Shown: positions 1 through 55,541 of the stretch, one piece after another | Layout: each line of letters opens with the position of its first letter | Numbering within the stretch: position 1 is the stretch's first letter | Made by a program: the position numbers and the translations under genes | Notes under the pieces: model-generated | What the model was told of the DNA's origin: nothing | Databases searched by the model: none | The model's input: the letters and a program-made list of their open reading frames with translations, nothing else | DNA from: an uncultured Pseudoflavonifractor sp. | GTDB taxonomy: Bacteria > Bacillota > Clostridia > Oscillospirales > Oscillospiraceae | Assembly: GCA_947651395.1 (NCBI GenBank) | Contig: CANSYW010000013.1 | Span: 1 to 55,541, forward strand | Length of the DNA: 55,541 bases | Direction: 5' to 3'

Positions 1-120
1 GGGTGTACCCCGGTGCCCTCTCCCTTTCTTCTACGTGGGGGGGCTGGGGCCCCCCCCCCCTTTATAAAACCGGGGGGGGGGGCCCAACCGCACACGCCCC
101 CCGCTTTTCTTTTGTTCCAT
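1..120. other. Low-quality contig start with homopolymer hairpin
   Basis: A run of 11 C (50-60) and a run of 11 G (72-82), with GGGG before and CCC after, form a perfect all-GC hairpin around an 11-nt AT-rich loop. No plausible gene occupies this stretch. It lies just beyond the stop codon of the ABC ATPase gene, so a real terminator hairpin may lie beneath it, but the exact homopolymers look like assembly or sequencing artefact. Confidence 0.55.
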
Positions 121-882
121 TCAGTTTCCGGCGTACCGGGACAAAAACTGTCTGGTACGCTCCTCTCTTGGATGCTCAATGACCTCCTTGGCCGGCCCCT
201 GCTCCACGATAACGCCCCCGTCCATAAAGATCACCTCATCGGCCACATCCCGGGCGAAGGCCATCTCATGGGTGACGATGATCATGGTGGTGTCCTGCTC
301 AGCCAGGGAGCGGATCACCTTCAGCACCTCCCCGGTGAGTTCCGGGTCCAGGGCGGAGGTGGGCTCATCAAAGCAGAGAATGTCGGGGTGAAGGGCCAGC
401 GCCCGGGCGATGGCCACCCGCTGCTGCTGGCCGCCGGAGAGCTGGTGGGGATAGTGGGCCGCCCGGTCGGAAAGGCCCATGCGCGCCAAGAGCTCCATGC
501 CCTGCTGTTCAATTCCGGGCCACTTGCCCTTGTCCTTCTCCCGCAGCTTTCCCGCCAGGGTCACGTTTTCCAGGGCGGTATATTGGGGAAAGAGATTGAA
601 GCTCTGAAACACCAGTCCGAAGTGGAGCCGCTTTTGCCGGATGGCCTCCTCACTGAAATAGGCTCTGTTTTCCGCGTCGAAGAGCGTCTCTCCCCGCACG
701 GCAATGGCGCCGCCGTCAGGAGTTTCCAAAAAGTTCAGACACCGCAGCAGCGTGGTCTTGCCGCTGCCCGAGGAGCCGATGATGGCCAGGGCCTTTCCCT
801 CCTCCAGAGAGAAGGAGATATCCTCCAGCACCTTGGTGGAGCCAAAGTGCTTTTCAATGCTGTGTACCTCTAAAAGCGCCAT
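121..882 (-). CDS. Polar amino-acid ABC transporter ATP-binding protein
   Basis: This is the ATPase of an amino-acid importer of the GlnQ/HisP class and would sit on the cytoplasmic face of the permease. In 253 residues it shows Walker A GSSGSGKT (36-43), Q-loop Gln93, signature LSGGQ (148-152), Walker B ending FDEP (171-174) and the switch His205. Its length is normal for the family. A GGGGGTGGGG ribosome binding site precedes the ATG. It begins 12 nt after the permease stop and is the last gene of a lipoprotein-permease-ATPase operon. The substrate cannot be told from sequence; polar or acidic amino acids or cystine are typical. Confidence 0.93.
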   Translation of the reverse strand: MALLEVHSIEKHFGSTKVLEDISFSLEEGKALAIIGSSGSGKTTLLRCLNFLETPDGGAIAVRGETLFDAENRAYFSEEAIRQKRLHFGLVFQSFNLFPQYTALENVTLAGKLREKDKGKWPGIEQQGMELLARMGLSDRAAHYPHQLSGGQQQRVAIARALALHPDILCFDEPTSALDPELTGEVLKVIRSLAEQDTTMIIVTHEMAFARDVADEVIFMDGGVIVEQGPAKEVIEHPREERTRQFLSRYAGN

Positions 883-894
883 GTCCCCACCCCC

Positions 895-1563
895 TTATCT
901 GAAATAGTCCAGCTTCTTCTCCAGCTTGCCCAGCAAGAGGGTCACCACCCCATTGAACACCAGGTAGTAGACTCCCGTGAAAAACAGGGGCCAGAGAAGG
1001 CCGGAGTAGCCGTGGGAGGTCTTCATAAAGGCCTGCCCCGCCCAGATGACCTCCTGGAAGGAGATGATCCGGGCCAGTGAGGTGTCCTTCACCAGGGTGA
1101 TCACCTCGTTGGACATGGGGGGTACGATGCGCTTGATCATCTGCAGCAGCGTGATCTTAAAGAAGATCTCCCGCCGGGTCATCCCCAGCACCAGCCCCGC
1201 CTCCTGCTGACCCACGGGCACGCCCTGGATGCCGCCCCGGTAGATCTCCGAAAAATAGCAGGCGTAGTTGATGATGAAGGCGATGGAGGCGGCCAGAAAA
1301 CGCCCCGCCTCCCCGGTGCCCCAGGGGGAATAGCCCAGGAGCTTACCGGGAATATAGTAGAGGATGATCAACTGGAGCATCAGAGGAGTGCCCCGAATGA
1401 CCCAGATGACCCCACGGGTGAGCCATTTCAAAGGCGCAAACCGGCTCATAGATCCGAAAGAGACAATAAGTCCCAGGGGAAGGGCGCCCAGAAGGGTGAC
1501 GGCAAAGAGCTTTAGGGTTTGAAGAAAGCCCTGGTTCAGGGCACCGATGACGGTGAGGAACAC
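895..1563 (-). CDS. Polar amino-acid ABC transporter permease
   Basis: A membrane subunit of the HisM/GlnP family, 222 residues with about five hydrophobic segments. The family hallmark RGTPLMLQL lies at 57-65, and the ATPase-coupling EAA-type loop begins EAGLVLGM at 121 and continues into a basic stretch. Translation starts at a GTG with GAGGAGG seven nt upstream. Only one permease gene is present, so the transporter probably uses a homodimer. It lies between the lipoprotein gene (173 nt upstream, separated by a large hairpin) and the ATPase gene. That hairpin may lower permease expression relative to the binding protein. Confidence 0.92.
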   Translation of the reverse strand: MFLTVIGALNQGFLQTLKLFAVTLLGALPLGLIVSFGSMSRFAPLKWLTRGVIWVIRGTPLMLQLIILYYIPGKLLGYSPWGTGEAGRFLAASIAFIINYACYFSEIYRGGIQGVPVGQQEAGLVLGMTRREIFFKITLLQMIKRIVPPMSNEVITLVKDTSLARIISFQEVIWAGQAFMKTSHGYSGLLWPLFFTGVYYLVFNGVVTLLLGKLEKKLDYFR

Positions 1564-1607
1564 GGGGATACCTCCTCTTTTTGGATAACGGGCCTTGTCA
1601 GGCTGCA

Positions 1608-1724
1608 GACAGGTCAGGACGCAAAAAGCCTAAGCCCCTCCGACTTCGCGCGCCGCTCCCCGGGGCCCGCGCCCCCTCCGGCGTGTCCGCTCCGCTTCGG
1701 GTCTTAGTCTTTTTGCCACCTGTC
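1608..1724. repeat. 117-nt imperfect palindrome between binding-protein and permease genes
   Basis: GACAGGT (1608-1614) pairs with ACCTGTC (1718-1724). GCAAAAAGCCTAAGCCC (1621-1637) pairs with 1699-1716 with one mismatch and one bulge. The centre is extremely GC-rich. On the transcribed minus strand it would form a long stem-loop after the lipoprotein gene. It could be a processing or stability element, a partial terminator, or a dispersed palindromic repeat. No second copy was noticed in this window. Confidence 0.55.
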
Positions 1725-1735
1725 CTCCGCCCTTT

Positions 1736-2524
1736 TTATTTCTGCTCAATGAGCTTATCGCCGATGCCATAGGTATCGGCGATCTGCTGCATGGTGCCGT
1801 CAGCATATGCGGTCTTGAAGAAGTCGTTGAGCGCGGCGGCCAGGTCGCTGCCCTTGCGGAAACCCACACCGTACTCCTCGCTGTTGAGCTCCACGGTATA
1901 GGTAAGATCGGCGTAGCTGGTGCCCTCACCCACGGTGGCGGCGGCCATCAGGTAGTCGATAACGGCGGCGTCAGCGGTGCCGGAGGAGACCTCCAGCAGA
2001 GCGGTGGCCTGATCCTGGACCGGGGTATAGGCGGCCTCCAGAGCCTCCACCTGCTCCATTCCGGCAGAGCCGTTCTCCACTGCGAAATTCAGAGCCTTTA
2101 CGCTGTCCACGCTTTGGTAGTCGGCGGCCTTGGCGGCGGGAACGATAACCACCTGGGCGTTGTTGAAATAGGGGTTGGAGCACTCCATGGCGGCCTTCAC
2201 GTCGTCGGTGAGGGTCATGCCGTTCCACACCACGTCGATGGTCTTTCCCTCCAGCTCAGAGATCTTATTGTCCCAATCGATGACCTGGAACTCAGCGGCG
2301 ACCCCCAGGCTCTCGGCGAAGGCCTTGGCCAGATCCGCGTCAAACCCGATCCACTCTCCGTCAGCATTGGTATAGTCCATGGGCTCAAACTCGGTGATGC
2401 CCACCACCAGCTTGCCCTGCTTCTTGACGTAATCCATGTCGCTTTCCGCCGCGCCGCCGCCGGCACAGGCGGCAAGGGACAGAGCCAGAGCCAGGGACAG
2501 GGCCAGAGAAATTACTTTTTTCAT
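1736..2524 (-). CDS. Amino-acid ABC transporter substrate-binding lipoprotein
   Basis: An extracytoplasmic solute receptor of SBP family 3, 262 residues. The N terminus has two Lys, a hydrophobic core and lipobox LAAC, giving a predicted lipidated Cys20. The mature part opens with the family-typical pattern GKLVVGITEFEPMDYT and GFDADLAKAFAESLG. It would be anchored to the outer face of the membrane and deliver an amino acid to the permease. A GGAGG site lies 9 nt before the ATG. As first gene of the operon followed by a large hairpin, it is probably expressed more strongly than the permease and ATPase. Confidence 0.93.
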   Translation of the reverse strand: MKKVISLALSLALALSLAACAGGGAAESDMDYVKKQGKLVVGITEFEPMDYTNADGEWIGFDADLAKAFAESLGVAAEFQVIDWDNKISELEGKTIDVVWNGMTLTDDVKAAMECSNPYFNNAQVVIVPAAKAADYQSVDSVKALNFAVENGSAGMEQVEALEAAYTPVQDQATALLEVSSGTADAAVIDYLMAAATVGEGTSYADLTYTVELNSEEYGVGFRKGSDLAAALNDFFKTAYADGTMQQIADTYGIGDKLIEQK

Positions 2525-2703
2525 ACTATGTATCCTCCAAAATTTCCTTTTCCCGGCTTCTCTCCGCCGGTTGCTTTAGTATAGTAACACGCTAATGTAA
2601 AAATGTAAAGAAAAATTTTTTCCCCCCGCCCAAAATTCGCCGGGAATACTCCCGCCGAAATTTCACATCTTAATGCCAGATCATTGAATCGGAGGAAAGC
2701 GCT

Positions 2704-3858
2704 ATGAACACGAAAAAAATACTCGCGGCCCTGCTGGCCGCTTCCCTCTGCGTCCTCCCCGCCCATGCCGAAGACCTCCCCGCCTCCGCTCCCGCCCTGG
2801 AGCTGGACGCCAAGGCCGCCGTGCTTATGGAAAAGGAGACCGGAGAGTTCCTCTTCACCCAAAATCCCCATGACAAGCTGGAGCCCGCCAGCGTCACCAA
2901 GGTCATGACCCTTCTTCTGGTGATGGAGGCCCTGGACGGCGGAAGTCTCTCCCCGGAGGACTCCGTCCAGGTCTCCACCCGGGCAGCCTCCATGGGGGGC
3001 AGCCAGGTCTATTTGAAGGAGGGGGAGGTCATGACCGTCCACGACCTCCTCAAGGCCGTGGCGGTGGCTTCGGGCAATGACGCTTCGGTGGCGCTGGCCG
3101 AGCATCTGGCCGGCAGTGAGGGCGCCTTTGTGGAGCGGATGAACCAACGGGCCGCCGAGCTGGGCATGACCGACACCACCTTCCTCAACTGCACCGGTCT
3201 GCCCGCCCCCGGCCATCTCACCTCCGCCCACGACATCGCCCTCATGAGCCGTGAGCTCATTTTGAACCACCCCCGGATCCACGATTACTCCACTATCTGG
3301 ATGGACTCCCTCCGGGACGGTGCCTTTCAGCTGGCCAATACCAACAAGCTCATCCGCTTCTATGACGGCTGCACCGGTCTCAAGACCGGCTTTACCGCCT
3401 CCGCCGGCTACTGCGTCTCCGCCACCGCCCAGCGGGACGGCATGGAGCTCATCGCCGTAGTCCTGGGCTCCACCACCAAGGACACCCGCTCCGCCGCGGC
3501 CTCTTCCCTGCTCAACTACGGCTTTGCCACCTATACCGTTCTGGATGTGACGCCGCCCCAGGCCCTGCCCCCGGTCACCGTTCTTCTGGGCGAGCAGGAG
3601 ACCGTCCAGCCCGTGGTGGCCAATGAGGGCCGGATCCTGGTGGAAAAGTCCCGCATCGACCAAGTGGAGACCGCAGTGACCCTCTGTCAGGACGTCGAGG
3701 CCCCTGTGGAGCCGGGACAGAAGCTGGGCGAGCTCACCGTCTCCATCGGCGGCGAGAAGTGCCAGACCATTTCCATTGTCGCCGCTCAGGAGGTCAAGCG
3801 CCTCACCGTTCCCGGGATCTTCGGCGGCCTTTTGAAGGAATTCTTCATGGCGCACTGA
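2704..3858 (+). CDS. D-alanyl-D-alanine carboxypeptidase (DacF/PBP5 type)
   Basis: A low-molecular-weight penicillin-binding protein that trims the terminal D-Ala from peptidoglycan stem peptides outside the membrane. The 384 residues start with a signal peptide probably cleaved after AHA (about residue 22). All three active-site motifs are present: SVTK (63-66, Ser63 nucleophile), SGN (123-125) and KTG (227-229). After them come a PBP5 C-terminal beta domain and a terminal segment (FGGLLKEFFMAH) that looks like the usual amphipathic membrane anchor. The start is supported by GGAGG 8 nt upstream. Clostridia often carry several such genes, some linked to sporulation; nothing here decides which this is. 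Confidence 0.93.
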   Translation: MNTKKILAALLAASLCVLPAHAEDLPASAPALELDAKAAVLMEKETGEFLFTQNPHDKLEPASVTKVMTLLLVMEALDGGSLSPEDSVQVSTRAASMGGSQVYLKEGEVMTVHDLLKAVAVASGNDASVALAEHLAGSEGAFVERMNQRAAELGMTDTTFLNCTGLPAPGHLTSAHDIALMSRELILNHPRIHDYSTIWMDSLRDGAFQLANTNKLIRFYDGCTGLKTGFTASAGYCVSATAQRDGMELIAVVLGSTTKDTRSAAASSLLNYGFATYTVLDVTPPQALPPVTVLLGEQETVQPVVANEGRILVEKSRIDQVETAVTLCQDVEAPVEPGQKLGELTVSIGGEKCQTISIVAAQEVKRLTVPGIFGGLLKEFFMAH

Positions 3859-3876
3859 GCCCACGCGCATCAAAAA

Positions 3877-3920
3877 AACAGATCCCGGGGCCTGTCCCCG
3901 GAATCTGTTTTTTGTTTTTA
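3877..3920. terminator. Shared terminator of dacF-like gene and pdx kinase
   Basis: AACAGATCCCGGGG and CCCCGGAATCTGTT form a stem with one mismatch around a CCTGT loop. It is flanked by a T-run on the plus strand and by A-rich sequence that gives a T-run on the minus strand. It lies between two convergent genes. Confidence 0.85.
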
Positions 3921-4766
3921 TGTCAACCGGCCGAGCAGGGTCTCAAATTGTACCCCCTCCTCCAGGGGTGTCCCCAGCTCCAGGGTATATCGGGCGCACT
4001 CGCCCACAAAATCCACCGCCAGCTCCGCCGCCTCCTTCAATGCCTTTCCCCCCAACAGCGCCCCCAGGGTCACCGTGGCGAACAGGTCTCCCGTACCGGG
4101 AAACTGCGCCGGAGTTTCATGGACGGCGGAGAGGGCGATCCGGCCGGTCTCCCGGTCAAAGCTGGCACAGCCCACACAGTCCACCGCCGGGTGCACCCCG
4201 GTGATGATCACCGACCGCTTCCCCTCCGCGCTCAGCCGTTCCAGCCATACCTTCAATCCCGCCTCGCTTTGGGGCGCCCGCTCGTAGGGCTCGTCCAGCA
4301 GTATGGCGGCCTCGGTGAGATTGGGAGTGATCACGTCCGCCAGCCGGGCCAGAGACTTCATCGCCTGACACATGGCGGGCGTGTACGTCCGGTAGGGCTT
4401 TCCCCAATCCCCCATCACCGGATCCACCAGCACCAGGGTATCCCTGTCCCGGAACCGGCACAGGAAATCCTCCAGCACGCCGATCTGCCGTTCCGAGCCC
4501 ACAAAGCCGCTGTAGAGGGCGTCAAACCGGGTCCCCAGCTCCGCCCAGTGATCTGCCGAGCCCTCCATCTCCCCGGTAAGATCCCGGAACACAAAGCGCT
4601 CCGAGGGCGGAAAAATGGTGGAGGCGGACAGATAGGCCGTGGGCAGGGCGGAGCACCAGCAGCCCATGGCGGACAGCACCGGCAGAACGATCGACAAAGA
4701 GCAGCGCCCCATGCCGGACAGGTCATGGACGGCGGCCACATGGGGCGCCTTTTTCCCTTGTGCCAT
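3918..4766 (-). CDS. Pyridoxamine/pyridoxal kinase (PdxY/PdxK-like)
   Basis: A ribokinase-fold enzyme that phosphorylates B6 vitamers in the cytosol. The protein from the chosen ATG is about 282 residues, starting MAQGKKAPHVAAVHDLSGMG. It shows the B6-kinase N terminus (HDLSGMGRCSL), a central LVDPVMGDWG, and a C-terminal GTGDLFATVTLGALL carrying the catalytic Asp of the GxGD motif. Start 4766 has GGGGG upstream. The longer frame (ATG at 4823) is excluded because a -10 box (4795-4800) lies inside it. The gene stands alone and is divergent from tRNA-Leu. Confidence 0.88.
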   Translation of the reverse strand: MAQGKKAPHVAAVHDLSGMGRCSLSIVLPVLSAMGCWCSALPTAYLSASTIFPPSERFVFRDLTGEMEGSADHWAELGTRFDALYSGFVGSERQIGVLEDFLCRFRDRDTLVLVDPVMGDWGKPYRTYTPAMCQAMKSLARLADVITPNLTEAAILLDEPYERAPQSEAGLKVWLERLSAEGKRSVIITGVHPAVDCVGCASFDRETGRIALSAVHETPAQFPGTGDLFATVTLGALLGGKALKEAAELAVDFVGECARYTLELGTPLEEGVQFETLLGRLT

Positions 4767-4794
4767 GTACGTACCCCCAAAGACGTTTTTTACC

Positions 4795-4823
4795 ATTATA
4801 GCGCCTTCAAAACCGGAACGCAA
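4795..4823 (-). promoter_or_regulatory. Promoter of the pyridoxamine kinase gene
   Basis: On the minus strand a -35 TTGCGT (4818-4823), 17-nt spacer and perfect -10 TATAAT (4795-4800). It fixes the start codon at 4766. Confidence 0.7.
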
Positions 4824-4826
4824 CGA

Positions 4827-4855
4827 TTGACGGAGATAATTTTGTTTGCTATACT
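4827..4855 (+). promoter_or_regulatory. Promoter of tRNA-Leu
   Basis: -35 TTGACG (4827-4832), 17-nt spacer, -10 TATACT (4850-4855), 11 nt before the tRNA. It is divergent from, and 3 bp away from, the kinase promoter. Confidence 0.75.
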
Positions 4856-4866
4856 AAAACATACAT

Positions 4867-4952
4867 GCGGGCGTGGTGGAATTGGTAGACTCGATGGATT
4901 TAGGTTCCATTGCCTTTACGGTGTGCGGGTTCGAGTCCCGCCGCCCGCACCA
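4867..4952 (+). tRNA. tRNA-Leu (anticodon UAG)
   Basis: Acceptor stem GCGGGCG pairs with CGCCCGC, followed by discriminator A and an encoded CCA. The anticodon arm ATGGA-TTTAGGT-TCCAT gives anticodon TAG. A long variable arm, as expected of tRNA-Leu, follows, then the T-arm CGGGTTCGAGTCCCG. The accessory island begins directly after its 3' end, a common position for integrative elements. Confidence 0.95.
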
Positions 4953-4970
4953 AAACAAATGCCCACTTTA

Positions 4971-4999
4971 GATGCCGTAGGCGGAAAGCCTACGGCATC
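4971..4999. repeat. Perfect 12-bp hairpin after tRNA-Leu
   Basis: GATGCCGTAGGC, loop GGAAA, GCCTACGGCATC. No immediate T-run follows, so it is either a weak terminator or processing hairpin of the tRNA transcript, or a structure at the island end. Confidence 0.8.
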
Positions 5000-5075
5000 A
5001 GTGGTTTCCGGGGTTTTTAGTCCCTCAATTTTCACAAGTCAAACAAGAGATGTAAATGCGGGTTTTCGAGCAACT

Positions 5076-5091
5076 GGCGGGAGTCGAACCC
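5076..5091 (-). other. tRNA T-arm-like fragment (possible attachment-site relic)
   Basis: The minus strand reads GGGTTCGACTCCCGCC, which resembles the T-arm of a tRNA including TTCGA. It is opposite in orientation to tRNA-Leu and not part of a full tRNA. It could be the scar of a tRNA-targeted integration, or chance. Confidence 0.4.
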
Positions 5092-5113
5092 TCGTAAAGC
5101 ACAATTGAAAAAG

Positions 5114-5186
5114 GGCGCTAAACTCAGCGCCAAATTCAGGCGTCGGTCAGATGGCAAATCAACAGCCATCCGGTCGGCGCTTTTTT
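5114..5186 (+). promoter_or_regulatory. Leader with mutually exclusive stems (candidate attenuator)
   Basis: GGCGCT (5114-5119) can pair with AGCGCC (5126-5131). The same AGCGCC can pair with GGCGCT (5176-5181), which runs directly into six T. Between them GATGGC (5150-5155) pairs with GCCATC (5165-5170). This is the geometry of an anti-terminator versus terminator switch about 100 nt before the first island gene. Confidence 0.45.
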
Positions 5187-5284
5187 CATACCCAGCGCCC
5201 GTTTTCAAAACAGGGCAAATCAAAAAGGGCCCTGGCTTTTTCAAGGGAAAAAGTTACATTTTACTAAATCAGCAGGAGGAAAAC

Positions 5285-5989
5285 ATGAACGAAGAAAAAA
5301 GCAGATATTTTAACGAGCTGACCCTCAACCTTCAGCAGGCGGGTCTCACGGTAAAGCCGGAGACGGAGGATGGTCTCCTGCCGGTGGAGCTGGATGGACA
5401 GCGCCTCTGCCTCGCCTTGGACGGCGGCTCTGTGCGGTACTGGAGAGAAGATGCCGCTGATGACTACAGGCGGGAAGCCCTGGACAGGGTCACCACCATC
5501 GCCAAAACCACCGCTGAGTATATGAGTCAGATGGAGGCGGCGCCCCAGTTGACCGCCAGCGGGCTGAAGGGCGATTACAGGTTGTTGGCTGACTTCAACG
5601 ATGTAGTCCTGGCAGGACATCCAACGCAATATGGCGTTCAGCTCATCACCTGGGAACGGGTTCAGGGGCGCACCGGTCTGCACCAGGGACACTACTACGG
5701 CCCCAGCGCAGGAGTTGACAGCTATACTGCCGCCAAGCAGGACTTCGCCACCCGCTCCGGCCTCATTCCCCGCAGCGCCCTTTTTGCCCCGGAGCAGCTG
5801 ACAGAGGTGTACCGCAGCATTCACGAAACACTGGACAGTGAGTATCCCATCACAGAGGAAAGACAGAGGTGCTTGCAATCCGCAGCAGAGCAGATCGAGC
5901 GAAATGTTCCGGATCTGGAGGAACGTGTGGCGCTCTCCAATCAAAAGGAGCAGGACGCTCCCGAGCAAGGCGGAATGCAATTCTGCTAA
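5285..5989 (+). CDS. Island gene 1: hypothetical protein ending in GGM motif
   Basis: A predicted cytosolic protein of 234 residues with no signal peptide or membrane segment. I do not recognise its fold. The first half contains charged alpha/beta sequence; residues about 110-130 contain the aromatic/Gly-rich HQGHYYGPSAGVDSYTAAKQ; the last third looks helical. It ends QGGMQFC, like several other proteins of the island. The start is chosen at ATG 5285 because of AGGAGG 5 nt upstream; the frame is open further upstream but there runs through the structured leader. A terminator follows, so it may be its own transcription unit. Confidence 0.75.
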   Translation: MNEEKSRYFNELTLNLQQAGLTVKPETEDGLLPVELDGQRLCLALDGGSVRYWREDAADDYRREALDRVTTIAKTTAEYMSQMEAAPQLTASGLKGDYRLLADFNDVVLAGHPTQYGVQLITWERVQGRTGLHQGHYYGPSAGVDSYTAAKQDFATRSGLIPRSALFAPEQLTEVYRSIHETLDSEYPITEERQRCLQSAAEQIERNVPDLEERVALSNQKEQDAPEQGGMQFC

Positions 5990-6002
5990 ATTGTTGATTT
6001 TT

Positions 6003-6046
6003 GGGCCGTTTCCCTTTGAAAAGGGCAGGGCCCTTTTTCTTTTTTG
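6003..6046 (+). terminator. Terminator after island gene 1
   Basis: GGGCC (6003-6007) pairs with GGCCC (6029-6033), and inner CCCTTT (6012-6017) pairs with AAAGGG (6020-6025). TTTTTCTTTTTT follows. The stem has an internal loop. Confidence 0.65.
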
Positions 6047-6073
6047 TCCTTTTCAGAGGGATGCCAATATAAA
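6044..6073 (+). promoter_or_regulatory. Possible promoter of island genes 2-9
   Basis: -35 TTGTCC (6044-6049), 18-nt spacer, -10 TATAAA (6068-6073), directly after the terminator and 21 nt before the next ATG. The -35 match is weak. Confidence 0.4.
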
Positions 6074-6094
6074 CTCTGAAAGGAAGTATGAACT

Positions 6095-6277
6095 ATGGCA
6101 AGATACTTTATGAGCGACACCCGGCTGGGCTGGCTGGAGAAGATGATGATGGACCCGTCCAGAACGCCCTCCGTCCGCACCGACTCCCGGAGGAACCGGC
6201 CGCAGAAGAAGCCGCCGTGTGACCGGACGGTCAAGCCGCAGACCTCCGGGCGGAAACCCAAAGGGGGCGGCGTATGA
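6095..6277 (+). CDS. Island gene 2: small basic protein
   Basis: A 60-residue protein whose second half is rich in Arg, Lys and Pro (RRNRPQKKPP). Its stop TGA overlaps the next gene's ATG (ATGA), and a GGAAG site lies 8 nt before its own ATG. This favours a real, translationally coupled gene. No family is recognised. The basic, disordered tail suggests nucleic-acid or acidic-protein binding, but that is inference only. Confidence 0.6.
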   Translation: MARYFMSDTRLGWLEKMMMDPSRTPSVRTDSRRNRPQKKPPCDRTVKPQTSGRKPKGGGV

Positions 6278-7491
6278 GTTACGTCATTCAGGCAGTGCTG
6301 AGCAACTCTCAGCACCCGGAACACGGTCAGATCACCATCCCCTTCCCCATTCCACCGGAACAGTATGACCAGACCATCGGGATGCTTCGGGCGATGGATC
6401 TGGGGTTCTCCAGAAACCGGGACTGCACCGTGGATGGGCTGGACAGCCGGTTCCCTGTGTTAGAGGCCCTCCAAGGGACGCTGGTCAACGTGGATCAGCT
6501 GGACTACCTGGCGAAGCGGTTAGACAGCTTCTGCGCCAGTGAGGACAGCCAGTACAAGGCCATGGCCCACAAGCTGGGGTTGGAGAATATCAAGGACTTT
6601 ATCAACCTGACCTATTGCTGTCAGCAGGCCACGGTCATCACTGATTTCTCCGACTTGGAGCGGATCGGGAAAGACCACAGAATGACGCTGAACGGCGGCT
6701 CGATGCCGATGGAGCAATTCCAAGCGGTGGATGGCAGAAAAGAGGCTCTCCAGCTAATCCAGGACGGCAGCGGAACGGTCACCCCCTACGGTGTGGTTTA
6801 CGACAACGGCATGGTGCTGGAGCAGCATTATAACGGACATCAGTTCCCCGCGTATCCCTACGATAGTATGCTGATGGTCCTGGAGGTCACACCAAAGTGT
6901 GGCCTGAGAGAAGGCCAGAATCCGGAATACCTCTATCTCCCTGCCGCCGCCCATCAAATTGAGCGGACATTGCTCCGTATTGGCCTCAACACAATCTCCG
7001 GGGCGCAGATCCGGCTGGACTTCGATGAGCTTCCGGAAAAGGTGTCGGAAGCCCTGGACTTGGAGTGTATGAGTGGGGATGACCTCCCCGCCCTCAACCG
7101 GATGTGCCAGGCCATCGTCCCCTTGAACGATGCGGATATCGAAAAACTGAACGCGGTGGTGCTGATGGCGGAGCCGGGCGATATCATGGCGGTATGCGAA
7201 CTGGCAGAAAATCTGGAACTGTTCGATTTTATCCCCGGCGCCCATACCCCGACGGAATTCGGCAGATACATGATCCGGGAGTCCGGCCACTTCGAGTATG
7301 ATGAGGAGTTGGAGGGCTTCTACGACTACCGTCTTTATGGGGAGCAGCACATCCAGCAGGAGGGCGGACAGTTCAATGAGTGCGGCTATGTGGCCTACCA
7401 CGGTACCATGGCGCTGGAGGATTTGATGCGGGAAGACCCTGCGGAACAGTACCAGCGTGAGCAGGGGCTCCAGATGGGAGGGCTGACATAA
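6274..7491 (+). CDS. Island gene 3: tandem ArdA-like antirestriction protein
   Basis: 405 residues built of two ArdA-like modules. ArdA proteins are acidic DNA mimics that block type I restriction enzymes. Module 1 carries SDLERIGKDHR near 126-136 and ends around TVTPYGVVY (168-176). Module 2 (about 218-375) opens YLYLPAAAHQIERTLLRIG and ends in FYDYRLYGEQHIQQEGGQF followed by CGYVAY (349-375), the pattern I recall from annotated clostridial ArdA proteins. The C terminus is QMGGLT. The start ATG overlaps the previous stop, and the stop overlaps the next ATG (TAATG), so it is the core of a coupled operon. The family call is from motif memory, not a search. Confidence 0.68.
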   Translation: MSYVIQAVLSNSQHPEHGQITIPFPIPPEQYDQTIGMLRAMDLGFSRNRDCTVDGLDSRFPVLEALQGTLVNVDQLDYLAKRLDSFCASEDSQYKAMAHKLGLENIKDFINLTYCCQQATVITDFSDLERIGKDHRMTLNGGSMPMEQFQAVDGRKEALQLIQDGSGTVTPYGVVYDNGMVLEQHYNGHQFPAYPYDSMLMVLEVTPKCGLREGQNPEYLYLPAAAHQIERTLLRIGLNTISGAQIRLDFDELPEKVSEALDLECMSGDDLPALNRMCQAIVPLNDADIEKLNAVVLMAEPGDIMAVCELAENLELFDFIPGAHTPTEFGRYMIRESGHFEYDEELEGFYDYRLYGEQHIQQEGGQFNECGYVAYHGTMALEDLMREDPAEQYQREQGLQMGGLT

Positions 7492-8594
7492 TGGTTTTGT
7501 ATCTGAAATGCCGGGGATACGGCATTGGGCTGGATCTGCCCACAACGCCTGAGACAGCGGCAAGCAGACTGGCCACGCTGAGAGAGGGGCTGGACCAGAA
7601 TACCCCTGTTAAAATTGATGGCGCGAGCAGCCCAGTCACCCATCTTGACCCGTACATCCAGCACGCCGATCTGGAGAACGAGGCTGACCTCCAGATGCTG
7701 AACACGCTGGCCGAGCGGATCAACGGCATGACCCAGGAGGAGCAGCGCCTTTTTTCCGGAGTGCTGGAACTGGAGTGTACCGGCAGCCTGGACGATGCGG
7801 TGCGTATGGTGAATGGTCTGGACAGGTATGAGATCTTCCCAAAGATCAAAACAGACGAAGACCTGGGCCGCTTTCTGGTGGATACCTCCTTCGTCACAGG
7901 GAAGTTCTCGTTCCCCGAGGAGACCCGGCCCTATCTGGACTACGCCAAGATCGGCGCGGAGCAGCGTGATGTCCTTGGCGGGATCTACACGCCCCACGGC
8001 CTTGTCCGGCGTCGGGAGGCCGCTCCGGTGCAGTCCGAAACGCCCCGGTCAATGCTCCTGACGCTTACCACTTCGGAACAGAGCTATCCCCTTGTCCTCC
8101 CTGCCTCGGAGGAACAGCTTGCTCACGCGAAACAGACTCTGGGTATTGAGGAGTTCGCCCAGGCGGGGATCGCCAGCGTCGAGTACACAGCGCCCTATTT
8201 GGATCAGCTGATCTCTGCGGATGGCATCACTGTGGAGGACGCCAATGAGATGGCGCTCTGCCTCCAGCGGCTCAAGACAGATGGGGAGATCATGAAATAC
8301 TGCGCCGCGCTGGAGGTGGAGGAGCCGTCCACCTTTGCCGGGGCCATTGATATCGCAATGGATGCGGATGACTATGAGCTGGTATCCGACAATGAGCATG
8401 AATATGGCCGGGAGGCCCTGCGCCGCATCGGTGCGGATGACGAGCTGTTGGACACCATTGACGGCTACACTGACTTCGACCGGCTTGGCCGGGCCATGAT
8501 GGAGGAGGACGGCGTCCGTCAGACGGGATTCGGTCTGGTGCGCCGCCTGAGCAAGCCCTTTTCCGAACCGGAAATCGGGCAGACAATGGGGTAA
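7491..8594 (+). CDS. Island gene 4: tandem ArdA-like protein
   Basis: 367 residues, again two modules. Module 1 has LNTLAERINGMTQEEQRLF (70-88), typical of the helical middle, and closes with LDYAKIGAEQRDVLGG then HGLVRR (149-174). Module 2 starts near YPLVLPASEEQL (199-210) and closes with TDFDRLGRAMMEEDG then FGLVRR (327-352). The two closing motifs align with each other and with those of island genes 3, 8 and 9. The protein is acidic, as expected for a DNA mimic. It ends GQTMG, without the GGM seen in its neighbours, and the next gene starts 73 nt downstream rather than overlapping. Confidence 0.68.
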   Translation: MVLYLKCRGYGIGLDLPTTPETAASRLATLREGLDQNTPVKIDGASSPVTHLDPYIQHADLENEADLQMLNTLAERINGMTQEEQRLFSGVLELECTGSLDDAVRMVNGLDRYEIFPKIKTDEDLGRFLVDTSFVTGKFSFPEETRPYLDYAKIGAEQRDVLGGIYTPHGLVRRREAAPVQSETPRSMLLTLTTSEQSYPLVLPASEEQLAHAKQTLGIEEFAQAGIASVEYTAPYLDQLISADGITVEDANEMALCLQRLKTDGEIMKYCAALEVEEPSTFAGAIDIAMDADDYELVSDNEHEYGREALRRIGADDELLDTIDGYTDFDRLGRAMMEEDGVRQTGFGLVRRLSKPFSEPEIGQTMG

Positions 8595-8667
8595 AAAATC
8601 TTCTGGACTTTGCCACAGAGTTGTGGTATGTGTTGAAGCTGCCAAATCAAAAAAAGAGGTGAAAATC

Positions 8668-10005
8668 TTGCGAATCAACATCTACAAAGACAAGCTGCTG
8701 GATGCGCGCCTGTTCGGGGCGCCCGTCCTGTACAGCGCCCATCCCATCCCCCGCGAGGACGTGCCGCCCAAGTGGTACTGCTACGACCTGCGGGGGACGG
8801 CCCGCCACCCGGACGAACCGTATGCCCTGTTCGATCTGGCTGAGGACTGTCATACCGGCTCCGTTCTCTCCTACCTGCCGCTGAAAAGCGGGCGTTCCGT
8901 GAAACGGCTGGTGAAGAATATGTTCCAGCTGACCGGAACCAGCCACACGCTGGCAGAGTTTTGTGAGAACGAGCGTATCCAGTGCCCCGAAACTCCCATC
9001 CGCAATATGCTGCGCCCCGCTTCCCCCGAGGAGGCGGGGCTTTTCTATGCCCAGACGCCGGAGAGGGATGAGGAGCTGGGCGCTATTGGCCACGTCCGCA
9101 TCGACTTCGGGCACAACGGGCAGGGCTTCCACCATACATGGTGGCCCCGAGGCCCCGAGGAGCTGAACACCCAGGAATTCAAGGATGAGCTGGACAAAGT
9201 GGTAAACGATCTGCGGAAGGGCGTCCTGAAAGACCTCCCCTCCATGCGCCGGTACTGCTATGGCGGAGATGGGGCGATCACGGGCGGCTCCTGCTGTCAG
9301 AACTACGGCTTCACGCTGGAAACGGATCGCTGCACCTACCGCCTGCGGTGCAACCCCATAGAGGGCGACTACCAAGGCTACCTCTCCTGCTTCGCCAAGC
9401 AGGCGCAGCAGATGGGCCTGACGGAAAAAGGGCGCCAGGCCCTTCGAGACGCCGCCGATCCCAGCATGGCCCACACCTACAGCTGGTATGTGATCGAGAA
9501 CATCAACACCCCCGACCATCGGATCGACCACGAGCTGCCGCTGGATGAGGCCATTCAGCTGTATGCCGGCCTCGACTGCGGAGACAAGCGGCTGGGCGTC
9601 ACCAAGGACGATATCGCCGCCGTGGATCTGGTGATCCTGCACGATGGCCGGGAGTGGCTGTCCAAGGATTGCCTGAAGATGGGCAGTTTCAAGGACGACC
9701 CGGTGGTGGCGGAGGCTGTCGCAAAGCTCCGGCAGATGCTGGAGGCCGCGCCGATCATCGGGCGGGTCAGCTTCGCCAGCGGCGAGGAGGCTGTGTTCAC
9801 CGACTCGGAGAAATATCTCCAGACTGTCCGTGAGGAGATGCCCTATCATGCCACCACCGGCTTCCGCTGTGAGACGCTGACCGATGACCCGGCAGTCCGC
9901 AAGGCGGTGGACGATATGCTCTGCGACCTGTACGGGGAGGAAAATCCCCGTACCCTGGCGGACTACGGCAATACTGGTATGACGATGGGGGGTATGAGCG
10001 GATGA
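8668..10005 (+). CDS. Island gene 5: LPD28-like multidomain hypothetical protein
   Basis: 445 residues from a TTG start with AGAGGTG 7 nt upstream; the ATG further upstream (8623) has no ribosome binding site. The N-terminal part (about 20-95) includes VPPKWYCYDLRGTARHPDEP and resembles, from memory, the large-polyvalent-protein-associated domain LPD28 found in mobile-element proteins. A middle region (about 130-240) is rich in Trp, Cys and His (GHVRIDFGHNGQGFHHTWWP, RRYCYGG, GSCCQNYG). A third block (about 270-350) contains LPLDEAIQLY and KRLGVTKDDIAAVDL. It ends GGMSG and overlaps the next gene by 4 nt. Function unknown; its company suggests a mobile-element accessory role. Confidence 0.62.
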   Translation: MRINIYKDKLLDARLFGAPVLYSAHPIPREDVPPKWYCYDLRGTARHPDEPYALFDLAEDCHTGSVLSYLPLKSGRSVKRLVKNMFQLTGTSHTLAEFCENERIQCPETPIRNMLRPASPEEAGLFYAQTPERDEELGAIGHVRIDFGHNGQGFHHTWWPRGPEELNTQEFKDELDKVVNDLRKGVLKDLPSMRRYCYGGDGAITGGSCCQNYGFTLETDRCTYRLRCNPIEGDYQGYLSCFAKQAQQMGLTEKGRQALRDAADPSMAHTYSWYVIENINTPDHRIDHELPLDEAIQLYAGLDCGDKRLGVTKDDIAAVDLVILHDGREWLSKDCLKMGSFKDDPVVAEAVAKLRQMLEAAPIIGRVSFASGEEAVFTDSEKYLQTVREEMPYHATTGFRCETLTDDPAVRKAVDDMLCDLYGEENPRTLADYGNTGMTMGGMSG

Positions 10006-11018
10006 AAGACCTGAGCCAATGCGCCGTTGCCCGTGACGATTTTCAGCGATGGTTGGATCTGGGGCGCGCTCCCCTCACCTTTTGGGAGAGGGAGAAAGTT
10101 CTCACCACATTCACCAGATTGGAAAAAAGCCAGTCTGCGGAGTACCTGTACAGGGCGGCAGCCCAGCAGGACAACAGTATCTCCTGGAATAACGATCTCA
10201 CGTTCTGCGGTGTGTACGACAGGCAGAACCGGGCACTGTATCTGACGGAGGATACGTTGAACTGTATTGCAGAGGGCCAGTTCCCATTCGTGTCGGAGGT
10301 CACTTCCTCTATGGCGGAAGAAATCTGCGGCAGGGTGAACCAGCGTGTGGAGGCGATCATCGCCAATGACCGAAATAACCTCCCTGTCCAGGAGATCACC
10401 GGCTGGCAGGCCCAGCGCGACCTCCAATATTATCAGGAGCATGGCGCCGAGGATGAGGCCATCAGGCGGTTCTTCAAGGATGAGGACTTGGATGTGCAGT
10501 TTCACAGTGACTATACTTTGGACGGACTGCCGGAAACCGCTTTCCTGGCCTATATCCAGGACCCGGAGGGGTTTGTCCAGAACGAGGCGGAGCAGCACAT
10601 TAAAATCCATCAGGAGAAATTCCTGCTGCAATTTCTGAGAAATGACGCTCTGCTGTCGGCGTATCAGGCGCTGATGCAGGACGCCGGCAGCCCCATCCAC
10701 AGAATGAAAGCTATCACCGAGGCCATAAAGGACTGCGGCGCCAAGACAGTGAATGTGACGGTTCAGAAGGGTGATCATGAATTGACCTTTAAGGCGGCGG
10801 CAAGCTCACTGACCGGACACAAAACCTTCTACAGCACTTATGATATCCCCGCGCAGGATCGCCGCGAGTTTGAACAGCTGTTTGGCCGGCACGCAAGTTA
10901 CTATGCGGAGGACATCACCAGGATCACCTACGGCAGAAATACCATCTACGAGGCTCCGCCGATCCAGACTGAGGACATGGCGGAGGAGCCTGGAATTGGA
11001 GGGATGCAATTTGGATAA
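10002..11018 (+). CDS. Island gene 6: hypothetical protein, GGMQFG C terminus
   Basis: 338 residues, soluble, no recognised family. A helical N-terminal third contains FWEREKVLTTFTRLEKSQSA. A central acidic region includes DEAIRRFFKDEDLDVQFH. A C-terminal region (about 230-320) contains KTVNVTVQKGDHELTFKAAA and HKTFYSTYDIPAQDRREFEQ, which suggests a small beta-rich domain. Its ATG overlaps the previous stop (ATGA) and GGGGGT lies 9 nt upstream. The C terminus GIGGMQFG is encoded by the same bases that serve as ribosome binding site for the next gene. Confidence 0.62.
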   Translation: MKDLSQCAVARDDFQRWLDLGRAPLTFWEREKVLTTFTRLEKSQSAEYLYRAAAQQDNSISWNNDLTFCGVYDRQNRALYLTEDTLNCIAEGQFPFVSEVTSSMAEEICGRVNQRVEAIIANDRNNLPVQEITGWQAQRDLQYYQEHGAEDEAIRRFFKDEDLDVQFHSDYTLDGLPETAFLAYIQDPEGFVQNEAEQHIKIHQEKFLLQFLRNDALLSAYQALMQDAGSPIHRMKAITEAIKDCGAKTVNVTVQKGDHELTFKAAASSLTGHKTFYSTYDIPAQDRREFEQLFGRHASYYAEDITRITYGRNTIYEAPPIQTEDMAEEPGIGGMQFG

Positions 11019-11535
11019 CAGAGAGAACAATGTGCCGGCCCAGGCTGGAGGCGGCAGGTACTATTCGATAGACGAGCTTCTCGCCCTTATGGAGCCGCAG
11101 TACCGGGCAGACCAGGACACCACGCGCCGGTGTATTGCCGGCCTGAGCGATTACGCCGCCCAGCTTGCGGCTCAGGGACAGGAGGAACAGATCCTCCGGC
11201 TTCGTAAGCTGTGCATCGAAATGGCCGAGTTTTGGGGCCTGGCTGAGGATGACACGCTGGAAGCGTTTCAGAAAATGGAGGAGCAGTATGGCAGCGCCTT
11301 TGACAATGCGGTATCTGCCGCCCGCGACTCCGGCCATGCTCCCGAGATGGGCGAGGAAACCAGGCAAAGCATCCTCGACGGTTTGGAGATCTACGCGCAG
11401 AAAATGCGCTGCAATGGCCCTGATTGTGAGGAGTGGGCTGCCGAGTGTGACGTCCTGGCGGAGACGCTGGAGAAACAGTGGCAGATAGACGCGGCTCCGA
11501 ATCAGCAGACTGGTCTGAAAATGGAGGGAATGTAA
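11011..11535 (+). CDS. Island gene 7: small helical acidic protein
   Basis: 174 residues from TTG 11011 (MDNRENNVPAQ), overlapping the previous gene by 8 nt with GGAGGG 7 nt upstream. The frame is open further upstream, but that part lies inside gene 6 and reads as improbable Arg/Ser-rich sequence. The protein is almost wholly helical and acidic, with repeated heptad-like stretches (QEEQILRLRKLCIEMAEFWG). It ends LKMEGM. No family recognised. Its size and acidity are compatible with an ArdA-like partner or another protein-binding accessory, but there is no direct evidence. Confidence 0.6.
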   Translation: MDNRENNVPAQAGGGRYYSIDELLALMEPQYRADQDTTRRCIAGLSDYAAQLAAQGQEEQILRLRKLCIEMAEFWGLAEDDTLEAFQKMEEQYGSAFDNAVSAARDSGHAPEMGEETRQSILDGLEIYAQKMRCNGPDCEEWAAECDVLAETLEKQWQIDAAPNQQTGLKMEGM

Positions 11536-12810
11536 ATGAATCAGGTACCAAGAGAGTGGCTGGACTTTCTGCGCCAGCAGTTCCCGGAGGGCAGCCGGGT
11601 CAAGCTCCGGGAGATGAGAGACGATCCCCAGCCCATCAAACCGGGCAGCATGGGGACGCTGGATCACATCGACGACACCGGCACCTTCCACGTCAAGTGG
11701 GATGATGGCCGCGGCCTCGGTCTGGTGTTGGGGCAGGACAGCTTTTCCGTCCTGCCCCCGCCCCTCCAGACGCTGAAGCTGTACGCACCCATGACCGCCG
11801 ATCTGTACGAACCCGGCGAATACGGCGATATGGAGGATGAGCCCATTATGCTGGATGGCCGGGATCTGATTGGCTACGAGAGCACGATCATGGCGGCGCT
11901 GGTGCGGGAGCGGATGCCGGAGGAGGCCGAGCGTGGCGTCATGCACTGGTACGGCGAAGATAACGCAGTAGACCGCAAGGTACAGTCCGCCGTGTTCACC
12001 GCCGAGGCCCGAGAAGGCCAGCTTTGGGCGGTGGCCGAGTGCAAGGTGCAGGGCCAGCTGACGCCCATGGAGCTGGACACCCTGGCCGACTATCTGGGCG
12101 GACAGATGTCGGACGGCTGGGGCGAGAGCTTCGAACAGCATGAGATCCGTATTGACGGCAGCTCCGAACTCTATGTCCACCTGTGGCAGGATAAGGACTG
12201 GAGCATCATGACGGAGCAGGACCGCTTTGACCCCCACTTTTCTGAGCGGCTGCCGGATATGTGCTTCTCTGCCCTGCCCGATGACGGGCCGCTCATCTGC
12301 ATCCATCGGGGCGAAAGCGGCTATCAAGTGTCGGAGGACAGCAGCGATAAACCTGGGGTGAACCGGCACATGGCGGACTACCGCAACCGGTGTCGGGGCA
12401 TCACCAAGGCCCAGGAGCAGGCCATGCTGGGCGGACTCCGGTTCGGCTGGGATTCCCCCGCCGCTGACCCCAGAAATTACGGGCAGGAGCAGACTCTGAT
12501 GAAAAAGGCAGTTTCCGGGCAGGAAACAGCGGAAGGACTGCCCGACCTGTGTTTTTCCATCCTCCCCAGCACCGGCGCGCTCATCTGCATCAAGCGGGGC
12601 GAGAGCGGGTATTACCCCTCAGACTGGGATACCGGCGACCCGGCACAGAACCGGGAACTGATGGACTACAACAATCAGCGGCTCGGTGTCACAGAAGCCC
12701 AGAGGCTGGCGATGGAGGCTGGCTCCATGCATGGCTGGGACTGCCCCGCCGCCAATCCCAAGACCTATGAACGGGGACAGCAGCAGATGGGAGGAATGAG
12801 CCTTGGGTAA
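11536..12810 (+). CDS. Island gene 8a: DUF4314-like protein with internal repeat
   Basis: 424 residues. Positions 1-75 match, from memory, the DUF4314 domain of mobile-element proteins: [45 protein letters not shown]. The middle (about 78-230) is an unknown acidic domain with many Trp. The C-terminal half is a clear internal duplication: unit A (239-315) and unit B (335-411) share LPD-CFS-LP, LIC-I--RGESGY, NR--DY-N, GIT/GVT-AQ, G--GWD-PAA-P--Y. It begins with ATG 8 nt after an embedded GGAGGG, and its GGMSLG end overlaps the next gene's ribosome binding site. Function unknown. Confidence 0.66.
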
Positions 12811-14014
12811 GATCTTCTACGCCTACGAGATGAAACAGGATGATCCGGACAGCGGCGTTGAGGCGTTTCTGAACCTCCCCGCAACACCCTATGAAATACT
12901 GGACGCAATGGACCGCCTCCGCCGCGGTGACAGCGTTGGCGGGGAGTTCAGGATCGATGAGTATTACCGATTTGATTCCCTGGCGTCCGTCCTCCGCAAG
13001 TCCAACGACCTGCATAGGCTGAATGCTCTGGCGCAGAAGCTCTCAGAGCTGAGTGACCAGCAGGAGATCGCCTTTGAGGGCTTGCTGGAAATGGAAAGCA
13101 AAGGAAAGGCAACGCCTCTGGAGCTTCCCCGGCTGATCGATCTGGCCTACAGCACCGACTGCTGCCATGTGGTGGACGACGCCCTGAACGATTCCCAACT
13201 GGGCCTGTTCTGCGCGGAAAGCGGGTTCGTACCAGGCGCGGAGGATCTTCCGGAAGACCTCTTTGACCTGCTGGACTTTGAGCGGATCGGGCGGGAACAC
13301 CGCCAGCGGGAGGGCGGCGTGATCGTGAAACGTACCGCAGAACACGCGGGCGGTTATGTGGAGCGGTACAACCCACTGGTGGAGGCATACAAAACACTGG
13401 ATCTGACGCCCAAAATGCCGGACTACACCATCCTGCTGGAGGTGTCCAAGGGGTACTTCAACGACCCCGGCTATGACAGAGAAAAAACGGTACAGCTCAA
13501 GCTGCCGGCCTCGCCGGAGACACTGGATGCCGCACTCACCGCTCTGGACGTCTGGGACTGGCGTGAGGCGGGCTGGCACTGTCTGGACTGCAAGATCCCC
13601 TTGCTGATGGACGCCGTCTCCGATGAGGACAGCATCCATGCGATCAACGATCTGGCCCAGCGGCTGGCGGACATGGAGCCGAAAGCACTGCACACCTGCA
13701 AGGCTCTCCTCTCGGCTGTGGACTGCAAAACGCTTCAGCAGGCGGAACAGCTTATGGACACGCTGGATCAGTACATCCTCTCCCCGCAGTACAGCTCCCC
13801 CATCGAAGTTGCGAAGGGGGAGCTTTCCCTTATCCTCAGCGAACCGGATCGGGAGCTGGTCGCGTCCAACCTGAACCTGTACCGGTACGGTCAGGCGCTG
13901 GTCGAGAAATGCGGCGGTGTGCTGACGGGATACGGCCTGATCGAACGGGAAGACAGGCAGCCTGTGCAGGCGATGAATGAAGGCCCTCAGCAGGGCGGAA
14001 TGGAGATGACATGA
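12803..14014 (+). CDS. Island gene 8: tandem ArdA-like antirestriction protein
   Basis: 403 residues from a TTG start that overlaps the previous stop, with GGGAGGAATG upstream. Two clear modules: 25-187 (opening [15 protein letters not shown], helical core [15 protein letters not shown], closing [17 protein letters not shown] and GGYVER) and 234-383 (opening [15 protein letters not shown], core [13 protein letters not shown], closing [16 protein letters not shown] and GYGLIERE). This is the family member I recognise best as the long clostridial ArdA-like form. It is strongly acidic. The C terminus is QQGGMEMT. A role in protecting incoming DNA from host restriction is inferred from the family. 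Confidence 0.72.
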
Positions 14015-15030
14015 TGAACCATGACTTTGACTATCTGCTGGAACTGCCCGGCGCATCGGATGAGCAGGCTTATATCAAGGAGCGGCTGGAGACATTAAGC
14101 GTCCGGGAGGGCTACGTCCTCGCCGCCGCAGCAATGAGGCATCCGCCCAAGGACGCCAGTGAAGTGGTGGACTGCCTCCACTCCCTGGATCGCTACGAGA
14201 TCTATTTCCCGGCCAGGAACTATGCGGAGCTGGGAGAACGCAGTCTGCAGGAGAGCGCGAAATTACCGAAGGATGCCCTGCCCTATGCGAATTTGGAATG
14301 GGCTGGCGAGCTGTATGGGGACGCACACCCCGGCCTGTTCATCGGATCGTGCTATGTATGCTATCCAACCCAGACTCCCGCCCCTGTCCGACAGGAGGAT
14401 AAACTCTTCCCGCTCTGGGACAGCGACTGGAGCGTCAAGCTGAAGCTGGCCTCCCCCGCGGTGCCGGAGGGGGTTTGGCTGCGGCTACCGGGACATGACG
14501 GCAAGTTTTTCGATAAATCGGATGAGGTTGTGCTGGCGCTGGATGAACTGAAGGTCAAATCCCTGGAAGACTGCACCCTGCTGGAAGCCCGATGTATCCT
14601 CCCCGAGGCGGGTGACCTCACGAAGCAGTACAGCAGTATCATGGAGCTGGTCAGGGACGGGGAGGATCTTGGCAATGTCATGGAGGACCAGGATCAGGGA
14701 GAGCCGTATTGGATGGAGAAGTTTACTGCTGCGCTGGAGTATGAGGACTGCCGCACGCTGAAATTCGCTTTGGATATTTGGCAAAACCTCAGCTGCTATG
14801 AGTGGGTGGACAGTGAGGAACTGGGGGATTTTGCGGTGGAACATCTGCGGAGTGTGGGAGTTTTGGAAGATCTCATCCAATCCTGCTGTATTGATCTGGA
14901 GGGATACGCCAAAGACCTGCTGGAGACCTCCGGCTATATGGAGGCCAGCGGCGAGAGAGGCTATCTCCTCCGAAACACACGGGAATTTATCTATAATTAC
15001 TCCACTCCCCCCTCCCCATTGTATTTATAG
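14011..15030 (+). CDS. Island gene 9: diverged tandem ArdA-like protein
   Basis: 339 residues; start at ATG 14011 or the adjacent ATG 14014, overlapping the previous stop. Closing motif 1 is YANLEWAGELYG then HPGLFIGSCYVCY (92-118). Motif 2 is IDLEGYAKDLLETSGYM then RGYLLRN (294-322). These align with those of island genes 3, 4 and 8, though the openings are more diverged (LPGASDEQA, and WLRLPGHDG near 156). It has no GGM ending, and a new strong promoter begins on the next base. It is therefore the last gene of the array, ending at or very near the island's right edge. Confidence 0.62.
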   Translation: MMNHDFDYLLELPGASDEQAYIKERLETLSVREGYVLAAAAMRHPPKDASEVVDCLHSLDRYEIYFPARNYAELGERSLQESAKLPKDALPYANLEWAGELYGDAHPGLFIGSCYVCYPTQTPAPVRQEDKLFPLWDSDWSVKLKLASPAVPEGVWLRLPGHDGKFFDKSDEVVLALDELKVKSLEDCTLLEARCILPEAGDLTKQYSSIMELVRDGEDLGNVMEDQDQGEPYWMEKFTAALEYEDCRTLKFALDIWQNLSCYEWVDSEELGDFAVEHLRSVGVLEDLIQSCCIDLEGYAKDLLETSGYMEASGERGYLLRNTREFIYNYSTPPSPLYL

Positions 15031-15058
15031 TTGACAAAATCCATTTTTTTGCTATAAT
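15031..15058 (+). promoter_or_regulatory. Strong promoter of the DUF3798 transporter operon
   Basis: Perfect -35 TTGACA (15031-15036), 16-nt spacer, perfect -10 TATAAT (15053-15058), beginning on the base after the preceding stop codon. Confidence 0.85.
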
Positions 15059-15064
15059 AGAACA

Positions 15065-15088
15065 TTGAACAGGCGTACGCCTGTTCAA
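15065..15088. promoter_or_regulatory. 24-bp perfect palindrome at the transcription start (candidate operator)
   Basis: The half-site TTGAACAGGCGT is followed by its exact reverse complement with no spacer. It starts 6 nt after the -10 box, the classic place for a repressor dimer. Its right end also forms the left arm of the next hairpin. Confidence 0.65.
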
Positions 15089-15111
15089 GTTTTCTGTAAG
15101 AAAACTTGAAC
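15083..15111 (+). promoter_or_regulatory. 12-bp perfect stem-loop in the 5' leader
   Basis: GTTCAAGTTTTC (15083-15094), loop TGTAA, GAAAACTTGAAC (15100-15111). Its left arm shares GTTCAA with the palindrome, so in RNA the two structures exclude each other. No T-run follows. Confidence 0.6.
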
Positions 15112-15158
15112 GAGCTTTGTCTTGTATCAAAATAAAAAAGGAAACTGGAGGTTCCATC

Positions 15159-16418
15159 ATGAAGAAGAAGCTTCTCAGCGCTCTGCTGGCTCTGGCCATG
15201 ACCGCTTCCCTCGCGGCTTGCGGCGGCGGCAGCACCAGCACCCCCGCTCCTGTCGAGTCCAAGGCCGCCGAGCCCGCTCAGTCTCAGGCTGCCGAGCCCG
15301 CCGCCGATTGGCACATCGGCATCATCACCGGCACCGTCTCTCAGTCTGAGGACGACCTGCGCGGCGCCGAGACCATTCAGGCCAAGTACGGTGCGGACAA
15401 GGTCAAGCTGTCCACCTACCCCGACAACTTCACCGAGGAGCTGGAGACCACCATCCAGACCATCGTCAACATGGCCGACGATCCCCAGATGAAGGCCATC
15501 ATCGTCAACCAGTCCGTCCCCGGCACCGCCGAGGCCTTCAAGCAGGTCAAGGAGCTGCGCCCCGACATCCTGTGCATTGCCGGCGAGGCTCACGAGGATC
15601 TGCCCGTGGTGGGCGCCTCCGCCGACCTGGTGTGCAACAACGACTTCGTGTCCCGCGGCTACCTGATCATCAAGACCGCCCACGATCTGGGCTGCGACAC
15701 CTTCGTGCACATCTCCTTCCCCCGTCACATGAGCTATGAGACCATGTCCCGCCGCGTGGCCGTTATGCAGGCCGCCTGCGACGAGTTCGGCATGACCTTC
15801 CTTCAGGAGACCGCTCCCGATCCCACCACCGACGTGGGCGTCCCCGGCGCTCAGGCCTACGTGCTGGAGAAGGCTCCCGAGTGGATCCAGAAGTACGGCC
15901 AGAACTCCGCTTACTTCTGCACCAACGACGCCCACACCGCTCCCCTGCTCCAGCGTCTGATGGAGCTGGGCGGCTACTTCATCGAGGCCGACCTGCCCTC
16001 CCCCCTGATGGGTTATCCCCAGGCTCTGGGCGATCTGGATCTGACCGCCGAGGCCGGCGACTTTGACGCCATTCTGGCCAAGGTGGAGCAGGCCGTTACG
16101 GAGGCCGGCGGCGCCGGTCGGTTCGGCACCTGGGCTTACTCTTACGGCTACTGCCTGTCCGCCGGTCTGGCTCAGCACGCCATCAACGTCATTGAGGGCA
16201 AGAGCGATATCACCGACATGGACGATGTGGCCGCGGCCCTGCAGGAGTACTCCCCCAAGGCCTCCTGGAACGGCTCGGGCTACACCAACGCCGACACCGG
16301 CGTCAAGGAGGACAACGTGTTCCTCATCTACCAGGACACCTACATCATGGGCGATCCCGGCAAGTTCATGGGCGCTACCGACGTTGAGGTGCCTGAGTCC
16401 TACTTCACCGTAAAATAA
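15159..16418 (+). CDS. DUF3798 substrate-binding lipoprotein of an ABC transporter
   Basis: 419 residues with a lipoprotein signal peptide (lipobox LAAC, Cys21) and a Ser/Pro/Ala-rich linker. A periplasmic-binding-like domain follows with the DUF3798 hallmarks: WHIGIITGTVSQSEDDLRGA, KAIIVNQSVPGTAEAF, FVHISFPRHMSYE, AYFCTNDAHTAPLL and SPLMGYPQALG. DUF3798 has no assigned ligand that I know of. Its genetic position before RbsA- and RbsC-like genes makes it the receptor. The start has TGGAGG 7 nt upstream. Codon choice is strongly biased to C-ending codons, suggesting high expression. A long stem-loop follows the gene. Confidence 0.88.
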   Translation: MKKKLLSALLALAMTASLAACGGGSTSTPAPVESKAAEPAQSQAAEPAADWHIGIITGTVSQSEDDLRGAETIQAKYGADKVKLSTYPDNFTEELETTIQTIVNMADDPQMKAIIVNQSVPGTAEAFKQVKELRPDILCIAGEAHEDLPVVGASADLVCNNDFVSRGYLIIKTAHDLGCDTFVHISFPRHMSYETMSRRVAVMQAACDEFGMTFLQETAPDPTTDVGVPGAQAYVLEKAPEWIQKYGQNSAYFCTNDAHTAPLLQRLMELGGYFIEADLPSPLMGYPQALGDLDLTAEAGDFDAILAKVEQAVTEAGGAGRFGTWAYSYGYCLSAGLAQHAINVIEGKSDITDMDDVAAALQEYSPKASWNGSGYTNADTGVKEDNVFLIYQDTYIMGDPGKFMGATDVEVPESYFTVK

Positions 16419-16449
16419 TAGATCCAACTCCGCGTTATTGATCACAAAG

Positions 16450-16479
16450 GCAGGGGGGGAGGAACATCCTCCCCCCTGC
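16450..16479 (+). terminator. GC-rich stem-loop between binding-protein and ATPase genes
   Basis: GCAGGGGGG (one bulged G) AGGA pairs with TCCTCCCCCCTGC, followed by TTATTTAG rather than a full T-run. It probably stabilises the abundant lipoprotein mRNA and lowers, without stopping, downstream transcription. Confidence 0.65.
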
Positions 16480-16495
16480 TTATTTAGATAAGGGT

Positions 16496-18094
16496 GTGAT
16501 TCAGATAGGTAATCCAACTGCTCCCCTGCTGGAGATGAAAAACATCAAGAAGGACTTTTTCGGCAATCAGGTCCTCACCGACATCAACTTCACATTGAAT
16601 GAGGGAGAAGTCCTGGGGCTCTGCGGCGAGAACGGCGCGGGCAAAAGTACGCTCATGAAGATCCTCTTCGGTATGGACGTGATCCGGGAGACCGGCGGCT
16701 ACGAAGGGGATATCCTCATTCACGGTGAGAAGGCGGTCTTCTCCACCCCCTTCGACGCCCTGAAGGCCGGTATCGGCATGGTGCACCAGGAGTTCTCCCT
16801 GATTCCCGGCTTTACAGCCACCGAAAATATCCTGCTCAACCGGGAACCCCGGAAGACCAACGTGATCTCCCAGGTCTTCGGCGAGCGGCTCAATACCCTG
16901 GATCGCAAGGCCATGAAGGAGCGTTCTGACGCCGCCATTGATAAAATGGGGGTAAAGATCGACCCCAACATGACCATCAACGAGATGCCCGTGGGCCACA
17001 AGCAGTTCACCGAGATCGCCCGGGAGCTGAGCAAGGATCAGCTCAAGCTCCTCATCCTGGACGAGCCCACCGCCGTGCTCACCGAGCATGAGGCCGAGGC
17101 ACTGCTGGCGTCCATCCGGAACATGGCCGCCCAGGGCATCGCCATCATCTTCATCACCCACCGCCTCCATGAGATCCTGTCGGTGTGCGACAAGGTGGTA
17201 GTCATGCGGGACGGCTATGTGGTGCAGGATGTGCCCGCCAAGGACACCAACGTACCCGAGATCACCCGCTGGATGGTGGGCCGCAGCGTCCAGTCCGCCG
17301 CGGCCACGCAGATCCAGGATCACTCCGACGCTCCCATCCTCATGTCCATCCGCCACCTGTGGGTGGACATGCCCGGCGAGATCGTCCGGGACGTGGATCT
17401 GGACGTGCGTCAGGGTGAGATCCTGGGCATCGGCGGCCTGGCCGGCCAGGGCAAGCTGGGCATCCCCAACGGGATCATGGGCCTCTACGAGGCCGGCGGT
17501 ACTGTTGTATTCGACGGCAAGGAGATCCCCCTCAACAGTCCCCGGAAATGCCTGGACGCCTCGCTGGCCTTCGTCTCCGAGGATCGCCGGGGCGTGGGCC
17601 TTCTGCTGGATGAGTCTCTGGAGTGGAACATCGCCTTCACCGCCATGCAGGTACAGAACAAGTTTCTGAAAAACCTGCTGGGCGGGGCCGTCAAATGGCG
17701 GGACGAGAAGGCCATCCGCGCTGTGACCCAGAAGTATATCGAGGCTCTTCAGATCAAGTGCACCAGCTCCAGGCAGAAGGCCAGGGAGCTCTCCGGCGGC
17801 AACCAGCAGAAGATCTGTCTGGCCAAGGCCTTTGCCCTGGAGCCCAAGTTCCTCTTCGTCTCCGAGCCCACCCGGGGCATCGATGTTGGGGCCAAGTCCC
17901 TGGTGCTGGACGCTCTGAAGCAGTTCAACCGGGAAAGCGGCGTCACCGTCGTCATGATCTCCTCCGAGCTGGAGGAGCTGCGTCAGACCTGTGACCGCAT
18001 CGCCATCATCTCCGGCGGCAAGGTGGCCGGCATTCGCCCCGCCACCGACTCCTCCGAGGAGCTCGGCATGCTCATGGTCAGTCAAGTTGTATAA
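16496..18094 (+). CDS. RbsA/MglA-type double ABC ATPase
   Basis: 532 residues with two fused nucleotide-binding domains, the organisation of sugar and nucleoside (CUT2/BMP-type) importers. Domain 1 has Walker A GENGAGKS (44-51), a Q-loop VHQEF, a divergent signature (MPVGHKQ), Walker B LLILDEP and a switch ITHR. Domain 2 has a degenerate Walker A (GLAGQGKLG), an intact signature LSGGNQQK, and Walker B FLFVSEPTRGID, where the usual Asp before Glu is Ser. GTG 16496 is the upstream start; ATG 16535 is possible, as neither has a strong ribosome binding site. Confidence 0.9.
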   Translation: MIQIGNPTAPLLEMKNIKKDFFGNQVLTDINFTLNEGEVLGLCGENGAGKSTLMKILFGMDVIRETGGYEGDILIHGEKAVFSTPFDALKAGIGMVHQEFSLIPGFTATENILLNREPRKTNVISQVFGERLNTLDRKAMKERSDAAIDKMGVKIDPNMTINEMPVGHKQFTEIARELSKDQLKLLILDEPTAVLTEHEAEALLASIRNMAAQGIAIIFITHRLHEILSVCDKVVVMRDGYVVQDVPAKDTNVPEITRWMVGRSVQSAAATQIQDHSDAPILMSIRHLWVDMPGEIVRDVDLDVRQGEILGIGGLAGQGKLGIPNGIMGLYEAGGTVVFDGKEIPLNSPRKCLDASLAFVSEDRRGVGLLLDESLEWNIAFTAMQVQNKFLKNLLGGAVKWRDEKAIRAVTQKYIEALQIKCTSSRQKARELSGGNQQKICLAKAFALEPKFLFVSEPTRGIDVGAKSLVLDALKQFNRESGVTVVMISSELEELRQTCDRIAIISGGKVAGIRPATDSSEELGMLMVSQVV

Positions 18095-18108
18095 GGGAGG
18101 TGTGTGAC

Positions 18109-19191
18109 ATGAGCAAATCGCAAGAACGTCTGGGCCAGACAAGGTTTGGCCAGCTGGCCAGCGCCTATGGCCTGCCCCGCCTCATCATCACCGCCTTCCT
18201 GATCCTTCTGTTCATTCTGGCCCCCTTCTCCGGGGCCGACTTCGCCACCCAGATCTCCAACGTCATTGCCCGCTTCAGCTGGAACGCCGTGCTGGTGCTG
18301 GCCATGGTGCCTATGGTCCACTCGGGCTGCGGCCTGAACTTCGGCCTTCAGCTGGGCATTCTGGCGGGTCTGCTGGGCAGCACTCTGTCCATTGAGTTGG
18401 GACTCTCCGGCGGGGCCTGCTTCTTCATGGCCATCCTCATCGCCACCCCCTTCGCCATCCTCTTCGGCGGCGGCTACGGTCTGCTGCTCAACCGGATCAA
18501 GGGCGGCGAGATGATGGTGGCCACCTATGTGGGCTTCTCCTCGGTGTCCTTCATGTGTATGATGTGGCTCTTCCTGCCCTACAGCAACCCCACCATCGTC
18601 ATGGCCTACACCGGCGTGGGCCTGAAGCAGACCTTCTCCCTGGAGAACTTTTACGCCAACGTGCTGGCCGACTTTTTGAAGATCGATCTCAGCTCTTTCG
18701 GCATCAACCTGATCATTCCCACCGGCTCTATCCTGTTCTTTGCCCTGCTGGCCTTCCTTATGTGGGCTTTCCTCCACACCAAGACGGGCACCGCTATGAC
18801 GGCCGTGGGCTCCAACCCCACCTTCGCCAGGGCCTCCGGCATCAACATCGACCGCTCCCGGACCCTCTCTGTGATCCTGTCCACCTGGCTGGGCGCCGTG
18901 GGTATCCTGGTCTATCAACAGGGCTTCGGCTTCCTGCAGGCCTATAACGCCCCGCTGAACATGGCCCTTCCCGCCGTGTCCGCCATCCTCATTGGCGGCG
19001 CTTCGGTAAATAAGGCCAGCATCTCCAACGTGATCATCGGCACCTTCCTGTTCCAGGGCCTGGTGACCATGACTCCCACCGTAATGAACTCTATGCTGAA
19101 CGTGGGCGATATGAGCGAGGTCATCCGCGTCATCGTTTCCCAGGGTATGATCCTCTACGCGCTGACGAGAAAGACGGAGGGATCGAAATGA
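18109..19191 (+). CDS. RbsC-like ABC transporter permease 1
   Basis: 360 residues with about eight to ten hydrophobic helices, of the branched/CUT2 permease family. It shows GCGLNFGLQLGILAGLLG near the N terminus and the coupling region TAVGSNPTFARASGINIDRSR in the second half. The last third has ALPAVSAILIGGASVNKASI, close to the conserved glycine-rich motif of ribose-type permeases. The ATG at 18109 is chosen because AAGGGAGG ends 8 nt upstream; an in-frame GTG lies at 18100. It overlaps the second permease by 4 nt, so the two probably form a heterodimer. Confidence 0.88.
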   Translation: MSKSQERLGQTRFGQLASAYGLPRLIITAFLILLFILAPFSGADFATQISNVIARFSWNAVLVLAMVPMVHSGCGLNFGLQLGILAGLLGSTLSIELGLSGGACFFMAILIATPFAILFGGGYGLLLNRIKGGEMMVATYVGFSSVSFMCMMWLFLPYSNPTIVMAYTGVGLKQTFSLENFYANVLADFLKIDLSSFGINLIIPTGSILFFALLAFLMWAFLHTKTGTAMTAVGSNPTFARASGINIDRSRTLSVILSTWLGAVGILVYQQGFGFLQAYNAPLNMALPAVSAILIGGASVNKASISNVIIGTFLFQGLVTMTPTVMNSMLNVGDMSEVIRVIVSQGMILYALTRKTEGSK

Positions 19192-20306
19192 AAAAGAATC
19201 ATGTAGTCGAATTTCTGCGCAACAACATGGTCCCCATCATGTTCATCATCATCTGCGCCATCTGCATCTACCTCTCCGGCTTCTCCTGGAGCTACCTTCT
19301 CAACCAGGTGGTCACCCGTATGGGCCGAAACATCTTCCTGATCCTCAGCCTGCTGATCCCCATTATGGCGGGCATGGGTCTGAACTTCGGCATGACCCTT
19401 GGGGCCATGGCCGGAGAGATCGCCCTGATCCTGGTGGCCGACTGGCAGATCTGGGGCATCCCCGGGGTGGTGCTGGCCATGCTGCTGTCCATCCCCCTCT
19501 CCGTACTGCTGGGTCTCATGTGCGGCAAGCTCATGAACATGGCCAAGGGCCGGGAGATGATCACCGGCTATATCCTCAACTACTTTATGGGCGGCCTCTA
19601 TTTGCTGGTAGTGCTCTATATGATGGGTCCTATCATTCCCATCAAGCACACATCCATCCGTCTGCCCCGGGGCTTTGGCGTGCGCACCACCACCGACCTG
19701 TCCAATATGCGTCAATGCCTGGATAACCAGTGGGCCCTCACCATCGGCGGCGTGAAGATCCCTCTGCTCACCTTCGCCATCATCGGCCTTCTGTGCCTGT
19801 TCATCGTCTGGTTCCGCAAGACCAAGCTGGGCCAGGACATGCGGGCGGTGGGCCAGGACATGGAGGTGGCCCGGGACGCGGGCATCAAGGTGGAGCGCAC
19901 CCGTATCATCTCCATCATCATGTCCACCGTCTTCGCCGGCTTCGGCATGATCATCTATCTGCAGAACATCGGCAACTTCCCCACCTACACCGCTCACACC
20001 CAGATCGGCATGTTCTGCATTGCCGCCCTGCTGGTCGGCGGCGCCAGCGTGGAGAAGGCCTCCATCGGCAATGTGTTCCTGGGGGTCATCCTGTTCCACA
20101 CCATGTTCATCGTGGCTCCCAAGGCCGGACAGAACCTTACCGCCTCCCCCCAGATCGGCGAGTACTTCCGGGTCTTCGTCTCCTACGGCATCATCACCAT
20201 TGCTCTGGTGATGTATGAGGCCAAGAAGCGCAGGACCAGGTCGGGCGCCGGCGCTCTGCTGGCTCAGGCCCAGCAGGCCGAAAAGAAGGGGGGCGAGACG
20301 GCATGA
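19188..20306 (+). CDS. RbsC-like ABC transporter permease 2
   Basis: 372 residues and a paralogue of the preceding permease. It shares GMGLNFGMTLGAMAGEIALIL (N-terminal half), the coupling block RAVGQDMEVARDAGIKVERTR and the later FCIAALLVGGASVEKASIGN. About eight to ten membrane segments and a basic cytoplasmic C terminus are predicted. ATG overlaps the previous stop, with GGAGGG 6 nt upstream. It pairs with permease 1 to form the channel for the DUF3798-bound ligand, whose identity is unknown. Confidence 0.88.
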   Translation: MKKNHVVEFLRNNMVPIMFIIICAICIYLSGFSWSYLLNQVVTRMGRNIFLILSLLIPIMAGMGLNFGMTLGAMAGEIALILVADWQIWGIPGVVLAMLLSIPLSVLLGLMCGKLMNMAKGREMITGYILNYFMGGLYLLVVLYMMGPIIPIKHTSIRLPRGFGVRTTTDLSNMRQCLDNQWALTIGGVKIPLLTFAIIGLLCLFIVWFRKTKLGQDMRAVGQDMEVARDAGIKVERTRIISIIMSTVFAGFGMIIYLQNIGNFPTYTAHTQIGMFCIAALLVGGASVEKASIGNVFLGVILFHTMFIVAPKAGQNLTASPQIGEYFRVFVSYGIITIALVMYEAKKRRTRSGAGALLAQAQQAEKKGGETA

Positions 20307-20809
20307 AGAACGTACGCACCCTTCTGATCCGTCTGGCCGTGGTTGCCCTGTGCATCGCTCTGGGCGCCACCATGCTGGTCATCGGCCGGGGCCACACCCT
20401 CTACTTCGACAACAAGACCCTGGAGGACTACGAGGGTCAGACCTACTCCGCCTACCACAAGGTGGTGGTCACCGTCAAGGGCGAGGAGGTTGCCAAGCTG
20501 GGCAAGCGGGAGCGCGGCTCCGCCATCTGGATCGGTCAGAACTTCAAAATGACCCTGGAGCTCACCCAGAACAAGGGAGACGAGCCTGTGATCCAGGAGT
20601 TCAGCATCAAGCTGCCCTATGACCTGGACGGCATCATCATCAACCTGCCCGCCTATCTGGCCGGCCTGCCCGAGGAGGCCTGGCTCACTGAGTTCATCCC
20701 CGCGCCTCCGAAGGATGACGAGGAGCCCATCGACGACGACCTCGGTCTGGGAGACGACCTGGGTCTGGGCGAAGATCTGGGCCTGGGCGCCGAGGGTCTG
20801 GAAGGCTGA
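20303..20809 (+). CDS. DUF6672-like small membrane-anchored protein
   Basis: 168 residues: one N-terminal membrane segment (about 8-27), then a predicted extracytoplasmic beta-rich domain (LYFDNKTLEDYEGQTY, HKVVVTVKGEEVAKLGKRER, NFKMTLELTQ, IKLPYDLDGIIINLPAYLAG). From memory it matches DUF6672, seen as the last gene of such transporter operons. The C-terminal 25 residues are an unusual acidic Leu-Gly repeat (DDLGLG, DDLGLG, EDLGLG). ATG overlaps the previous stop, so it is made with the permeases. It may be an accessory or assembly subunit of the transporter; the function is not known. Confidence 0.78.
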   Translation: MKNVRTLLIRLAVVALCIALGATMLVIGRGHTLYFDNKTLEDYEGQTYSAYHKVVVTVKGEEVAKLGKRERGSAIWIGQNFKMTLELTQNKGDEPVIQEFSIKLPYDLDGIIINLPAYLAGLPEEAWLTEFIPAPPKDDEEPIDDDLGLGDDLGLGEDLGLGAEGLEG

Positions 20810-20831
20810 GATCTCCCCTCATACGTCACAT

Positions 20832-20878
20832 TACGCCCCCTGTCCCCGGTAATGCGCCGGGAGCGGGGGGCGTTTTTT
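20832..20878 (+). terminator. Terminator of the DUF3798 operon
   Basis: ACGCCCCC and GGGGGCGT, with inner CCCGG/CCGGG, form a two-part stem followed by seven T. Confidence 0.85.
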
Positions 20879-20899
20879 TACCCAGGGCAAAGAAGAAAG

Positions 20900-20937
20900 G
20901 AGCCCGACCTCGCAGAGGAGGTCGGGCTCCCTTTTTA
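20900..20937. terminator. Terminator of the Sel1-repeat gene
   Basis: GGAGCCCGACCTC and GAGGTCGGGCTCC form a perfect 13-bp stem. T-rich sequence lies on both sides, so it can act from either direction between the convergent units. Confidence 0.8.
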
Positions 20938-20944
20938 TCCTGTC

Positions 20945-23900
20945 TCAGCCGAAGAACTTCTTGAAGAAGCCGCCCTTCTTCTTGGGCTCCTCCTTGGGAG
21001 GCTCTTCCTCCTTGGGCGCTTCCTTCGGCGTCTCCGCCTCAGGGGCATCGGTCTTGGCGCCGGGATAGGCGTTTACGGCCCCTCCCTTACCGCTCAGCCG
21101 CTCCATGGCCTCCTTGGCCACCTGAGATCCCTTTGCCGCCGCCTGGCGGTAGTAATCCAGCGCCTTGGGAATGTCGGGGCCCAGCCCGGCCAGACCCCGC
21201 TCGGTGAACTCGCCCAGCTTGTAGAGCGCCCCGGCATGGCCCCGGGCGGCGGCCTTTTTGTACCACTCCACCGCCTGCACCCGATCCTTATGTACTCCGT
21301 CGCCATTATCGTAGCACAGACCCATATTGTAGAGGCCCCGGAGGTTATTCTGCTCCGCCGCCTTCTGGAACCACTGGAAGGCGGCCACCTTATCCTGCTT
21401 GACCCCGGTGCCGTTCAGGTAAAACCAGGCGATGTTGCACTGGGCAAAGGCGTCCCCGCTCTGGGCGGCCAGCAGATAGAGCCGGGCAGCCTCCTCCAGA
21501 TCCTTCTCCACGCCCTCGCCCATCTCGTAGAGGTAACCCAGATTGCACTGGGCACGGGGGTAGTTTTTCTTCACCGCCTCGGAGTACCAGTGGACGGCCA
21601 CAGCCTTGTCCACCTCCACGCCCAAGCCCTCGTCATAGCAGTAGGCCAGGTTGCACTGGGCACGGGGATAGCCTTGCTCGGCGGCCTTGGTGTACCAGAA
21701 GATCGCCTCGGTCATGGACTTTTCCACCCCGATGCCCGCCTCGTAGCAGTAGCCCAGGTTACACTGGGCACGGGGATAGCCCTCCTCAGCGGACTTGCGG
21801 TAGAGCTCCACCGCCTTGGGCTTATCCTCCGCCACACCGCTGCCCGACTCATAGCACCAGCCCAGGTTGCACATGGCCACCTCGTCTCCCAGATCGGCGC
21901 CCTTCTGATAGCATTCCACGGCCTTCTCCCAGCTCTGCTGACAGCCCCAACCGTTTTCATAGCTCACGCCCAGATTGCAAAGAGCGGGGGGATAGTTCCG
22001 CTGGGCGGCCTTCTCATACCACATAAAGCTCTTGGTGTAATCCTGCTCCACACCCATGCCCCGCTCATAGCACCAGCCCAGATTGCTCATGGCCCGGGGA
22101 TATTCCTGCTCGGCGGCTTTGGTGTACCACAGCACGGCCTTTTCCCAGCTCTGCTCCAGGCCCTTGCCGACCTCGTAACACCAGCCCAGGTTGCACTGGC
22201 CCCGGGGATCTCCCTGCTCGGCGGCGGCGGCATACCACTTCACCGCCTCTTCCCAGCTCTGGGGAACGCCCTTGCCCGCCTCACAGCACCAGCCGTAATT
22301 GCACTGGGCCCGGGGGTAACCCTGCTGGGCGGCGGCCAGATACCACTTGGTGGCCTCCTCCCAGCTCTGCTCCACCCCGTCGCCGGACTCATAAAGATAG
22401 CCCAGATTGGTCTGGGCCCGGGGGTAGCCCCGCTCGGCGGCGGCACGGTACCACTTGGCGGCGTCGGCCATGGACGCCTCCACGCCCTTGCCCGCCTCGT
22501 AGCACCAGCCCAGATTGCACTGAGCGGGGGGATAGTCCAGCTCGGCAGCCCTTCGGTAGAGCTCCACGGCTTTCTCCCAGCTCTGCTCTACTCCCTCGCC
22601 CTCCTCGTAAAACAGGCCCATGCGGCACAAGCCTCTGGGATTCTCCTTCTCAGCGGCGGCGGAGAACCACTTGACGGCCTCCTGGATACTCTTGTCCACG
22701 CCCTTGCCGAACTCACAGCACCAGGCGTAGTTGCACATACCTACGGCGTAGCCCATATCGGCGGCCTTCTTGTAGAGCTCGGCCGCCTTTTCCCAGCTCT
22801 GCTCCACCTCTTCGCCGTTCTCATAGCACAGACCCAGCCGGCACACGGCGGGGGGATAGTCCCGCACCGCGGCCCCCTGATAGAGCCGCACCGCCTCAGT
22901 CATGTTCTTCTCCACACCCTCGCCGTGCTCATAGCACCAGCCCAGGTTGTTCAGCGCCCGGGGATCGCCCTGGGCGGCGGCCTTGGCGTACCACTCCACC
23001 GCCTTTTGCCAGCTCTGCTCCACCCCCAGGCCGGACTCGCTGCACCAGCCCAGGTTGCACTGGGCCCGGGCATAGCCCGCCTCGGCGGCGGCGGTGTACC
23101 ACTTGATAGCGTCGGGCCAGCTCTGCTCCACGCCCTCGCCGGCCTCGTAGCACCAGCCCAGGTTGCACTGGGCGGGGGGATAGTTCTGCTCGGCGGAGAG
23201 CTTATAGAGCTCCACGGCCCGCTCCATGCTCACCTCCACCCCGTCACCCCGCTCGAAGCACAGGCCAAGATTGCAAAGGGCCCGGGGATCCTGCTGGTCG
23301 GCGGCCTTCATATACCACTTGATGGCCTGGGCCTGGTCTTTCTCCACGCCCTCGCCCATCTCATAGCACCAGGCCAGATTGCACTGGGCGGGGGGATAGC
23401 CCCGCTCGGCGGCGGCCCGATAAAGGGTAGTGGCCTTCTCCCAGCTCTGCTCCTCCACACCCTCGCCCCGCTCATAGCACAGGCCCAGGTTACATAGGGC
23501 ACGGGGATCCTCCTGCTCGGCGGCCATGGAGTACCAGTACACCGCCTCGGTCATGCTCTGCTCCACGCCCTTGCCGAACTCATAGCACCAGCCCAGGTTG
23601 CACTGGGCACGGGCGTAGCCCATGTCGGCGGCCTGACGGTAGAGCTCGGTGGCCTTCTCCCAGCTCTGCTCCTTGCCCTCGCCGCACTCCCAGCACAGGC
23701 CCAGAGCGCAGACGCCGGGGGCGTAGTCGGCCTCGGCGGCCTTCTCAAAGAGCTCCACCGCCTTGTCGAAGTCCTGCTCCACCCCCTCACCCTGTTGGTA
23801 GAGCTGACCCAGAGCGCACCAGCCGGCGGGGTCGTCCATATCCCCTACCCGCTGAAAGTACTCCACCGCCTTCTCCTTGTCCTGGGGAAGGCCCAGCCGG

Positions 23901-24157
23901 CCCCGGAGGTAGCACAGTCCCATATGGTAAATGGCGTGGGGGTACTCCTCCTCCATCGCCCGCCGGACATAGGCCAGCGCCTTTTCATTGTCTCCCTTTT
24001 CCTCAGCCTGTTCGGAAAGACACATCCAGCCATAGCCGGAGACATAGTCCTCCTCCACCGGCACGAACATCTCCCCGCCGCAGTGGGGACATTTTTCCAG
24101 GTTCTCGTCCTCGGTCACATACCCGCAGTCGGAACCGTCACAACGAAAGAATTCCAA
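20945..24157 (-). CDS. Giant Sel1-repeat protein with N-terminal zinc ribbon
   Basis: 1070 residues. The first 30 contain four Cys (6, 11, 23, 26) in a zinc-ribbon arrangement ending CPHCGG. From about residue 100 there are about 25 consecutive 36-residue Sel1-like (TPR-type) repeats with consensus RAQCNLGWCYE-G-GVEQSWEKAV-WY--AAE-GYP, preceded by one degenerate repeat. The tail (about 1020-1070) is Glu/Pro/Lys-rich and ends with a basic aromatic peptide (KKKGGFFKKFFG) that could bind membranes. No signal peptide, so it is cytosolic. Start is TTG 24157 with GGAGG 8 nt upstream. Sel1 proteins usually scaffold protein complexes; the partner is unknown. Confidence 0.88.
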   Translation of the reverse strand: MEFFRCDGSDCGYVTEDENLEKCPHCGGEMFVPVEEDYVSGYGWMCLSEQAEEKGDNEKALAYVRRAMEEEYPHAIYHMGLCYLRGRLGLPQDKEKAVEYFQRVGDMDDPAGWCALGQLYQQGEGVEQDFDKAVELFEKAAEADYAPGVCALGLCWECGEGKEQSWEKATELYRQAADMGYARAQCNLGWCYEFGKGVEQSMTEAVYWYSMAAEQEDPRALCNLGLCYERGEGVEEQSWEKATTLYRAAAERGYPPAQCNLAWCYEMGEGVEKDQAQAIKWYMKAADQQDPRALCNLGLCFERGDGVEVSMERAVELYKLSAEQNYPPAQCNLGWCYEAGEGVEQSWPDAIKWYTAAAEAGYARAQCNLGWCSESGLGVEQSWQKAVEWYAKAAAQGDPRALNNLGWCYEHGEGVEKNMTEAVRLYQGAAVRDYPPAVCRLGLCYENGEEVEQSWEKAAELYKKAADMGYAVGMCNYAWCCEFGKGVDKSIQEAVKWFSAAAEKENPRGLCRMGLFYEEGEGVEQSWEKAVELYRRAAELDYPPAQCNLGWCYEAGKGVEASMADAAKWYRAAAERGYPRAQTNLGYLYESGDGVEQSWEEATKWYLAAAQQGYPRAQCNYGWCCEAGKGVPQSWEEAVKWYAAAAEQGDPRGQCNLGWCYEVGKGLEQSWEKAVLWYTKAAEQEYPRAMSNLGWCYERGMGVEQDYTKSFMWYEKAAQRNYPPALCNLGVSYENGWGCQQSWEKAVECYQKGADLGDEVAMCNLGWCYESGSGVAEDKPKAVELYRKSAEEGYPRAQCNLGYCYEAGIGVEKSMTEAIFWYTKAAEQGYPRAQCNLAYCYDEGLGVEVDKAVAVHWYSEAVKKNYPRAQCNLGYLYEMGEGVEKDLEEAARLYLLAAQSGDAFAQCNIAWFYLNGTGVKQDKVAAFQWFQKAAEQNNLRGLYNMGLCYDNGDGVHKDRVQAVEWYKKAAARGHAGALYKLGEFTERGLAGLGPDIPKALDYYRQAAAKGSQVAKEAMERLSGKGGAVNAYPGAKTDAPEAETPKEAPKEEEPPKEEPKKKGGFFKKFFG

Positions 24158-24212
24158 GAGAACATCCTCCTTTGCTCTTTTCCACGCCCCCTTCCGGGGC
24201 TATATCAAAACT

Positions 24213-24241
24213 ATTATACTCTTCACTTTCCCCGGACACAA
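24213..24241 (-). promoter_or_regulatory. Promoter of the Sel1-repeat gene
   Basis: Minus strand -35 TTGTGT (24236-24241), 17-nt spacer, perfect -10 TATAAT (24213-24218). Confidence 0.65.
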
Positions 24242-24273
24242 GGGGGGAAGAAGAAAAAAACGTCTGGTTTCCG

Positions 24274-24302
24274 TTGACTTTTTCACCGGTTTTCGATATG
24301 CT
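24274..24302 (+). promoter_or_regulatory. Promoter of the IlvD/Edd-family gene
   Basis: -35 TTGACT (24274-24279), 17-nt spacer, -10 TATGCT (24297-24302), 38 nt before the start codon. Confidence 0.6.
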
Positions 24303-24340
24303 GTGACTGCTGAAACACCCCACGGAAAGGAAGGCTTCCT

Positions 24341-26059
24341 ATGCTGAAAAGTCAACATCTGCGCACCCTCTCTCCTGAGATCGATCCCCTTCGGGTGGGC
24401 ATGGGATGGACTGTGGCGGATCTGTCCAGGCCCCAGGTCATGGTGGAGAGCACCTTCGGCGACAGCCACCCGGGCTCGGCCCATCTGTTGACGCTCACTG
24501 ACGCCGCGGCGGCGGGGGTGGCCCAGGCCGGCGGCAAGGCCGCCCGATACTTCGCCACCGACATCTGCGACGGGATGGCCCAGGGCCACGACGGCATCAA
24601 CTTCTCTCTGGCCTCCCGCTCCACCATCTGTGACCTCATTGAGATCCACGCCTCCGCCACCCCCTTTGACGCCGCGGTGTTTCTGGCCAGCTGTGACAAG
24701 TCGGTGCCCGCCCAGCTCATGGCCATGGGGCGGCTGGATCTGCCGGCGGTGTTCGTCCCCGGCGGGGTGATGGCCCCCGGCCCCGACTGCCTCACCCTGG
24801 AGCAGATCGGCACCTATTCCGCCATGTTCCAGCGCCGGGAGATCAGCCAGGCGGAGTTTGAAGGCTATCAGCATACCGCCTGCCCCTCCTGTGGGGCCTG
24901 CTCCTTCATGGGCACCGCCTGCACCATGCAGGTCATGGCCGAGGCTCTGGGGCTTGCCCTGCCCGGTTCCGCCCTTCTCCCCGCCGTGGGCGACGACCTC
25001 AAAGACACGGCCCGCCGGGCGGGGGCGGCGGCCCTGGCATTGAGTCAGCAGGGACTCACCGCCCGGAAGATCGTCACCATGAGATCCTTTGAAAACGCCC
25101 TGATGGTCCACGCCGCCATCTCCGGCTCCTCCAACGCCCTGCTCCACCTGCCCGCCATAGCCCACGAGTTCGGGCTCCGGCTGGACGGCGATCTCTTCGA
25201 CCGGCTCCACCGGGGGGCCCATTATCTTGCGGATATCCGCCCGGCGGGAAGATGGCCGGCGGAGTATCTCCACCGGGTGGGCGGCATCCCCGCCGTGATG
25301 GAGGAGCTGCGCCCCATCCTCCATCTGGATGTGCTCACCGTCACCGGAAAGACCCTGGGCGAAAACCTGGATGAGCTGAAAAAAACCGGCTGGTACGACC
25401 GCTGTCCCGCCCTGCTGGCCCAGGTGGGCCGTGAAAAGAACGACATTCTCCGCCCCTACGCCGATCCCATCGGCTCCGACGGGGCCATCGCCATCCTCCG
25501 GGGCAACCTGGCGCCCGACGGGGCGGAGGTCAAGCACACGGCAGTGCCCAAAGAGATGTTCCGGGCCACCCTCAACGCCCGGCCCTTTGACAGCGAGGAG
25601 GAGGCCATCGACGCCATCCTCCACAAGCGTATCCACCCCGGCGACGCGGTATTTATCCGCTACGAGGGCCCCAGGGGCAGCGGCATGCCCGAGATGTTCT
25701 ACACCGGAGAGGCCATCTCCTCCGACCCGGAGCTCTCCGCCTCCATCGCCCTCATCACCGACGGGCGCTTCTCCGGCGCCTCCCGGGGCCCCGTCATCGG
25801 CCACGTCTCCCCCGAGGCCGCTGAGGGCGGCCCCATCGCCCTGGTGGAGGAGGGAGACCTCATCGAGCTGGATATCCCGGGCCGCAGGCTGGCCATTGTG
25901 GGCGTGAAGGGCAAACAGAAGAGCGAGGCCGAGATGGCGGAGCTCCTGGCGGCCCGGAAGGCCCGGTGGACGCCCCGCGTCCCCAAATATACCTCCGGCG
26001 TACTGGGCCGCTTCACCCGCTCCGCCGCCTCCCCCATGGCGGGGGCCTATCTGCCATAA
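24341..26059 (+). CDS. IlvD/Edd family dehydratase
   Basis: 572 residues, an iron-sulfur dehydratase that removes water from 2,3-dihydroxy acids or sugar acids. Candidate cluster ligands are Cys76 (DICDGMAQGHDG), Cys118 (SCDKSVP) and Cys187 within PSCGACSFMGTA (182-193). Near the C terminus are GSGMPEMF and LITDGRFSGASRGP, the family's active-site signature with its conserved Ser. No isoleucine/valine genes lie nearby, and the N-terminal half differs from classical IlvD. A sugar-acid dehydratase is therefore as likely as dihydroxy-acid dehydratase. AAGGAAGG precedes the ATG. It is a single-gene unit with its own promoter and terminator. Confidence 0.88.
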   Translation: MLKSQHLRTLSPEIDPLRVGMGWTVADLSRPQVMVESTFGDSHPGSAHLLTLTDAAAAGVAQAGGKAARYFATDICDGMAQGHDGINFSLASRSTICDLIEIHASATPFDAAVFLASCDKSVPAQLMAMGRLDLPAVFVPGGVMAPGPDCLTLEQIGTYSAMFQRREISQAEFEGYQHTACPSCGACSFMGTACTMQVMAEALGLALPGSALLPAVGDDLKDTARRAGAAALALSQQGLTARKIVTMRSFENALMVHAAISGSSNALLHLPAIAHEFGLRLDGDLFDRLHRGAHYLADIRPAGRWPAEYLHRVGGIPAVMEELRPILHLDVLTVTGKTLGENLDELKKTGWYDRCPALLAQVGREKNDILRPYADPIGSDGAIAILRGNLAPDGAEVKHTAVPKEMFRATLNARPFDSEEEAIDAILHKRIHPGDAVFIRYEGPRGSGMPEMFYTGEAISSDPELSASIALITDGRFSGASRGPVIGHVSPEAAEGGPIALVEEGDLIELDIPGRRLAIVGVKGKQKSEAEMAELLAARKARWTPRVPKYTSGVLGRFTRSAASPMAGAYLP

Positions 26060-26139
26060 GCCATGTCCCGACGCATACCGCCGGCTGAAAACGACCCGGG
26101 CGGAGGCCGTGACATGACTGCCAAACAGGGAATAAAAAG

Positions 26140-26172
26140 ATCTCCGTCCCATACGGGACGGAGATTTTTTTA
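26140..26172. terminator. Shared terminator after the dehydratase gene
   Basis: ATCTCCGTCCC, loop ATAC, GGGACGGAGAT, then seven T. A-rich sequence on the other side lets it serve the convergent small gene, whose stop lies inside it. Confidence 0.9.
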
Positions 26173-26403
26173 TTCTCCGTAGTAGCGCAGCAGATCCTCC
26201 ATGAGCAGGCTGCCCACAGTGGCGCAGCCAAAGCTTATCAGAGCGGCAAACTGAAACACCTCGGCGCAGTCGTAAAGCCAGAGGCTTTCCACGGCCCCCT
26301 GCCCCGCCCGGAGCAGCAGCGCCGCCGTCCCCGCCAGCAGCACAGCGCACAGAACGAGTCCACGCGAGAGAACAAACCGGGACAATTTTCGGTATGTATT
26401 CAT
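26170..26403 (-). CDS. Small two-helix membrane protein
   Basis: 77 residues with two predicted membrane segments (about 14-32, LVLCAVLLAGTAALLL; about 47-66, FQFAALISFGCATVGSLL) and a short basic N terminus, so probably both ends are cytosolic. GGAAGGATG lies just before the ATG. No family recognised. Its stop overlaps the T-run of the dehydratase terminator, so the two convergent genes are packed as closely as possible. Confidence 0.65.
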   Translation of the reverse strand: MNTYRKLSRFVLSRGLVLCAVLLAGTAALLLRAGQGAVESLWLYDCAEVFQFAALISFGCATVGSLLMEDLLRYYGE

Positions 26404-26655
26404 TTTTCATCCTTCCATTCATCCTGATTCCTGCTCATAGTGTATCAAACCCGTTTATTCTTCGCAATGGCAAGAATTTTCCAACAAACCTCCTCCTGAT
26501 TCGACGCCTTTTCCGCTTTCGGTTGACCGATAAAACGGGACAGGAGACATAACCCGGGCTCCATGTCATTTCCCGTCGAAGTATTTTTCTATACATTTTT
26601 TGGAAAACACAATATAATGTGTATATTCCAATAAAACGCAGGAGGATACCACAAA

Positions 26656-26928
26656 ATGAGGGAGTTAAAATTGGATGTATACTCGTTGTATCCAGGTTTG
26701 ACAGACCTGGGCCCCTACGACTACGCCATTCTGGTCGACGAGGTGGCCGCGGGAGGCTTTTTGTGTGAAAGCTATGGAGTGCGGATCACCTCCCGCGCCA
26801 GCGGAGAGCACTCGGAGGTGGCTAACGTTACCATCAGCGCTTCCCGCATTGACGAGTTAATGGATCTCCTGGTTCGCAACCAGGTCAGCCCCATCCATCT
26901 GCAGGACGTAGTGGCCGACTGGTTGTAA
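26656..26928 (+). CDS. DUF6514-like small protein
   Basis: 90 residues, soluble and mainly beta with a C-terminal helix. The pattern YGVRITSRASGEHSE, then VTISASRIDELMDLLVRNQV and SPIHLQDVVADWL, fits from memory the clostridial DUF6514 family, whose function is unknown. AGGAGG lies 8 nt before the ATG. An AT-rich region with TATAAT-like sequence about 45 nt upstream may be its promoter. A strong terminator follows. Confidence 0.72.
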   Translation: MRELKLDVYSLYPGLTDLGPYDYAILVDEVAAGGFLCESYGVRITSRASGEHSEVANVTISASRIDELMDLLVRNQVSPIHLQDVVADWL

Positions 26929-26939
26929 GTATTACATAG

Positions 26940-26977
26940 AGTGGGAGCGGCGAGAGATCTCGCCGCCCCCACTTTTT
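26940..26977 (+). terminator. Terminator after the DUF6514-like gene
   Basis: GTGGGAGCGGCGAGA, loop GATC, TCGCCGCCCCCAC, six T. The stem has one unpaired base. Confidence 0.85.
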
Positions 26978-26981
26978 TCCT

Positions 26982-28019
26982 TTACCCCAGCAGCCCTTCC
27001 CAGTATTCCGCCGCAGCCTCCCAGGCCAGGGTATTTTCTTCAGTCTGGGCCCTGGGCACATAGCCCTGTTCCCGCAAAAACCGACCTGTCCAGGCGGAAA
27101 ATATCTTTGCCCCGTCCTGGTTGAGATGGCCGCCGTCATACAGGTGCTTCGACACGTCCAGCCCCATCTCCTCAAAGCCGTTGCGCCAGTCGAAAACGCG
27201 CACGCCCTCATTTTCCGTCAGCCGTTCCTCCAACCGGTCATAGACCGGCTGAGGATATTGGCTGTACGTGGGATTGACGGTGACGATCAGGTCGATCCCC
27301 TTCTCCCTGCACAGCGCCGCGATCCGGTCAAAGTCCTTCATGTTCTCCTCCAGGATCTCCTCCGACTGGCTCAATTCATTGAGAAAGGGCTCCTGAGACC
27401 ACTCCAGGGCGGGAAAGACCTCGTCCACGGCGGTGTGTCCCTTCAGATGATCCGCCCCGGCAGGGACGAGCTTCTCAAAGTCTGCCTCCGTCAGCTCCTT
27501 CCAGCGGTCATGGTAGATATAGAGGTCGAAGAACAGGCTCACCCGCTTCTCCGGCTCGGCGGCGGTGAAAATAGCTCCCAGCCGGTTGAACCCCCAGGGC
27601 ATCCGCTCCACATTGGTCTGTGTGTAGTTCCGGTAGCGATCAAAAAAGAGGGAACTGGCCTCCATCACCACCACCGAGGGGGATTGGGTCCTCAGGGCCT
27701 CCTTCAGATACCAGTAGGTAAGGGCGGGCGTCTGCTCGCTGCCCCCCATCACGTAGCCGGTCAGACCGCTCTCGGCGTACATCATGGCGGGATTCCAGTC
27801 ACAATAGGCGTAGGAGGAGCCCAGAAAGAGCACGTCGATGGAATTTTTCGGCTCTGCCAGGTACTGCTCCCAGGTGGAGCCATAATTGATATGGACAGGC
27901 CGGAATACCCTCCCCGTCAAATGGAGCAGTATCGCGGCGGCGAGGACAAACATCAGCCCCCAGAGGGCCTCCCGCCTCCCGGTCTTCCGCCCGGATTTCT
28001 CTGTGTTTTTTTCGGACAA
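26982..28019 (-). CDS. SGNH/DltD-AlgX-like acetyltransferase partner protein
   Basis: 345 residues from a TTG start with GAGGAGG 8 nt upstream; the longer frame (28124) lies within the upstream gene. One N-terminal membrane anchor (about 20-36) is followed by an extracellular domain. The catalytic Ser is predicted in IDVLFLGSSYAYCDWNP (61-77) and the Asp/His pair in YDGGHLNQDGAKIF near the C terminus, the layout of the SGNH-fold DltD/AlgX/AlgJ group. It would transfer acyl groups, delivered across the membrane by the adjacent MBOAT protein, to a cell-surface polymer. The spacing to that gene is 13 nt. Confidence 0.82.
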   Translation of the reverse strand: MSEKNTEKSGRKTGRREALWGLMFVLAAAILLHLTGRVFRPVHINYGSTWEQYLAEPKNSIDVLFLGSSYAYCDWNPAMMYAESGLTGYVMGGSEQTPALTYWYLKEALRTQSPSVVVMEASSLFFDRYRNYTQTNVERMPWGFNRLGAIFTAAEPEKRVSLFFDLYIYHDRWKELTEADFEKLVPAGADHLKGHTAVDEVFPALEWSQEPFLNELSQSEEILEENMKDFDRIAALCREKGIDLIVTVNPTYSQYPQPVYDRLEERLTENEGVRVFDWRNGFEEMGLDVSKHLYDGGHLNQDGAKIFSAWTGRFLREQGYVPRAQTEENTLAWEAAAEYWEGLLG

Positions 28020-28032
28020 GGCCCTCACCTCC

Positions 28033-29481
28033 TCAGAATTGACCGTAAATAAAGTCCTGGGCGTTGTAGCCGCTGCCGTAGCTACCGAAAATGACGATGA
28101 CCAGCAGCAGACCCAGACAGACACACCACCGAACCCACCTGGGGGCCTCCAGCACCCGCCGGGTCACATCAAAGCGCTGGCTCATGGCGTCCACCGCCGC
28201 CAGCATCACGAGGGCCGCCCCGGCCACCCGCCACTCCAACACGTCCATGCCCATGGCCGCCAGCCCTCCGGCGTCCCAGAGCACCGGCTTAGCCATGTTC
28301 CGCAGCACCGCCAGAGCCCCGGAGACCGATCCGGCCTCAAAAAATACCCAAGCGATGGTGGATAGGCCAAAGACCCAGGCCATCTGCCAGAGGGCAGTGA
28401 CCTTGCTGTCCGGCCTCAGCCGGACAGCCTCCCGGAGCGTACTCCGGGGCTTCTCCGTCAGACTTCCCGCCACCTGGTAGAGCCCGTTGAGCAGACCCCA
28501 CACCAAAAAGCTGAGGGCCGCCCCATGCCACAGGCCGCTGACGGCAAAAACGATGAGCAGATTGAGATACTTCCGTCCCGTGCCCCGGCGGCTGCCGCCC
28601 AAGGGGATATAGAGATAGTCCCGAAACCAGGAGGACAGGGAGATGTGCCACCGCCGCCAGAACTCCGCGATGGAGCGGGAGAAGTAGGGAGTGCGGAAAT
28701 TTTCCGTCAGGGCAAAGCCCATGACCCTGGCCGAGCCCACCGCCATATCGGAATAGGCGGAAAAGTCACAGTAGATCTGCACGGAGAAGGCACAGGCCGC
28801 CAAGAGCACCTGAAGGGCCCCAAACCGCTCCGGAGCGGCGAAGACCGTATCCACCGCCACCGCCAGCCGGTCGGCCAGCAGCAGCTTTTTGAAGGCGCCC
28901 CAGAGGAAGCGGAGAAAGCCCTCCTTTAAGTTTACATAATTAAAATTATGTAAACTATCAAACTGGAGCAGCAGCTCCGGGCCCCGGCCAATGGGGCCGG
29001 AGAGGAGACTGGGGAAAAAGGACAGGAACAGAGCGCATTTGAGAAAGCTCCGCTCCGCCGGGCATTTTCCCCGGTGCACGTCGATGAGATAGCCCATGGC
29101 GGTAAAGAAATAGAAGGAGATGCCCGCCGGAAGCAGGAGCTCCGGCACCGCCGGGCTCCAGTCCAGGCCCAGGGCCCCCAGGGCCCCGGTCACCAGGGAG
29201 AGACCGAACCTCAGATATTTGAATACCACCAGTGCGCCGATAAAGAGGCACAAAGCGCAGATCAGCAGCGCTTTGCCTCCCCCCCTCTCCAGCCCCAGGG
29301 CGACAGTCCAGGTCACCGCCACGGTGGCGAGCAGAAACAGGAAGTATTGGGGTCCCGCGCACAGGTAGAAAAACCAGCTGCATGCCAGCAGCCAGAGGTT
29401 CCGGGTCTTGTGGGGCAACAGAAAATAGCCCAGGACACACGCCGGGAAAAAGAGAAAATAGGACAGGGTCAAAAAGCCCAC
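28033..29481 (-). CDS. MBOAT family O-acyltransferase (AlgI/DltB-like)
   Basis: 482 residues from GTG 29481, with AAGGAGG 7 nt upstream and about 30 nt downstream of the predicted transcription start. About ten or more membrane helices. Landmarks are SFYFFTAMGYLIDVHRGK, FFPSLLSGPIGRGPELL, VQIYCDFSAYSDMAVGSARV, EFWRRWHISLSSWFRDYLY and GLWHGAALSF, whose His is the family's catalytic residue. With the SGNH gene downstream it forms a two-gene surface-polymer O-acetylation unit. A 28-nt AT-rich palindrome with rare codons lies inside the gene (28929-28956). Confidence 0.9.
   Translation of the reverse strand: MGFLTLSYFLFFPACVLGYFLLPHKTRNLWLLACSWFFYLCAGPQYFLFLLATVAVTWTVALGLERGGGKALLICALCLFIGALVVFKYLRFGLSLVTGALGALGLDWSPAVPELLLPAGISFYFFTAMGYLIDVHRGKCPAERSFLKCALFLSFFPSLLSGPIGRGPELLLQFDSLHNFNYVNLKEGFLRFLWGAFKKLLLADRLAVAVDTVFAAPERFGALQVLLAACAFSVQIYCDFSAYSDMAVGSARVMGFALTENFRTPYFSRSIAEFWRRWHISLSSWFRDYLYIPLGGSRRGTGRKYLNLLIVFAVSGLWHGAALSFLVWGLLNGLYQVAGSLTEKPRSTLREAVRLRPDSKVTALWQMAWVFGLSTIAWVFFEAGSVSGALAVLRNMAKPVLWDAGGLAAMGMDVLEWRVAGAALVMLAAVDAMSQRFDVTRRVLEAPRWVRWCVCLGLLLVIVIFGSYGSGYNAQDFIYGQF
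28929..28956. repeat. AT-rich perfect palindrome inside the MBOAT gene
   Basis: AGTTTACATAAT, loop TAAA, ATTATGTAAACT: a 12-bp perfect stem. It encodes a normal part of the protein (around HNFNYVN) but with AT-rich codons, including two TTA Leu codons nearby, in an otherwise GC-rich gene. Confidence 0.85.
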
Positions 29482-29518
29482 GGGCCCGCCTCCTTCCGTC
29501 AGTATTCCATGTTTTCCT

Positions 29519-29547
29519 ATTTTACTTGATTCCCGCTCTCCTGTCAA
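29519..29547 (-). promoter_or_regulatory. Promoter of the MBOAT-SGNH operon
   Basis: Minus strand perfect -35 TTGACA (29542-29547), 17-nt spacer, -10 TAAAAT (29519-29524). Confidence 0.8.
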
Positions 29548-29566
29548 ACCGCCCCCTCCGCCCCGC

Positions 29567-29595
29567 TTGCCTCCCCCGTGCCAATATGCTATACT
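29567..29595 (+). promoter_or_regulatory. Promoter of miaA
   Basis: -35 TTGCCT (29567-29572), 17-nt spacer, -10 TATACT (29590-29595). Back-to-back with the MBOAT promoter. Confidence 0.7.
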
Positions 29596-29629
29596 GTCCT
29601 GAGAAAACGCTTTTCAAGGAGGATGCCCC

Positions 29630-30529
29630 ATGTCCCTTCCCAAGCTCGTCGTCATTTTAGGCCCCACCGCCTGCGGAAAGAGCGGACTGGGCGTGGAGCT
29701 GGCCAAACAATATAATGGCGAGATCGTCTCCGCCGACTCCCGGCAGGTCTACCGGGGGCTGGATCTGGGCACCGGAAAGATCACTCCGGAGGAAATGGAG
29801 GGGGTGCCCCACCATCTGCTGGATGTGGCCGAGCCGGGCGAGCAGTACTCGGTGGCCCGGTTCCAAGAGGAGGCCTACGGGGCCATTGACGATATTCTCT
29901 CCCGGGGCCGCCTCCCCTTCCTGGTAGGTGGCACCGGCCTCTATCTCCGGGCCGTCAGCGAGGGCTATGTCTTTCATGAGGCCCCCCCTGACCCGACCCT
30001 GCGCGGCGCGCTGGAGGCGCTGCCCACCCAGGCCCTCCGGGATCGCCTCACCGCCGCCGGGGTGGAGCTGGACGAGGACTGCTTCAATAACCGCCCCCGC
30101 CTGGTACGGCTCATTGAGAAGCTGGAAAACGGCGAAGATCCCCACGCCGAGGCGGAGCGAAAGCCCCGCTACGATGTACTCACCCTGGGGGTCTCCTACC
30201 CCCGGGAAACGGTGTGCCAACGCATCGACCGGCGGCTATGGGCCCGGATCGACGCGGGCATGCTGGAGGAGGTGGCCACCCTTCGCTCCCAGGGGGTCTC
30301 CGACGACTTTCTGGAGGGCCTGGGACTGGAATACCGCTACATCCTCCACTACCTCACCGGGGAGCTGTCCTCTGTGGAGGCCCTGGCCGACGAGCTGGGC
30401 CGGGCCATCAAACGCTTCGCCAAACGGCAGGTGAGCTGGTTCAAAAAGGACAAAGACGTCCACTGGCTGGATATGGAGGGCGACCCCATCGCCCAGGCCC
30501 GCATCCTTTTGGACGCCTTTCTGGCGTAA
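29630..30529 (+). CDS. miaA: tRNA dimethylallyltransferase
   Basis: 299 residues. It transfers a dimethylallyl group to N6 of A37 in tRNAs reading codons that begin with U. P-loop GPTACGKS (11-18), catalytic Asp in SADSRQVYRGLDLGTGK, substrate motif FLVGGTGLYLRA and the tRNA-binding C-terminal FAKRQVSWFKKD are all present. Length is normal. AAGGAGG lies before the ATG. It is followed after 80 nt by the rubrerythrin gene without a clear terminator, so read-through is possible. Confidence 0.96.
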   Translation: MSLPKLVVILGPTACGKSGLGVELAKQYNGEIVSADSRQVYRGLDLGTGKITPEEMEGVPHHLLDVAEPGEQYSVARFQEEAYGAIDDILSRGRLPFLVGGTGLYLRAVSEGYVFHEAPPDPTLRGALEALPTQALRDRLTAAGVELDEDCFNNRPRLVRLIEKLENGEDPHAEAERKPRYDVLTLGVSYPRETVCQRIDRRLWARIDAGMLEEVATLRSQGVSDDFLEGLGLEYRYILHYLTGELSSVEALADELGRAIKRFAKRQVSWFKKDKDVHWLDMEGDPIAQARILLDAFLA

Positions 30530-30608
30530 GACGGCCCGCAGAGCGGCAGTGGAATAAAACGCCATGAAACGGACATGCTGATACCATCTACACAAAGGGG
30601 GTATCACC

Positions 30609-31211
30609 ATGTCCGTTTCCTTTGAAAAGAGCGAGACCAAACGCAACCTTCTCCGGGCCTTCGCCGGAGAGAGCCAGGCCCGCAACCGCTATACCTTCTC
30701 CGCCGGCCTCGCCAAGAAAAACGGCCTCTACGTGGTGGAGGCTGTGTTCCGCTTCACCGCCGACCAGGAGACCGCCCACGCCCGGGCCTTCTACGACTAC
30801 CTGGAAAAGTGCTCCGGAGAGAACATCGCCATTGACGGTTCTTATCCCATCGACCTCTACTCCACTGTACTGGAGCACCTCCGGGCCGCCCAGCACAACG
30901 AGTATCAGGAGTATGAGCACGACTATATGGCCTTTGCCCACATGGCCAAGGACGAGGGGTTCCCGGAGATCAGCCACCTCTTCTCCAACGTGGCCCGCAT
31001 TGAAAAGGTGCACGGCGACCGCTTCGGCCAGTTCGCCGATCTCTTGGAGCAGGGCAAGCTCTTTGTCAACGAGAGCGAATGTGAGTGGATGTGCCTCAAC
31101 TGCGGCTATGTAGTCACCGCCCAGCGTCCCCCGGAGTACTGCTGGGTGTGCAAGCACGACCAGGGGTATTTCGTCAGGGTGGAGATGGTACCCTTTCAGA
31201 TGAAGAAGTGA
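30609..31211 (+). CDS. Rubrerythrin
   Basis: 200 residues. A non-haem di-iron peroxidase that reduces hydrogen peroxide in the cytosol of anaerobes, with electrons from rubredoxin. The four-helix domain has the di-iron ligand motifs FAGESQARNRY, ADQETAHA, EHLRAAQHNEYQEYEH and IEKVHGDRF. The C-terminal rubredoxin-like domain has CLNCGY and YCWVCKH, four Cys for one Fe. GGGGG precedes the ATG. Length is typical. It fits an obligate anaerobe with intermittent oxygen exposure. Confidence 0.95.
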   Translation: MSVSFEKSETKRNLLRAFAGESQARNRYTFSAGLAKKNGLYVVEAVFRFTADQETAHARAFYDYLEKCSGENIAIDGSYPIDLYSTVLEHLRAAQHNEYQEYEHDYMAFAHMAKDEGFPEISHLFSNVARIEKVHGDRFGQFADLLEQGKLFVNESECEWMCLNCGYVVTAQRPPEYCWVCKHDQGYFVRVEMVPFQMKK

Positions 31212-31256
31212 ACAACACCCGGCCCTCCCCCACAGGAGGGCCGGGTGTTGTTTTCC
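31212..31256 (+). terminator. Terminator after rubrerythrin
   Basis: AACACCCGGCCCTCC and GGAGGGCCGGGTGTT form a 15-bp stem around CCCACA, followed by GTTTT. Confidence 0.88.
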
Positions 31257-31293
31257 GGTCATATCCGGATTGGGGCATATCCGTATTTTTTCA

Positions 31294-31322
31294 TTGCGAT
31301 TCTCTCCCATTCGTGATAAACT
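31294..31322 (+). promoter_or_regulatory. Possible promoter of the SLH-protein gene
   Basis: -35 TTGCGA (31294-31299), 17-nt spacer, -10 TAAACT (31317-31322), giving an untranslated leader of about 105 nt. Confidence 0.5.
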
Positions 31323-31436
31323 ATCTCTAAGATGAAATGATGTGCTTAAAAAATCAAGTTCCATCCTCTTATCCTCTATGCGCCTATATAAACCAGGCCG
31401 CACTTTGCTGCCGCATAAAGAAAGGGACGATGACCG

Positions 31437-32090
31437 ATGAAAAAGCGCGTGATATCCATTTTGTTGACTTTGGCAATGACCTTGAGCCTGCTCCCCGCCG
31501 CCCTGGCGGAGGAGGCGACCCCAGCCCCGGAGGCCGAAGCTTCGACAGAGGAGACTGTTTCCGAGTTCCCCTTTACCGATGTGGCCTCCAAGGCCTGGTA
31601 TTATAACGCGGTGTCCTATGTGTACAGCCACGGGATCATGAACGGCACCAAGAAAAACCACACCCTCTTCAGCCCTGAGGTGCCTATGAGCCGGGCTATG
31701 CTGATGACCGTGCTGGCCCGGTACGACGGGGTGGACACCTCCGACGGAAACACCTGGTTTGCCAAGGGACAGGGCTGGGCGGTACAAAATAAGATCTCCA
31801 ACGGCGTACTCCCCGAGGAGCCTCTTACCCGGGAGCAGCTGGTCACCATGCTTTGGCGCTACGCGGGCCAGCCCGAGACCGCAGGGAGCCTGGAGGGCTT
31901 CACCGACGCCGACCGGATCAGCCGCTACGCCCAGACCGCCCTCCAGTGGGCGGTGGAGGAGGGGCTCCTCACCGGAAAGAAGGGCGGCCTGCTGGATCCC
32001 AGGGGCACCGCCACCCGGGCGGAGGTGGCCGCCGTGCTCGCCCGCTTCTGCCAGGAGTACGAAGCCCCGGAAGCCAAGCCCGAGGAATAA
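31437..32090 (+). CDS. Secreted SLH-domain protein
   Basis: 217 residues with a signal peptide (MKKRVISILLTLAMTLSLLP, cleavage probably after ALA), an acidic Ala/Glu/Pro linker, and three S-layer-homology-like segments. The first has FTDVASKAWYYNAVSYVYSH, the second FAKGQGWAVQNKISNGVL, the third FTDADRISRYAQTALQWAVE with TRAEVAAVLARFC. SLH domains bind pyruvylated or other secondary wall polymers. No catalytic domain is attached, so it is a short wall-associated protein. AAAGGG lies 11 nt before the ATG; an out-of-frame ATG sits between them. Confidence 0.86.
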   Translation: MKKRVISILLTLAMTLSLLPAALAEEATPAPEAEASTEETVSEFPFTDVASKAWYYNAVSYVYSHGIMNGTKKNHTLFSPEVPMSRAMLMTVLARYDGVDTSDGNTWFAKGQGWAVQNKISNGVLPEEPLTREQLVTMLWRYAGQPETAGSLEGFTDADRISRYAQTALQWAVEEGLLTGKKGGLLDPRGTATRAEVAAVLARFCQEYEAPEAKPEE

Positions 32091-32103
32091 CGGAAAAACC
32101 ACT

Positions 32104-32141
32104 CCACGTCCCAGCCTCCATGAGGCTGGGACGTTTTTTCC
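32104..32141 (+). terminator. Terminator after the SLH-protein gene
   Basis: ACGTCCCAGCCTC, loop CAT, GAGGCTGGGACGT, then six T. Confidence 0.9.
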
Positions 32142-32144
32142 CTC

Positions 32145-32172
32145 TTGAAAGAAATTTCCAACCTGCTATAAT
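32145..32172 (+). promoter_or_regulatory. Promoter of trkA-trkH
   Basis: -35 TTGAAA (32145-32150), 16-nt spacer, perfect -10 TATAAT (32167-32172). Confidence 0.72.
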
Positions 32173-32222
32173 AGACTTTGCTGTAAAAATCGACATCACC
32201 CTCACGCGAAAGGCGGAAGGAT

Positions 32223-33587
32223 ATGAACATTATTATCGTGGGCGACGGCAAAGTGGGCGCCGCCCTGACCTCTCAGCTCTCCAGCGAGGGCCACGACGTC
32301 ACCATCATCGACTCCAACCCCCAGGTGCTTACCCAGAGCGCCGAGCAATTTGACGTCATGGCCGTGGTGGGCAACGGCGCCTCCATGTCCACCCTCCGGG
32401 AGGCCGGCGTGGAAAAGGCGGAGGTGCTCATCGCCGCCACCAGCCGGGACGAGCTCAACCTGCTGACCTGCCTCACCGCCAAAAAGCTGGGCGTCAAGCA
32501 CACCATCGCCCGGATCCGCAACCCGGAGTACTCTGATCAGCTGGTCTCCATGCGGGAGGAGCTGGGGCTGTCCCTCACGGTAAATCCCGAGCAGGCCGCC
32601 GCCCAGGAGGCCTATCAGCTCCTCCAGTTCCCCTCCTTCCTCAAGCGGGACTCCTTTGCCAAGGGTCGGGTGGAGATCGTGGCCCTGCCGGTGGACGAGC
32701 ACTCCAAGCTGGACGGCATTCCCCTGACCAAGCTCTACGATATCGCCCGGGTCAACGTGCTGGTATGCGCCGTTCAGCGTGGGGACGGGATCCATATTCC
32801 CGGCGGCTCCTTCGTCCTCCAGGCCGGCGACACCCTTTTCGTCACCGCCGCCCTTCAGGATCTGGCCCAGCTGGTGCGAAACCTGGGCCTGGTGGAGCAC
32901 AAGGTCAAGAGCCTGCTCATCATCGGCGGCAGCCGTATCGCCTTCTACCTGGCCAAGCGGTGCCTGGACAGCGGCGTGGCGGTGAAGATCATCGAACGGG
33001 ATCATGACCGCTGCGTTAAGCTGGTGGAATCCCTCCCCCGGGCCACCGTCATTGAAGGGGACGGCTCCCGGCAGGACGTACTGGACGCCGAGGGCCTGCG
33101 CTCCTTTGACGCCGTCATCACCCTCACCGGAATGGATGAGGAGAATCTGGTTCTGTCCATGTTCGCCAGCCATCTGGGGGTGAGCAAGGTCATCACCAAG
33201 ATCAATCGCATTGAGTATTACGATGTATTCCGCAAGGTCGGCATCGGCTCGGTGATCAGTCCCAAGGGGCTGTGCTGCGCCAATATCGCGCGCTATATCC
33301 GGGCCATGTCCACCGCCGAGGGCATCGACAGCGTGCTCACCCTCCACTCCATTGTGGACGGCCAGGTGGAGGCCCTGGAATTTCTGGCGGGGCCCGAAAC
33401 CCGGCACCAGGGGGAAAAGCTCATGGACATCCCCCTGAAAAGCGGCATTCTCATCTCCTGCATCACCCATCAGGGCCGCACCATCATCCCCAAGGGCGAC
33501 AGCAGCTTCACCACCGGAGATACCCTGATCGTAGTTACCGCCGGGGGCCGGGTCCTCAACGACCTGGACGACATCTTCGCGGACTGA
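32223..33587 (+). CDS. trkA: Trk potassium uptake regulatory protein TrkA
   Basis: 454 residues, the cytosolic NAD-binding gating ring of a Trk/Ktr potassium transporter. It has two tandem RCK units: the first begins NIIIVGDGKVGAAL with GxGxxG (7-12); the second begins SLLIIGGSRIAFYLAKRC near 228. Each is followed by a TrkA-C ligand-binding domain (around 150-215 and 375-454). GGAAGG precedes the ATG. trkH follows after 13 nt. Confidence 0.94.
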   Translation: MNIIIVGDGKVGAALTSQLSSEGHDVTIIDSNPQVLTQSAEQFDVMAVVGNGASMSTLREAGVEKAEVLIAATSRDELNLLTCLTAKKLGVKHTIARIRNPEYSDQLVSMREELGLSLTVNPEQAAAQEAYQLLQFPSFLKRDSFAKGRVEIVALPVDEHSKLDGIPLTKLYDIARVNVLVCAVQRGDGIHIPGGSFVLQAGDTLFVTAALQDLAQLVRNLGLVEHKVKSLLIIGGSRIAFYLAKRCLDSGVAVKIIERDHDRCVKLVESLPRATVIEGDGSRQDVLDAEGLRSFDAVITLTGMDEENLVLSMFASHLGVSKVITKINRIEYYDVFRKVGIGSVISPKGLCCANIARYIRAMSTAEGIDSVLTLHSIVDGQVEALEFLAGPETRHQGEKLMDIPLKSGILISCITHQGRTIIPKGDSSFTTGDTLIVVTAGGRVLNDLDDIFAD

Positions 33588-33600
33588 GAGGATCTCATAT

Positions 33601-35058
33601 ATGAACGGTAAAATGATCGGCAAGCTGCTGGGCTTCCTGCTGCTGCTGGAATGTCTCTTCCTCTTCCCCCCCGCCCTCATCTCCGTCTACGACCATGAGA
33701 CGGAGGCCCTGCGCGCCCTTTTCACCACCATGGCCCTCTCCGCCGGAACGGGTATATTGCTTTGGGGCTGCTGTAAAAAGGCCCAGCGCCGCTTCTATGC
33801 CCGGGAGGGCTTTCTCATCACAGGTCTGGGTTGGATCGTCCTGTCCGCTGTGGGCGCCCTCCCCTTCTGGCTGTCCGGGGAGATCCCCCGGTACATCGAC
33901 GCCTTCTTTGAGACGGTCTCCGGCTTTACCACCACCGGCGCGTCCATCCTCACCAATGTGGAGGCCATGAGCCGGGGCCTTCTCTTCTGGCGCTCCTTCA
34001 CCCACTGGCTGGGCGGCATGGGGATCCTGGTGTTCCTGCTGGCCGTGATCCCCATGGGAAAAGGCGGATACAGCGTCCACCTGCTCCGGGCGGAAAGCCC
34101 CGGTCCCTCTGTGAGCAAGCTGGTGCCCAAGCTGCGCCAGACCGCCGCCATCCTCTATCTTATCTACATTGCCCTCACTGTTTTGAACGTTCTCTTCCTG
34201 CTGGCGGGGAAAGTGCCCCTCTTTGACGCTCTTTGCACCGCCTTCGGCACTGCGGGCACCGGCGGCTTCGGCATCAAAAACACCTCTATGGCAGGGTACT
34301 CCCCCTATATTCAGACTGTCTGTACCGTCTTTATGGCCCTCTTTGGGGTCAACTTCTCCATCTACTTCCTCATCCTTCTGGGCAAGTTCCGGCAGGTCAT
34401 ACGCAGCGAGGAGGTAGGACTCTATCTCGCCATTATGCTGGGCTCCATGGCCGTCATTACGGTCAACATCATCCCCCTTTACGGCGGCAGTATCCGCGCC
34501 GCCCTTCACGATGCGGCCTTCGCCGTATCCAGCATCATGACCACCACCGGCTTTGCCACGGCGGACTTCAACCTCTGGCCCCAGCTCTCCCGCACCATCC
34601 TGGTCATGCTGATGGTGGTGGGCGCCTGCGCCGGCAGCACCGGCGGCGGCATCAAGTGCGCCCGGATCGTTCTGTTGTTCAAATCCCTCTCCGCCCGTAT
34701 GCGCCAGATGCTCCACCCCAGAAGCGTCAACCTGGTGCAGTTTGAGGGCCGCACTGTGGAATCCGAGACCCTTCAGGGCGTCAACACCTATATGACCGCC
34801 TACTGCGCCATCGGCGTGGTGTCGGTGCTGCTGCTGTCCCTGGACAATTTCTCCCTGGAGACCAACCTCACCGCCGTGCTGGCCTGCCTCAATAACATCG
34901 GCCCCGGCCTGGACATGGTGGGCCCCACCGGCAACTACGCCATGTTCTCTCCCCTTTCCAAGCTGGTGCTCATCCTGAATATGCTTCTGGGCCGGCTGGA
35001 GATCTTCCCCCTGCTTATCATGCTCTCTCCCCGCACCTGGAGCCGGGCCTCCAACTGA
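33601..35058 (+). CDS. trkH: Trk potassium uptake membrane subunit TrkH
   Basis: 485 residues with four membrane-pore-membrane repeats. Filter-like segments include SGFTTTGAS (first loop), GTAGTGGFG (second), SIMTTTGFATAD (third) and the C-terminal NNIGPGLDMVGP (fourth). It forms the potassium channel gated by TrkA. AGAGGATC lies before the ATG. It is cotranscribed with trkA. The LysR gene begins 38 nt later with its own ribosome binding site. Confidence 0.94.
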   Translation: MNGKMIGKLLGFLLLLECLFLFPPALISVYDHETEALRALFTTMALSAGTGILLWGCCKKAQRRFYAREGFLITGLGWIVLSAVGALPFWLSGEIPRYIDAFFETVSGFTTTGASILTNVEAMSRGLLFWRSFTHWLGGMGILVFLLAVIPMGKGGYSVHLLRAESPGPSVSKLVPKLRQTAAILYLIYIALTVLNVLFLLAGKVPLFDALCTAFGTAGTGGFGIKNTSMAGYSPYIQTVCTVFMALFGVNFSIYFLILLGKFRQVIRSEEVGLYLAIMLGSMAVITVNIIPLYGGSIRAALHDAAFAVSSIMTTTGFATADFNLWPQLSRTILVMLMVVGACAGSTGGGIKCARIVLLFKSLSARMRQMLHPRSVNLVQFEGRTVESETLQGVNTYMTAYCAIGVVSVLLLSLDNFSLETNLTAVLACLNNIGPGLDMVGPTGNYAMFSPLSKLVLILNMLLGRLEIFPLLIMLSPRTWSRASN

Positions 35059-35096
35059 CCTGCGCCCCCTCTGTCTGTATCGAGAAAGGAGACCGC

Positions 35097-36014
35097 ATGC
35101 AGCTGCAACAGCTCTACTATTTCAAAGAGGTCGCCGAGCGCGGCAGCATCAACAAGGCCGCGGACGCCCTGATGATGACCCAGCCCAACCTGAGCCGCTC
35201 CATCCAAAAGCCGGAGGAGGAGCTTGGGCTGGAGCTGATCCGGCGCAACAACCGGGGCGTACAGCTCACGGAGGAGGGCCGGCAGTTCTATCAGCACGCC
35301 CGCGAGATCCTGGACCGTGTCGAGATCATCCAGCACATATCCAAGGAGGACAGCCCCCGGATGCTGTCGGTGTCCGCCTTCCCCTCCCTCACCTCCACCG
35401 CCCTCTTGGAGGAGCTTTATGCCCGGCACCGGAACCATCACATCCAGTTCACCCTCCGGGAATCCCGGCTGTCTGAGATCATCTCCGACGTTCATGAGCT
35501 GCGCTCCGAGCTGGGCGTCCTCCACACCAACCCCACCCAGCAAAAGCAGGTCCACATCCTTTTAGAGCAAAAGCAGCTGGAATTTCACCCTGTCAGCACC
35601 GACTCCTGGTATGCTTACCTTGGCCCCAACAGTCCTTTTTACGACCAGGAGTCCGTATCCATGCGGGAACTTTTGGAGTATCCGGTGCTGCGTTATCCCG
35701 ACGACCACTTTTCCATTCTCACCTCCTATATGCTCATCGACGGCGACCGTCTCCACGACCTGACCAAACGGGTCATGTTCCTCAATAACGAGGGGGCCAT
35801 CATCAACCTGCTGCGCACTACCGACGCCTTCACCTTTGGCATGAGCTGGAGCCGGGAGTTCTACGCTGAACTGGGCATTGCCTGCAAGCCCATCCAAGAC
35901 TATCATGTGGAGATCACCCTGGGCTGGGCCAAGCGGAAAAAAGAACAGCTCTCCCGGGAGGGGACCCAATTCGTGGAGCTGCTGCAAAAGCACTACGCAC
36001 AAACCGCGCAATAA
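35097..36014 (+). CDS. LysR-family regulator 1
   Basis: 305 residues. N-terminal winged helix-turn-helix MQLQQLYYFKEVAERGSINK followed by DALMMTQPNLSRSIQK, then a periplasmic-binding-like effector domain. In the conserved segment after the recognition helix the usual Leu is Pro (IQKPEEELG), which could weaken DNA binding. It is clearly paralogous to the regulator at 51108-52052, with shared blocks such as PDDHFS, AIINLLRTTDA and ITLGWAKRKKEQLS. The neighbouring transporter-M20 pair downstream is the likely target. AAAGGAG precedes the ATG. It may also be transcribed from trkAH, since no terminator separates them. Confidence 0.9.
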   Translation: MQLQQLYYFKEVAERGSINKAADALMMTQPNLSRSIQKPEEELGLELIRRNNRGVQLTEEGRQFYQHAREILDRVEIIQHISKEDSPRMLSVSAFPSLTSTALLEELYARHRNHHIQFTLRESRLSEIISDVHELRSELGVLHTNPTQQKQVHILLEQKQLEFHPVSTDSWYAYLGPNSPFYDQESVSMRELLEYPVLRYPDDHFSILTSYMLIDGDRLHDLTKRVMFLNNEGAIINLLRTTDAFTFGMSWSREFYAELGIACKPIQDYHVEITLGWAKRKKEQLSREGTQFVELLQKHYAQTAQ

Positions 36015-36027
36015 TTCCTCTCATTCT

Positions 36028-36060
36028 AAGGAGGCCGCCTTTCGGCGGCCTCCTTTTTTA
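36028..36060 (+). terminator. Terminator after LysR regulator 1
   Basis: GGAGGCCGCC, loop TTTC, GGCGGCCTCC, then six T: a perfect 10-bp stem. Confidence 0.92.
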
Positions 36061-36122
36061 TGCTTTTTGCGCATAGCCGAGCTATAAATCCCGTATCATT
36101 ATAATTTCCACGCATGACCGGG

Positions 36123-36168
36123 CCGTGCCAAATTGAGATTAGGCACGGTCTTTTTCCTTTGCTATACT
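36123..36168 (+). promoter_or_regulatory. Regulatory region of the transporter-M20 operon
   Basis: CCGTGCC (36123-36129) and GGCACGG (36142-36148) form an inverted repeat with a 12-nt spacer, ending over the -35 position of a promoter with -10 TATACT (36163-36168) and no good -35. That arrangement suits a LysR-activated promoter. It could also be a weak terminator, as TCTTTTTCC follows. Confidence 0.45.
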
Positions 36169-36302
36169 AAATTTATGGATATCCAAAATTTGCGCGTTTC
36201 CCTCCCCCGCACGTTCCGGCCTATGGCATACCGGTATTTTTCACCCTGGCCTTAGACCTGACTTCCAACGGTTTTGGAAGAGATAGAAAGGATGGAAGTA
36301 TT

Positions 36303-37469
36303 ATGACAGCTGTACAAGCCTTCTGTGTTCTTCTCGCGATCTTTGCCCTGGGCGAGATCGTCGCGGAAAAGACCCGCGCGATTTTGTCCGCCACCCTGGT
36401 TATCGCGGTGGTTCTTCTCATCGCCTTCTGGTGCGGCCTGCCCGCCGATATCTTCAATACCGCGGCAGTGACCGCTATCGGCAATATCCTGGTGGGCGTT
36501 CTGATCACCTCCATGGGCACCATGATCGACTTCCCCGAGCTTAAACGCCAGTGGAAGACCGTGGTCATCAGCCTGATCTGCGTCATCTGTGCCGTGGCCC
36601 TCATCGTTGTGCTCTGCCCCATCCTCATCGGCCACGATATGGCTATTGCCGGCGCCCCCATCTTTGCCGGCGCCAACACCGCCGCCCTGCTGATGACCAG
36701 CGCCCTGACCGAAAAGGGCCTCGCCGACCTGAGCAGCTTTGTGATCCTGGTTCTGGTGGCCCAGAACTTCGTGGGTATCCCCGTGGCCTCTATCCTTCTG
36801 CGCAAGGACGCCCAGAATTTCCTCAAAGACAGGGCCAACATCGCCCTCTACGCCAAGGCAGATGAAACCGCGACCGCTGAGGCCAAGCGCAAGCCCCTCC
36901 AACTGCCCGCTTTCCTCAATAAGCCCTCTGTCAAGCTGCTCAAGCTCAGCCTTGTGGCTGCCCTGTCCCAGTTCTGCGCCGGTTTGACCAACGGCACTGT
37001 CCACTTTTTCGTCTTCGCCCTCCTCTTCGGCATCCTGTTCAGCGAGCTGGGCTTTCTGGAGAAGAACATCCTGCCCCAGACCGAGTCCAACGGGCTGATC
37101 ATCTTCACCACCACTGTGGTCATTTTCACCAACCTGGCCAACACCACTCCCCAGCAGCTGGTAAGCATGTTGGTGCCCCTGCTGGTGCTGCTTCTGGTGG
37201 GCGTTATTGGCGCCTGCGTGGCCGGCGTCATCCTGGGCAAGGCGCTCCATGTGGCCCCTGGTCTGGCCATCTCTCTGGGGCTTACCTGTACCTTCGGCTT
37301 CCCCACCACCATGTTCATCCCCAAGGAGGTCTCCGTGGCCATGTCCTCCAACGAGGAAGAGCGCATCGCCATTGAGAATTATATGCTGCCCAAGATGGTC
37401 ACCGCCGGCTTCGTCACCGTCACTATCTCCTCTGTCCTCATCGCCGGCGTCGTTGTAAAAATGCTGTAA
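36303..37469 (+). CDS. Multi-pass membrane transporter, family uncertain (copy 1)
   Basis: 388 residues with about ten to eleven hydrophobic segments in two halves. The repeated glycine-rich blocks GAPIFAGANTAALLMTSALT and CTFGFPTTMFIPKEV look like re-entrant substrate sites of an ion-coupled carrier. It is paralogous to the protein at 49746-50915 along the whole length (for example SMGTMIDFPELKRQWK here and SLGTSIDFQELKRQWK there). I cannot name the family with confidence. Both copies are next to a LysR and an M20 hydrolase, so uptake of an N-acylated amino acid or dipeptide is a reasonable inference. GGATGGAAG precedes the ATG. Confidence 0.78.
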   Translation: MTAVQAFCVLLAIFALGEIVAEKTRAILSATLVIAVVLLIAFWCGLPADIFNTAAVTAIGNILVGVLITSMGTMIDFPELKRQWKTVVISLICVICAVALIVVLCPILIGHDMAIAGAPIFAGANTAALLMTSALTEKGLADLSSFVILVLVAQNFVGIPVASILLRKDAQNFLKDRANIALYAKADETATAEAKRKPLQLPAFLNKPSVKLLKLSLVAALSQFCAGLTNGTVHFFVFALLFGILFSELGFLEKNILPQTESNGLIIFTTTVVIFTNLANTTPQQLVSMLVPLLVLLLVGVIGACVAGVILGKALHVAPGLAISLGLTCTFGFPTTMFIPKEVSVAMSSNEEERIAIENYMLPKMVTAGFVTVTISSVLIAGVVVKML

Positions 37470-37480
37470 GGAGGAACACC

Positions 37481-38653
37481 ATGGTTCTGACCCTCGCGAA
37501 GAAGTACCATCCCTACATGATCGACCTGCGCCGCCACCTCCATATGCACCCGGAGTTGAGCATGCAGGAGTTTGAGACCTCCAAGCTGGTTCAAGATGAA
37601 CTGACCAAACTGGGCATACCCTTTGAGATCATTCCCGGCTCCACCAGCGTCATGGCCACCATCCAGGGGGCCAAACCCGGTAAGACCATCGCCCTCCGGG
37701 CCGATATGGACGCCCTCCCCATTCGGGAGCTGAGCGACTGCCCCTACAAGTCCCAAGTTGAGGGCACTATGCACGCCTGCGGCCACGACGGGCATACTGC
37801 CGCTCTGCTGGGTGCCGCTCATATTCTCACCGATCTGCGCGACCAACTATCAGGCACCGTAAAACTCTTTTTCGAGTCCGGTGAGGAGTTCGGCGGCACC
37901 ATTCATATCGCTGAAAAGGAGGGCTTTCTCCAAGGCATCGACCACTGCCTCGGCATCCACATCTGGGCAGATATTCCTGTAGGACGCATCTCGTGCTCTC
38001 CTGGTGCCCGGATGGCGGGCACCGACCTGTTCACCCTGAAGATCACGGGCAAGGGGGCTCACGCCTCCACCCCCAACCAGGGTATCGACGCCATCGTGGC
38101 GGCCTCCTCTATCATTATGAACCTGCAGACCATCGTCAGCCGGGAATTATTCCCCCAGGAGGTGGGCCTTGTCACCATCGGCAAGCTCACCGCCGGCCAG
38201 CGGTTCAACGCCATCGCTGACGAGGCTATTCTGGAGGGCAATCTGCGCTACTTTAACTCCGCCCTCAGCGATGAGTATCCTGTGATGATCAACCGCATCG
38301 CTGAAAATACGGCGGCGGCCTTCCGGGCCAAGAGCGAGATGATCATGCACACCAAGGGCACCCCCGCCGTCATCAATTCCGAGGCAGACGCCGCCTTCGG
38401 GCAAAAGGTCATCTCCCGGCTGTTTGGCCAGGAGTGCCTTTACGACCTGCCTCCTCTAATGGCGGGCGAGGACTTCGCCATCTTTATGGAAAAGGTGGGC
38501 GGCCTGTTCGTCTTTGTAGGCGGTGGCTTCCCCCACCGGGAATCCGCTCCTCACCACAACGGGCACTTTGATATCGACGAAGACTCTCTGCGTCTCACCG
38601 CCGCCCTTCACGCTCAATATGCCATAGACTATCTCAATGCACAAGCCAAATGA
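37481..38653 (+). CDS. M20-family amidohydrolase
   Basis: 390 residues. A zinc or manganese enzyme of the IAA-amino acid/hippurate hydrolase group that splits N-acyl amino acids. Metal-site motifs visible: ALRADMDALPI, HACGHDGHTAALLGAA and ESGEEFGG (the catalytic Glu pair), then the dimerisation domain opening LKITGKGAHASTP, and a late GEDFAIFMEKVGG. No signal peptide, so it acts in the cytosol after uptake. AAGGAGG lies 7 nt before the ATG, 11 nt after the transporter stop, so the two form one operon. Confidence 0.92.
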   Translation: MVLTLAKKYHPYMIDLRRHLHMHPELSMQEFETSKLVQDELTKLGIPFEIIPGSTSVMATIQGAKPGKTIALRADMDALPIRELSDCPYKSQVEGTMHACGHDGHTAALLGAAHILTDLRDQLSGTVKLFFESGEEFGGTIHIAEKEGFLQGIDHCLGIHIWADIPVGRISCSPGARMAGTDLFTLKITGKGAHASTPNQGIDAIVAASSIIMNLQTIVSRELFPQEVGLVTIGKLTAGQRFNAIADEAILEGNLRYFNSALSDEYPVMINRIAENTAAAFRAKSEMIMHTKGTPAVINSEADAAFGQKVISRLFGQECLYDLPPLMAGEDFAIFMEKVGGLFVFVGGGFPHRESAPHHNGHFDIDEDSLRLTAALHAQYAIDYLNAQAK

Positions 38654-38667
38654 TACTCTCTCATATA

Positions 38668-38702
38668 GAAAACGCCCCCTATCCGAGGATAGGGGGCGCT
38701 TT
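38668..38702. terminator. Shared terminator of the M20 gene and icd
   Basis: CGCCCCCTATCC and GGATAGGGGGCG form a perfect 12-bp stem around GA. On the minus strand the stem is followed by TTTTC. Confidence 0.85.
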
Positions 38703-38714
38703 CCCGTTTTTCTT

Positions 38715-39926
38715 TTACAGCTTCTTCTCCAAATTGGCCCGGATGGCCTGGAGGAACTCCAGGCTGTTCACCGCCTTCGCCGGGGCCGCGCCCTCCCACA
38801 GGCCGGCCAGATCCTTGGTCATCACGCCGCTTTCGATAGTCTCAATACAGGCGCTCTCCAGCTTGCCGGCGAAGTCCTCCAGTGCGGGGATGCTGTCCAA
38901 CTCTCCCCGCTTGCGCAGGGCCCCAGTCCAGGCGAAGATGGTGGCCATGGGGTTGGTGGAGGTCTCCTCCCCCTTCAGGTACTTGTAATAGTGCCGGGTG
39001 ACGGTGCCGTGGGCTGCCTCATACTCGTAGTTCCCCTCCGGGGAAACCAGTACGCTGGTCATCATGGCCAGGGAGCCGAAGGCGGTGGAGACCATGTCGC
39101 TCATCACGTCCCCATCGTAGTTCTTGCAGGCCCAGATGAAGCCCCCCTCGCTGCGGATGACCCGGGCCACCGCGTCGTCGATGAGGGTGTAGAAATACTC
39201 AATGCCCGCCCCTTTGAACTTCTCCTGATAATCCCTGTCAAAGATCTCCTGGAAAATGTCCTTGAATCGGTGATCGTACTGCTTGGAGATGGTATCCTTG
39301 GTGGCAAACCACAAGTCCTGCTTGATGTCCAGGGCATATTGAAAGCAGGCGTGGGCAAAGGAGGTGATGGACGCGTCGGTGTTGTACTGCCCCTGGAGCA
39401 CCCCGGAGCCGGTAAAGTCAAAAATGGTCTGCCTTGTCTCGGTGCCATCGTCGGCGGTGAATACCAGCTCCGCCCTGCCGGGTCCCTTGGGCTGGAATTC
39501 GCTGTTTTTATACACATCCCCATAGGCGTGACGGGCGATGGTGATGGGCTTTTTCCAATTCTTCACCACCGGGGAGACCCCCTTGACCATGATGGGGGCC
39601 CGAAAGACAGTGCCGTCCAGAATGGCCCGGATGGTGCCGTTGGGGCTCTTCCACATCTGGGAGAGCTTGTACTCCTCCACCCGCTGAGCGTTGGGGGTGA
39701 TGGTGGCGCACTTCACCGCCACGCCGTACTTTTTGGTGGCCTCGGCAGAGTCCACCGTCACCTGATCCTTCGTTTGCTCCCGCTGGGGGAGGCCCAGATC
39801 ATAATATTCTATCCTCAGCTCCACAAAGGGCTCCAGCAGCTCCTTCTTGATCGACCCCCAGAGGATACGGGTCATCTCATCCCCGTCCATCTCCACCAGC
39901 GGCGTGGTCATTTTGATCTTTTCCAT
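38715..39926 (-). CDS. icd: NADP-dependent isocitrate dehydrogenase
   Basis: 403 residues. It oxidises isocitrate to 2-oxoglutarate, feeding glutamate synthesis in an anaerobe with an incomplete citrate cycle. It belongs to the eukaryote-like homodimeric subfamily: [18 protein letters not shown] at the N terminus, [30 protein letters not shown] (metal-binding Asp residues) and [20 protein letters not shown] with [15 protein letters not shown] near the C terminus. Start 39926 (MEKIKM) has AGGGGGAG upstream; the in-frame ATG at 39965 lacks one. It lies 54 nt after the nucleotidase gene. Confidence 0.95.
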
Positions 39927-39980
39927 GCGGATCTCCCCCTTTTTATTTGTGTCACAGTTTACCACCGGAAGGAGGCAAAG

Positions 39981-41825
39981 TCAACGCCTCTTCCGCCGGC
40001 GCAGCACCCCCCGGACGACGAGCGCCGCCAGGGCCAGGATCAGCAGTACAGCCAGCAGCGCCACGGCGGTGGGCGCTCCCATGGGGATGAGAAGCCGTAC
40101 CGGGTTCCGGCTGGGCTCCGCCACTTTGCTGGCAGCGGGGGGCTCCACCCGCTCCTGCCCCTCCAGATAGGAGGCCAGGGCGTACCAGGCCTTTACTTCC
40201 TCACCCTTTTCGTCGTGGATGATCCGCACCTCAAAGTCGGCGACCTCATTGCCCTGCTCATCCCTGGGTGTGATGGACAGCAGCCCGAAGGACTTATCTT
40301 TTACCGTGGAGAGCATCTGGCCGGAGTAGAGGTCGGCCACCACCCGGTAGAGCTTGTCGTCCTCAATGTTCACCTGTCGTCCCTCCCCCTGGATGGAGCA
40401 GGCGGTGACCCGGTCCAAAAACATTCTGTGGGGATTGTATGTCCAGCCGCTCCCCGCCCCGAAGAGCTCGGCGGCGGGCATGAGGGCGGAGACGGAGGCG
40501 TCCACCTCAAAGGCGTTTTTCAGATCCTTGCCCGTGAGATATACCGACACCAGGGGATAGCCTGGGCTGCCGTCGGCCCCGGAGCCCAGGGAGAGGATGT
40601 CGAAGGCCTGGGAGGTGGTCACATCCCCCTGCCGGATCCTGTCCCGGATCACGCCGTCGGGGGCCACGGCGAAGGCGATGGGGACATAGTTCTCCCCCTC
40701 GATCCCCTTTACGGTCTCAATGTAGGCCCAGCCAATCAGGTCGCCGGTCTGGGCGGTGGTAAAGTCCTGATCGGCCCGGGTGATGACCTGGTCGTAGCCC
40801 AGACCGAACCGGGAGAGGTAGTTTTCGTTCACCTTGGCCTTAAGGCTTTGGGCCAGCGCCTCCATGCCCGGGTCGGGGGCAACGGAGCCGTCCACGGGGA
40901 TCAGCCTATACTCGGAATAGCTCAGGGCGTGGTCGGGGCTCACCTTCTTGTGGATGGTGATGCGTCCCAGGTTCCGGGTATAGGGCCCACAGGAGACAAT
41001 GAGGGTATTGCCCACCTGAATGGGCTCAGGCAGAGTGGTGTGGGTGTGGCCGGAGATGATGAGGTCGATGCCGTCCACCGCCTTGGCCAACTCGTAGTCC
41101 TCCCCCTTGCCCTCCTCTGTCCCGGTGTGGGACAGACAGATGATGAAGTCGGGCTCCTCTTTGGCCCGGATCTCCGCCACCACCCGCTTGGCCGCCTCGG
41201 CCACCGGCTCCAGGGTCATCCCCGACATGGGGGCACACTCGTCGGAGTCCACCCCCATGACGCCGAAGACGGCAACCCTCAGCCCGTCCCGCTCAATAAC
41301 AGTGTAATCGGTGACCGGGTAGTTGTCCATGGCCTCCGCCGCCACCTGGGCCCCCGGCTCCTTCGGGATCCGGTAGTTGGCCTGTACAACGGCGGGAAGC
41401 GTCTCACCGCTCTCCTTTGCCGCTGTAAGCATATCCGCCAGGCCCTGAGGCCGGTAGTCAAACTCGTGGTTGCCCAGAGTCACCGCGTCGTAGCCCATGG
41501 CCCCCAGCGCCCGCAGCTCGGGGGCGTCGACGGCATAGATCGTCTGAAACAGAGAGCCCATGGAAAAGTCCCCGGCGTCCACGGTGACGGTGGGATAGGA
41601 AAAGGCACTTCCTCCCCCCACATCGGCGGGGATCCGGCGCTGCTCCTCCAGCAGGGTGGCCAGACGGGTGTACCCGCCCCGATCTCCGGCGTCGGGATAA
41701 AAGCGGTCGTGGGTGTCGTGGGTGAAGAGCACGGTAAGCCCCACGCCGGGCGCGTTGGCCTGGGCCGGCGCCGCCAGACCGACCAGCAGCAGAACGGACA
41801 GGGCCAGAGCGGAAAGTCGTTTCAT
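39981..41825 (-). CDS. Membrane-anchored 5'-nucleotidase-like ectoenzyme
   Basis: 614 residues: signal peptide (cleavage near AQA), a calcineurin-like metallophosphatase domain, a 5'-nucleotidase C-terminal domain, and a C-terminal membrane helix followed by RRRKRR. Metal-site motifs are FTHDTHDRF, DAGDFSMGS, LGNHEFDY, LSHTGTEEG and SGHTHTT. The second domain includes TTAQTGDLIGWAY and GYPLVSVYLTGKDL. It would dephosphorylate nucleotides or nucleotide sugars outside the cell and remain tethered to the membrane. GAGGAGG precedes the ATG. Confidence 0.9.
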   Translation of the reverse strand: MKRLSALALSVLLLVGLAAPAQANAPGVGLTVLFTHDTHDRFYPDAGDRGGYTRLATLLEEQRRIPADVGGGSAFSYPTVTVDAGDFSMGSLFQTIYAVDAPELRALGAMGYDAVTLGNHEFDYRPQGLADMLTAAKESGETLPAVVQANYRIPKEPGAQVAAEAMDNYPVTDYTVIERDGLRVAVFGVMGVDSDECAPMSGMTLEPVAEAAKRVVAEIRAKEEPDFIICLSHTGTEEGKGEDYELAKAVDGIDLIISGHTHTTLPEPIQVGNTLIVSCGPYTRNLGRITIHKKVSPDHALSYSEYRLIPVDGSVAPDPGMEALAQSLKAKVNENYLSRFGLGYDQVITRADQDFTTAQTGDLIGWAYIETVKGIEGENYVPIAFAVAPDGVIRDRIRQGDVTTSQAFDILSLGSGADGSPGYPLVSVYLTGKDLKNAFEVDASVSALMPAAELFGAGSGWTYNPHRMFLDRVTACSIQGEGRQVNIEDDKLYRVVADLYSGQMLSTVKDKSFGLLSITPRDEQGNEVADFEVRIIHDEKGEEVKAWYALASYLEGQERVEPPAASKVAEPSRNPVRLLIPMGAPTAVALLAVLLILALAALVVRGVLRRRKRR

Positions 41826-41914
41826 AGGAGTTCCTCCTCACGGTGGTCAGTGGAGATATTTTACCACATCAAAGCGGGTTTTGAAACCCCGCACTTTCCG
41901 GCGCTCTGCGGCTT

Positions 41915-42487
41915 TTATATATACTTATTGTCCTCTTCCAGCTCCATCAGCACCTGCGCCAGCTCACCCCGGCTCAGGGTCGTTTTTCCTTCGCCCCGAA
42001 CCCCTTTTTCCGGAAAGATTGTCACTTCCCCGCAGTACCGTTCCAGCACCAGTTCCAGCTGGCTCCAGGTCATCCCGGCGTCAGGCCGGAAGGTTCCGTC
42101 CCCATACCCCTCCCACAGGCCCCGGCGCTCCCCCCATATCACCGCCGCAGTGTAATATTTTCCCCCCTTTATATCCTGAAAGCGGCTCTCCCCCGGCGCC
42201 TCCGGCTCCCCTGCCATGCGCCAGAGCATGACGGCGGTCATGGCCCGGGTGGCTGTGAGTTCCCCGCCGAAAGAATCCTCCGTGATCCCACGGATCACTC
42301 CCCGGCGGTAGCCATACTGGGCCCCGTCGTACCACCGCTGTCCAAAGCTCACGTCGGCAAAGGGTTCCTCCACAGGCGGGATCGGCGGCGTGGGCACCAC
42401 CTCCGGCATGGCGACCCGTTGTTCCCCTTTCCCCACACTCAGGCACAGGGCCATCGCCATCACGGCTCCCCACAGCCTTCCTCTCAT
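41915..42487 (-). CDS. Short secreted SLH-domain protein
   Basis: 190 residues from ATG 42487 (GGAGGCGGG upstream). The N terminus (MRGRLWGAVMAMALCLSVG) looks like a signal peptide or anchor, followed by a Pro-rich linker. Two SLH-like units follow: FADVSFGQRWYDGAQYGYRR with ATRAMTAVMLWRMAG, and FQDIKGGKYYTAAVIWGERR with FRPDAGMTWSQLELVLERY. A third is reduced to TTLSRGELAQVLMEL. Probably a wall-attached protein of unknown role, like the longer SLH protein at 31437. Confidence 0.78.
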   Translation of the reverse strand: MRGRLWGAVMAMALCLSVGKGEQRVAMPEVVPTPPIPPVEEPFADVSFGQRWYDGAQYGYRRGVIRGITEDSFGGELTATRAMTAVMLWRMAGEPEAPGESRFQDIKGGKYYTAAVIWGERRGLWEGYGDGTFRPDAGMTWSQLELVLERYCGEVTIFPEKGVRGEGKTTLSRGELAQVLMELEEDNKYI

Positions 42488-42576
42488 CCGCCCGCCTCCC
42501 CTTTCCGCCCCCGATCCGTGGATCGGGCCTTTGAGGATCATTTTCCCCACCGGACTGAAAATCTACACCCGCCCCT

Positions 42577-42605
42577 TGCTATTTCCTCCCATGGGTCTTA
42601 TAATG
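42577..42605 (+). promoter_or_regulatory. Promoter of asnA-selD
   Basis: -35 TTGCTA (42577-42582), 17-nt spacer, perfect -10 TATAAT (42600-42605), 33 nt before the asnA start. Confidence 0.7.
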
Positions 42606-42638
42606 GGAAACATCTGAAACAGAAAGGAGTCGGTCGCC

Positions 42639-43652
42639 ATGTCCAAGACCGTCATCCCCCAGGGGTACGCCCCCTCCCTCAACCTTTACGATACACAAAA
42701 GGCCATCGGCCTTTCAAAGCGCCTGTTTGAGGACACTCTGGCCGGAGCCCTGAATCTCCGCCGTGTGTCCGCCCCCCTCTTTGTTGAGGCCTCCACCGGC
42801 CTCAACGACGACCTCAACGGCGTGGAGCGGGCCGTCACCTTTGATGTGCCCTACACCGGCAAGGACGCCCAGGTGGTCCACTCCCTGGCCAAGTGGAAGC
42901 GCATGGCCCTCTATCGCTACCATTTCTCCGTGGGAGAGGGGCTCTACACCGATATGAACGCCATCCGCCGGGACGAGGAGCTGGACAACCTCCACTCGGT
43001 CTACGTGGATCAGTGGGACTGGGAAAAGGTCATCGCCCCCCGGGACCGCACGGTGGATCATCTGAAGACTACGGTGGAGGCCATTGCCGAGGCCCTGCGG
43101 GAGACTCAGGCCACCCTGCGCGCCGCCTTCCCCGTTCTGCTGAAGTTGCCCGTTCTGCCTGATCAGGTGAGCTTTGTCACCACCCAGGAGCTGGAGGATC
43201 GCTGGCCTGACAAGACCGCCAAGGAGCGGGAGCGGGCCTGGGTAAAGGATCACCCCCTCACCTTCCTCATCGGCATCGGCGCCCCCCTGAAGTCAGGCAA
43301 GCCCCACGACGGCCGGGCCCCCGACTATGACGACTGGTCCCTTAACGGCGACCTGCTGGTGTGGAACAGCGTCCTGGAGGACGCCCTTGAGCTCTCCTCC
43401 ATGGGCATTCGGGTCAGCCCCGAGAGCCTGGACGCTCAGCTCACCGCCTCAGGCCACGATGAGCGCCGTCAGCTTCTGTTCCATCAGCTCCTTCTGGAGG
43501 GCAAGCTCCCCCTCACCATCGGCGGCGGCATCGGCCAGTCCCGGCTGTGCATGTACCTGCTGGGTAAGGCCCACATCGGCGAGGTTCAGGCAGGCATCTG
43601 GGACAGCCACACCCAGGAGGTCTGTCAGAGCGCCGGGGTCATCCTGCTCTGA
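42639..43652 (+). CDS. asnA: Aspartate-ammonia ligase
   Basis: 337 residues. It makes asparagine from aspartate, ammonia and ATP with release of AMP, and is related in fold to class II aminoacyl-tRNA synthetases. Diagnostic blocks: VEASTGLNDDLNGVERAVTF, VVHSLAKWKRMAL, YTDMNAIRRDEELDNLHSVY, VDQWDWEK and GGGIGQSRLCMYLLGKAHIG (class II motif 3). Length is normal. AAAGGAG precedes the ATG. selD begins 4 nt after its stop. Confidence 0.96.
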   Translation: MSKTVIPQGYAPSLNLYDTQKAIGLSKRLFEDTLAGALNLRRVSAPLFVEASTGLNDDLNGVERAVTFDVPYTGKDAQVVHSLAKWKRMALYRYHFSVGEGLYTDMNAIRRDEELDNLHSVYVDQWDWEKVIAPRDRTVDHLKTTVEAIAEALRETQATLRAAFPVLLKLPVLPDQVSFVTTQELEDRWPDKTAKERERAWVKDHPLTFLIGIGAPLKSGKPHDGRAPDYDDWSLNGDLLVWNSVLEDALELSSMGIRVSPESLDAQLTASGHDERRQLLFHQLLLEGKLPLTIGGGIGQSRLCMYLLGKAHIGEVQAGIWDSHTQEVCQSAGVILL

Positions 43653-43656
43653 GACC

Positions 43657-44697
43657 ATGGAGACCGAGGTAAAGCTCACCAGGCTCTCCGGCTGCGCCGG
43701 GTGCGGCGCCAAGATGGGAGCGGGGACCCTGGCCCAAATGCTGGAGGGCTTCCGGACACACCATGACCCCGATCTTCTGGTGGGCTATGACAGGAGCGAC
43801 GACGCCAGCGTCTACCGGCTCTCCCCTGACCGGGCCCTGATCCAGACCACCGATTTCTTCCCCCCCATTGTGGACGACCCCTTCCTCTACGGTCAGATCG
43901 CCGCGGCCAACGCCCTGAGCGACGTGTACGCCATGGGCGGGGAGCCCAGACTGGCCCTGAACATTCTGTGCGTTCCTGAGGATATGGCGCAAAGCACCGT
44001 CCGGGAGATCCTGCGTGGGGGCTATGACAAGGCCTATGAGGCGGGCGTCATCATCACCGGCGGCCACACCATCCACGCGCCGGAGTCCATTTACGGTCTG
44101 GCGGTCACCGGCTTTGTCCACCCCGAAAAAATGCTCACCAACGCCGCCGCGGAGCCGGGCGACCTTCTCATCCTCACCAAGCCCCTGGGGGTGGGAGTGC
44201 TCACCACCGCCGTCAAGGCAGAGCTGGTGGAAGGGCCGGCGCAAGAGCGGCTCTACCGGCAGATGGCCACCCTCAACAAATATGCCGGAGAGGTGATAAA
44301 AGACTACCCCGTCCACAGCTGCACCGACGTCACCGGCTTCGGCCTGCTGGGCCACAGCCTGGAGATGGCCCAGGGCAGCGGCTGCTCCATCCACCTCCGG
44401 CTCTCCCGCATCCCCTGCCTCCCGGAGGCCCTCCCCCTGGCGGAAATGGGCTTTGTCCCCGCGGGGGCCTACCGGAACCGCGCCTTCGCACAAAAGAGCG
44501 TCAAAGCCCTCTCCTCCCCGTCCCGGGCCCTGGAGGATCTGCTCTACGACCCCCAGACCAGCGGTGGGCTTCTTCTGGCCCTGCCGGAACGGGAGGCCGA
44601 AGCATGCCTGCCCCGGCTGGCCCGGGTCTGCTCCCAGGCCGCCGTGATCGGATATGTCACCAAACCGGGGGATGCCCCCGTTCTGCTTGAGGCGTAG
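43657..44697 (+). CDS. selD: Selenide, water dikinase (selenophosphate synthase)
   Basis: 346 residues. It makes selenophosphate for selenocysteine or selenouridine. The N-terminal LSGCAGCGAKMGAG aligns with the active-site loop of SelD, with the catalytic position as Cys (not Sec) and the nearby Lys kept. Further motifs are TTDFFPPIVDDPFLYGQIAAANALSDVYAMGG, written here in part as TTDFFPPIVDDPF and DVYAMGG, plus GGHTI, DVTGFGLLGH and DPQTSGGLL. The ATG is only 4 nt after asnA and lacks a clear ribosome binding site, so coupling to asnA is likely. No selA, selB or tRNA-Sec is in the window. Confidence 0.93.
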   Translation: METEVKLTRLSGCAGCGAKMGAGTLAQMLEGFRTHHDPDLLVGYDRSDDASVYRLSPDRALIQTTDFFPPIVDDPFLYGQIAAANALSDVYAMGGEPRLALNILCVPEDMAQSTVREILRGGYDKAYEAGVIITGGHTIHAPESIYGLAVTGFVHPEKMLTNAAAEPGDLLILTKPLGVGVLTTAVKAELVEGPAQERLYRQMATLNKYAGEVIKDYPVHSCTDVTGFGLLGHSLEMAQGSGCSIHLRLSRIPCLPEALPLAEMGFVPAGAYRNRAFAQKSVKALSSPSRALEDLLYDPQTSGGLLLALPEREAEACLPRLARVCSQAAVIGYVTKPGDAPVLLEA

Positions 44698-44722
44698 GAT
44701 CGGAAAGAAAGGAGCGTCCTCC

Positions 44723-45310
44723 ATGGCAAAGCGCACCTCCCGCAACACCCGGGCCCGTATCGTCTCCGCCGCCTGGAAGCTCTTCTATGAGCAGGGTTAC
44801 GAGCACACCACCGTGGAGGAGATCATCGACCTGTCCCAGACCTCCAAAGGCTCCTTCTACCACTATTTTGACGGCAAGGACGCCCTTCTGAGCACTCTGA
44901 GCGACCTCTTTGACGACAAGTACGAGGCCCTGGTGGAGGTCATGGATCCCACTATGTCCGCCCTGGACAAGCTCCTCTTCCTCAACCGGGAACTCTTTGA
45001 GATGATCGAGAACACCGTATCCATTGAGCTGTTGGCCCAGCTTCTGGCCACCCAGCTGGTCACCAGCGGGCAAAAGCATCTTCTGGACCATAAGCGCACC
45101 TATTACCGGCTCCTGCGGCGCATCATCGCCCAGGGACAGGCCGAGGGCCAGCTCACCACCCGGCGCAGCGTCAATGAGCTCTCCAAGCTCTACGCCCTGT
45201 GTGAGCGCTCCCTGATGTACGACTGGTGCCTGTGCGGCGGGGAGTACAGCCTCCGGGACTACGCCGCCCAGGTCATGCCCGATTTTCTCAGCGGCTTTCT
45301 CCCCGGTTGA
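44723..45310 (+). CDS. TetR-family regulator
   Basis: 195 residues. The N-terminal helix-turn-helix is typical: TRARIVSAAWKLFYEQGYEH, TTVEEIIDLSQTSKGSFYHY and FDGKDALLSTLSD. The C-terminal ligand domain is not assignable to a known effector. AAAGGAG precedes ATG 44723. It lies 25 nt after selD, and 62 nt before a 32-bp perfect palindrome placed just upstream of the putP promoter, so autoregulation or putP control through that site is the simplest reading. Confidence 0.9.
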   Translation: MAKRTSRNTRARIVSAAWKLFYEQGYEHTTVEEIIDLSQTSKGSFYHYFDGKDALLSTLSDLFDDKYEALVEVMDPTMSALDKLLFLNRELFEMIENTVSIELLAQLLATQLVTSGQKHLLDHKRTYYRLLRRIIAQGQAEGQLTTRRSVNELSKLYALCERSLMYDWCLCGGEYSLRDYAAQVMPDFLSGFLPG

Positions 45311-45371
45311 TTGTCTAATTTTTGTCTCTTTTTTATCCCCTGATACTCAAAGAATACAGGCCAAAATCAAA

Positions 45372-45403
45372 AACGGAGTATAGACTATAGTCTATACTCC
45401 GTT
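45372..45403. promoter_or_regulatory. 32-bp perfect palindrome before putP (candidate TetR operator)
   Basis: Half-site AACGGAGTATAGACTA followed immediately by its exact reverse complement. It ends 5 bp before the -35 box of the putP promoter. TetR-family proteins bind palindromes of this kind. No T-run follows. Confidence 0.65.
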
Positions 45404-45408
45404 CTGTA

Positions 45409-45437
45409 TTGCGTTCTATTTTTTGTTGTGTTATGAT
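45409..45437 (+). promoter_or_regulatory. Promoter of putP
   Basis: -35 TTGCGT (45409-45414), 17-nt spacer, -10 TATGAT (45432-45437). Confidence 0.6.
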
Positions 45438-45493
45438 AGATAAAATGTTCCACCCCGGACAGAGGCCGGGGCATACAAAGGGAGGTTCCATAC

Positions 45494-47029
45494 ATGACCA
45501 CAGCACAAGTTTGTATCTTAGCCGCCATCGTGCTCTATCTGGTGGCCACCATTTTGATCGGCGTCTACTACAGCCGCCGGGGTACCGCCGAGAGCTCCGA
45601 CCAGTTCTATCTGGGCGGGCGCAAACTGGGCCCCGTTGTCACCGCCATGAGCGCGGAGGCCAGCGATATGAGCTCCTACCTGCTCATGGGCCTGCCCGGC
45701 CTTGCCTACCTGTGCGGTGTGGCCGAGGTGGGCTGGACCGCCATCGGCCTGGCGGTGGGCACCTATCTCAACTGGCTCATCGTGGCACGGCGGCTGCGTC
45801 GATACTCCGCCCACCTGGAGGCCTTCACCGTCCCCGGCTTCTTCTCCCGCCGCTATCGGGATGAGCGCCAGCTCCTCTCCTGCATCGCCGCGGTGGTGAT
45901 CCTTATTTTCTTCATCCCCTACACCGCCTCCGGCTTCAAGGCCGTGGGCACGCTGTTCAACAGCCTGTTCAATGTGGATTACCACTTGGCCATGATCATC
46001 GGCGCGGTGGTCATCATCGGCTACACCGTTCTGGGCGGCTTTTTGGCGGTGTCCACCACCGACCTGATCCAGAGCATCGTCATGACCATCGCCCTGTTGG
46101 TCATCGTGGTCTTCGGCATCGGCCAGGCCGGCGGCCTGGGGACCGTGATGGACAACGCCCGGGCCCTCCCCGGCTACCTGAACCTGACCCAGGGCTATAA
46201 CGCCGCCAGCGGCGCCGCATCCTCCTTCGGAGGGCTCAGCATCGCCTCCACCCTGGCCTGGGGCCTGGGCTATTTCGGCATGCCCCATATCCTGCTGCGG
46301 TTCATGGCCATCCGGGACGAGAAGGAGCTCAAGACCTCCCGGCGTATTGCCTCGGTGTGGGTGACCATCTCCATGTTCGTGGCCATCGCCATCGGCATCA
46401 TCGGCTACAGTGTCTCCGTGGCCGGAAAGGTCCCCTTCCTCACCACCAGCGCCGATTCCGAGACCATCATCGTCCGGCTCTCCGACCTGATGAGCCGCCA
46501 CGGTGTGGTGCTGGCTCTCGTTGCCGGCGTGGTGCTGGCGGGCATCCTGGCCTCCACCATGTCCACCGCCGACTCTCAGCTCCTGGCCGCCGCCTCCAGC
46601 GTCTCCCAGGATCTGCTTCAGGACTTCTTCCACATCAAGCTCAGCACCAAGGCCGCCATGCTGGCCGCCCGGGGCACCGTCATCGCCATCGCCATTGTGG
46701 GCGTTGCCCTGGCCTGGGATCCCAACAGCTCGGTCTTTGGCATCGTCTCCTTCGCCTGGGCGGGCTTCGGCGCCGCCTTCGGCCCTGTGATGCTTCTCTC
46801 CCTGTTCTGGCGGCGGACCAATAAGTGGGGCGCCCTGGCCGGCATGGTCTCCGGCGGCGCCATGGTCTTCATCTGGAAGTACGGCGTGGCCAAGCTGGGC
46901 GGCGCCTGGGCCATCTACGAGCTCCTCCCCGCCTTCATCGTCGGGTGTGTCGCCATCATCGCCGTCTCCCTGCTCACCCCCGCCCCGGACAAGGCGGTCA
47001 CCGACGCCTTCGACGCGGTGAAGGGATGA
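45494..47029 (+). CDS. putP: Sodium/proline symporter
   Basis: 511 residues, about 13 membrane helices, sodium:solute symporter family. PutP-type blocks: SSDQFYLGGRKLGPVVTAMS, AEASDMSSYLLMGLPG, FFSRRYRDERQLL, the sodium-site region LAWGLGYFGMPHILLRFMAI, and ILASTMSTADSQLLAAASS. It imports proline with sodium; a relative with another substrate cannot be excluded. GGGAGG precedes the ATG. Single-gene unit with its own promoter, palindrome and terminator. Confidence 0.9.
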   Translation: MTTAQVCILAAIVLYLVATILIGVYYSRRGTAESSDQFYLGGRKLGPVVTAMSAEASDMSSYLLMGLPGLAYLCGVAEVGWTAIGLAVGTYLNWLIVARRLRRYSAHLEAFTVPGFFSRRYRDERQLLSCIAAVVILIFFIPYTASGFKAVGTLFNSLFNVDYHLAMIIGAVVIIGYTVLGGFLAVSTTDLIQSIVMTIALLVIVVFGIGQAGGLGTVMDNARALPGYLNLTQGYNAASGAASSFGGLSIASTLAWGLGYFGMPHILLRFMAIRDEKELKTSRRIASVWVTISMFVAIAIGIIGYSVSVAGKVPFLTTSADSETIIVRLSDLMSRHGVVLALVAGVVLAGILASTMSTADSQLLAAASSVSQDLLQDFFHIKLSTKAAMLAARGTVIAIAIVGVALAWDPNSSVFGIVSFAWAGFGAAFGPVMLLSLFWRRTNKWGALAGMVSGGAMVFIWKYGVAKLGGAWAIYELLPAFIVGCVAIIAVSLLTPAPDKAVTDAFDAVKG

Positions 47030-47045
47030 TCCGATTTCATGCAAC

Positions 47046-47089
47046 AAAAGGACGCGCCGCGATTTTCTACCGCGGCGCGTCCTTTTTCA
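47046..47089. terminator. Terminator after putP
   Basis: AAAGGACGCGCCGCG and CGCGGCGCGTCCTTT form a 15-bp stem around ATTTTCTAC, followed by TT. Symmetric A and T flanks allow use from both sides by the convergent operon. Confidence 0.88.
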
Positions 47090-47117
47090 CCGTTGTGGAC
47101 CGAGAGCCTGCTCTTTT

Positions 47118-47333
47118 TCAGGCCCGGACTCCCCTTTCCCCGGCGCCGGCCTCATCGTCCGCCCGCTTTACCGTGCGGATACCAACGATGAGCGCCGCCG
47201 CCGAAAGGAGGGCGCAGGTCAAAATAAAGCCGTCCTGAACGGAAAACAGAAACCGGTCAATGAGCATTACGGTCACGATCAAAATACTTCCAAAGGCCTC
47301 CAACTGCAGGCCTCTGCGCCGGGACAGCTTCAT
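47118..47333 (-). CDS. Small two-helix membrane protein, last gene of the catabolic operon
   Basis: 71 residues from ATG 47333 (AGGAGG 7 nt upstream). Two hydrophobic segments (about 15-27, SILIVTVMLIDRF; about 34-51, FILTCALLSAAALIVGIR) between basic ends. It starts 15 nt after yjiG ends. No family recognised. Its position suggests an accessory subunit of the YjiGH system. Confidence 0.7.
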   Translation of the reverse strand: MKLSRRRGLQLEAFGSILIVTVMLIDRFLFSVQDGFILTCALLSAAALIVGIRTVKRADDEAGAGERGVRA

Positions 47334-47348
47334 TTTCACTCCTCCTTG

Positions 47349-47864
47349 TTACATCACGCCCATGGTCATCAGGATGATCCGCATGATGACCAGCGACAAG
47401 GCCGCGTCAAACAGGCAGACCACGATGAGAAGGGGATGCCACTTCTTGTTGCTGTCGGTCACCAGCACGATACGGGCATAGTGGCCGATCAGGGTGCCCA
47501 TCAGAATACAGGCCGGCAGCATCATGGAGGCCTGACCCAAGGTCAGCACGCCGCTTTCATACATAGAGGCGGCGGTGGCGCAGCCGGAGGCCTTGGCGAA
47601 AAAGGCGGAGATCAACACCGCAAACGCCTCGCCGGGCAATCCAAACAGGCCCATGACCGGTGCCATGACGGTGCCCAAAAGATCCATCAGCCCCGTCTCC
47701 TTCAGAATGTAGACCAACACATAGCCCAGGATCATGGCAGGCGTAATATTTTCAATGCCCACTTTAAAGCCTTTGGCGCAGCCCTTCAGGAAGGTGTCCA
47801 CGATGGAGACCTTTTTCTCTTTTACCGGGAGCTGGCTCACGGCCGCTTCTTTTACTTCACTCAT
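47349..47864 (-). CDS. yjiG: YjiG-family nucleoside-recognition-domain membrane protein
   Basis: 171 residues with about four to five membrane segments. It belongs to the gate-domain family (nucleoside recognition domain, also in SpmB). Visible are KGFKVGIENITPAMILGYVL, the GLFGLPGEAFAVLISAFFAK loop, ASGCATAASMYESG and ILMGTLIGHYARIVLVTDSN. In E. coli yjiG and yjiH accompany the isoaspartyl dipeptidase gene iadA (known context); here they accompany an M20 peptidase. A transport or channel role for a peptide-like substrate is inferred. GAGGGG precedes the ATG. Confidence 0.85.
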   Translation of the reverse strand: MSEVKEAAVSQLPVKEKKVSIVDTFLKGCAKGFKVGIENITPAMILGYVLVYILKETGLMDLLGTVMAPVMGLFGLPGEAFAVLISAFFAKASGCATAASMYESGVLTLGQASMMLPACILMGTLIGHYARIVLVTDSNKKWHPLLIVVCLFDAALSLVIMRIILMTMGVM

Positions 47865-47877
47865 ATCGTTCCCCTCC

Positions 47878-48525
47878 TCATACCGCTTTCTTGCCTTTGA
47901 GCTTCAACAGCAGCCGCACGATATTCGCGCCCACCACCTTACATACGAACATAATGACGATGCAGGGCCCGAGCGCCACCGGGCAGATGGCCACCAGCGG
48001 CGCTCCGCCGGTTATCGTGTTGTTGATACAGGCTGAGCCGGCGTACTGATAGGCCACAAAGATGGTACGCTCGTCATCGGTGATGTCTCCGGCCTCATAG
48101 AGCTCCTTGGTCATGACAGCGGCTACGTCGGAGCCGGTAAAGCTGGAGATAAAGGCGATCCCGCACTTTCCGGGGATGCCCAGCAGGGGGCGGAGCAGGG
48201 GGCGGAAAAGCACGTCGGAGGCCCGGAAGGCGCCCAATTGCTCAAAAACGCCCAGCAGTCCGCAGAAGAACATGACCGCGGGGATCAGGTTGAAGCCCGC
48301 CATAAATCCATCCTTGGCTCCGGTGCCGCCTGTACCGATCAGGTTCGCCCCCGTATCGCCGATCTTACCGAAGGCTCCGGACAGATTGGTGAAGTCCAGC
48401 ACCTTCAGGGGCCCGTCCACCGTGCGGAACGCGCCGGAGAGAACCAGGATCAGGACCACCAGAGCGATCCACGCGCCAATGCCGATCTTTTCCTTTTGTT
48501 CTACGCTTTTCTCACTGCTTGCCAT
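47878..48525 (-). CDS. yjiH: YjiH-family nucleoside-recognition-domain membrane protein
   Basis: 215 residues with about four membrane segments, the partner of YjiG. Motifs: GFMAGFNLIPAVMFFCGLLG, FEQLGAFRASDVLFRPLLRP, GIAFISSFTGSDVAAVMTKE and QYAGSACINNTITGGAPLVA, the last being strongly conserved in the gate family. GGGAGATT precedes the ATG. It starts 3 nt after the M20 peptidase stop and is followed after 13 nt by yjiG, so all are made from one transcript. Confidence 0.85.
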   Translation of the reverse strand: MASSEKSVEQKEKIGIGAWIALVVLILVLSGAFRTVDGPLKVLDFTNLSGAFGKIGDTGANLIGTGGTGAKDGFMAGFNLIPAVMFFCGLLGVFEQLGAFRASDVLFRPLLRPLLGIPGKCGIAFISSFTGSDVAAVMTKELYEAGDITDDERTIFVAYQYAGSACINNTITGGAPLVAICPVALGPCIVIMFVCKVVGANIVRLLLKLKGKKAV

Positions 48526-48528
48526 AAT

Positions 48529-49722
48529 TTAATCTCCCTTCTCTGTATTGAAATCATCTTCCAGCGTGTAGGCGGCACAGGCGGCCAGGATACAGCGCTG
48601 ATAGAGCGATTCTACCTCGGCATACTCGTCGGGGGTGTGGTTCCCCTCCCCCCGGACGCCCATACCACAGACAGTGGGCACCCCGCAGGCCACGGTGATA
48701 CCGGAGTCGGACAGTCCTCCCACCCGGAAGCTGCCCAGCTCCCCGAGACCGCAGTCCCGGGCCGTCCGCTTCAGGTGTCCGAACAGGGCCATTACCCCCT
48801 CCGTTGTGTCCATACACTCCATGACCCGGCTGGTATCCAGCTCCGCCGTCGTGTCGGGAACGGTGCTGTGTTCCACGGCATTCCTGAGCACGGCAAAGAT
48901 CTCGTCCCGGACGGTGGTGTTGGGAAAACGAACGCCGATGCGGATCGTACAGCTGTCGGGGATCGTGTTTTCCCCAATGCCGCCGGAAACCATACCGCAG
49001 TTGATCAGCCGGCCTCTGGGGATATCATTCTGGGCCTCGATCTCCACGATCTTGTGAGCGGCCTCCAGGACGGCGGAGCGGCCCTTTTCCGGCGCAATGC
49101 CGGAGTGGGCGGCAAGGCCACGGATCTGAATGGACACCGGCCCCCCGCCGTTGCGGCCCACCACGAGACGGTTATCCATGTAGCCGGTCTCAAAGTTGAA
49201 GGCCGCCAACGCCCCCCTCGCCTCTCCGGCAAAGAGCTCCTTGGCATTGGAGAACATGTGGAGATTCTCCTCATCACTGGCAAAGATAAACTTGATGGGC
49301 CGCTTCCTCCAGCCCGTCTCCATCAACGCCTTCACCGCATAGAGGGCGATGACCAGACCCGCCTTCATGTCCAGAACGCCGGGCCCGTGGGCCATCCCGT
49401 TCTCATCCACCCGAAAGGGATTTTTCTTGGCCGCTCCCTCCTTGAACACGGTATCCATGTGACCGATCAGGAGCAAGGGCGGCGCGGAACTCCCGGCGTT
49501 CCATTCACCCACAAGCATGTCTCCGGCATTCTCCACCGGGATGACCCGGGTGGAGATCCCGGCCTGCTCCATCTCCCGCCGCAGGCGGGAACAGACCGCG
49601 TTGACCCCCTCCACCTGTCCGGTCCCGCTCTCTGTATTCACCAGGTCCTCCCAGAGCTTCATCATGGGCAGACGCTGCGTTTCGATATAAGAGCGGATCT
49701 GCTGATAGATCTCTTCCATCAT
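48529..49722 (-). CDS. M20-family peptidase (carboxypeptidase G2/ArgE-DapE-like)
   Basis: About 397 residues. A binuclear metal hydrolase of the glutamate-carboxypeptidase branch. Metal-site motifs: LLLIGHMDTVF, HGPGVLDMKAGL, SDEENLHM (catalytic Glu pair) and EGNHTPDEYAEVES near the end. The central domain opens VSIQIRGLAAHSGIAPEKG. Cytosolic, no signal peptide. The start is uncertain: ATG 49722 is about 12 nt after AAAGGAG; an in-frame ATG at 49746 overlaps the transporter stop and would precede that site. Only distantly similar to the M20 enzyme at 37481. Confidence 0.9.
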   Translation of the reverse strand: MMEEIYQQIRSYIETQRLPMMKLWEDLVNTESGTGQVEGVNAVCSRLRREMEQAGISTRVIPVENAGDMLVGEWNAGSSAPPLLLIGHMDTVFKEGAAKKNPFRVDENGMAHGPGVLDMKAGLVIALYAVKALMETGWRKRPIKFIFASDEENLHMFSNAKELFAGEARGALAAFNFETGYMDNRLVVGRNGGGPVSIQIRGLAAHSGIAPEKGRSAVLEAAHKIVEIEAQNDIPRGRLINCGMVSGGIGENTIPDSCTIRIGVRFPNTTVRDEIFAVLRNAVEHSTVPDTTAELDTSRVMECMDTTEGVMALFGHLKRTARDCGLGELGSFRVGGLSDSGITVACGVPTVCGMGVRGEGNHTPDEYAEVESLYQRCILAACAAYTLEDDFNTEKGD

Positions 49723-49745
49723 GGTTTCTTTTCTCTCCTTTCCCA

Positions 49746-50915
49746 TCAGAGCATATTGACGACAACGCCCGCGATAAGTACCGAGGCGATGGTCACGGTG
49801 ACAAAGCCCGAGGTGAGCATTTTGGGCAGAAGATAGTTCAGGATCGCCGTCTTCTCCCGCTCGTCCCGGCCAATGGCCTCAGCGACCTCCTGAGGGATCA
49901 GCATGGTAGTGGGGAACCCGAAGGTACAACTGATACCAAGAGAGATCGCCAGACCAAAGGGCACATCCAGCAGCTTTCCGCCGACGGCTCCGGCCAGCGT
50001 CACGCCGCCCACCCCCAAAAGGGCGGAGACTATCAGCGCCGGAAGCACGGAGAGCACCTGCTGGGGCGTGGTGGTGGCCAGATTGGAGAAGATAAGGACC
50101 GTGACAAAGAACGTCACCAGCCCGTCGGACCGGCTCTTGGCCAGGATACCCTTTTCCAGAAAGCCCAGGGCAAAAAACAGCGTACCCATGAGAAGGCACA
50201 TAACAAAGTAGTGGATAGCGCCGCCGGTGAGCCCGGAGGCATAGTAGGCGATCACCGCCACGATCCCCATTTTCGCCAGATAGACCGAGGGCCTGCCAAA
50301 CCGGGCCGGAAGCGCCAGAGGGCCGGTACGGCCATCCTCCCTTTCGTCGGCCTTCCGCGCGCTGTACAGCTCCACCAGAGCCCCCTCCTCCCGGAAGGCC
50401 TTGGCTGTGCGGCGCAGCAGCAGCGAGGCTATGGGCACACCGATAAACTTCTGCGTCACATAGAGCACGATACAGAAGGTACCGGCGTACTCCATTCCCT
50501 TCTCCTTCAGGGTCGTGGTCATAATGAGCGTAGCCGCGCTGCCTCCGGCAAAGATGGGCGCGCCGGAAACGGCCATTTCAGGCGCCATGGCCAGCGGCCC
50601 GATGATGATAATTGCCGCCACTGCGCACAGTACACAGGCCAAAGAGATGACGACCACCTTCCACTGCCGCTTGAGCTCCTGAAAGTCAATGGAAGTACCC
50701 AGGGATACGATGAGCACCCCCACGATCAGGTTGCCAAAGCCGCTGATCTGCGCGTCCTCAATGAGGGATCGGGGCAGTATCCCGCTCCAAAAGCCCGCCA
50801 GCAGGATAATGGCGATCCCCAGCACGGTGGAAAAAACGGATTTGGTCCTCTGCGCGATCAGCTCACTGACCGCATAGATGCTCAAAAGGATCGTTAATGC
50901 TGCGATTCCCGGCAT
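49746..50915 (-). CDS. Multi-pass membrane transporter, family uncertain (copy 2)
   Basis: 389 residues from ATG 50915 (AAGGGGG upstream); the ATG at 50948 lies upstream of the predicted transcription start. About ten to eleven hydrophobic segments in two halves, with GAPIFAGGSAATLIMTTTLK and CTFGFPTTMLIPQEVAEA as repeated glycine/threonine-rich blocks. Paralogous over its full length to the protein at 36303-37469. First gene of a five-gene operon with an M20 peptidase and YjiH-YjiG, so probably the importer of the peptidase's substrate. Confidence 0.78.
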   Translation of the reverse strand: MPGIAALTILLSIYAVSELIAQRTKSVFSTVLGIAIILLAGFWSGILPRSLIEDAQISGFGNLIVGVLIVSLGTSIDFQELKRQWKVVVISLACVLCAVAAIIIIGPLAMAPEMAVSGAPIFAGGSAATLIMTTTLKEKGMEYAGTFCIVLYVTQKFIGVPIASLLLRRTAKAFREEGALVELYSARKADEREDGRTGPLALPARFGRPSVYLAKMGIVAVIAYYASGLTGGAIHYFVMCLLMGTLFFALGFLEKGILAKSRSDGLVTFFVTVLIFSNLATTTPQQVLSVLPALIVSALLGVGGVTLAGAVGGKLLDVPFGLAISLGISCTFGFPTTMLIPQEVAEAIGRDEREKTAILNYLLPKMLTSGFVTVTIASVLIAGVVVNML

Positions 50916-50946
50916 ATGTGTTTCCCCCTTTTGTTTTGACAACTTC

Positions 50947-50975
50947 ATTTTAGCGGGGTTGGTTATTCCTGTCTA
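50947..50975 (-). promoter_or_regulatory. Promoter of the transporter-M20-yjiHG operon
   Basis: Minus strand -35 TAGACA (50970-50975), 17-nt spacer, -10 TAAAAT (50947-50952). Confidence 0.72.
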
Positions 50976-50982
50976 ATCCAAA

Positions 50983-51007
50983 ATAGTTATAGCAGAGTTA
51001 TAACTAT
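50983..51007. promoter_or_regulatory. Inverted repeat at LysR activator position
   Basis: ATAGTTAT (50983-50990) and ATAACTAT (51000-51007) with a 9-nt spacer, a 25-bp dyad. It lies about 43 to 67 bp upstream of the predicted start, where LysR-type activators bind, and the regulator gene is directly upstream. Confidence 0.68.
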
Positions 51008-51065
51008 CATTCATCATCCTGGCATTTTTGGACAGTCTCTCCGCCCGTTTTTTGTTAGCTTTGCA

Positions 51066-51099
51066 CAAAAAGGCCGCCACGTAACTACGTGGCGGCCTT
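51066..51099 (-). terminator. Terminator of LysR regulator 2
   Basis: A perfect 14-bp stem (AAGGCCGCCACGTA at 51070-51083 with its complement at 51086-51099) and a T-run on the minus strand. Confidence 0.88.
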
Positions 51100-51107
51100 C
51101 TGCCTCT

Positions 51108-52052
51108 TTATTCCGTTTCCGGGGGTGGATAGAGTCTCTCCAGCCCGGTCACAAAGTCCCGGGCCTCCGGACTGAGCACCTCCCGTTTCCTCTGCACCCA
51201 GCCCACAGTGATCCGCACATCGTTGTTCCGGATGGGGATCGTCCGGATCCCATAGGCGGCAAGATCCTCCCTGCTCAGTCCCGGGCCAAAGCGGACGGCG
51301 TCGGTTTCCCGCAGCAGCGTGATGATGGCCGCGCTGTCACTGACATAGATCTTCCGCTTAAAGCTCTGCAGCCGCACGCCGCCGATCTCCAGATAGTGAG
51401 TCAGGTTGGAGAAGTAGTCGTCCGGAAGCCGGACAAAGGGATACTCCAGCAGCTCCCCCATCTCCACTACCTCCCGGTCATAGAGGGGGTGGCTGGGGCC
51501 CAGGTTGATGTACCAAGTGTCCATCCCCAGGTTGATGTACCAAGTGTCCATCCCCAGCTTGTGCAGCTCCAGATCCTTGAAGTTGAGCATGTGGCGCAGT
51601 TCCTTGTTCTGTACATTGTTGCTCATCACAAAACCGATCTCCGCCTCGCCGCTCTCCACCAACTCCAGCACCTTTTGCAGCCGTTTCTCCAGCAGTTTAA
51701 TGATCAGCTCTTTATGGCGGTTCTGATGATAAAATTCGCTGACCAGCCGGCTCATGGTGATGATGGGATAGGAGGCGATGGACAGCGTCCGGGGCACCTC
51801 CTCGGCGCTCAGCCCCTGGATCAGCTCCATCTGGTTCATTATGGTGCGGGCATATTGGTAGAGCTTCTTTCCGTTGTCCGTCAATACCACACCCTTGTTG
51901 GTGCGGTCAAAAATGGTGACGTTGAGCTCACTCTCCAGATTCCCGATGGCCTTACTCAGATTCGGCTGGGTGGTAAACAGCTTTTCCGCCGCCTTGTTGA
52001 TGCTCCCCTGCTCCGCCACAGTCGCGAAATAGACCAGCTGCCGCAGCTGCAT
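51108..52052 (-). CDS. LysR-family regulator 2 with internal tandem duplication
   Basis: 314 residues from ATG 52052 (GGAGGGGGG upstream; the frame is open further up but crosses the promoter). HTH: MQLRQLVYFATVAEQGSINK then KLFTTQPNLSKAIGNLESEL. The effector domain contains a 9-residue unit, LGMDTWYIN, repeated twice in a row because of a 27-bp DNA duplication (51499-51557); the paralogue at 35097 has a single unit (STDSWYAYLG). The frame is kept, so the protein may be functional but altered near the ligand domain. Probable activator of the adjacent operon through the dyad at 50983-51007. Confidence 0.9.
   Translation of the reverse strand: MQLRQLVYFATVAEQGSINKAAEKLFTTQPNLSKAIGNLESELNVTIFDRTNKGVVLTDNGKKLYQYARTIMNQMELIQGLSAEEVPRTLSIASYPIITMSRLVSEFYHQNRHKELIIKLLEKRLQKVLELVESGEAEIGFVMSNNVQNKELRHMLNFKDLELHKLGMDTWYINLGMDTWYINLGPSHPLYDREVVEMGELLEYPFVRLPDDYFSNLTHYLEIGGVRLQSFKRKIYVSDSAAIITLLRETDAVRFGPGLSREDLAAYGIRTIPIRNNDVRITVGWVQRKREVLSPEARDFVTGLERLYPPPETE
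51499..51557. repeat. 27-bp tandem repeat (2.2 copies) in LysR regulator 2
   Basis: Bases 51501-51527 are repeated exactly at 51528-51554, with identity extending two bases to the left and three to the right. Confidence 0.95.
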
Positions 52053-52082
52053 GATCCGTCCCCCCTCCACGCTCTTTTTTTC

Positions 52083-52111
52083 AGTATAGTGGAAACGGGG
52101 GATATTTTCAA
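52083..52111 (-). promoter_or_regulatory. Promoter of LysR regulator 2
   Basis: Minus strand -35 TTGAAA (52106-52111), 17-nt spacer, -10 TATACT (52083-52088). Confidence 0.7.
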
Positions 52112-52180
52112 GAAAATTGTCACAGGGGGAGCCGGAACGGGAACCCGCCCCGGACAGGGCGGCCGTCTTCGGATCCGGGA

Positions 52181-53239
52181 TCAAACCGACTCTCTGTCCG
52201 CCGCCTCCAATGCCTGAATGAGGAAATGGGGGGCCGCCCAATCCCGGAGGTCATAGTCGTCCTGCGCCCTTATCACGCCGTTTTCAAGCAGAAAGGTCTT
52301 CTCCTCCTCCAGCATGGAAAAGGCGGTCTCATCCAGCACAGGCTCCCGGTGGGCAAAGAGATAGGGCAGGTCGAAGGCGAGGCCCATCTCCTCTGGTGTG
52401 GCCCCGTATACCCCGCCGCACACCGTTTCGATAAACTCCTCCCGGTGCCCGGCGGCCCACCGGGCCGCCAGAATGACCGTCTTCAGATAGGTCACCACCA
52501 TCTCCGGATGCTCGTCGGCAAAGGGCTTGGTGCAGGTCAGGGGAAGCACCGCGTTATTGTTGACATTGGGAATGGCACGCTGATCCTCTTCGGTCATGAT
52601 ATCCCGGAGCACCCCCGCCCGGTCATGGCGCACCGCCTTGACCGAATTGGCAAAAACCGCATCCGCCCCGCCGTCCAGCACCGCCTGGAAATCCTCCGTC
52701 AGAAAGTCGTCATCCCTCCGAAGCACATCCATTTTTTTGCCCACGGCAGCGGCGGCGCTGATATTCCGCGCCCGTACCGGCACCAGCTCCACATCCTCCA
52801 GCGTAAGCCCGTAGCCGCGCAGCACGTCCCGGAACCCGTGGAGCATGGTCATCCTCCGGAAGTCCACCACCGCCTCATCCCGAACCGGGATGGCCAGCCG
52901 CCGGCCCCGCAGATCGGCCGGCGTACGGATGCTGTCCTCCGGCCGGACATAGATCCCCCGCCGCTCCCGCTGGAAGCTGACTCCCAGCAGTACGCAGCGT
53001 TCTCCCTGGGCGCGGGCCCAGAGCGGGGGGATATTGCCCCCCTCCCGGAAGTGGAGAGGGGCCTGCTGGGTAAAGTGGCACTGATGGAAGCGCTTGTCCA
53101 TGGACTGGAGCAGGCAGAACTCTCCCCCCTGCTCCTCCAGCGCCTTCTGGAGCCATCCCTTTTTCATCGCCAGCTCTGTGGCCGTCGCCACAGGGCATCG
53201 GCTGACTACCACCTGCATACCTTCACCCGCTTTCTTCAT
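52181..53239 (-). CDS. DszB-like (sulfinate desulfinase-related) protein
   Basis: About 352 residues with a periplasmic-binding-like fold but no signal peptide, so cytosolic. It resembles, from memory, the desulfinase DszB: SRCPVATATELAMKKGWL, HFTQQAPLHFREGGNIPPL, LLGVSFQRERRGIYVR, ADLRGRRLAIP and the C-terminal FLLENGVIR with DWAAPHFLIQAL. The DszB catalytic Cys27, His60 and Arg70 appear as Cys15, His55 and Arg65. A thiamine-precursor or sulfonate binding protein is the alternative. Start 53239 is chosen; ATG 53218 is also possible, and 53272 overlaps the upstream gene. It follows the enolase gene by 8 nt. Confidence 0.7.
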   Translation of the reverse strand: MKKAGEGMQVVVSRCPVATATELAMKKGWLQKALEEQGGEFCLLQSMDKRFHQCHFTQQAPLHFREGGNIPPLWARAQGERCVLLGVSFQRERRGIYVRPEDSIRTPADLRGRRLAIPVRDEAVVDFRRMTMLHGFRDVLRGYGLTLEDVELVPVRARNISAAAAVGKKMDVLRRDDDFLTEDFQAVLDGGADAVFANSVKAVRHDRAGVLRDIMTEEDQRAIPNVNNNAVLPLTCTKPFADEHPEMVVTYLKTVILAARWAAGHREEFIETVCGGVYGATPEEMGLAFDLPYLFAHREPVLDETAFSMLEEEKTFLLENGVIRAQDDYDLRDWAAPHFLIQALEAADRESV

Positions 53240-53247
53240 GTTCCGGA

Positions 53248-54471
53248 TCACCGGTTGACTTTCATGGAGCACCCGTCCCCGGTGACCGTGGCGATGCAGA
53301 CGGCCTTTTCATAGGCCTCCGGCAGGATCTCATTGCCCAGCCCGGGCCCCTCGGGGATCTCCAGACAGCCGTCCACCGGCTGAGGGTTGTATTTGGCGAT
53401 CCCCTGGGCGCTTCTGGACCGCAGGTTGGAATTGTGCTCATGGATGATAAAGTTGGGGATCACAGCCTCCAACTGCAGGGCGACGCTGGTGGCCAGCGGC
53501 GTTCCGCAGACATGGGGCTGTACAAAAACGTCATAGGTCATGGCCATATCGCAGATCTTCTTGACCTCGGTAAAGCCGCCCGCAGAGCCGATGTCCGGCT
53601 GGATGACCCGGAGGGAGCCGTCCACCAGATAGGGGGCATATTGCCATCTGGAATAGATCCGCTCACCGCTGGCCATGGGCACGTCGGTGTGCTGTGAAAT
53701 ATATTTCGCGGTAACGGGGCTGGGGATATTGGGCTCCTCATAGAAGAACACGCCGTACTTTTCCAGGGCATTGGCCAATTGGACCGCCCCCGTGGCGCTG
53801 TTGTGGGAATGGGCCTCTACAATGATGCTGGTCTTGGGGCCCACCGTCTCCCGGATCGCCTCCATCCGCTGCTGGGCCAGCTCCAGCATCTCCGGGGTCA
53901 GAATGCTGTCCTGCTTATGGGACGGCATCCGCGCGCCGCTGTCCTCCCGCTCCAGCAGATCCACCTTCACCGCGTCGTAGCCCTCGTCCATGGCGCACTG
54001 AGCACACCGCTTGTAGTCCTCCAGGCCCACGGCCACATCGAACTCATCGAAGGAGAACAGCTCCGGCCTCCAGCCGTGCTGCAGCTGACTGGCATAGGTG
54101 CGCACACGGCCTCTGGTCTTTCCGCCCAGGAGCTGATAGATGGGCTGATCCAGGGCCTTGCCCTTAATGTCCCACAGCGCGATGTCCAGCGCGCTGATCC
54201 CCGCAAAGACCACCGGGCCGCCATTGTAGGCCCAGGTGGAGCTCTGATACAGCTTCTGCCAAAGGCCCTCCGTCTCCATAGGATCCTCGCCGATGAGCAG
54301 TTCCGCCAGATCCCGGATCATTCCAAAGGCGGCTGAAGAGCCCTTGCCAAAGGCAAGGCAGGCCTCTCCGTCCCCAAAGATCCCGGCGTCGGTGTAGACC
54401 CTGCACAGGATCGGCCGCCAGCCCGGCGACACAGTTCTGAGCTGCAGGACCTCTATCTTTGTTACCTTCAT
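53248..54471 (-). CDS. Mandelate racemase/muconate lactonizing (enolase superfamily) dehydratase
   Basis: 407 residues. N-terminal capping domain plus TIM barrel. Visible active-site elements: KVDLLE (second-strand Lys), IVEAHSHNSATGAV (metal ligand), FFYEEPNIP (metal ligand), ASGERIYSRWQY (third ligand) and FVQPHVCGTPLATSVALQL (catalytic His). The His and overall pattern resemble galactonate or other sugar-acid dehydratases, but the substrate is unproven. GGGGGAGAG precedes the ATG. It is divergent from the AraC gene, with only 22 bp between start codons, and cotranscribed with the DszB-like gene. Confidence 0.86.
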   Translation of the reverse strand: MKVTKIEVLQLRTVSPGWRPILCRVYTDAGIFGDGEACLAFGKGSSAAFGMIRDLAELLIGEDPMETEGLWQKLYQSSTWAYNGGPVVFAGISALDIALWDIKGKALDQPIYQLLGGKTRGRVRTYASQLQHGWRPELFSFDEFDVAVGLEDYKRCAQCAMDEGYDAVKVDLLEREDSGARMPSHKQDSILTPEMLELAQQRMEAIRETVGPKTSIIVEAHSHNSATGAVQLANALEKYGVFFYEEPNIPSPVTAKYISQHTDVPMASGERIYSRWQYAPYLVDGSLRVIQPDIGSAGGFTEVKKICDMAMTYDVFVQPHVCGTPLATSVALQLEAVIPNFIIHEHNSNLRSRSAQGIAKYNPQPVDGCLEIPEGPGLGNEILPEAYEKAVCIATVTGDGCSMKVNR

Positions 54472-54493
54472 TCTCTCTCCCCCTTATACTCCT

Positions 54494-55438
54494 ATGGAAA
54501 ATTTGTGCTTCAACGCCCACTGGCCTCAGGACGGACTTTCTATCGACTGTTATACCCACGAGGTCTCAAATTTCCGATACCACTGGCACGAGTCCGAGTA
54601 TGAGATCGGCCTTATCCTCAACGGACGGCTGGAGTGCTGTCACGAGCTCAATCGCTATATTTTGGAGCCCGGCGACGTCTCCCTGAACAACCCAGGCCAG
54701 GCCCATACCTCCTTTGCCCAGGAGCCCCACACCTACGGTCTGGTGCTCCACATCTCCGCCTCCGCCTTTCAGGACTACGCGCCCAAGGGGACGGTTCTCC
54801 ACTTCACCGACTGCCGTTCCACCGCCGCCACCCGCGGACAGGAGCGCTTTCGCCTTGTGCGCATGTATACCGCTCAGATCTACGAAGCCCTCTCCGGAAA
54901 CGACCCCTTTGCCCGGCTCAACGCTAAAGCGGCCGCCCAGATGCTGTTGTCCACCCTGTGCCGCTATTTCCAGCCCAGACCGGTCTGTACCGCCCCCATG
55001 CTGGAGACCACTCAGGACGCCGTGCGCCGCTTGATCTCCTACATTGAGGAGCACTACGCGGAAAAGCTCACTCTGGAAGAGCTGGCCAACTATTCCCAAT
55101 ACAACCGCACCTATGTCTCCACCCTCTTCAAGGACACTTTGGGGATCAATTTTTACGACTACCTCACCCGGATCCGCTTCCAGCATGCCCTTCTGGACAT
55201 GACCTCCTCAGACCGGAGCCTCACCGAGATCGCCCTGGCCAACGGCTTTTCTGATCTGAAGGGCTTCCGCAAACAATTTCGGGAGACCTTTGGCCGCACC
55301 CCCGCGGAATATCGGGAACTGCTCTCCTTTGGCCGCAATTTCAGCGGCCGGGGACAGTGGCGCTACATCCCCGGCTCAGACGAAATCGTCCGGCAGCGCC
55401 TTCAGGAGTTTCAGCACATATCCGCCCACGATATATAA
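54494..55438 (+). CDS. AraC-family regulator
   Basis: 314 residues: N-terminal cupin sensor domain (HWHESEYEIGLILNGRLECC, ILEPGDVSLNNPGQAH) and a C-terminal double helix-turn-helix (ISYIEEHYAEKLTLEELANY, YVSTLFKDTLGINFYDYL, LTEIALANGFSDLKGFRKQF, GRTPAEYRELL). Start codons of this gene and the enolase gene are 22 bp apart, so each promoter must lie within the other's coding sequence, and no ribosome binding site precedes this ATG. It is the likely local regulator of the enolase-DszB-like pair in response to a sugar acid or sulfur compound (inference). Confidence 0.9.
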   Translation: MENLCFNAHWPQDGLSIDCYTHEVSNFRYHWHESEYEIGLILNGRLECCHELNRYILEPGDVSLNNPGQAHTSFAQEPHTYGLVLHISASAFQDYAPKGTVLHFTDCRSTAATRGQERFRLVRMYTAQIYEALSGNDPFARLNAKAAAQMLLSTLCRYFQPRPVCTAPMLETTQDAVRRLISYIEEHYAEKLTLEELANYSQYNRTYVSTLFKDTLGINFYDYLTRIRFQHALLDMTSSDRSLTEIALANGFSDLKGFRKQFRETFGRTPAEYRELLSFGRNFSGRGQWRYIPGSDEIVRQRLQEFQHISAHDI

Positions 55439-55464
55439 ACCTATTTCCACTCACAACAGGAGGC

Positions 55465-55487
55465 CGCCGTCTCTCAAAAGACGGCGG
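55465..55487 (+). terminator. Truncated terminator at the contig end
   Basis: CCGCCGTCT (55465-55473), loop CTCAAA, AGACGGCGG (55479-55487): a perfect 9-bp stem. GGAGG before the stem suggests that CCTCC and a T-run should follow, but adapter sequence begins instead. Confidence 0.75.
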
Positions 55488-55541
55488 AGATCGGAAGAGC
55501 GTCGTGTATGGAAAGAGTGTTCAGAGCCGTGTAGATCACGG
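55488..55541. other. Illumina dual-index adapter sequence
   Basis: From 55488 the sequence reads AGATCGGAAGAGCGTCGTGT with a GGAAAGAGTGT continuation (one mismatch), then eight bases TCAGAGCC, then GTGTAGATCACGG. This is the layout of the TruSeq HT P5-side adapter read through on the reverse strand. The eight bases are the reverse complement of GGCTCTGA, which I recall as i5 index D504. It is not biological sequence. Confidence 0.95.

Follow-up and report, generated by a model that had tools for sequence, protein, structure and literature searches.

Tandem ArdA-like proteins beside tRNA genes: a probable anti-restriction establishment operon of integrative conjugative elements in gut Clostridia

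Most work on ArdA concerns elements with a single small gene for it. The ArdA of Tn916 (PF07275; Orf18, PDB 2w82), a single module of ~165 aa with a charge of −32 per monomer by the residue counts in PMC3969726, resembles the proteins described here in predicted fold, module length, acidity and location on conjugative elements. The present proteins differ from it in being 339–405 aa long with two modules each (one of these truncated), in occurring as three to five proteins per operon and in having about half the charge density. Size can differ among ArdA-type proteins without loss of activity, as exemplified by sArdA (PMC12548430), which is about one third of ArdA, whereas the modules here are instead doubled. 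A homologous module is found in the Firmicutes polyvalent proteins with ArdA domains, which likewise reside on conjugative elements with LPD-type partners (PMC5512222); the same module heads the 1306-aa YodL protein encoded beside transfer genes on Enterococcus pMG2200. Here, by contrast, separate genes encode products of ~172–460 aa, four of them almost purely ArdA modules, and no Pfam match to ArdC-N or YodL was found in the operon. Finally, the establishment/anti-defence islands of conjugative plasmids likewise group genes of antirestriction type with unknown ones downstream of a leader containing many inverted repeats, which on pLS20-type plasmids measures 400–600 bp (PMC8708921, PMC11541004), compared with 332 bp here; the loci described below differ in belonging to integrated elements, in their tRNA junction and in usually lying tens of kb from the relaxase gene.

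The operon lies within a 55,541-nucleotide stretch of an uncultured Pseudoflavonifractor sp., referred to here as the window. We interpret it, at a probability of about 0.6, as the tRNA-side (left-end) anti-restriction establishment operon of a family of large integrative conjugative elements (ICEs), of which the window holds an orphan copy.

The window locus and its relatives

Open reading frame (ORF) analysis confirms the coordinates and frames proposed in the initial annotation, and with them a dense operon on one strand (Table 1). The neighbours that it had called LPD28-like and DUF4314-like are recognized as such by Pfam in W4 (E 8e-20) and W7 (E 1e-25), the latter also matching phrog_10280 in two stretches, while the best Pfam match of W1, to DUF7693, is under the cut-off (E 0.03). 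The tRNA-Leu (tag) gene stands beside a relative of gene 3918–4823 in all 10 genus loci scanned (10/10), and an Rfam search of positions 4700–15300 at E up to 1 returned the tRNA only.

Table 1. Features of the tRNA-adjacent block in the window.
Feature	Position	Strand	Basis or remark
tRNA-Leu (tag)	4867..4952	+	ARAGORN, Rfam RF00005; gene ahead of block
Leader with hairpins, inverted tRNA T-arm-like sequence and terminator-like hairpins before W1	4953..5284	+	Sequence
Inverted T-arm-like sequence	5080..5090	−	127 bp from tRNA end
W1, first gene, without known family	5285..5989	+	Usual first gene among relatives
Possible small 60-aa ORF, overlapping W2 start	6095..6277	+	ORF only
W2, two ArdA-like modules	6274..7491	+	Pfam ArdA, hhalign
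W3, two ArdA-like modules	7491..8594	+	Pfam ArdA, predicted model
W4, LPD28 domain protein	8623..10005	+	Pfam LPD28
W5, unrecognised	10002..11018	+	Pfam; relatives
W6, unrecognised acidic protein	11011..11535	+	ORF frame; TTG start inferred
W7, DUF4314 N-terminus and repeated domain phrog_10280	11536..12810	+	Pfam, PHROGs
W8, two ArdA-like modules	12803..14014	+	Pfam ArdA, hhalign
W9, two ArdA-like modules, the first truncated	14011..15030	+	hhalign, predicted model
Sigma-70-type promoter, directly 3′ of W9 stop	15031..15058	+	12/12 consensus bases

A scan of genome contigs with a W2 alignment yielded 182 relatives, of which 80 were kept; they sit in Oscillospiraceae and allied Clostridia and have a similar gene order, as judged by local tblastn without composition correction, for which E-values are optimistic. 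Because this gene order recurs in dozens of related loci, the operon is beyond chance. Among the 37 loci with both ends there are three to five divergent ArdA-type proteins per operon, four in the window, usually accompanied by W1, W4 and W7; W6 recurs in some relatives and W5 is present as four tandem copies in one (L044). The LPD28 protein used as bait in genome contigs gave 12 pattern hits, none of which was confirmed. A phage origin was considered and rejected, since only three IMG/VR contigs carry a relative of W3 and none a relative of the LPD28 protein.

ArdA-like modules and their acidity

The proposal that W2, W3, W8 and W9 are built of ArdA-like modules is borne out both by Pfam and by profile–profile comparison. 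W3 (E 3.1e-9, 38.1 bits) and W8 (E 1.2e-8, 36.2 bits) match PF07275 above its 27-bit cut-off, each in two stretches; W2 lies just below it, in its second half only (E 1.7e-5, 26 bits), and W9 lower still (E 0.07, 14.1 bits). In hhalign every one of the eight halves has at least one partner at a probability of at least 97%, the highest value among 28 reversed control pairs being 26%. The first half of W2 aligns to the N-terminal half of W8 at 97.2% and its second half to that of W3 at 99.7%, while W8 aligns to the latter at 99.8%. Divergence between certain N and C modules is strong, and 5/28 forward pairs fall under 65%. Two copies per protein, as first supposed, are present in W2, W3 and W8 but not in W9, where the first module (~135 aa) is truncated: it lacks the N-terminal beta part and opens directly with the helical portion.

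For the predicted models of W3 and W9 the best PDB match (Foldseek/VIA) is in both cases Tn916 ArdA 2w82, with an E-value of 0.016 for W9, and on these models the ArdA fold extends over the whole module. Profile searches of the PDB from sequence only likewise rank 2w82 top, though with E-values of 0.23 and 0.46, and W9 has no match in them. An ArdA fold is supported by the models for these two proteins.

The four proteins have a pI of 4.4–4.5 and carry −8.4 to −10.0 net charges per 100 aa, with module halves ranging from −5.5 to −13.0. Measured against the strongly acidic face that the initial annotation had named as a check, the outcome is intermediate: the proteins are clearly acidic but reach only about half the charge density of Tn916 ArdA, a comparison of whole-chain rather than surface counts that takes the 165-residue chain length of the latter from the PDB search result. 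W6 and W7, which are not ArdA-type, are about as acidic, the background being 35 proteins from a gene finder that is a rough codon-score script and picked some ORFs on the wrong strand, possibly including some of these 35. With the tandem proteins at roughly half the acidity of Tn916 ArdA, DNA mimicry of the classical type is plausible rather than proven. The lower charge, particularly that of the least acidic modules, the first of W2 (−6.3 per 100) and of W3 (−5.5 per 100), and the presence of companions of unassigned role (W1, W4 and W7) would also suit an ArdA fold repurposed to provide decoys or scaffolds for the element's own relaxosome, replication or repressor proteins instead of restriction enzymes, and regulation of gene expression by ArdA in E. 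coli is the reported subject of PMC13300388. We nevertheless find repurposing doubtful, as the ArdA relatives with tested activity that are covered by PMC3969726 and PMC12548430 are antirestriction proteins and a location at one end of the entering element suits establishment genes. The number and divergence of the paralogues, and the divergence of N from C modules, could alternatively mirror a variety of targets among other DNA-binding defences, such as other restriction types, BREX-like systems or CRISPR effectors; this is unlikely in our view, given that searches of Pfam, NCBIfam, PHROGs and PDB folds revealed no link to other anti-defence families. Defence evasion is the likeliest role for the tandem proteins.

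The tRNA junction and the link to conjugative elements

A tRNA gene on the same strand lies at most 700 bp upstream of the operon in 32 of 54 testable loci, with 13 anticodon types, where ~0.016 per locus would be expected by chance; its absence from this interval in the other 22 counts against reading the block as a tRNA-side end. Terminator-like hairpins are found 20–160 nt before the first gene in 30/37 leaders and in 15/185 control stretches, which are random stretches rather than other intergenic regions, and the inverted T-arm-like sequence is located 125–128 bp from the tRNA end in 24/37 leaders (rate in base-shuffled leaders 0.0066 for 115–135 bp). The relatives share ancestry, and these three fractions are not counts of independent events. 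The inverted T-arm is not a copy of each host tRNA, because one version is common to three loci with different tRNAs (L110, L114 and L122). A second copy of the tRNA-Leu 3′ end, as in a classical attR, was not found in the window, nor were second tRNA 3′ copies found for three other elements in the 120–140 kb fetched for each.

To the right of the block lie a transporter and other host genes; names such as pdxK or BMP for host genes are provisional. Promoter-like sites are as frequent as expected (4 found, 3.9 expected), the only perfect match being that which directly follows W9; it apparently serves the host transporter operon and marks where the orphan block gives way to host DNA. A syntenic host site empty of the block was looked for and not found: the substrate-binding gene to the right has no counterpart at E 1e-50 in the other 15 genomes of the genus, and the tRNA-Leu flanks of seven loci fetched gave no match to the right side of the window.

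PF03432 relaxases are present in five of seven genomes asked (absent from G000 and G010), none of the matches being on operon contigs, and MobL was therefore looked for. Of 35 copies asked, 17 have a MobL relaxase gene 9–52 kb downstream, on the same contig and strand; these 17 comprise 15 of 28 loci (those of the 80 on longer contigs) and two (in G005 and G015) of seven further copies. No MobL was found downstream on the contig for the remaining 18, namely 13 of the 28 loci, the window, G034, G043 and two copies in G045; some of these contigs end too soon, whereas L083, L085 and L122 have more than 100 kb of room. With tens of kb between block and relaxase, placement in an oriT-proximal leading region is conjectural. 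In genome G010 the tRNA-adjacent block, MobL, the coupling protein VirD4 and a large serine recombinase occur together in a 107-kb element flanked by a 59-bp direct repeat of the tRNA, as in an ICE, and a cassette of two or three recombinases lies downstream on the operon's strand in 3/3 further elements examined. With the block inside the 107-kb and other elements, a stand-alone cassette is rejected. The initial annotation had remarked on the lack of any conjugation or integration gene, which is accurate for the orphan copy (at the thresholds applied, its contig matched no PF07508 or PF00589 recombinase, no PF03432 or MobL relaxase and no VirD4 (PF02534), and in its genome MobL and VirD4 occur only on another contig, C5) but does not apply to many relatives, where the block ends MobL-type ICEs.

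The lack of transfer and recombinase genes on the contig, the host promoter immediately after the last stop codon and an in-frame stop in W2 of the sister copy in G005 may indicate that the window block has decayed and no longer functions, which would be compatible with any role in intact elements. We regard decay as a distinct possibility, though not the one we favour: the window genes have uninterrupted frames, those of ArdA type align with relatives across nearly their whole length in all four cases (local tblastn, again without composition correction) and, in a genome 78.5% complete, an assembly break is possible.

Proposed role in element establishment

In the establishment reading that we prefer, three to five tandem ArdA-fold proteins (here four) with LPD28, DUF4314 and unrecognised partners would form the left end of ICEs hosted by Oscillospiraceae and allied gut Clostridia, and the window copy would be such an end adjoining host genes, the rest of the element missing. 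While the element is integrated, the terminator-like hairpins of the leader probably hold the operon low; once it is excised as a circle, serine-recombinase genes from the other end would be placed upstream of the operon in the same orientation. Upon entry to a recipient we infer an antirestriction activity in which the acidic proteins, like ArdA, would fill the DNA-binding groove of type I restriction–modification enzymes, with different modules covering different enzymes. The block thus constituted probably helps the elements to survive entry into a new cell. A more specific proposal is that the family inserts behind almost any tRNA gene by means of recombinases, up to three large serine recombinases towards the other end, that would recognise the T-arm which all tRNAs share, the inverted T-arm standing at a fixed 125–128 bp; that the array would be transcribed only with the ends joined in the circle, i.e. 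on arrival; and that the doubled modules, being covalently joined, would serve as elongated DNA mimics specific for several enzymes. Taken jointly, these three suppositions are improbable.

In a widespread family of conjugative elements of gut bacteria, a conserved operon, often immediately downstream of a tRNA gene, is given over to ArdA-fold proteins of doubled modules, three to five in number. The recurring leader, with its inverted T-arm and terminators, makes testable both the use of many tRNA genes by one family and whether circularisation switches on anti-defence genes. If the tandem proteins are antirestriction proteins, they would help to explain the passage of these elements among many gut species and would provide ready test genes for how ArdA paralogues share out their targets.

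Modules and charge of the ArdA-like proteins

Nine genes (W1 to W9) lie on one strand between 4953 and 15030 of the window, directly beyond a tRNA-Leu gene, and many of their ends overlap or nearly do so. A search of the operon proteins against NCBIfam gave no informative match. In one relative (locus L044, 4165-8246) W5 is present as four diverged tandem copies.

Features of the operon and its borders, with the recombinase cassettes of related loci
Feature	Position	Match or remark
tRNA-Leu	4867-4952	precedes operon
W1	5285-5989	Pfam: no convincing match
W2	6274-7491	Pfam ArdA, E 1.7e-5, 1 bit below cut-off
W3	7491-8594	Pfam ArdA, E 3.1e-9; PHROGs anti-restriction family, weak, 8e-4
W4	8623-10005	Pfam LPD28, E 8e-20
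W5	10002-11018	Pfam: no convincing match
W6	about 11011-11535	Pfam: no convincing match
W7	11536-12810	Pfam DUF4314, E 1e-25; PHROGs phrog_10280
W8	12803-14014	Pfam ArdA, E 1.2e-8
W9	14011-15030	Pfam ArdA, weak, E 0.07; PHROGs anti-restriction family, weak, 3e-4
Perfect sigma-70-type promoter	15031-15058	directly after W9 stop codon
Recombinase cassettes	L111 12261-15927; L183; L192-L193; L197-L198	2-3 adjacent, operon strand, towards far end

The initial annotation proposed eight related ArdA-like modules, two each in W2, W3, W8 and W9. Profiles of the first (N) and second (C) halves were built from the window protein and its relatives (28-70 rows each, excluding rows that covered <60% of the half), and all 28 pairs were compared profile-profile together with 28 reversed controls. 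For all eight halves, one or more partners reach ≥97% probability, the linking pairs being W2N-W8N (97.2%), W2C-W3N (99.7%), W3N-W8N (99.8%), W3C-W8C (99.5%), W9N-W3N (99.1%) and W9C-W8C (99.0%), while the reversed controls reach a maximum of 26% (n=28). Five of the 28 forward pairs are weak (<65%), four of them involving W2N, the most diverged half. W9N comprises only ~135 aa and begins at helices, and is therefore a truncated copy. Thus the profiles link all eight halves as proposed, one of them being incomplete.

The strong acidity put forward in support of these modules is borne out in part. The four proteins have a pI of 4.39-4.49 and a net charge of -8.4 to -10.0 per 100 aa, beyond the median of -2.6 (minimum -9.5) for the other predicted proteins in the window that reach 200 aa (n=35); their homologues have median charges of -8.1 to -9.5, and acidity peaks in the C halves of W2, W3 and W9 (-11.8 to -13.0). 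W6 (-10.5) and W7 (-7.5) show comparable acidity without ArdA likeness. For the ArdA protein Orf18 of Tn916, passages of PMC3969726 count 24 Glu and 14 Asp but 3 each of Arg and Lys per monomer, which converts to about -19 per 100 aa; the four window proteins thus carry roughly half its charge density.

Distribution, tRNA side and leader

Counting the window's own genome, a W4 relative is present in 14 of 99 genomes drawn from its genus, family and order. A scan of the genome-contig collection with the W2 alignment gave 182 relatives, and the best 80 of these, which were kept, include Oscillibacter, Flavonifractor, Pseudoflavonifractor, Flintibacter, Anaerotruncus and Agathobaculum as well as uncultured Oscillospiraceae and Clostridia. 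The gene order W1-W2-W3-W4-(W5/W6)-W7-W8-W9 recurs, with single genes often absent or doubled and contig ends frequently interrupting the loci. W2 and W9 are both present in 37 of 81 loci (window counted), which encode three (16 loci), four (18) or five (3) ArdA-type proteins. The W2 relative of genome G005 (L041 8773-9975) has an in-frame stop, so some copies are decaying. An ArdA module is also shared with pMG2200, where it is N-terminal in a 1306-aa YodL protein adjoined by transfer genes.

A same-strand tRNA gene lies ≤700 bp upstream in 32 of the 54 fetched loci that contain W1 preceded by at least 700 bp of sequence, against an expectation of 0.016 per locus from tRNA density; since the loci are related, these 32 are not independent events. 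Thirteen anticodon types are represented, and L110, L114 and L122 lie behind tRNA-Ala, tRNA-Lys and tRNA-Leu, respectively, though 95-96% identical over at least 4.6 kb. Among 37 leaders (the window and 36 fetched loci), 30 carry a terminator-like hairpin ending 20-160 nt upstream of W1, against 15 in a control set of 185 random stretches. Across window 4850-15200, a second scan detected 18 terminator-like sites where 7.9 are expected. In 24 of the 37, an inverted T-arm-like sequence (window 5080-5090) occurs at a fixed distance of 125-128 bp from the 3' end of the tRNA gene (base-shuffled rate 0.0066), the forward orientation of this nearly palindromic motif occurring in five; the 13 leaders that lack the inverted form include all four of the type of genome G010 (L113, L115, L117, L118). 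Because it is also found at some loci with no called tRNA, this sequence seems to be element-borne, and it could be a piece of an attachment site usable behind any tRNA gene. A hairpin recurs beside it, and tRNAs of many isotypes adjoin (leaders among L078-L153).

The element beyond the block

In G010, a closed genome assigned to the genus of the window, the block starts directly past a tRNA-Ala gene whose 3' part is repeated as a 59-bp copy 106.8 kb further along. Between the repeats lie genes for a D12 methylase, DUF3849, SpoVG, Flp/Tad-type proteins (CpaB, T2SSE), a TraG-type P-loop ATPase, the MobL relaxase and the VirD4 coupling protein, and a large serine recombinase adjoins the far repeat. 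Of 28 loci on longer contigs (contigs matched by length), 15 encode MobL downstream of W2, on its contig and strand and 9-52 kb away. A search of seven genomes found downstream same-strand MobL at G005, G010 (= L118) and G015 and none for the copies of the window, G034, G043 and G045 (two copies), giving 17 of 35 distinct copies in all. In several of the remaining copies the contig stops too early for MobL to be seen; L083, L085 and L122 have no MobL downstream despite >100 kb of available contig.

G111 (L122; about 46 kb from the block), G104 (L095; about 90 kb) and G116 (L128; about 72-76 kb, with one more on the opposite strand) each have two or three large serine recombinases downstream of the operon and on its strand. 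L111 has three of these genes side by side and seems to be the product of an internal deletion that joined the block to the cassette; its first recombinase ORF is probably a deletion fusion. In L110, L114, L124, L129 and L144 the stretch directly behind an ArdA-type gene (W2 or W3) resembles the L111 recombinase, matching ~120-130 residues of that first ORF. A calcineurin-like phosphoesterase gene follows the L111 cassette, and similar-looking sequence lies past the cassettes of G111 and G104. Tn1549-type genes occur near the block in a few loci, matching the pMG2200 relaxase (L104 2331, L115 379) or VirB4 (L151 17153).

In the window, the promoter behind W9 is succeeded by an ABC transporter operon, DUF6672, and ILVD_EDD, IPP transferase and rubrerythrin family genes (Pfam scan of 10 proteins between 16.5 and 32 kb). 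Two strong overlapping inverted repeats, operator- or terminator-like, lie just past this promoter (15065-15112). Searches of the window contig found no gene for a coupling protein, a relaxase or a recombinase; elsewhere in the genome, contig C5 has MobL and VirD4 matches and four other contigs carry PF07508 recombinases. The C5 region (84287-96121, L049) represents another, distinct element with MobL and VirD4, or what is left of one, and includes a piece resembling the W4 C-terminus. We read the window copy as an orphan left end, the alternative being an assembly join; the assembly is 78.5% complete in 31 contigs.

Proposed role

Conjugative elements of Firmicutes are known to encode polyvalent proteins with ArdA domains, according to sections of PMC5512222. 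Literature searches on tandem or multidomain ArdA, ArdA in ICEs, leading-region anti-defence and DNA mimics, on LPD28, DUF4314, YodL and DUF4316, and on MobL with tRNA and serine recombinase and Oscillospiraceae anti-restriction showed no description of this operon among the titles and abstract openings listed, which is no proof of absence.

Fold, element context and leader together suggest an establishment operon that would counter restriction on the element's arrival. Its expression would be conditional, as the leader hairpins suggest and as joining of the element ends would place the recombinase genes upstream of it in the same orientation; in pLS20-family plasmids, establishment genes stand behind 400-600 bp leaders with inverted repeats (passages of PMC8708921). 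ArdA blocks type I enzymes via DNA mimicry (passages of PMC3969726), and carrying two modules per protein may give a longer mimic or a broader range of targets.
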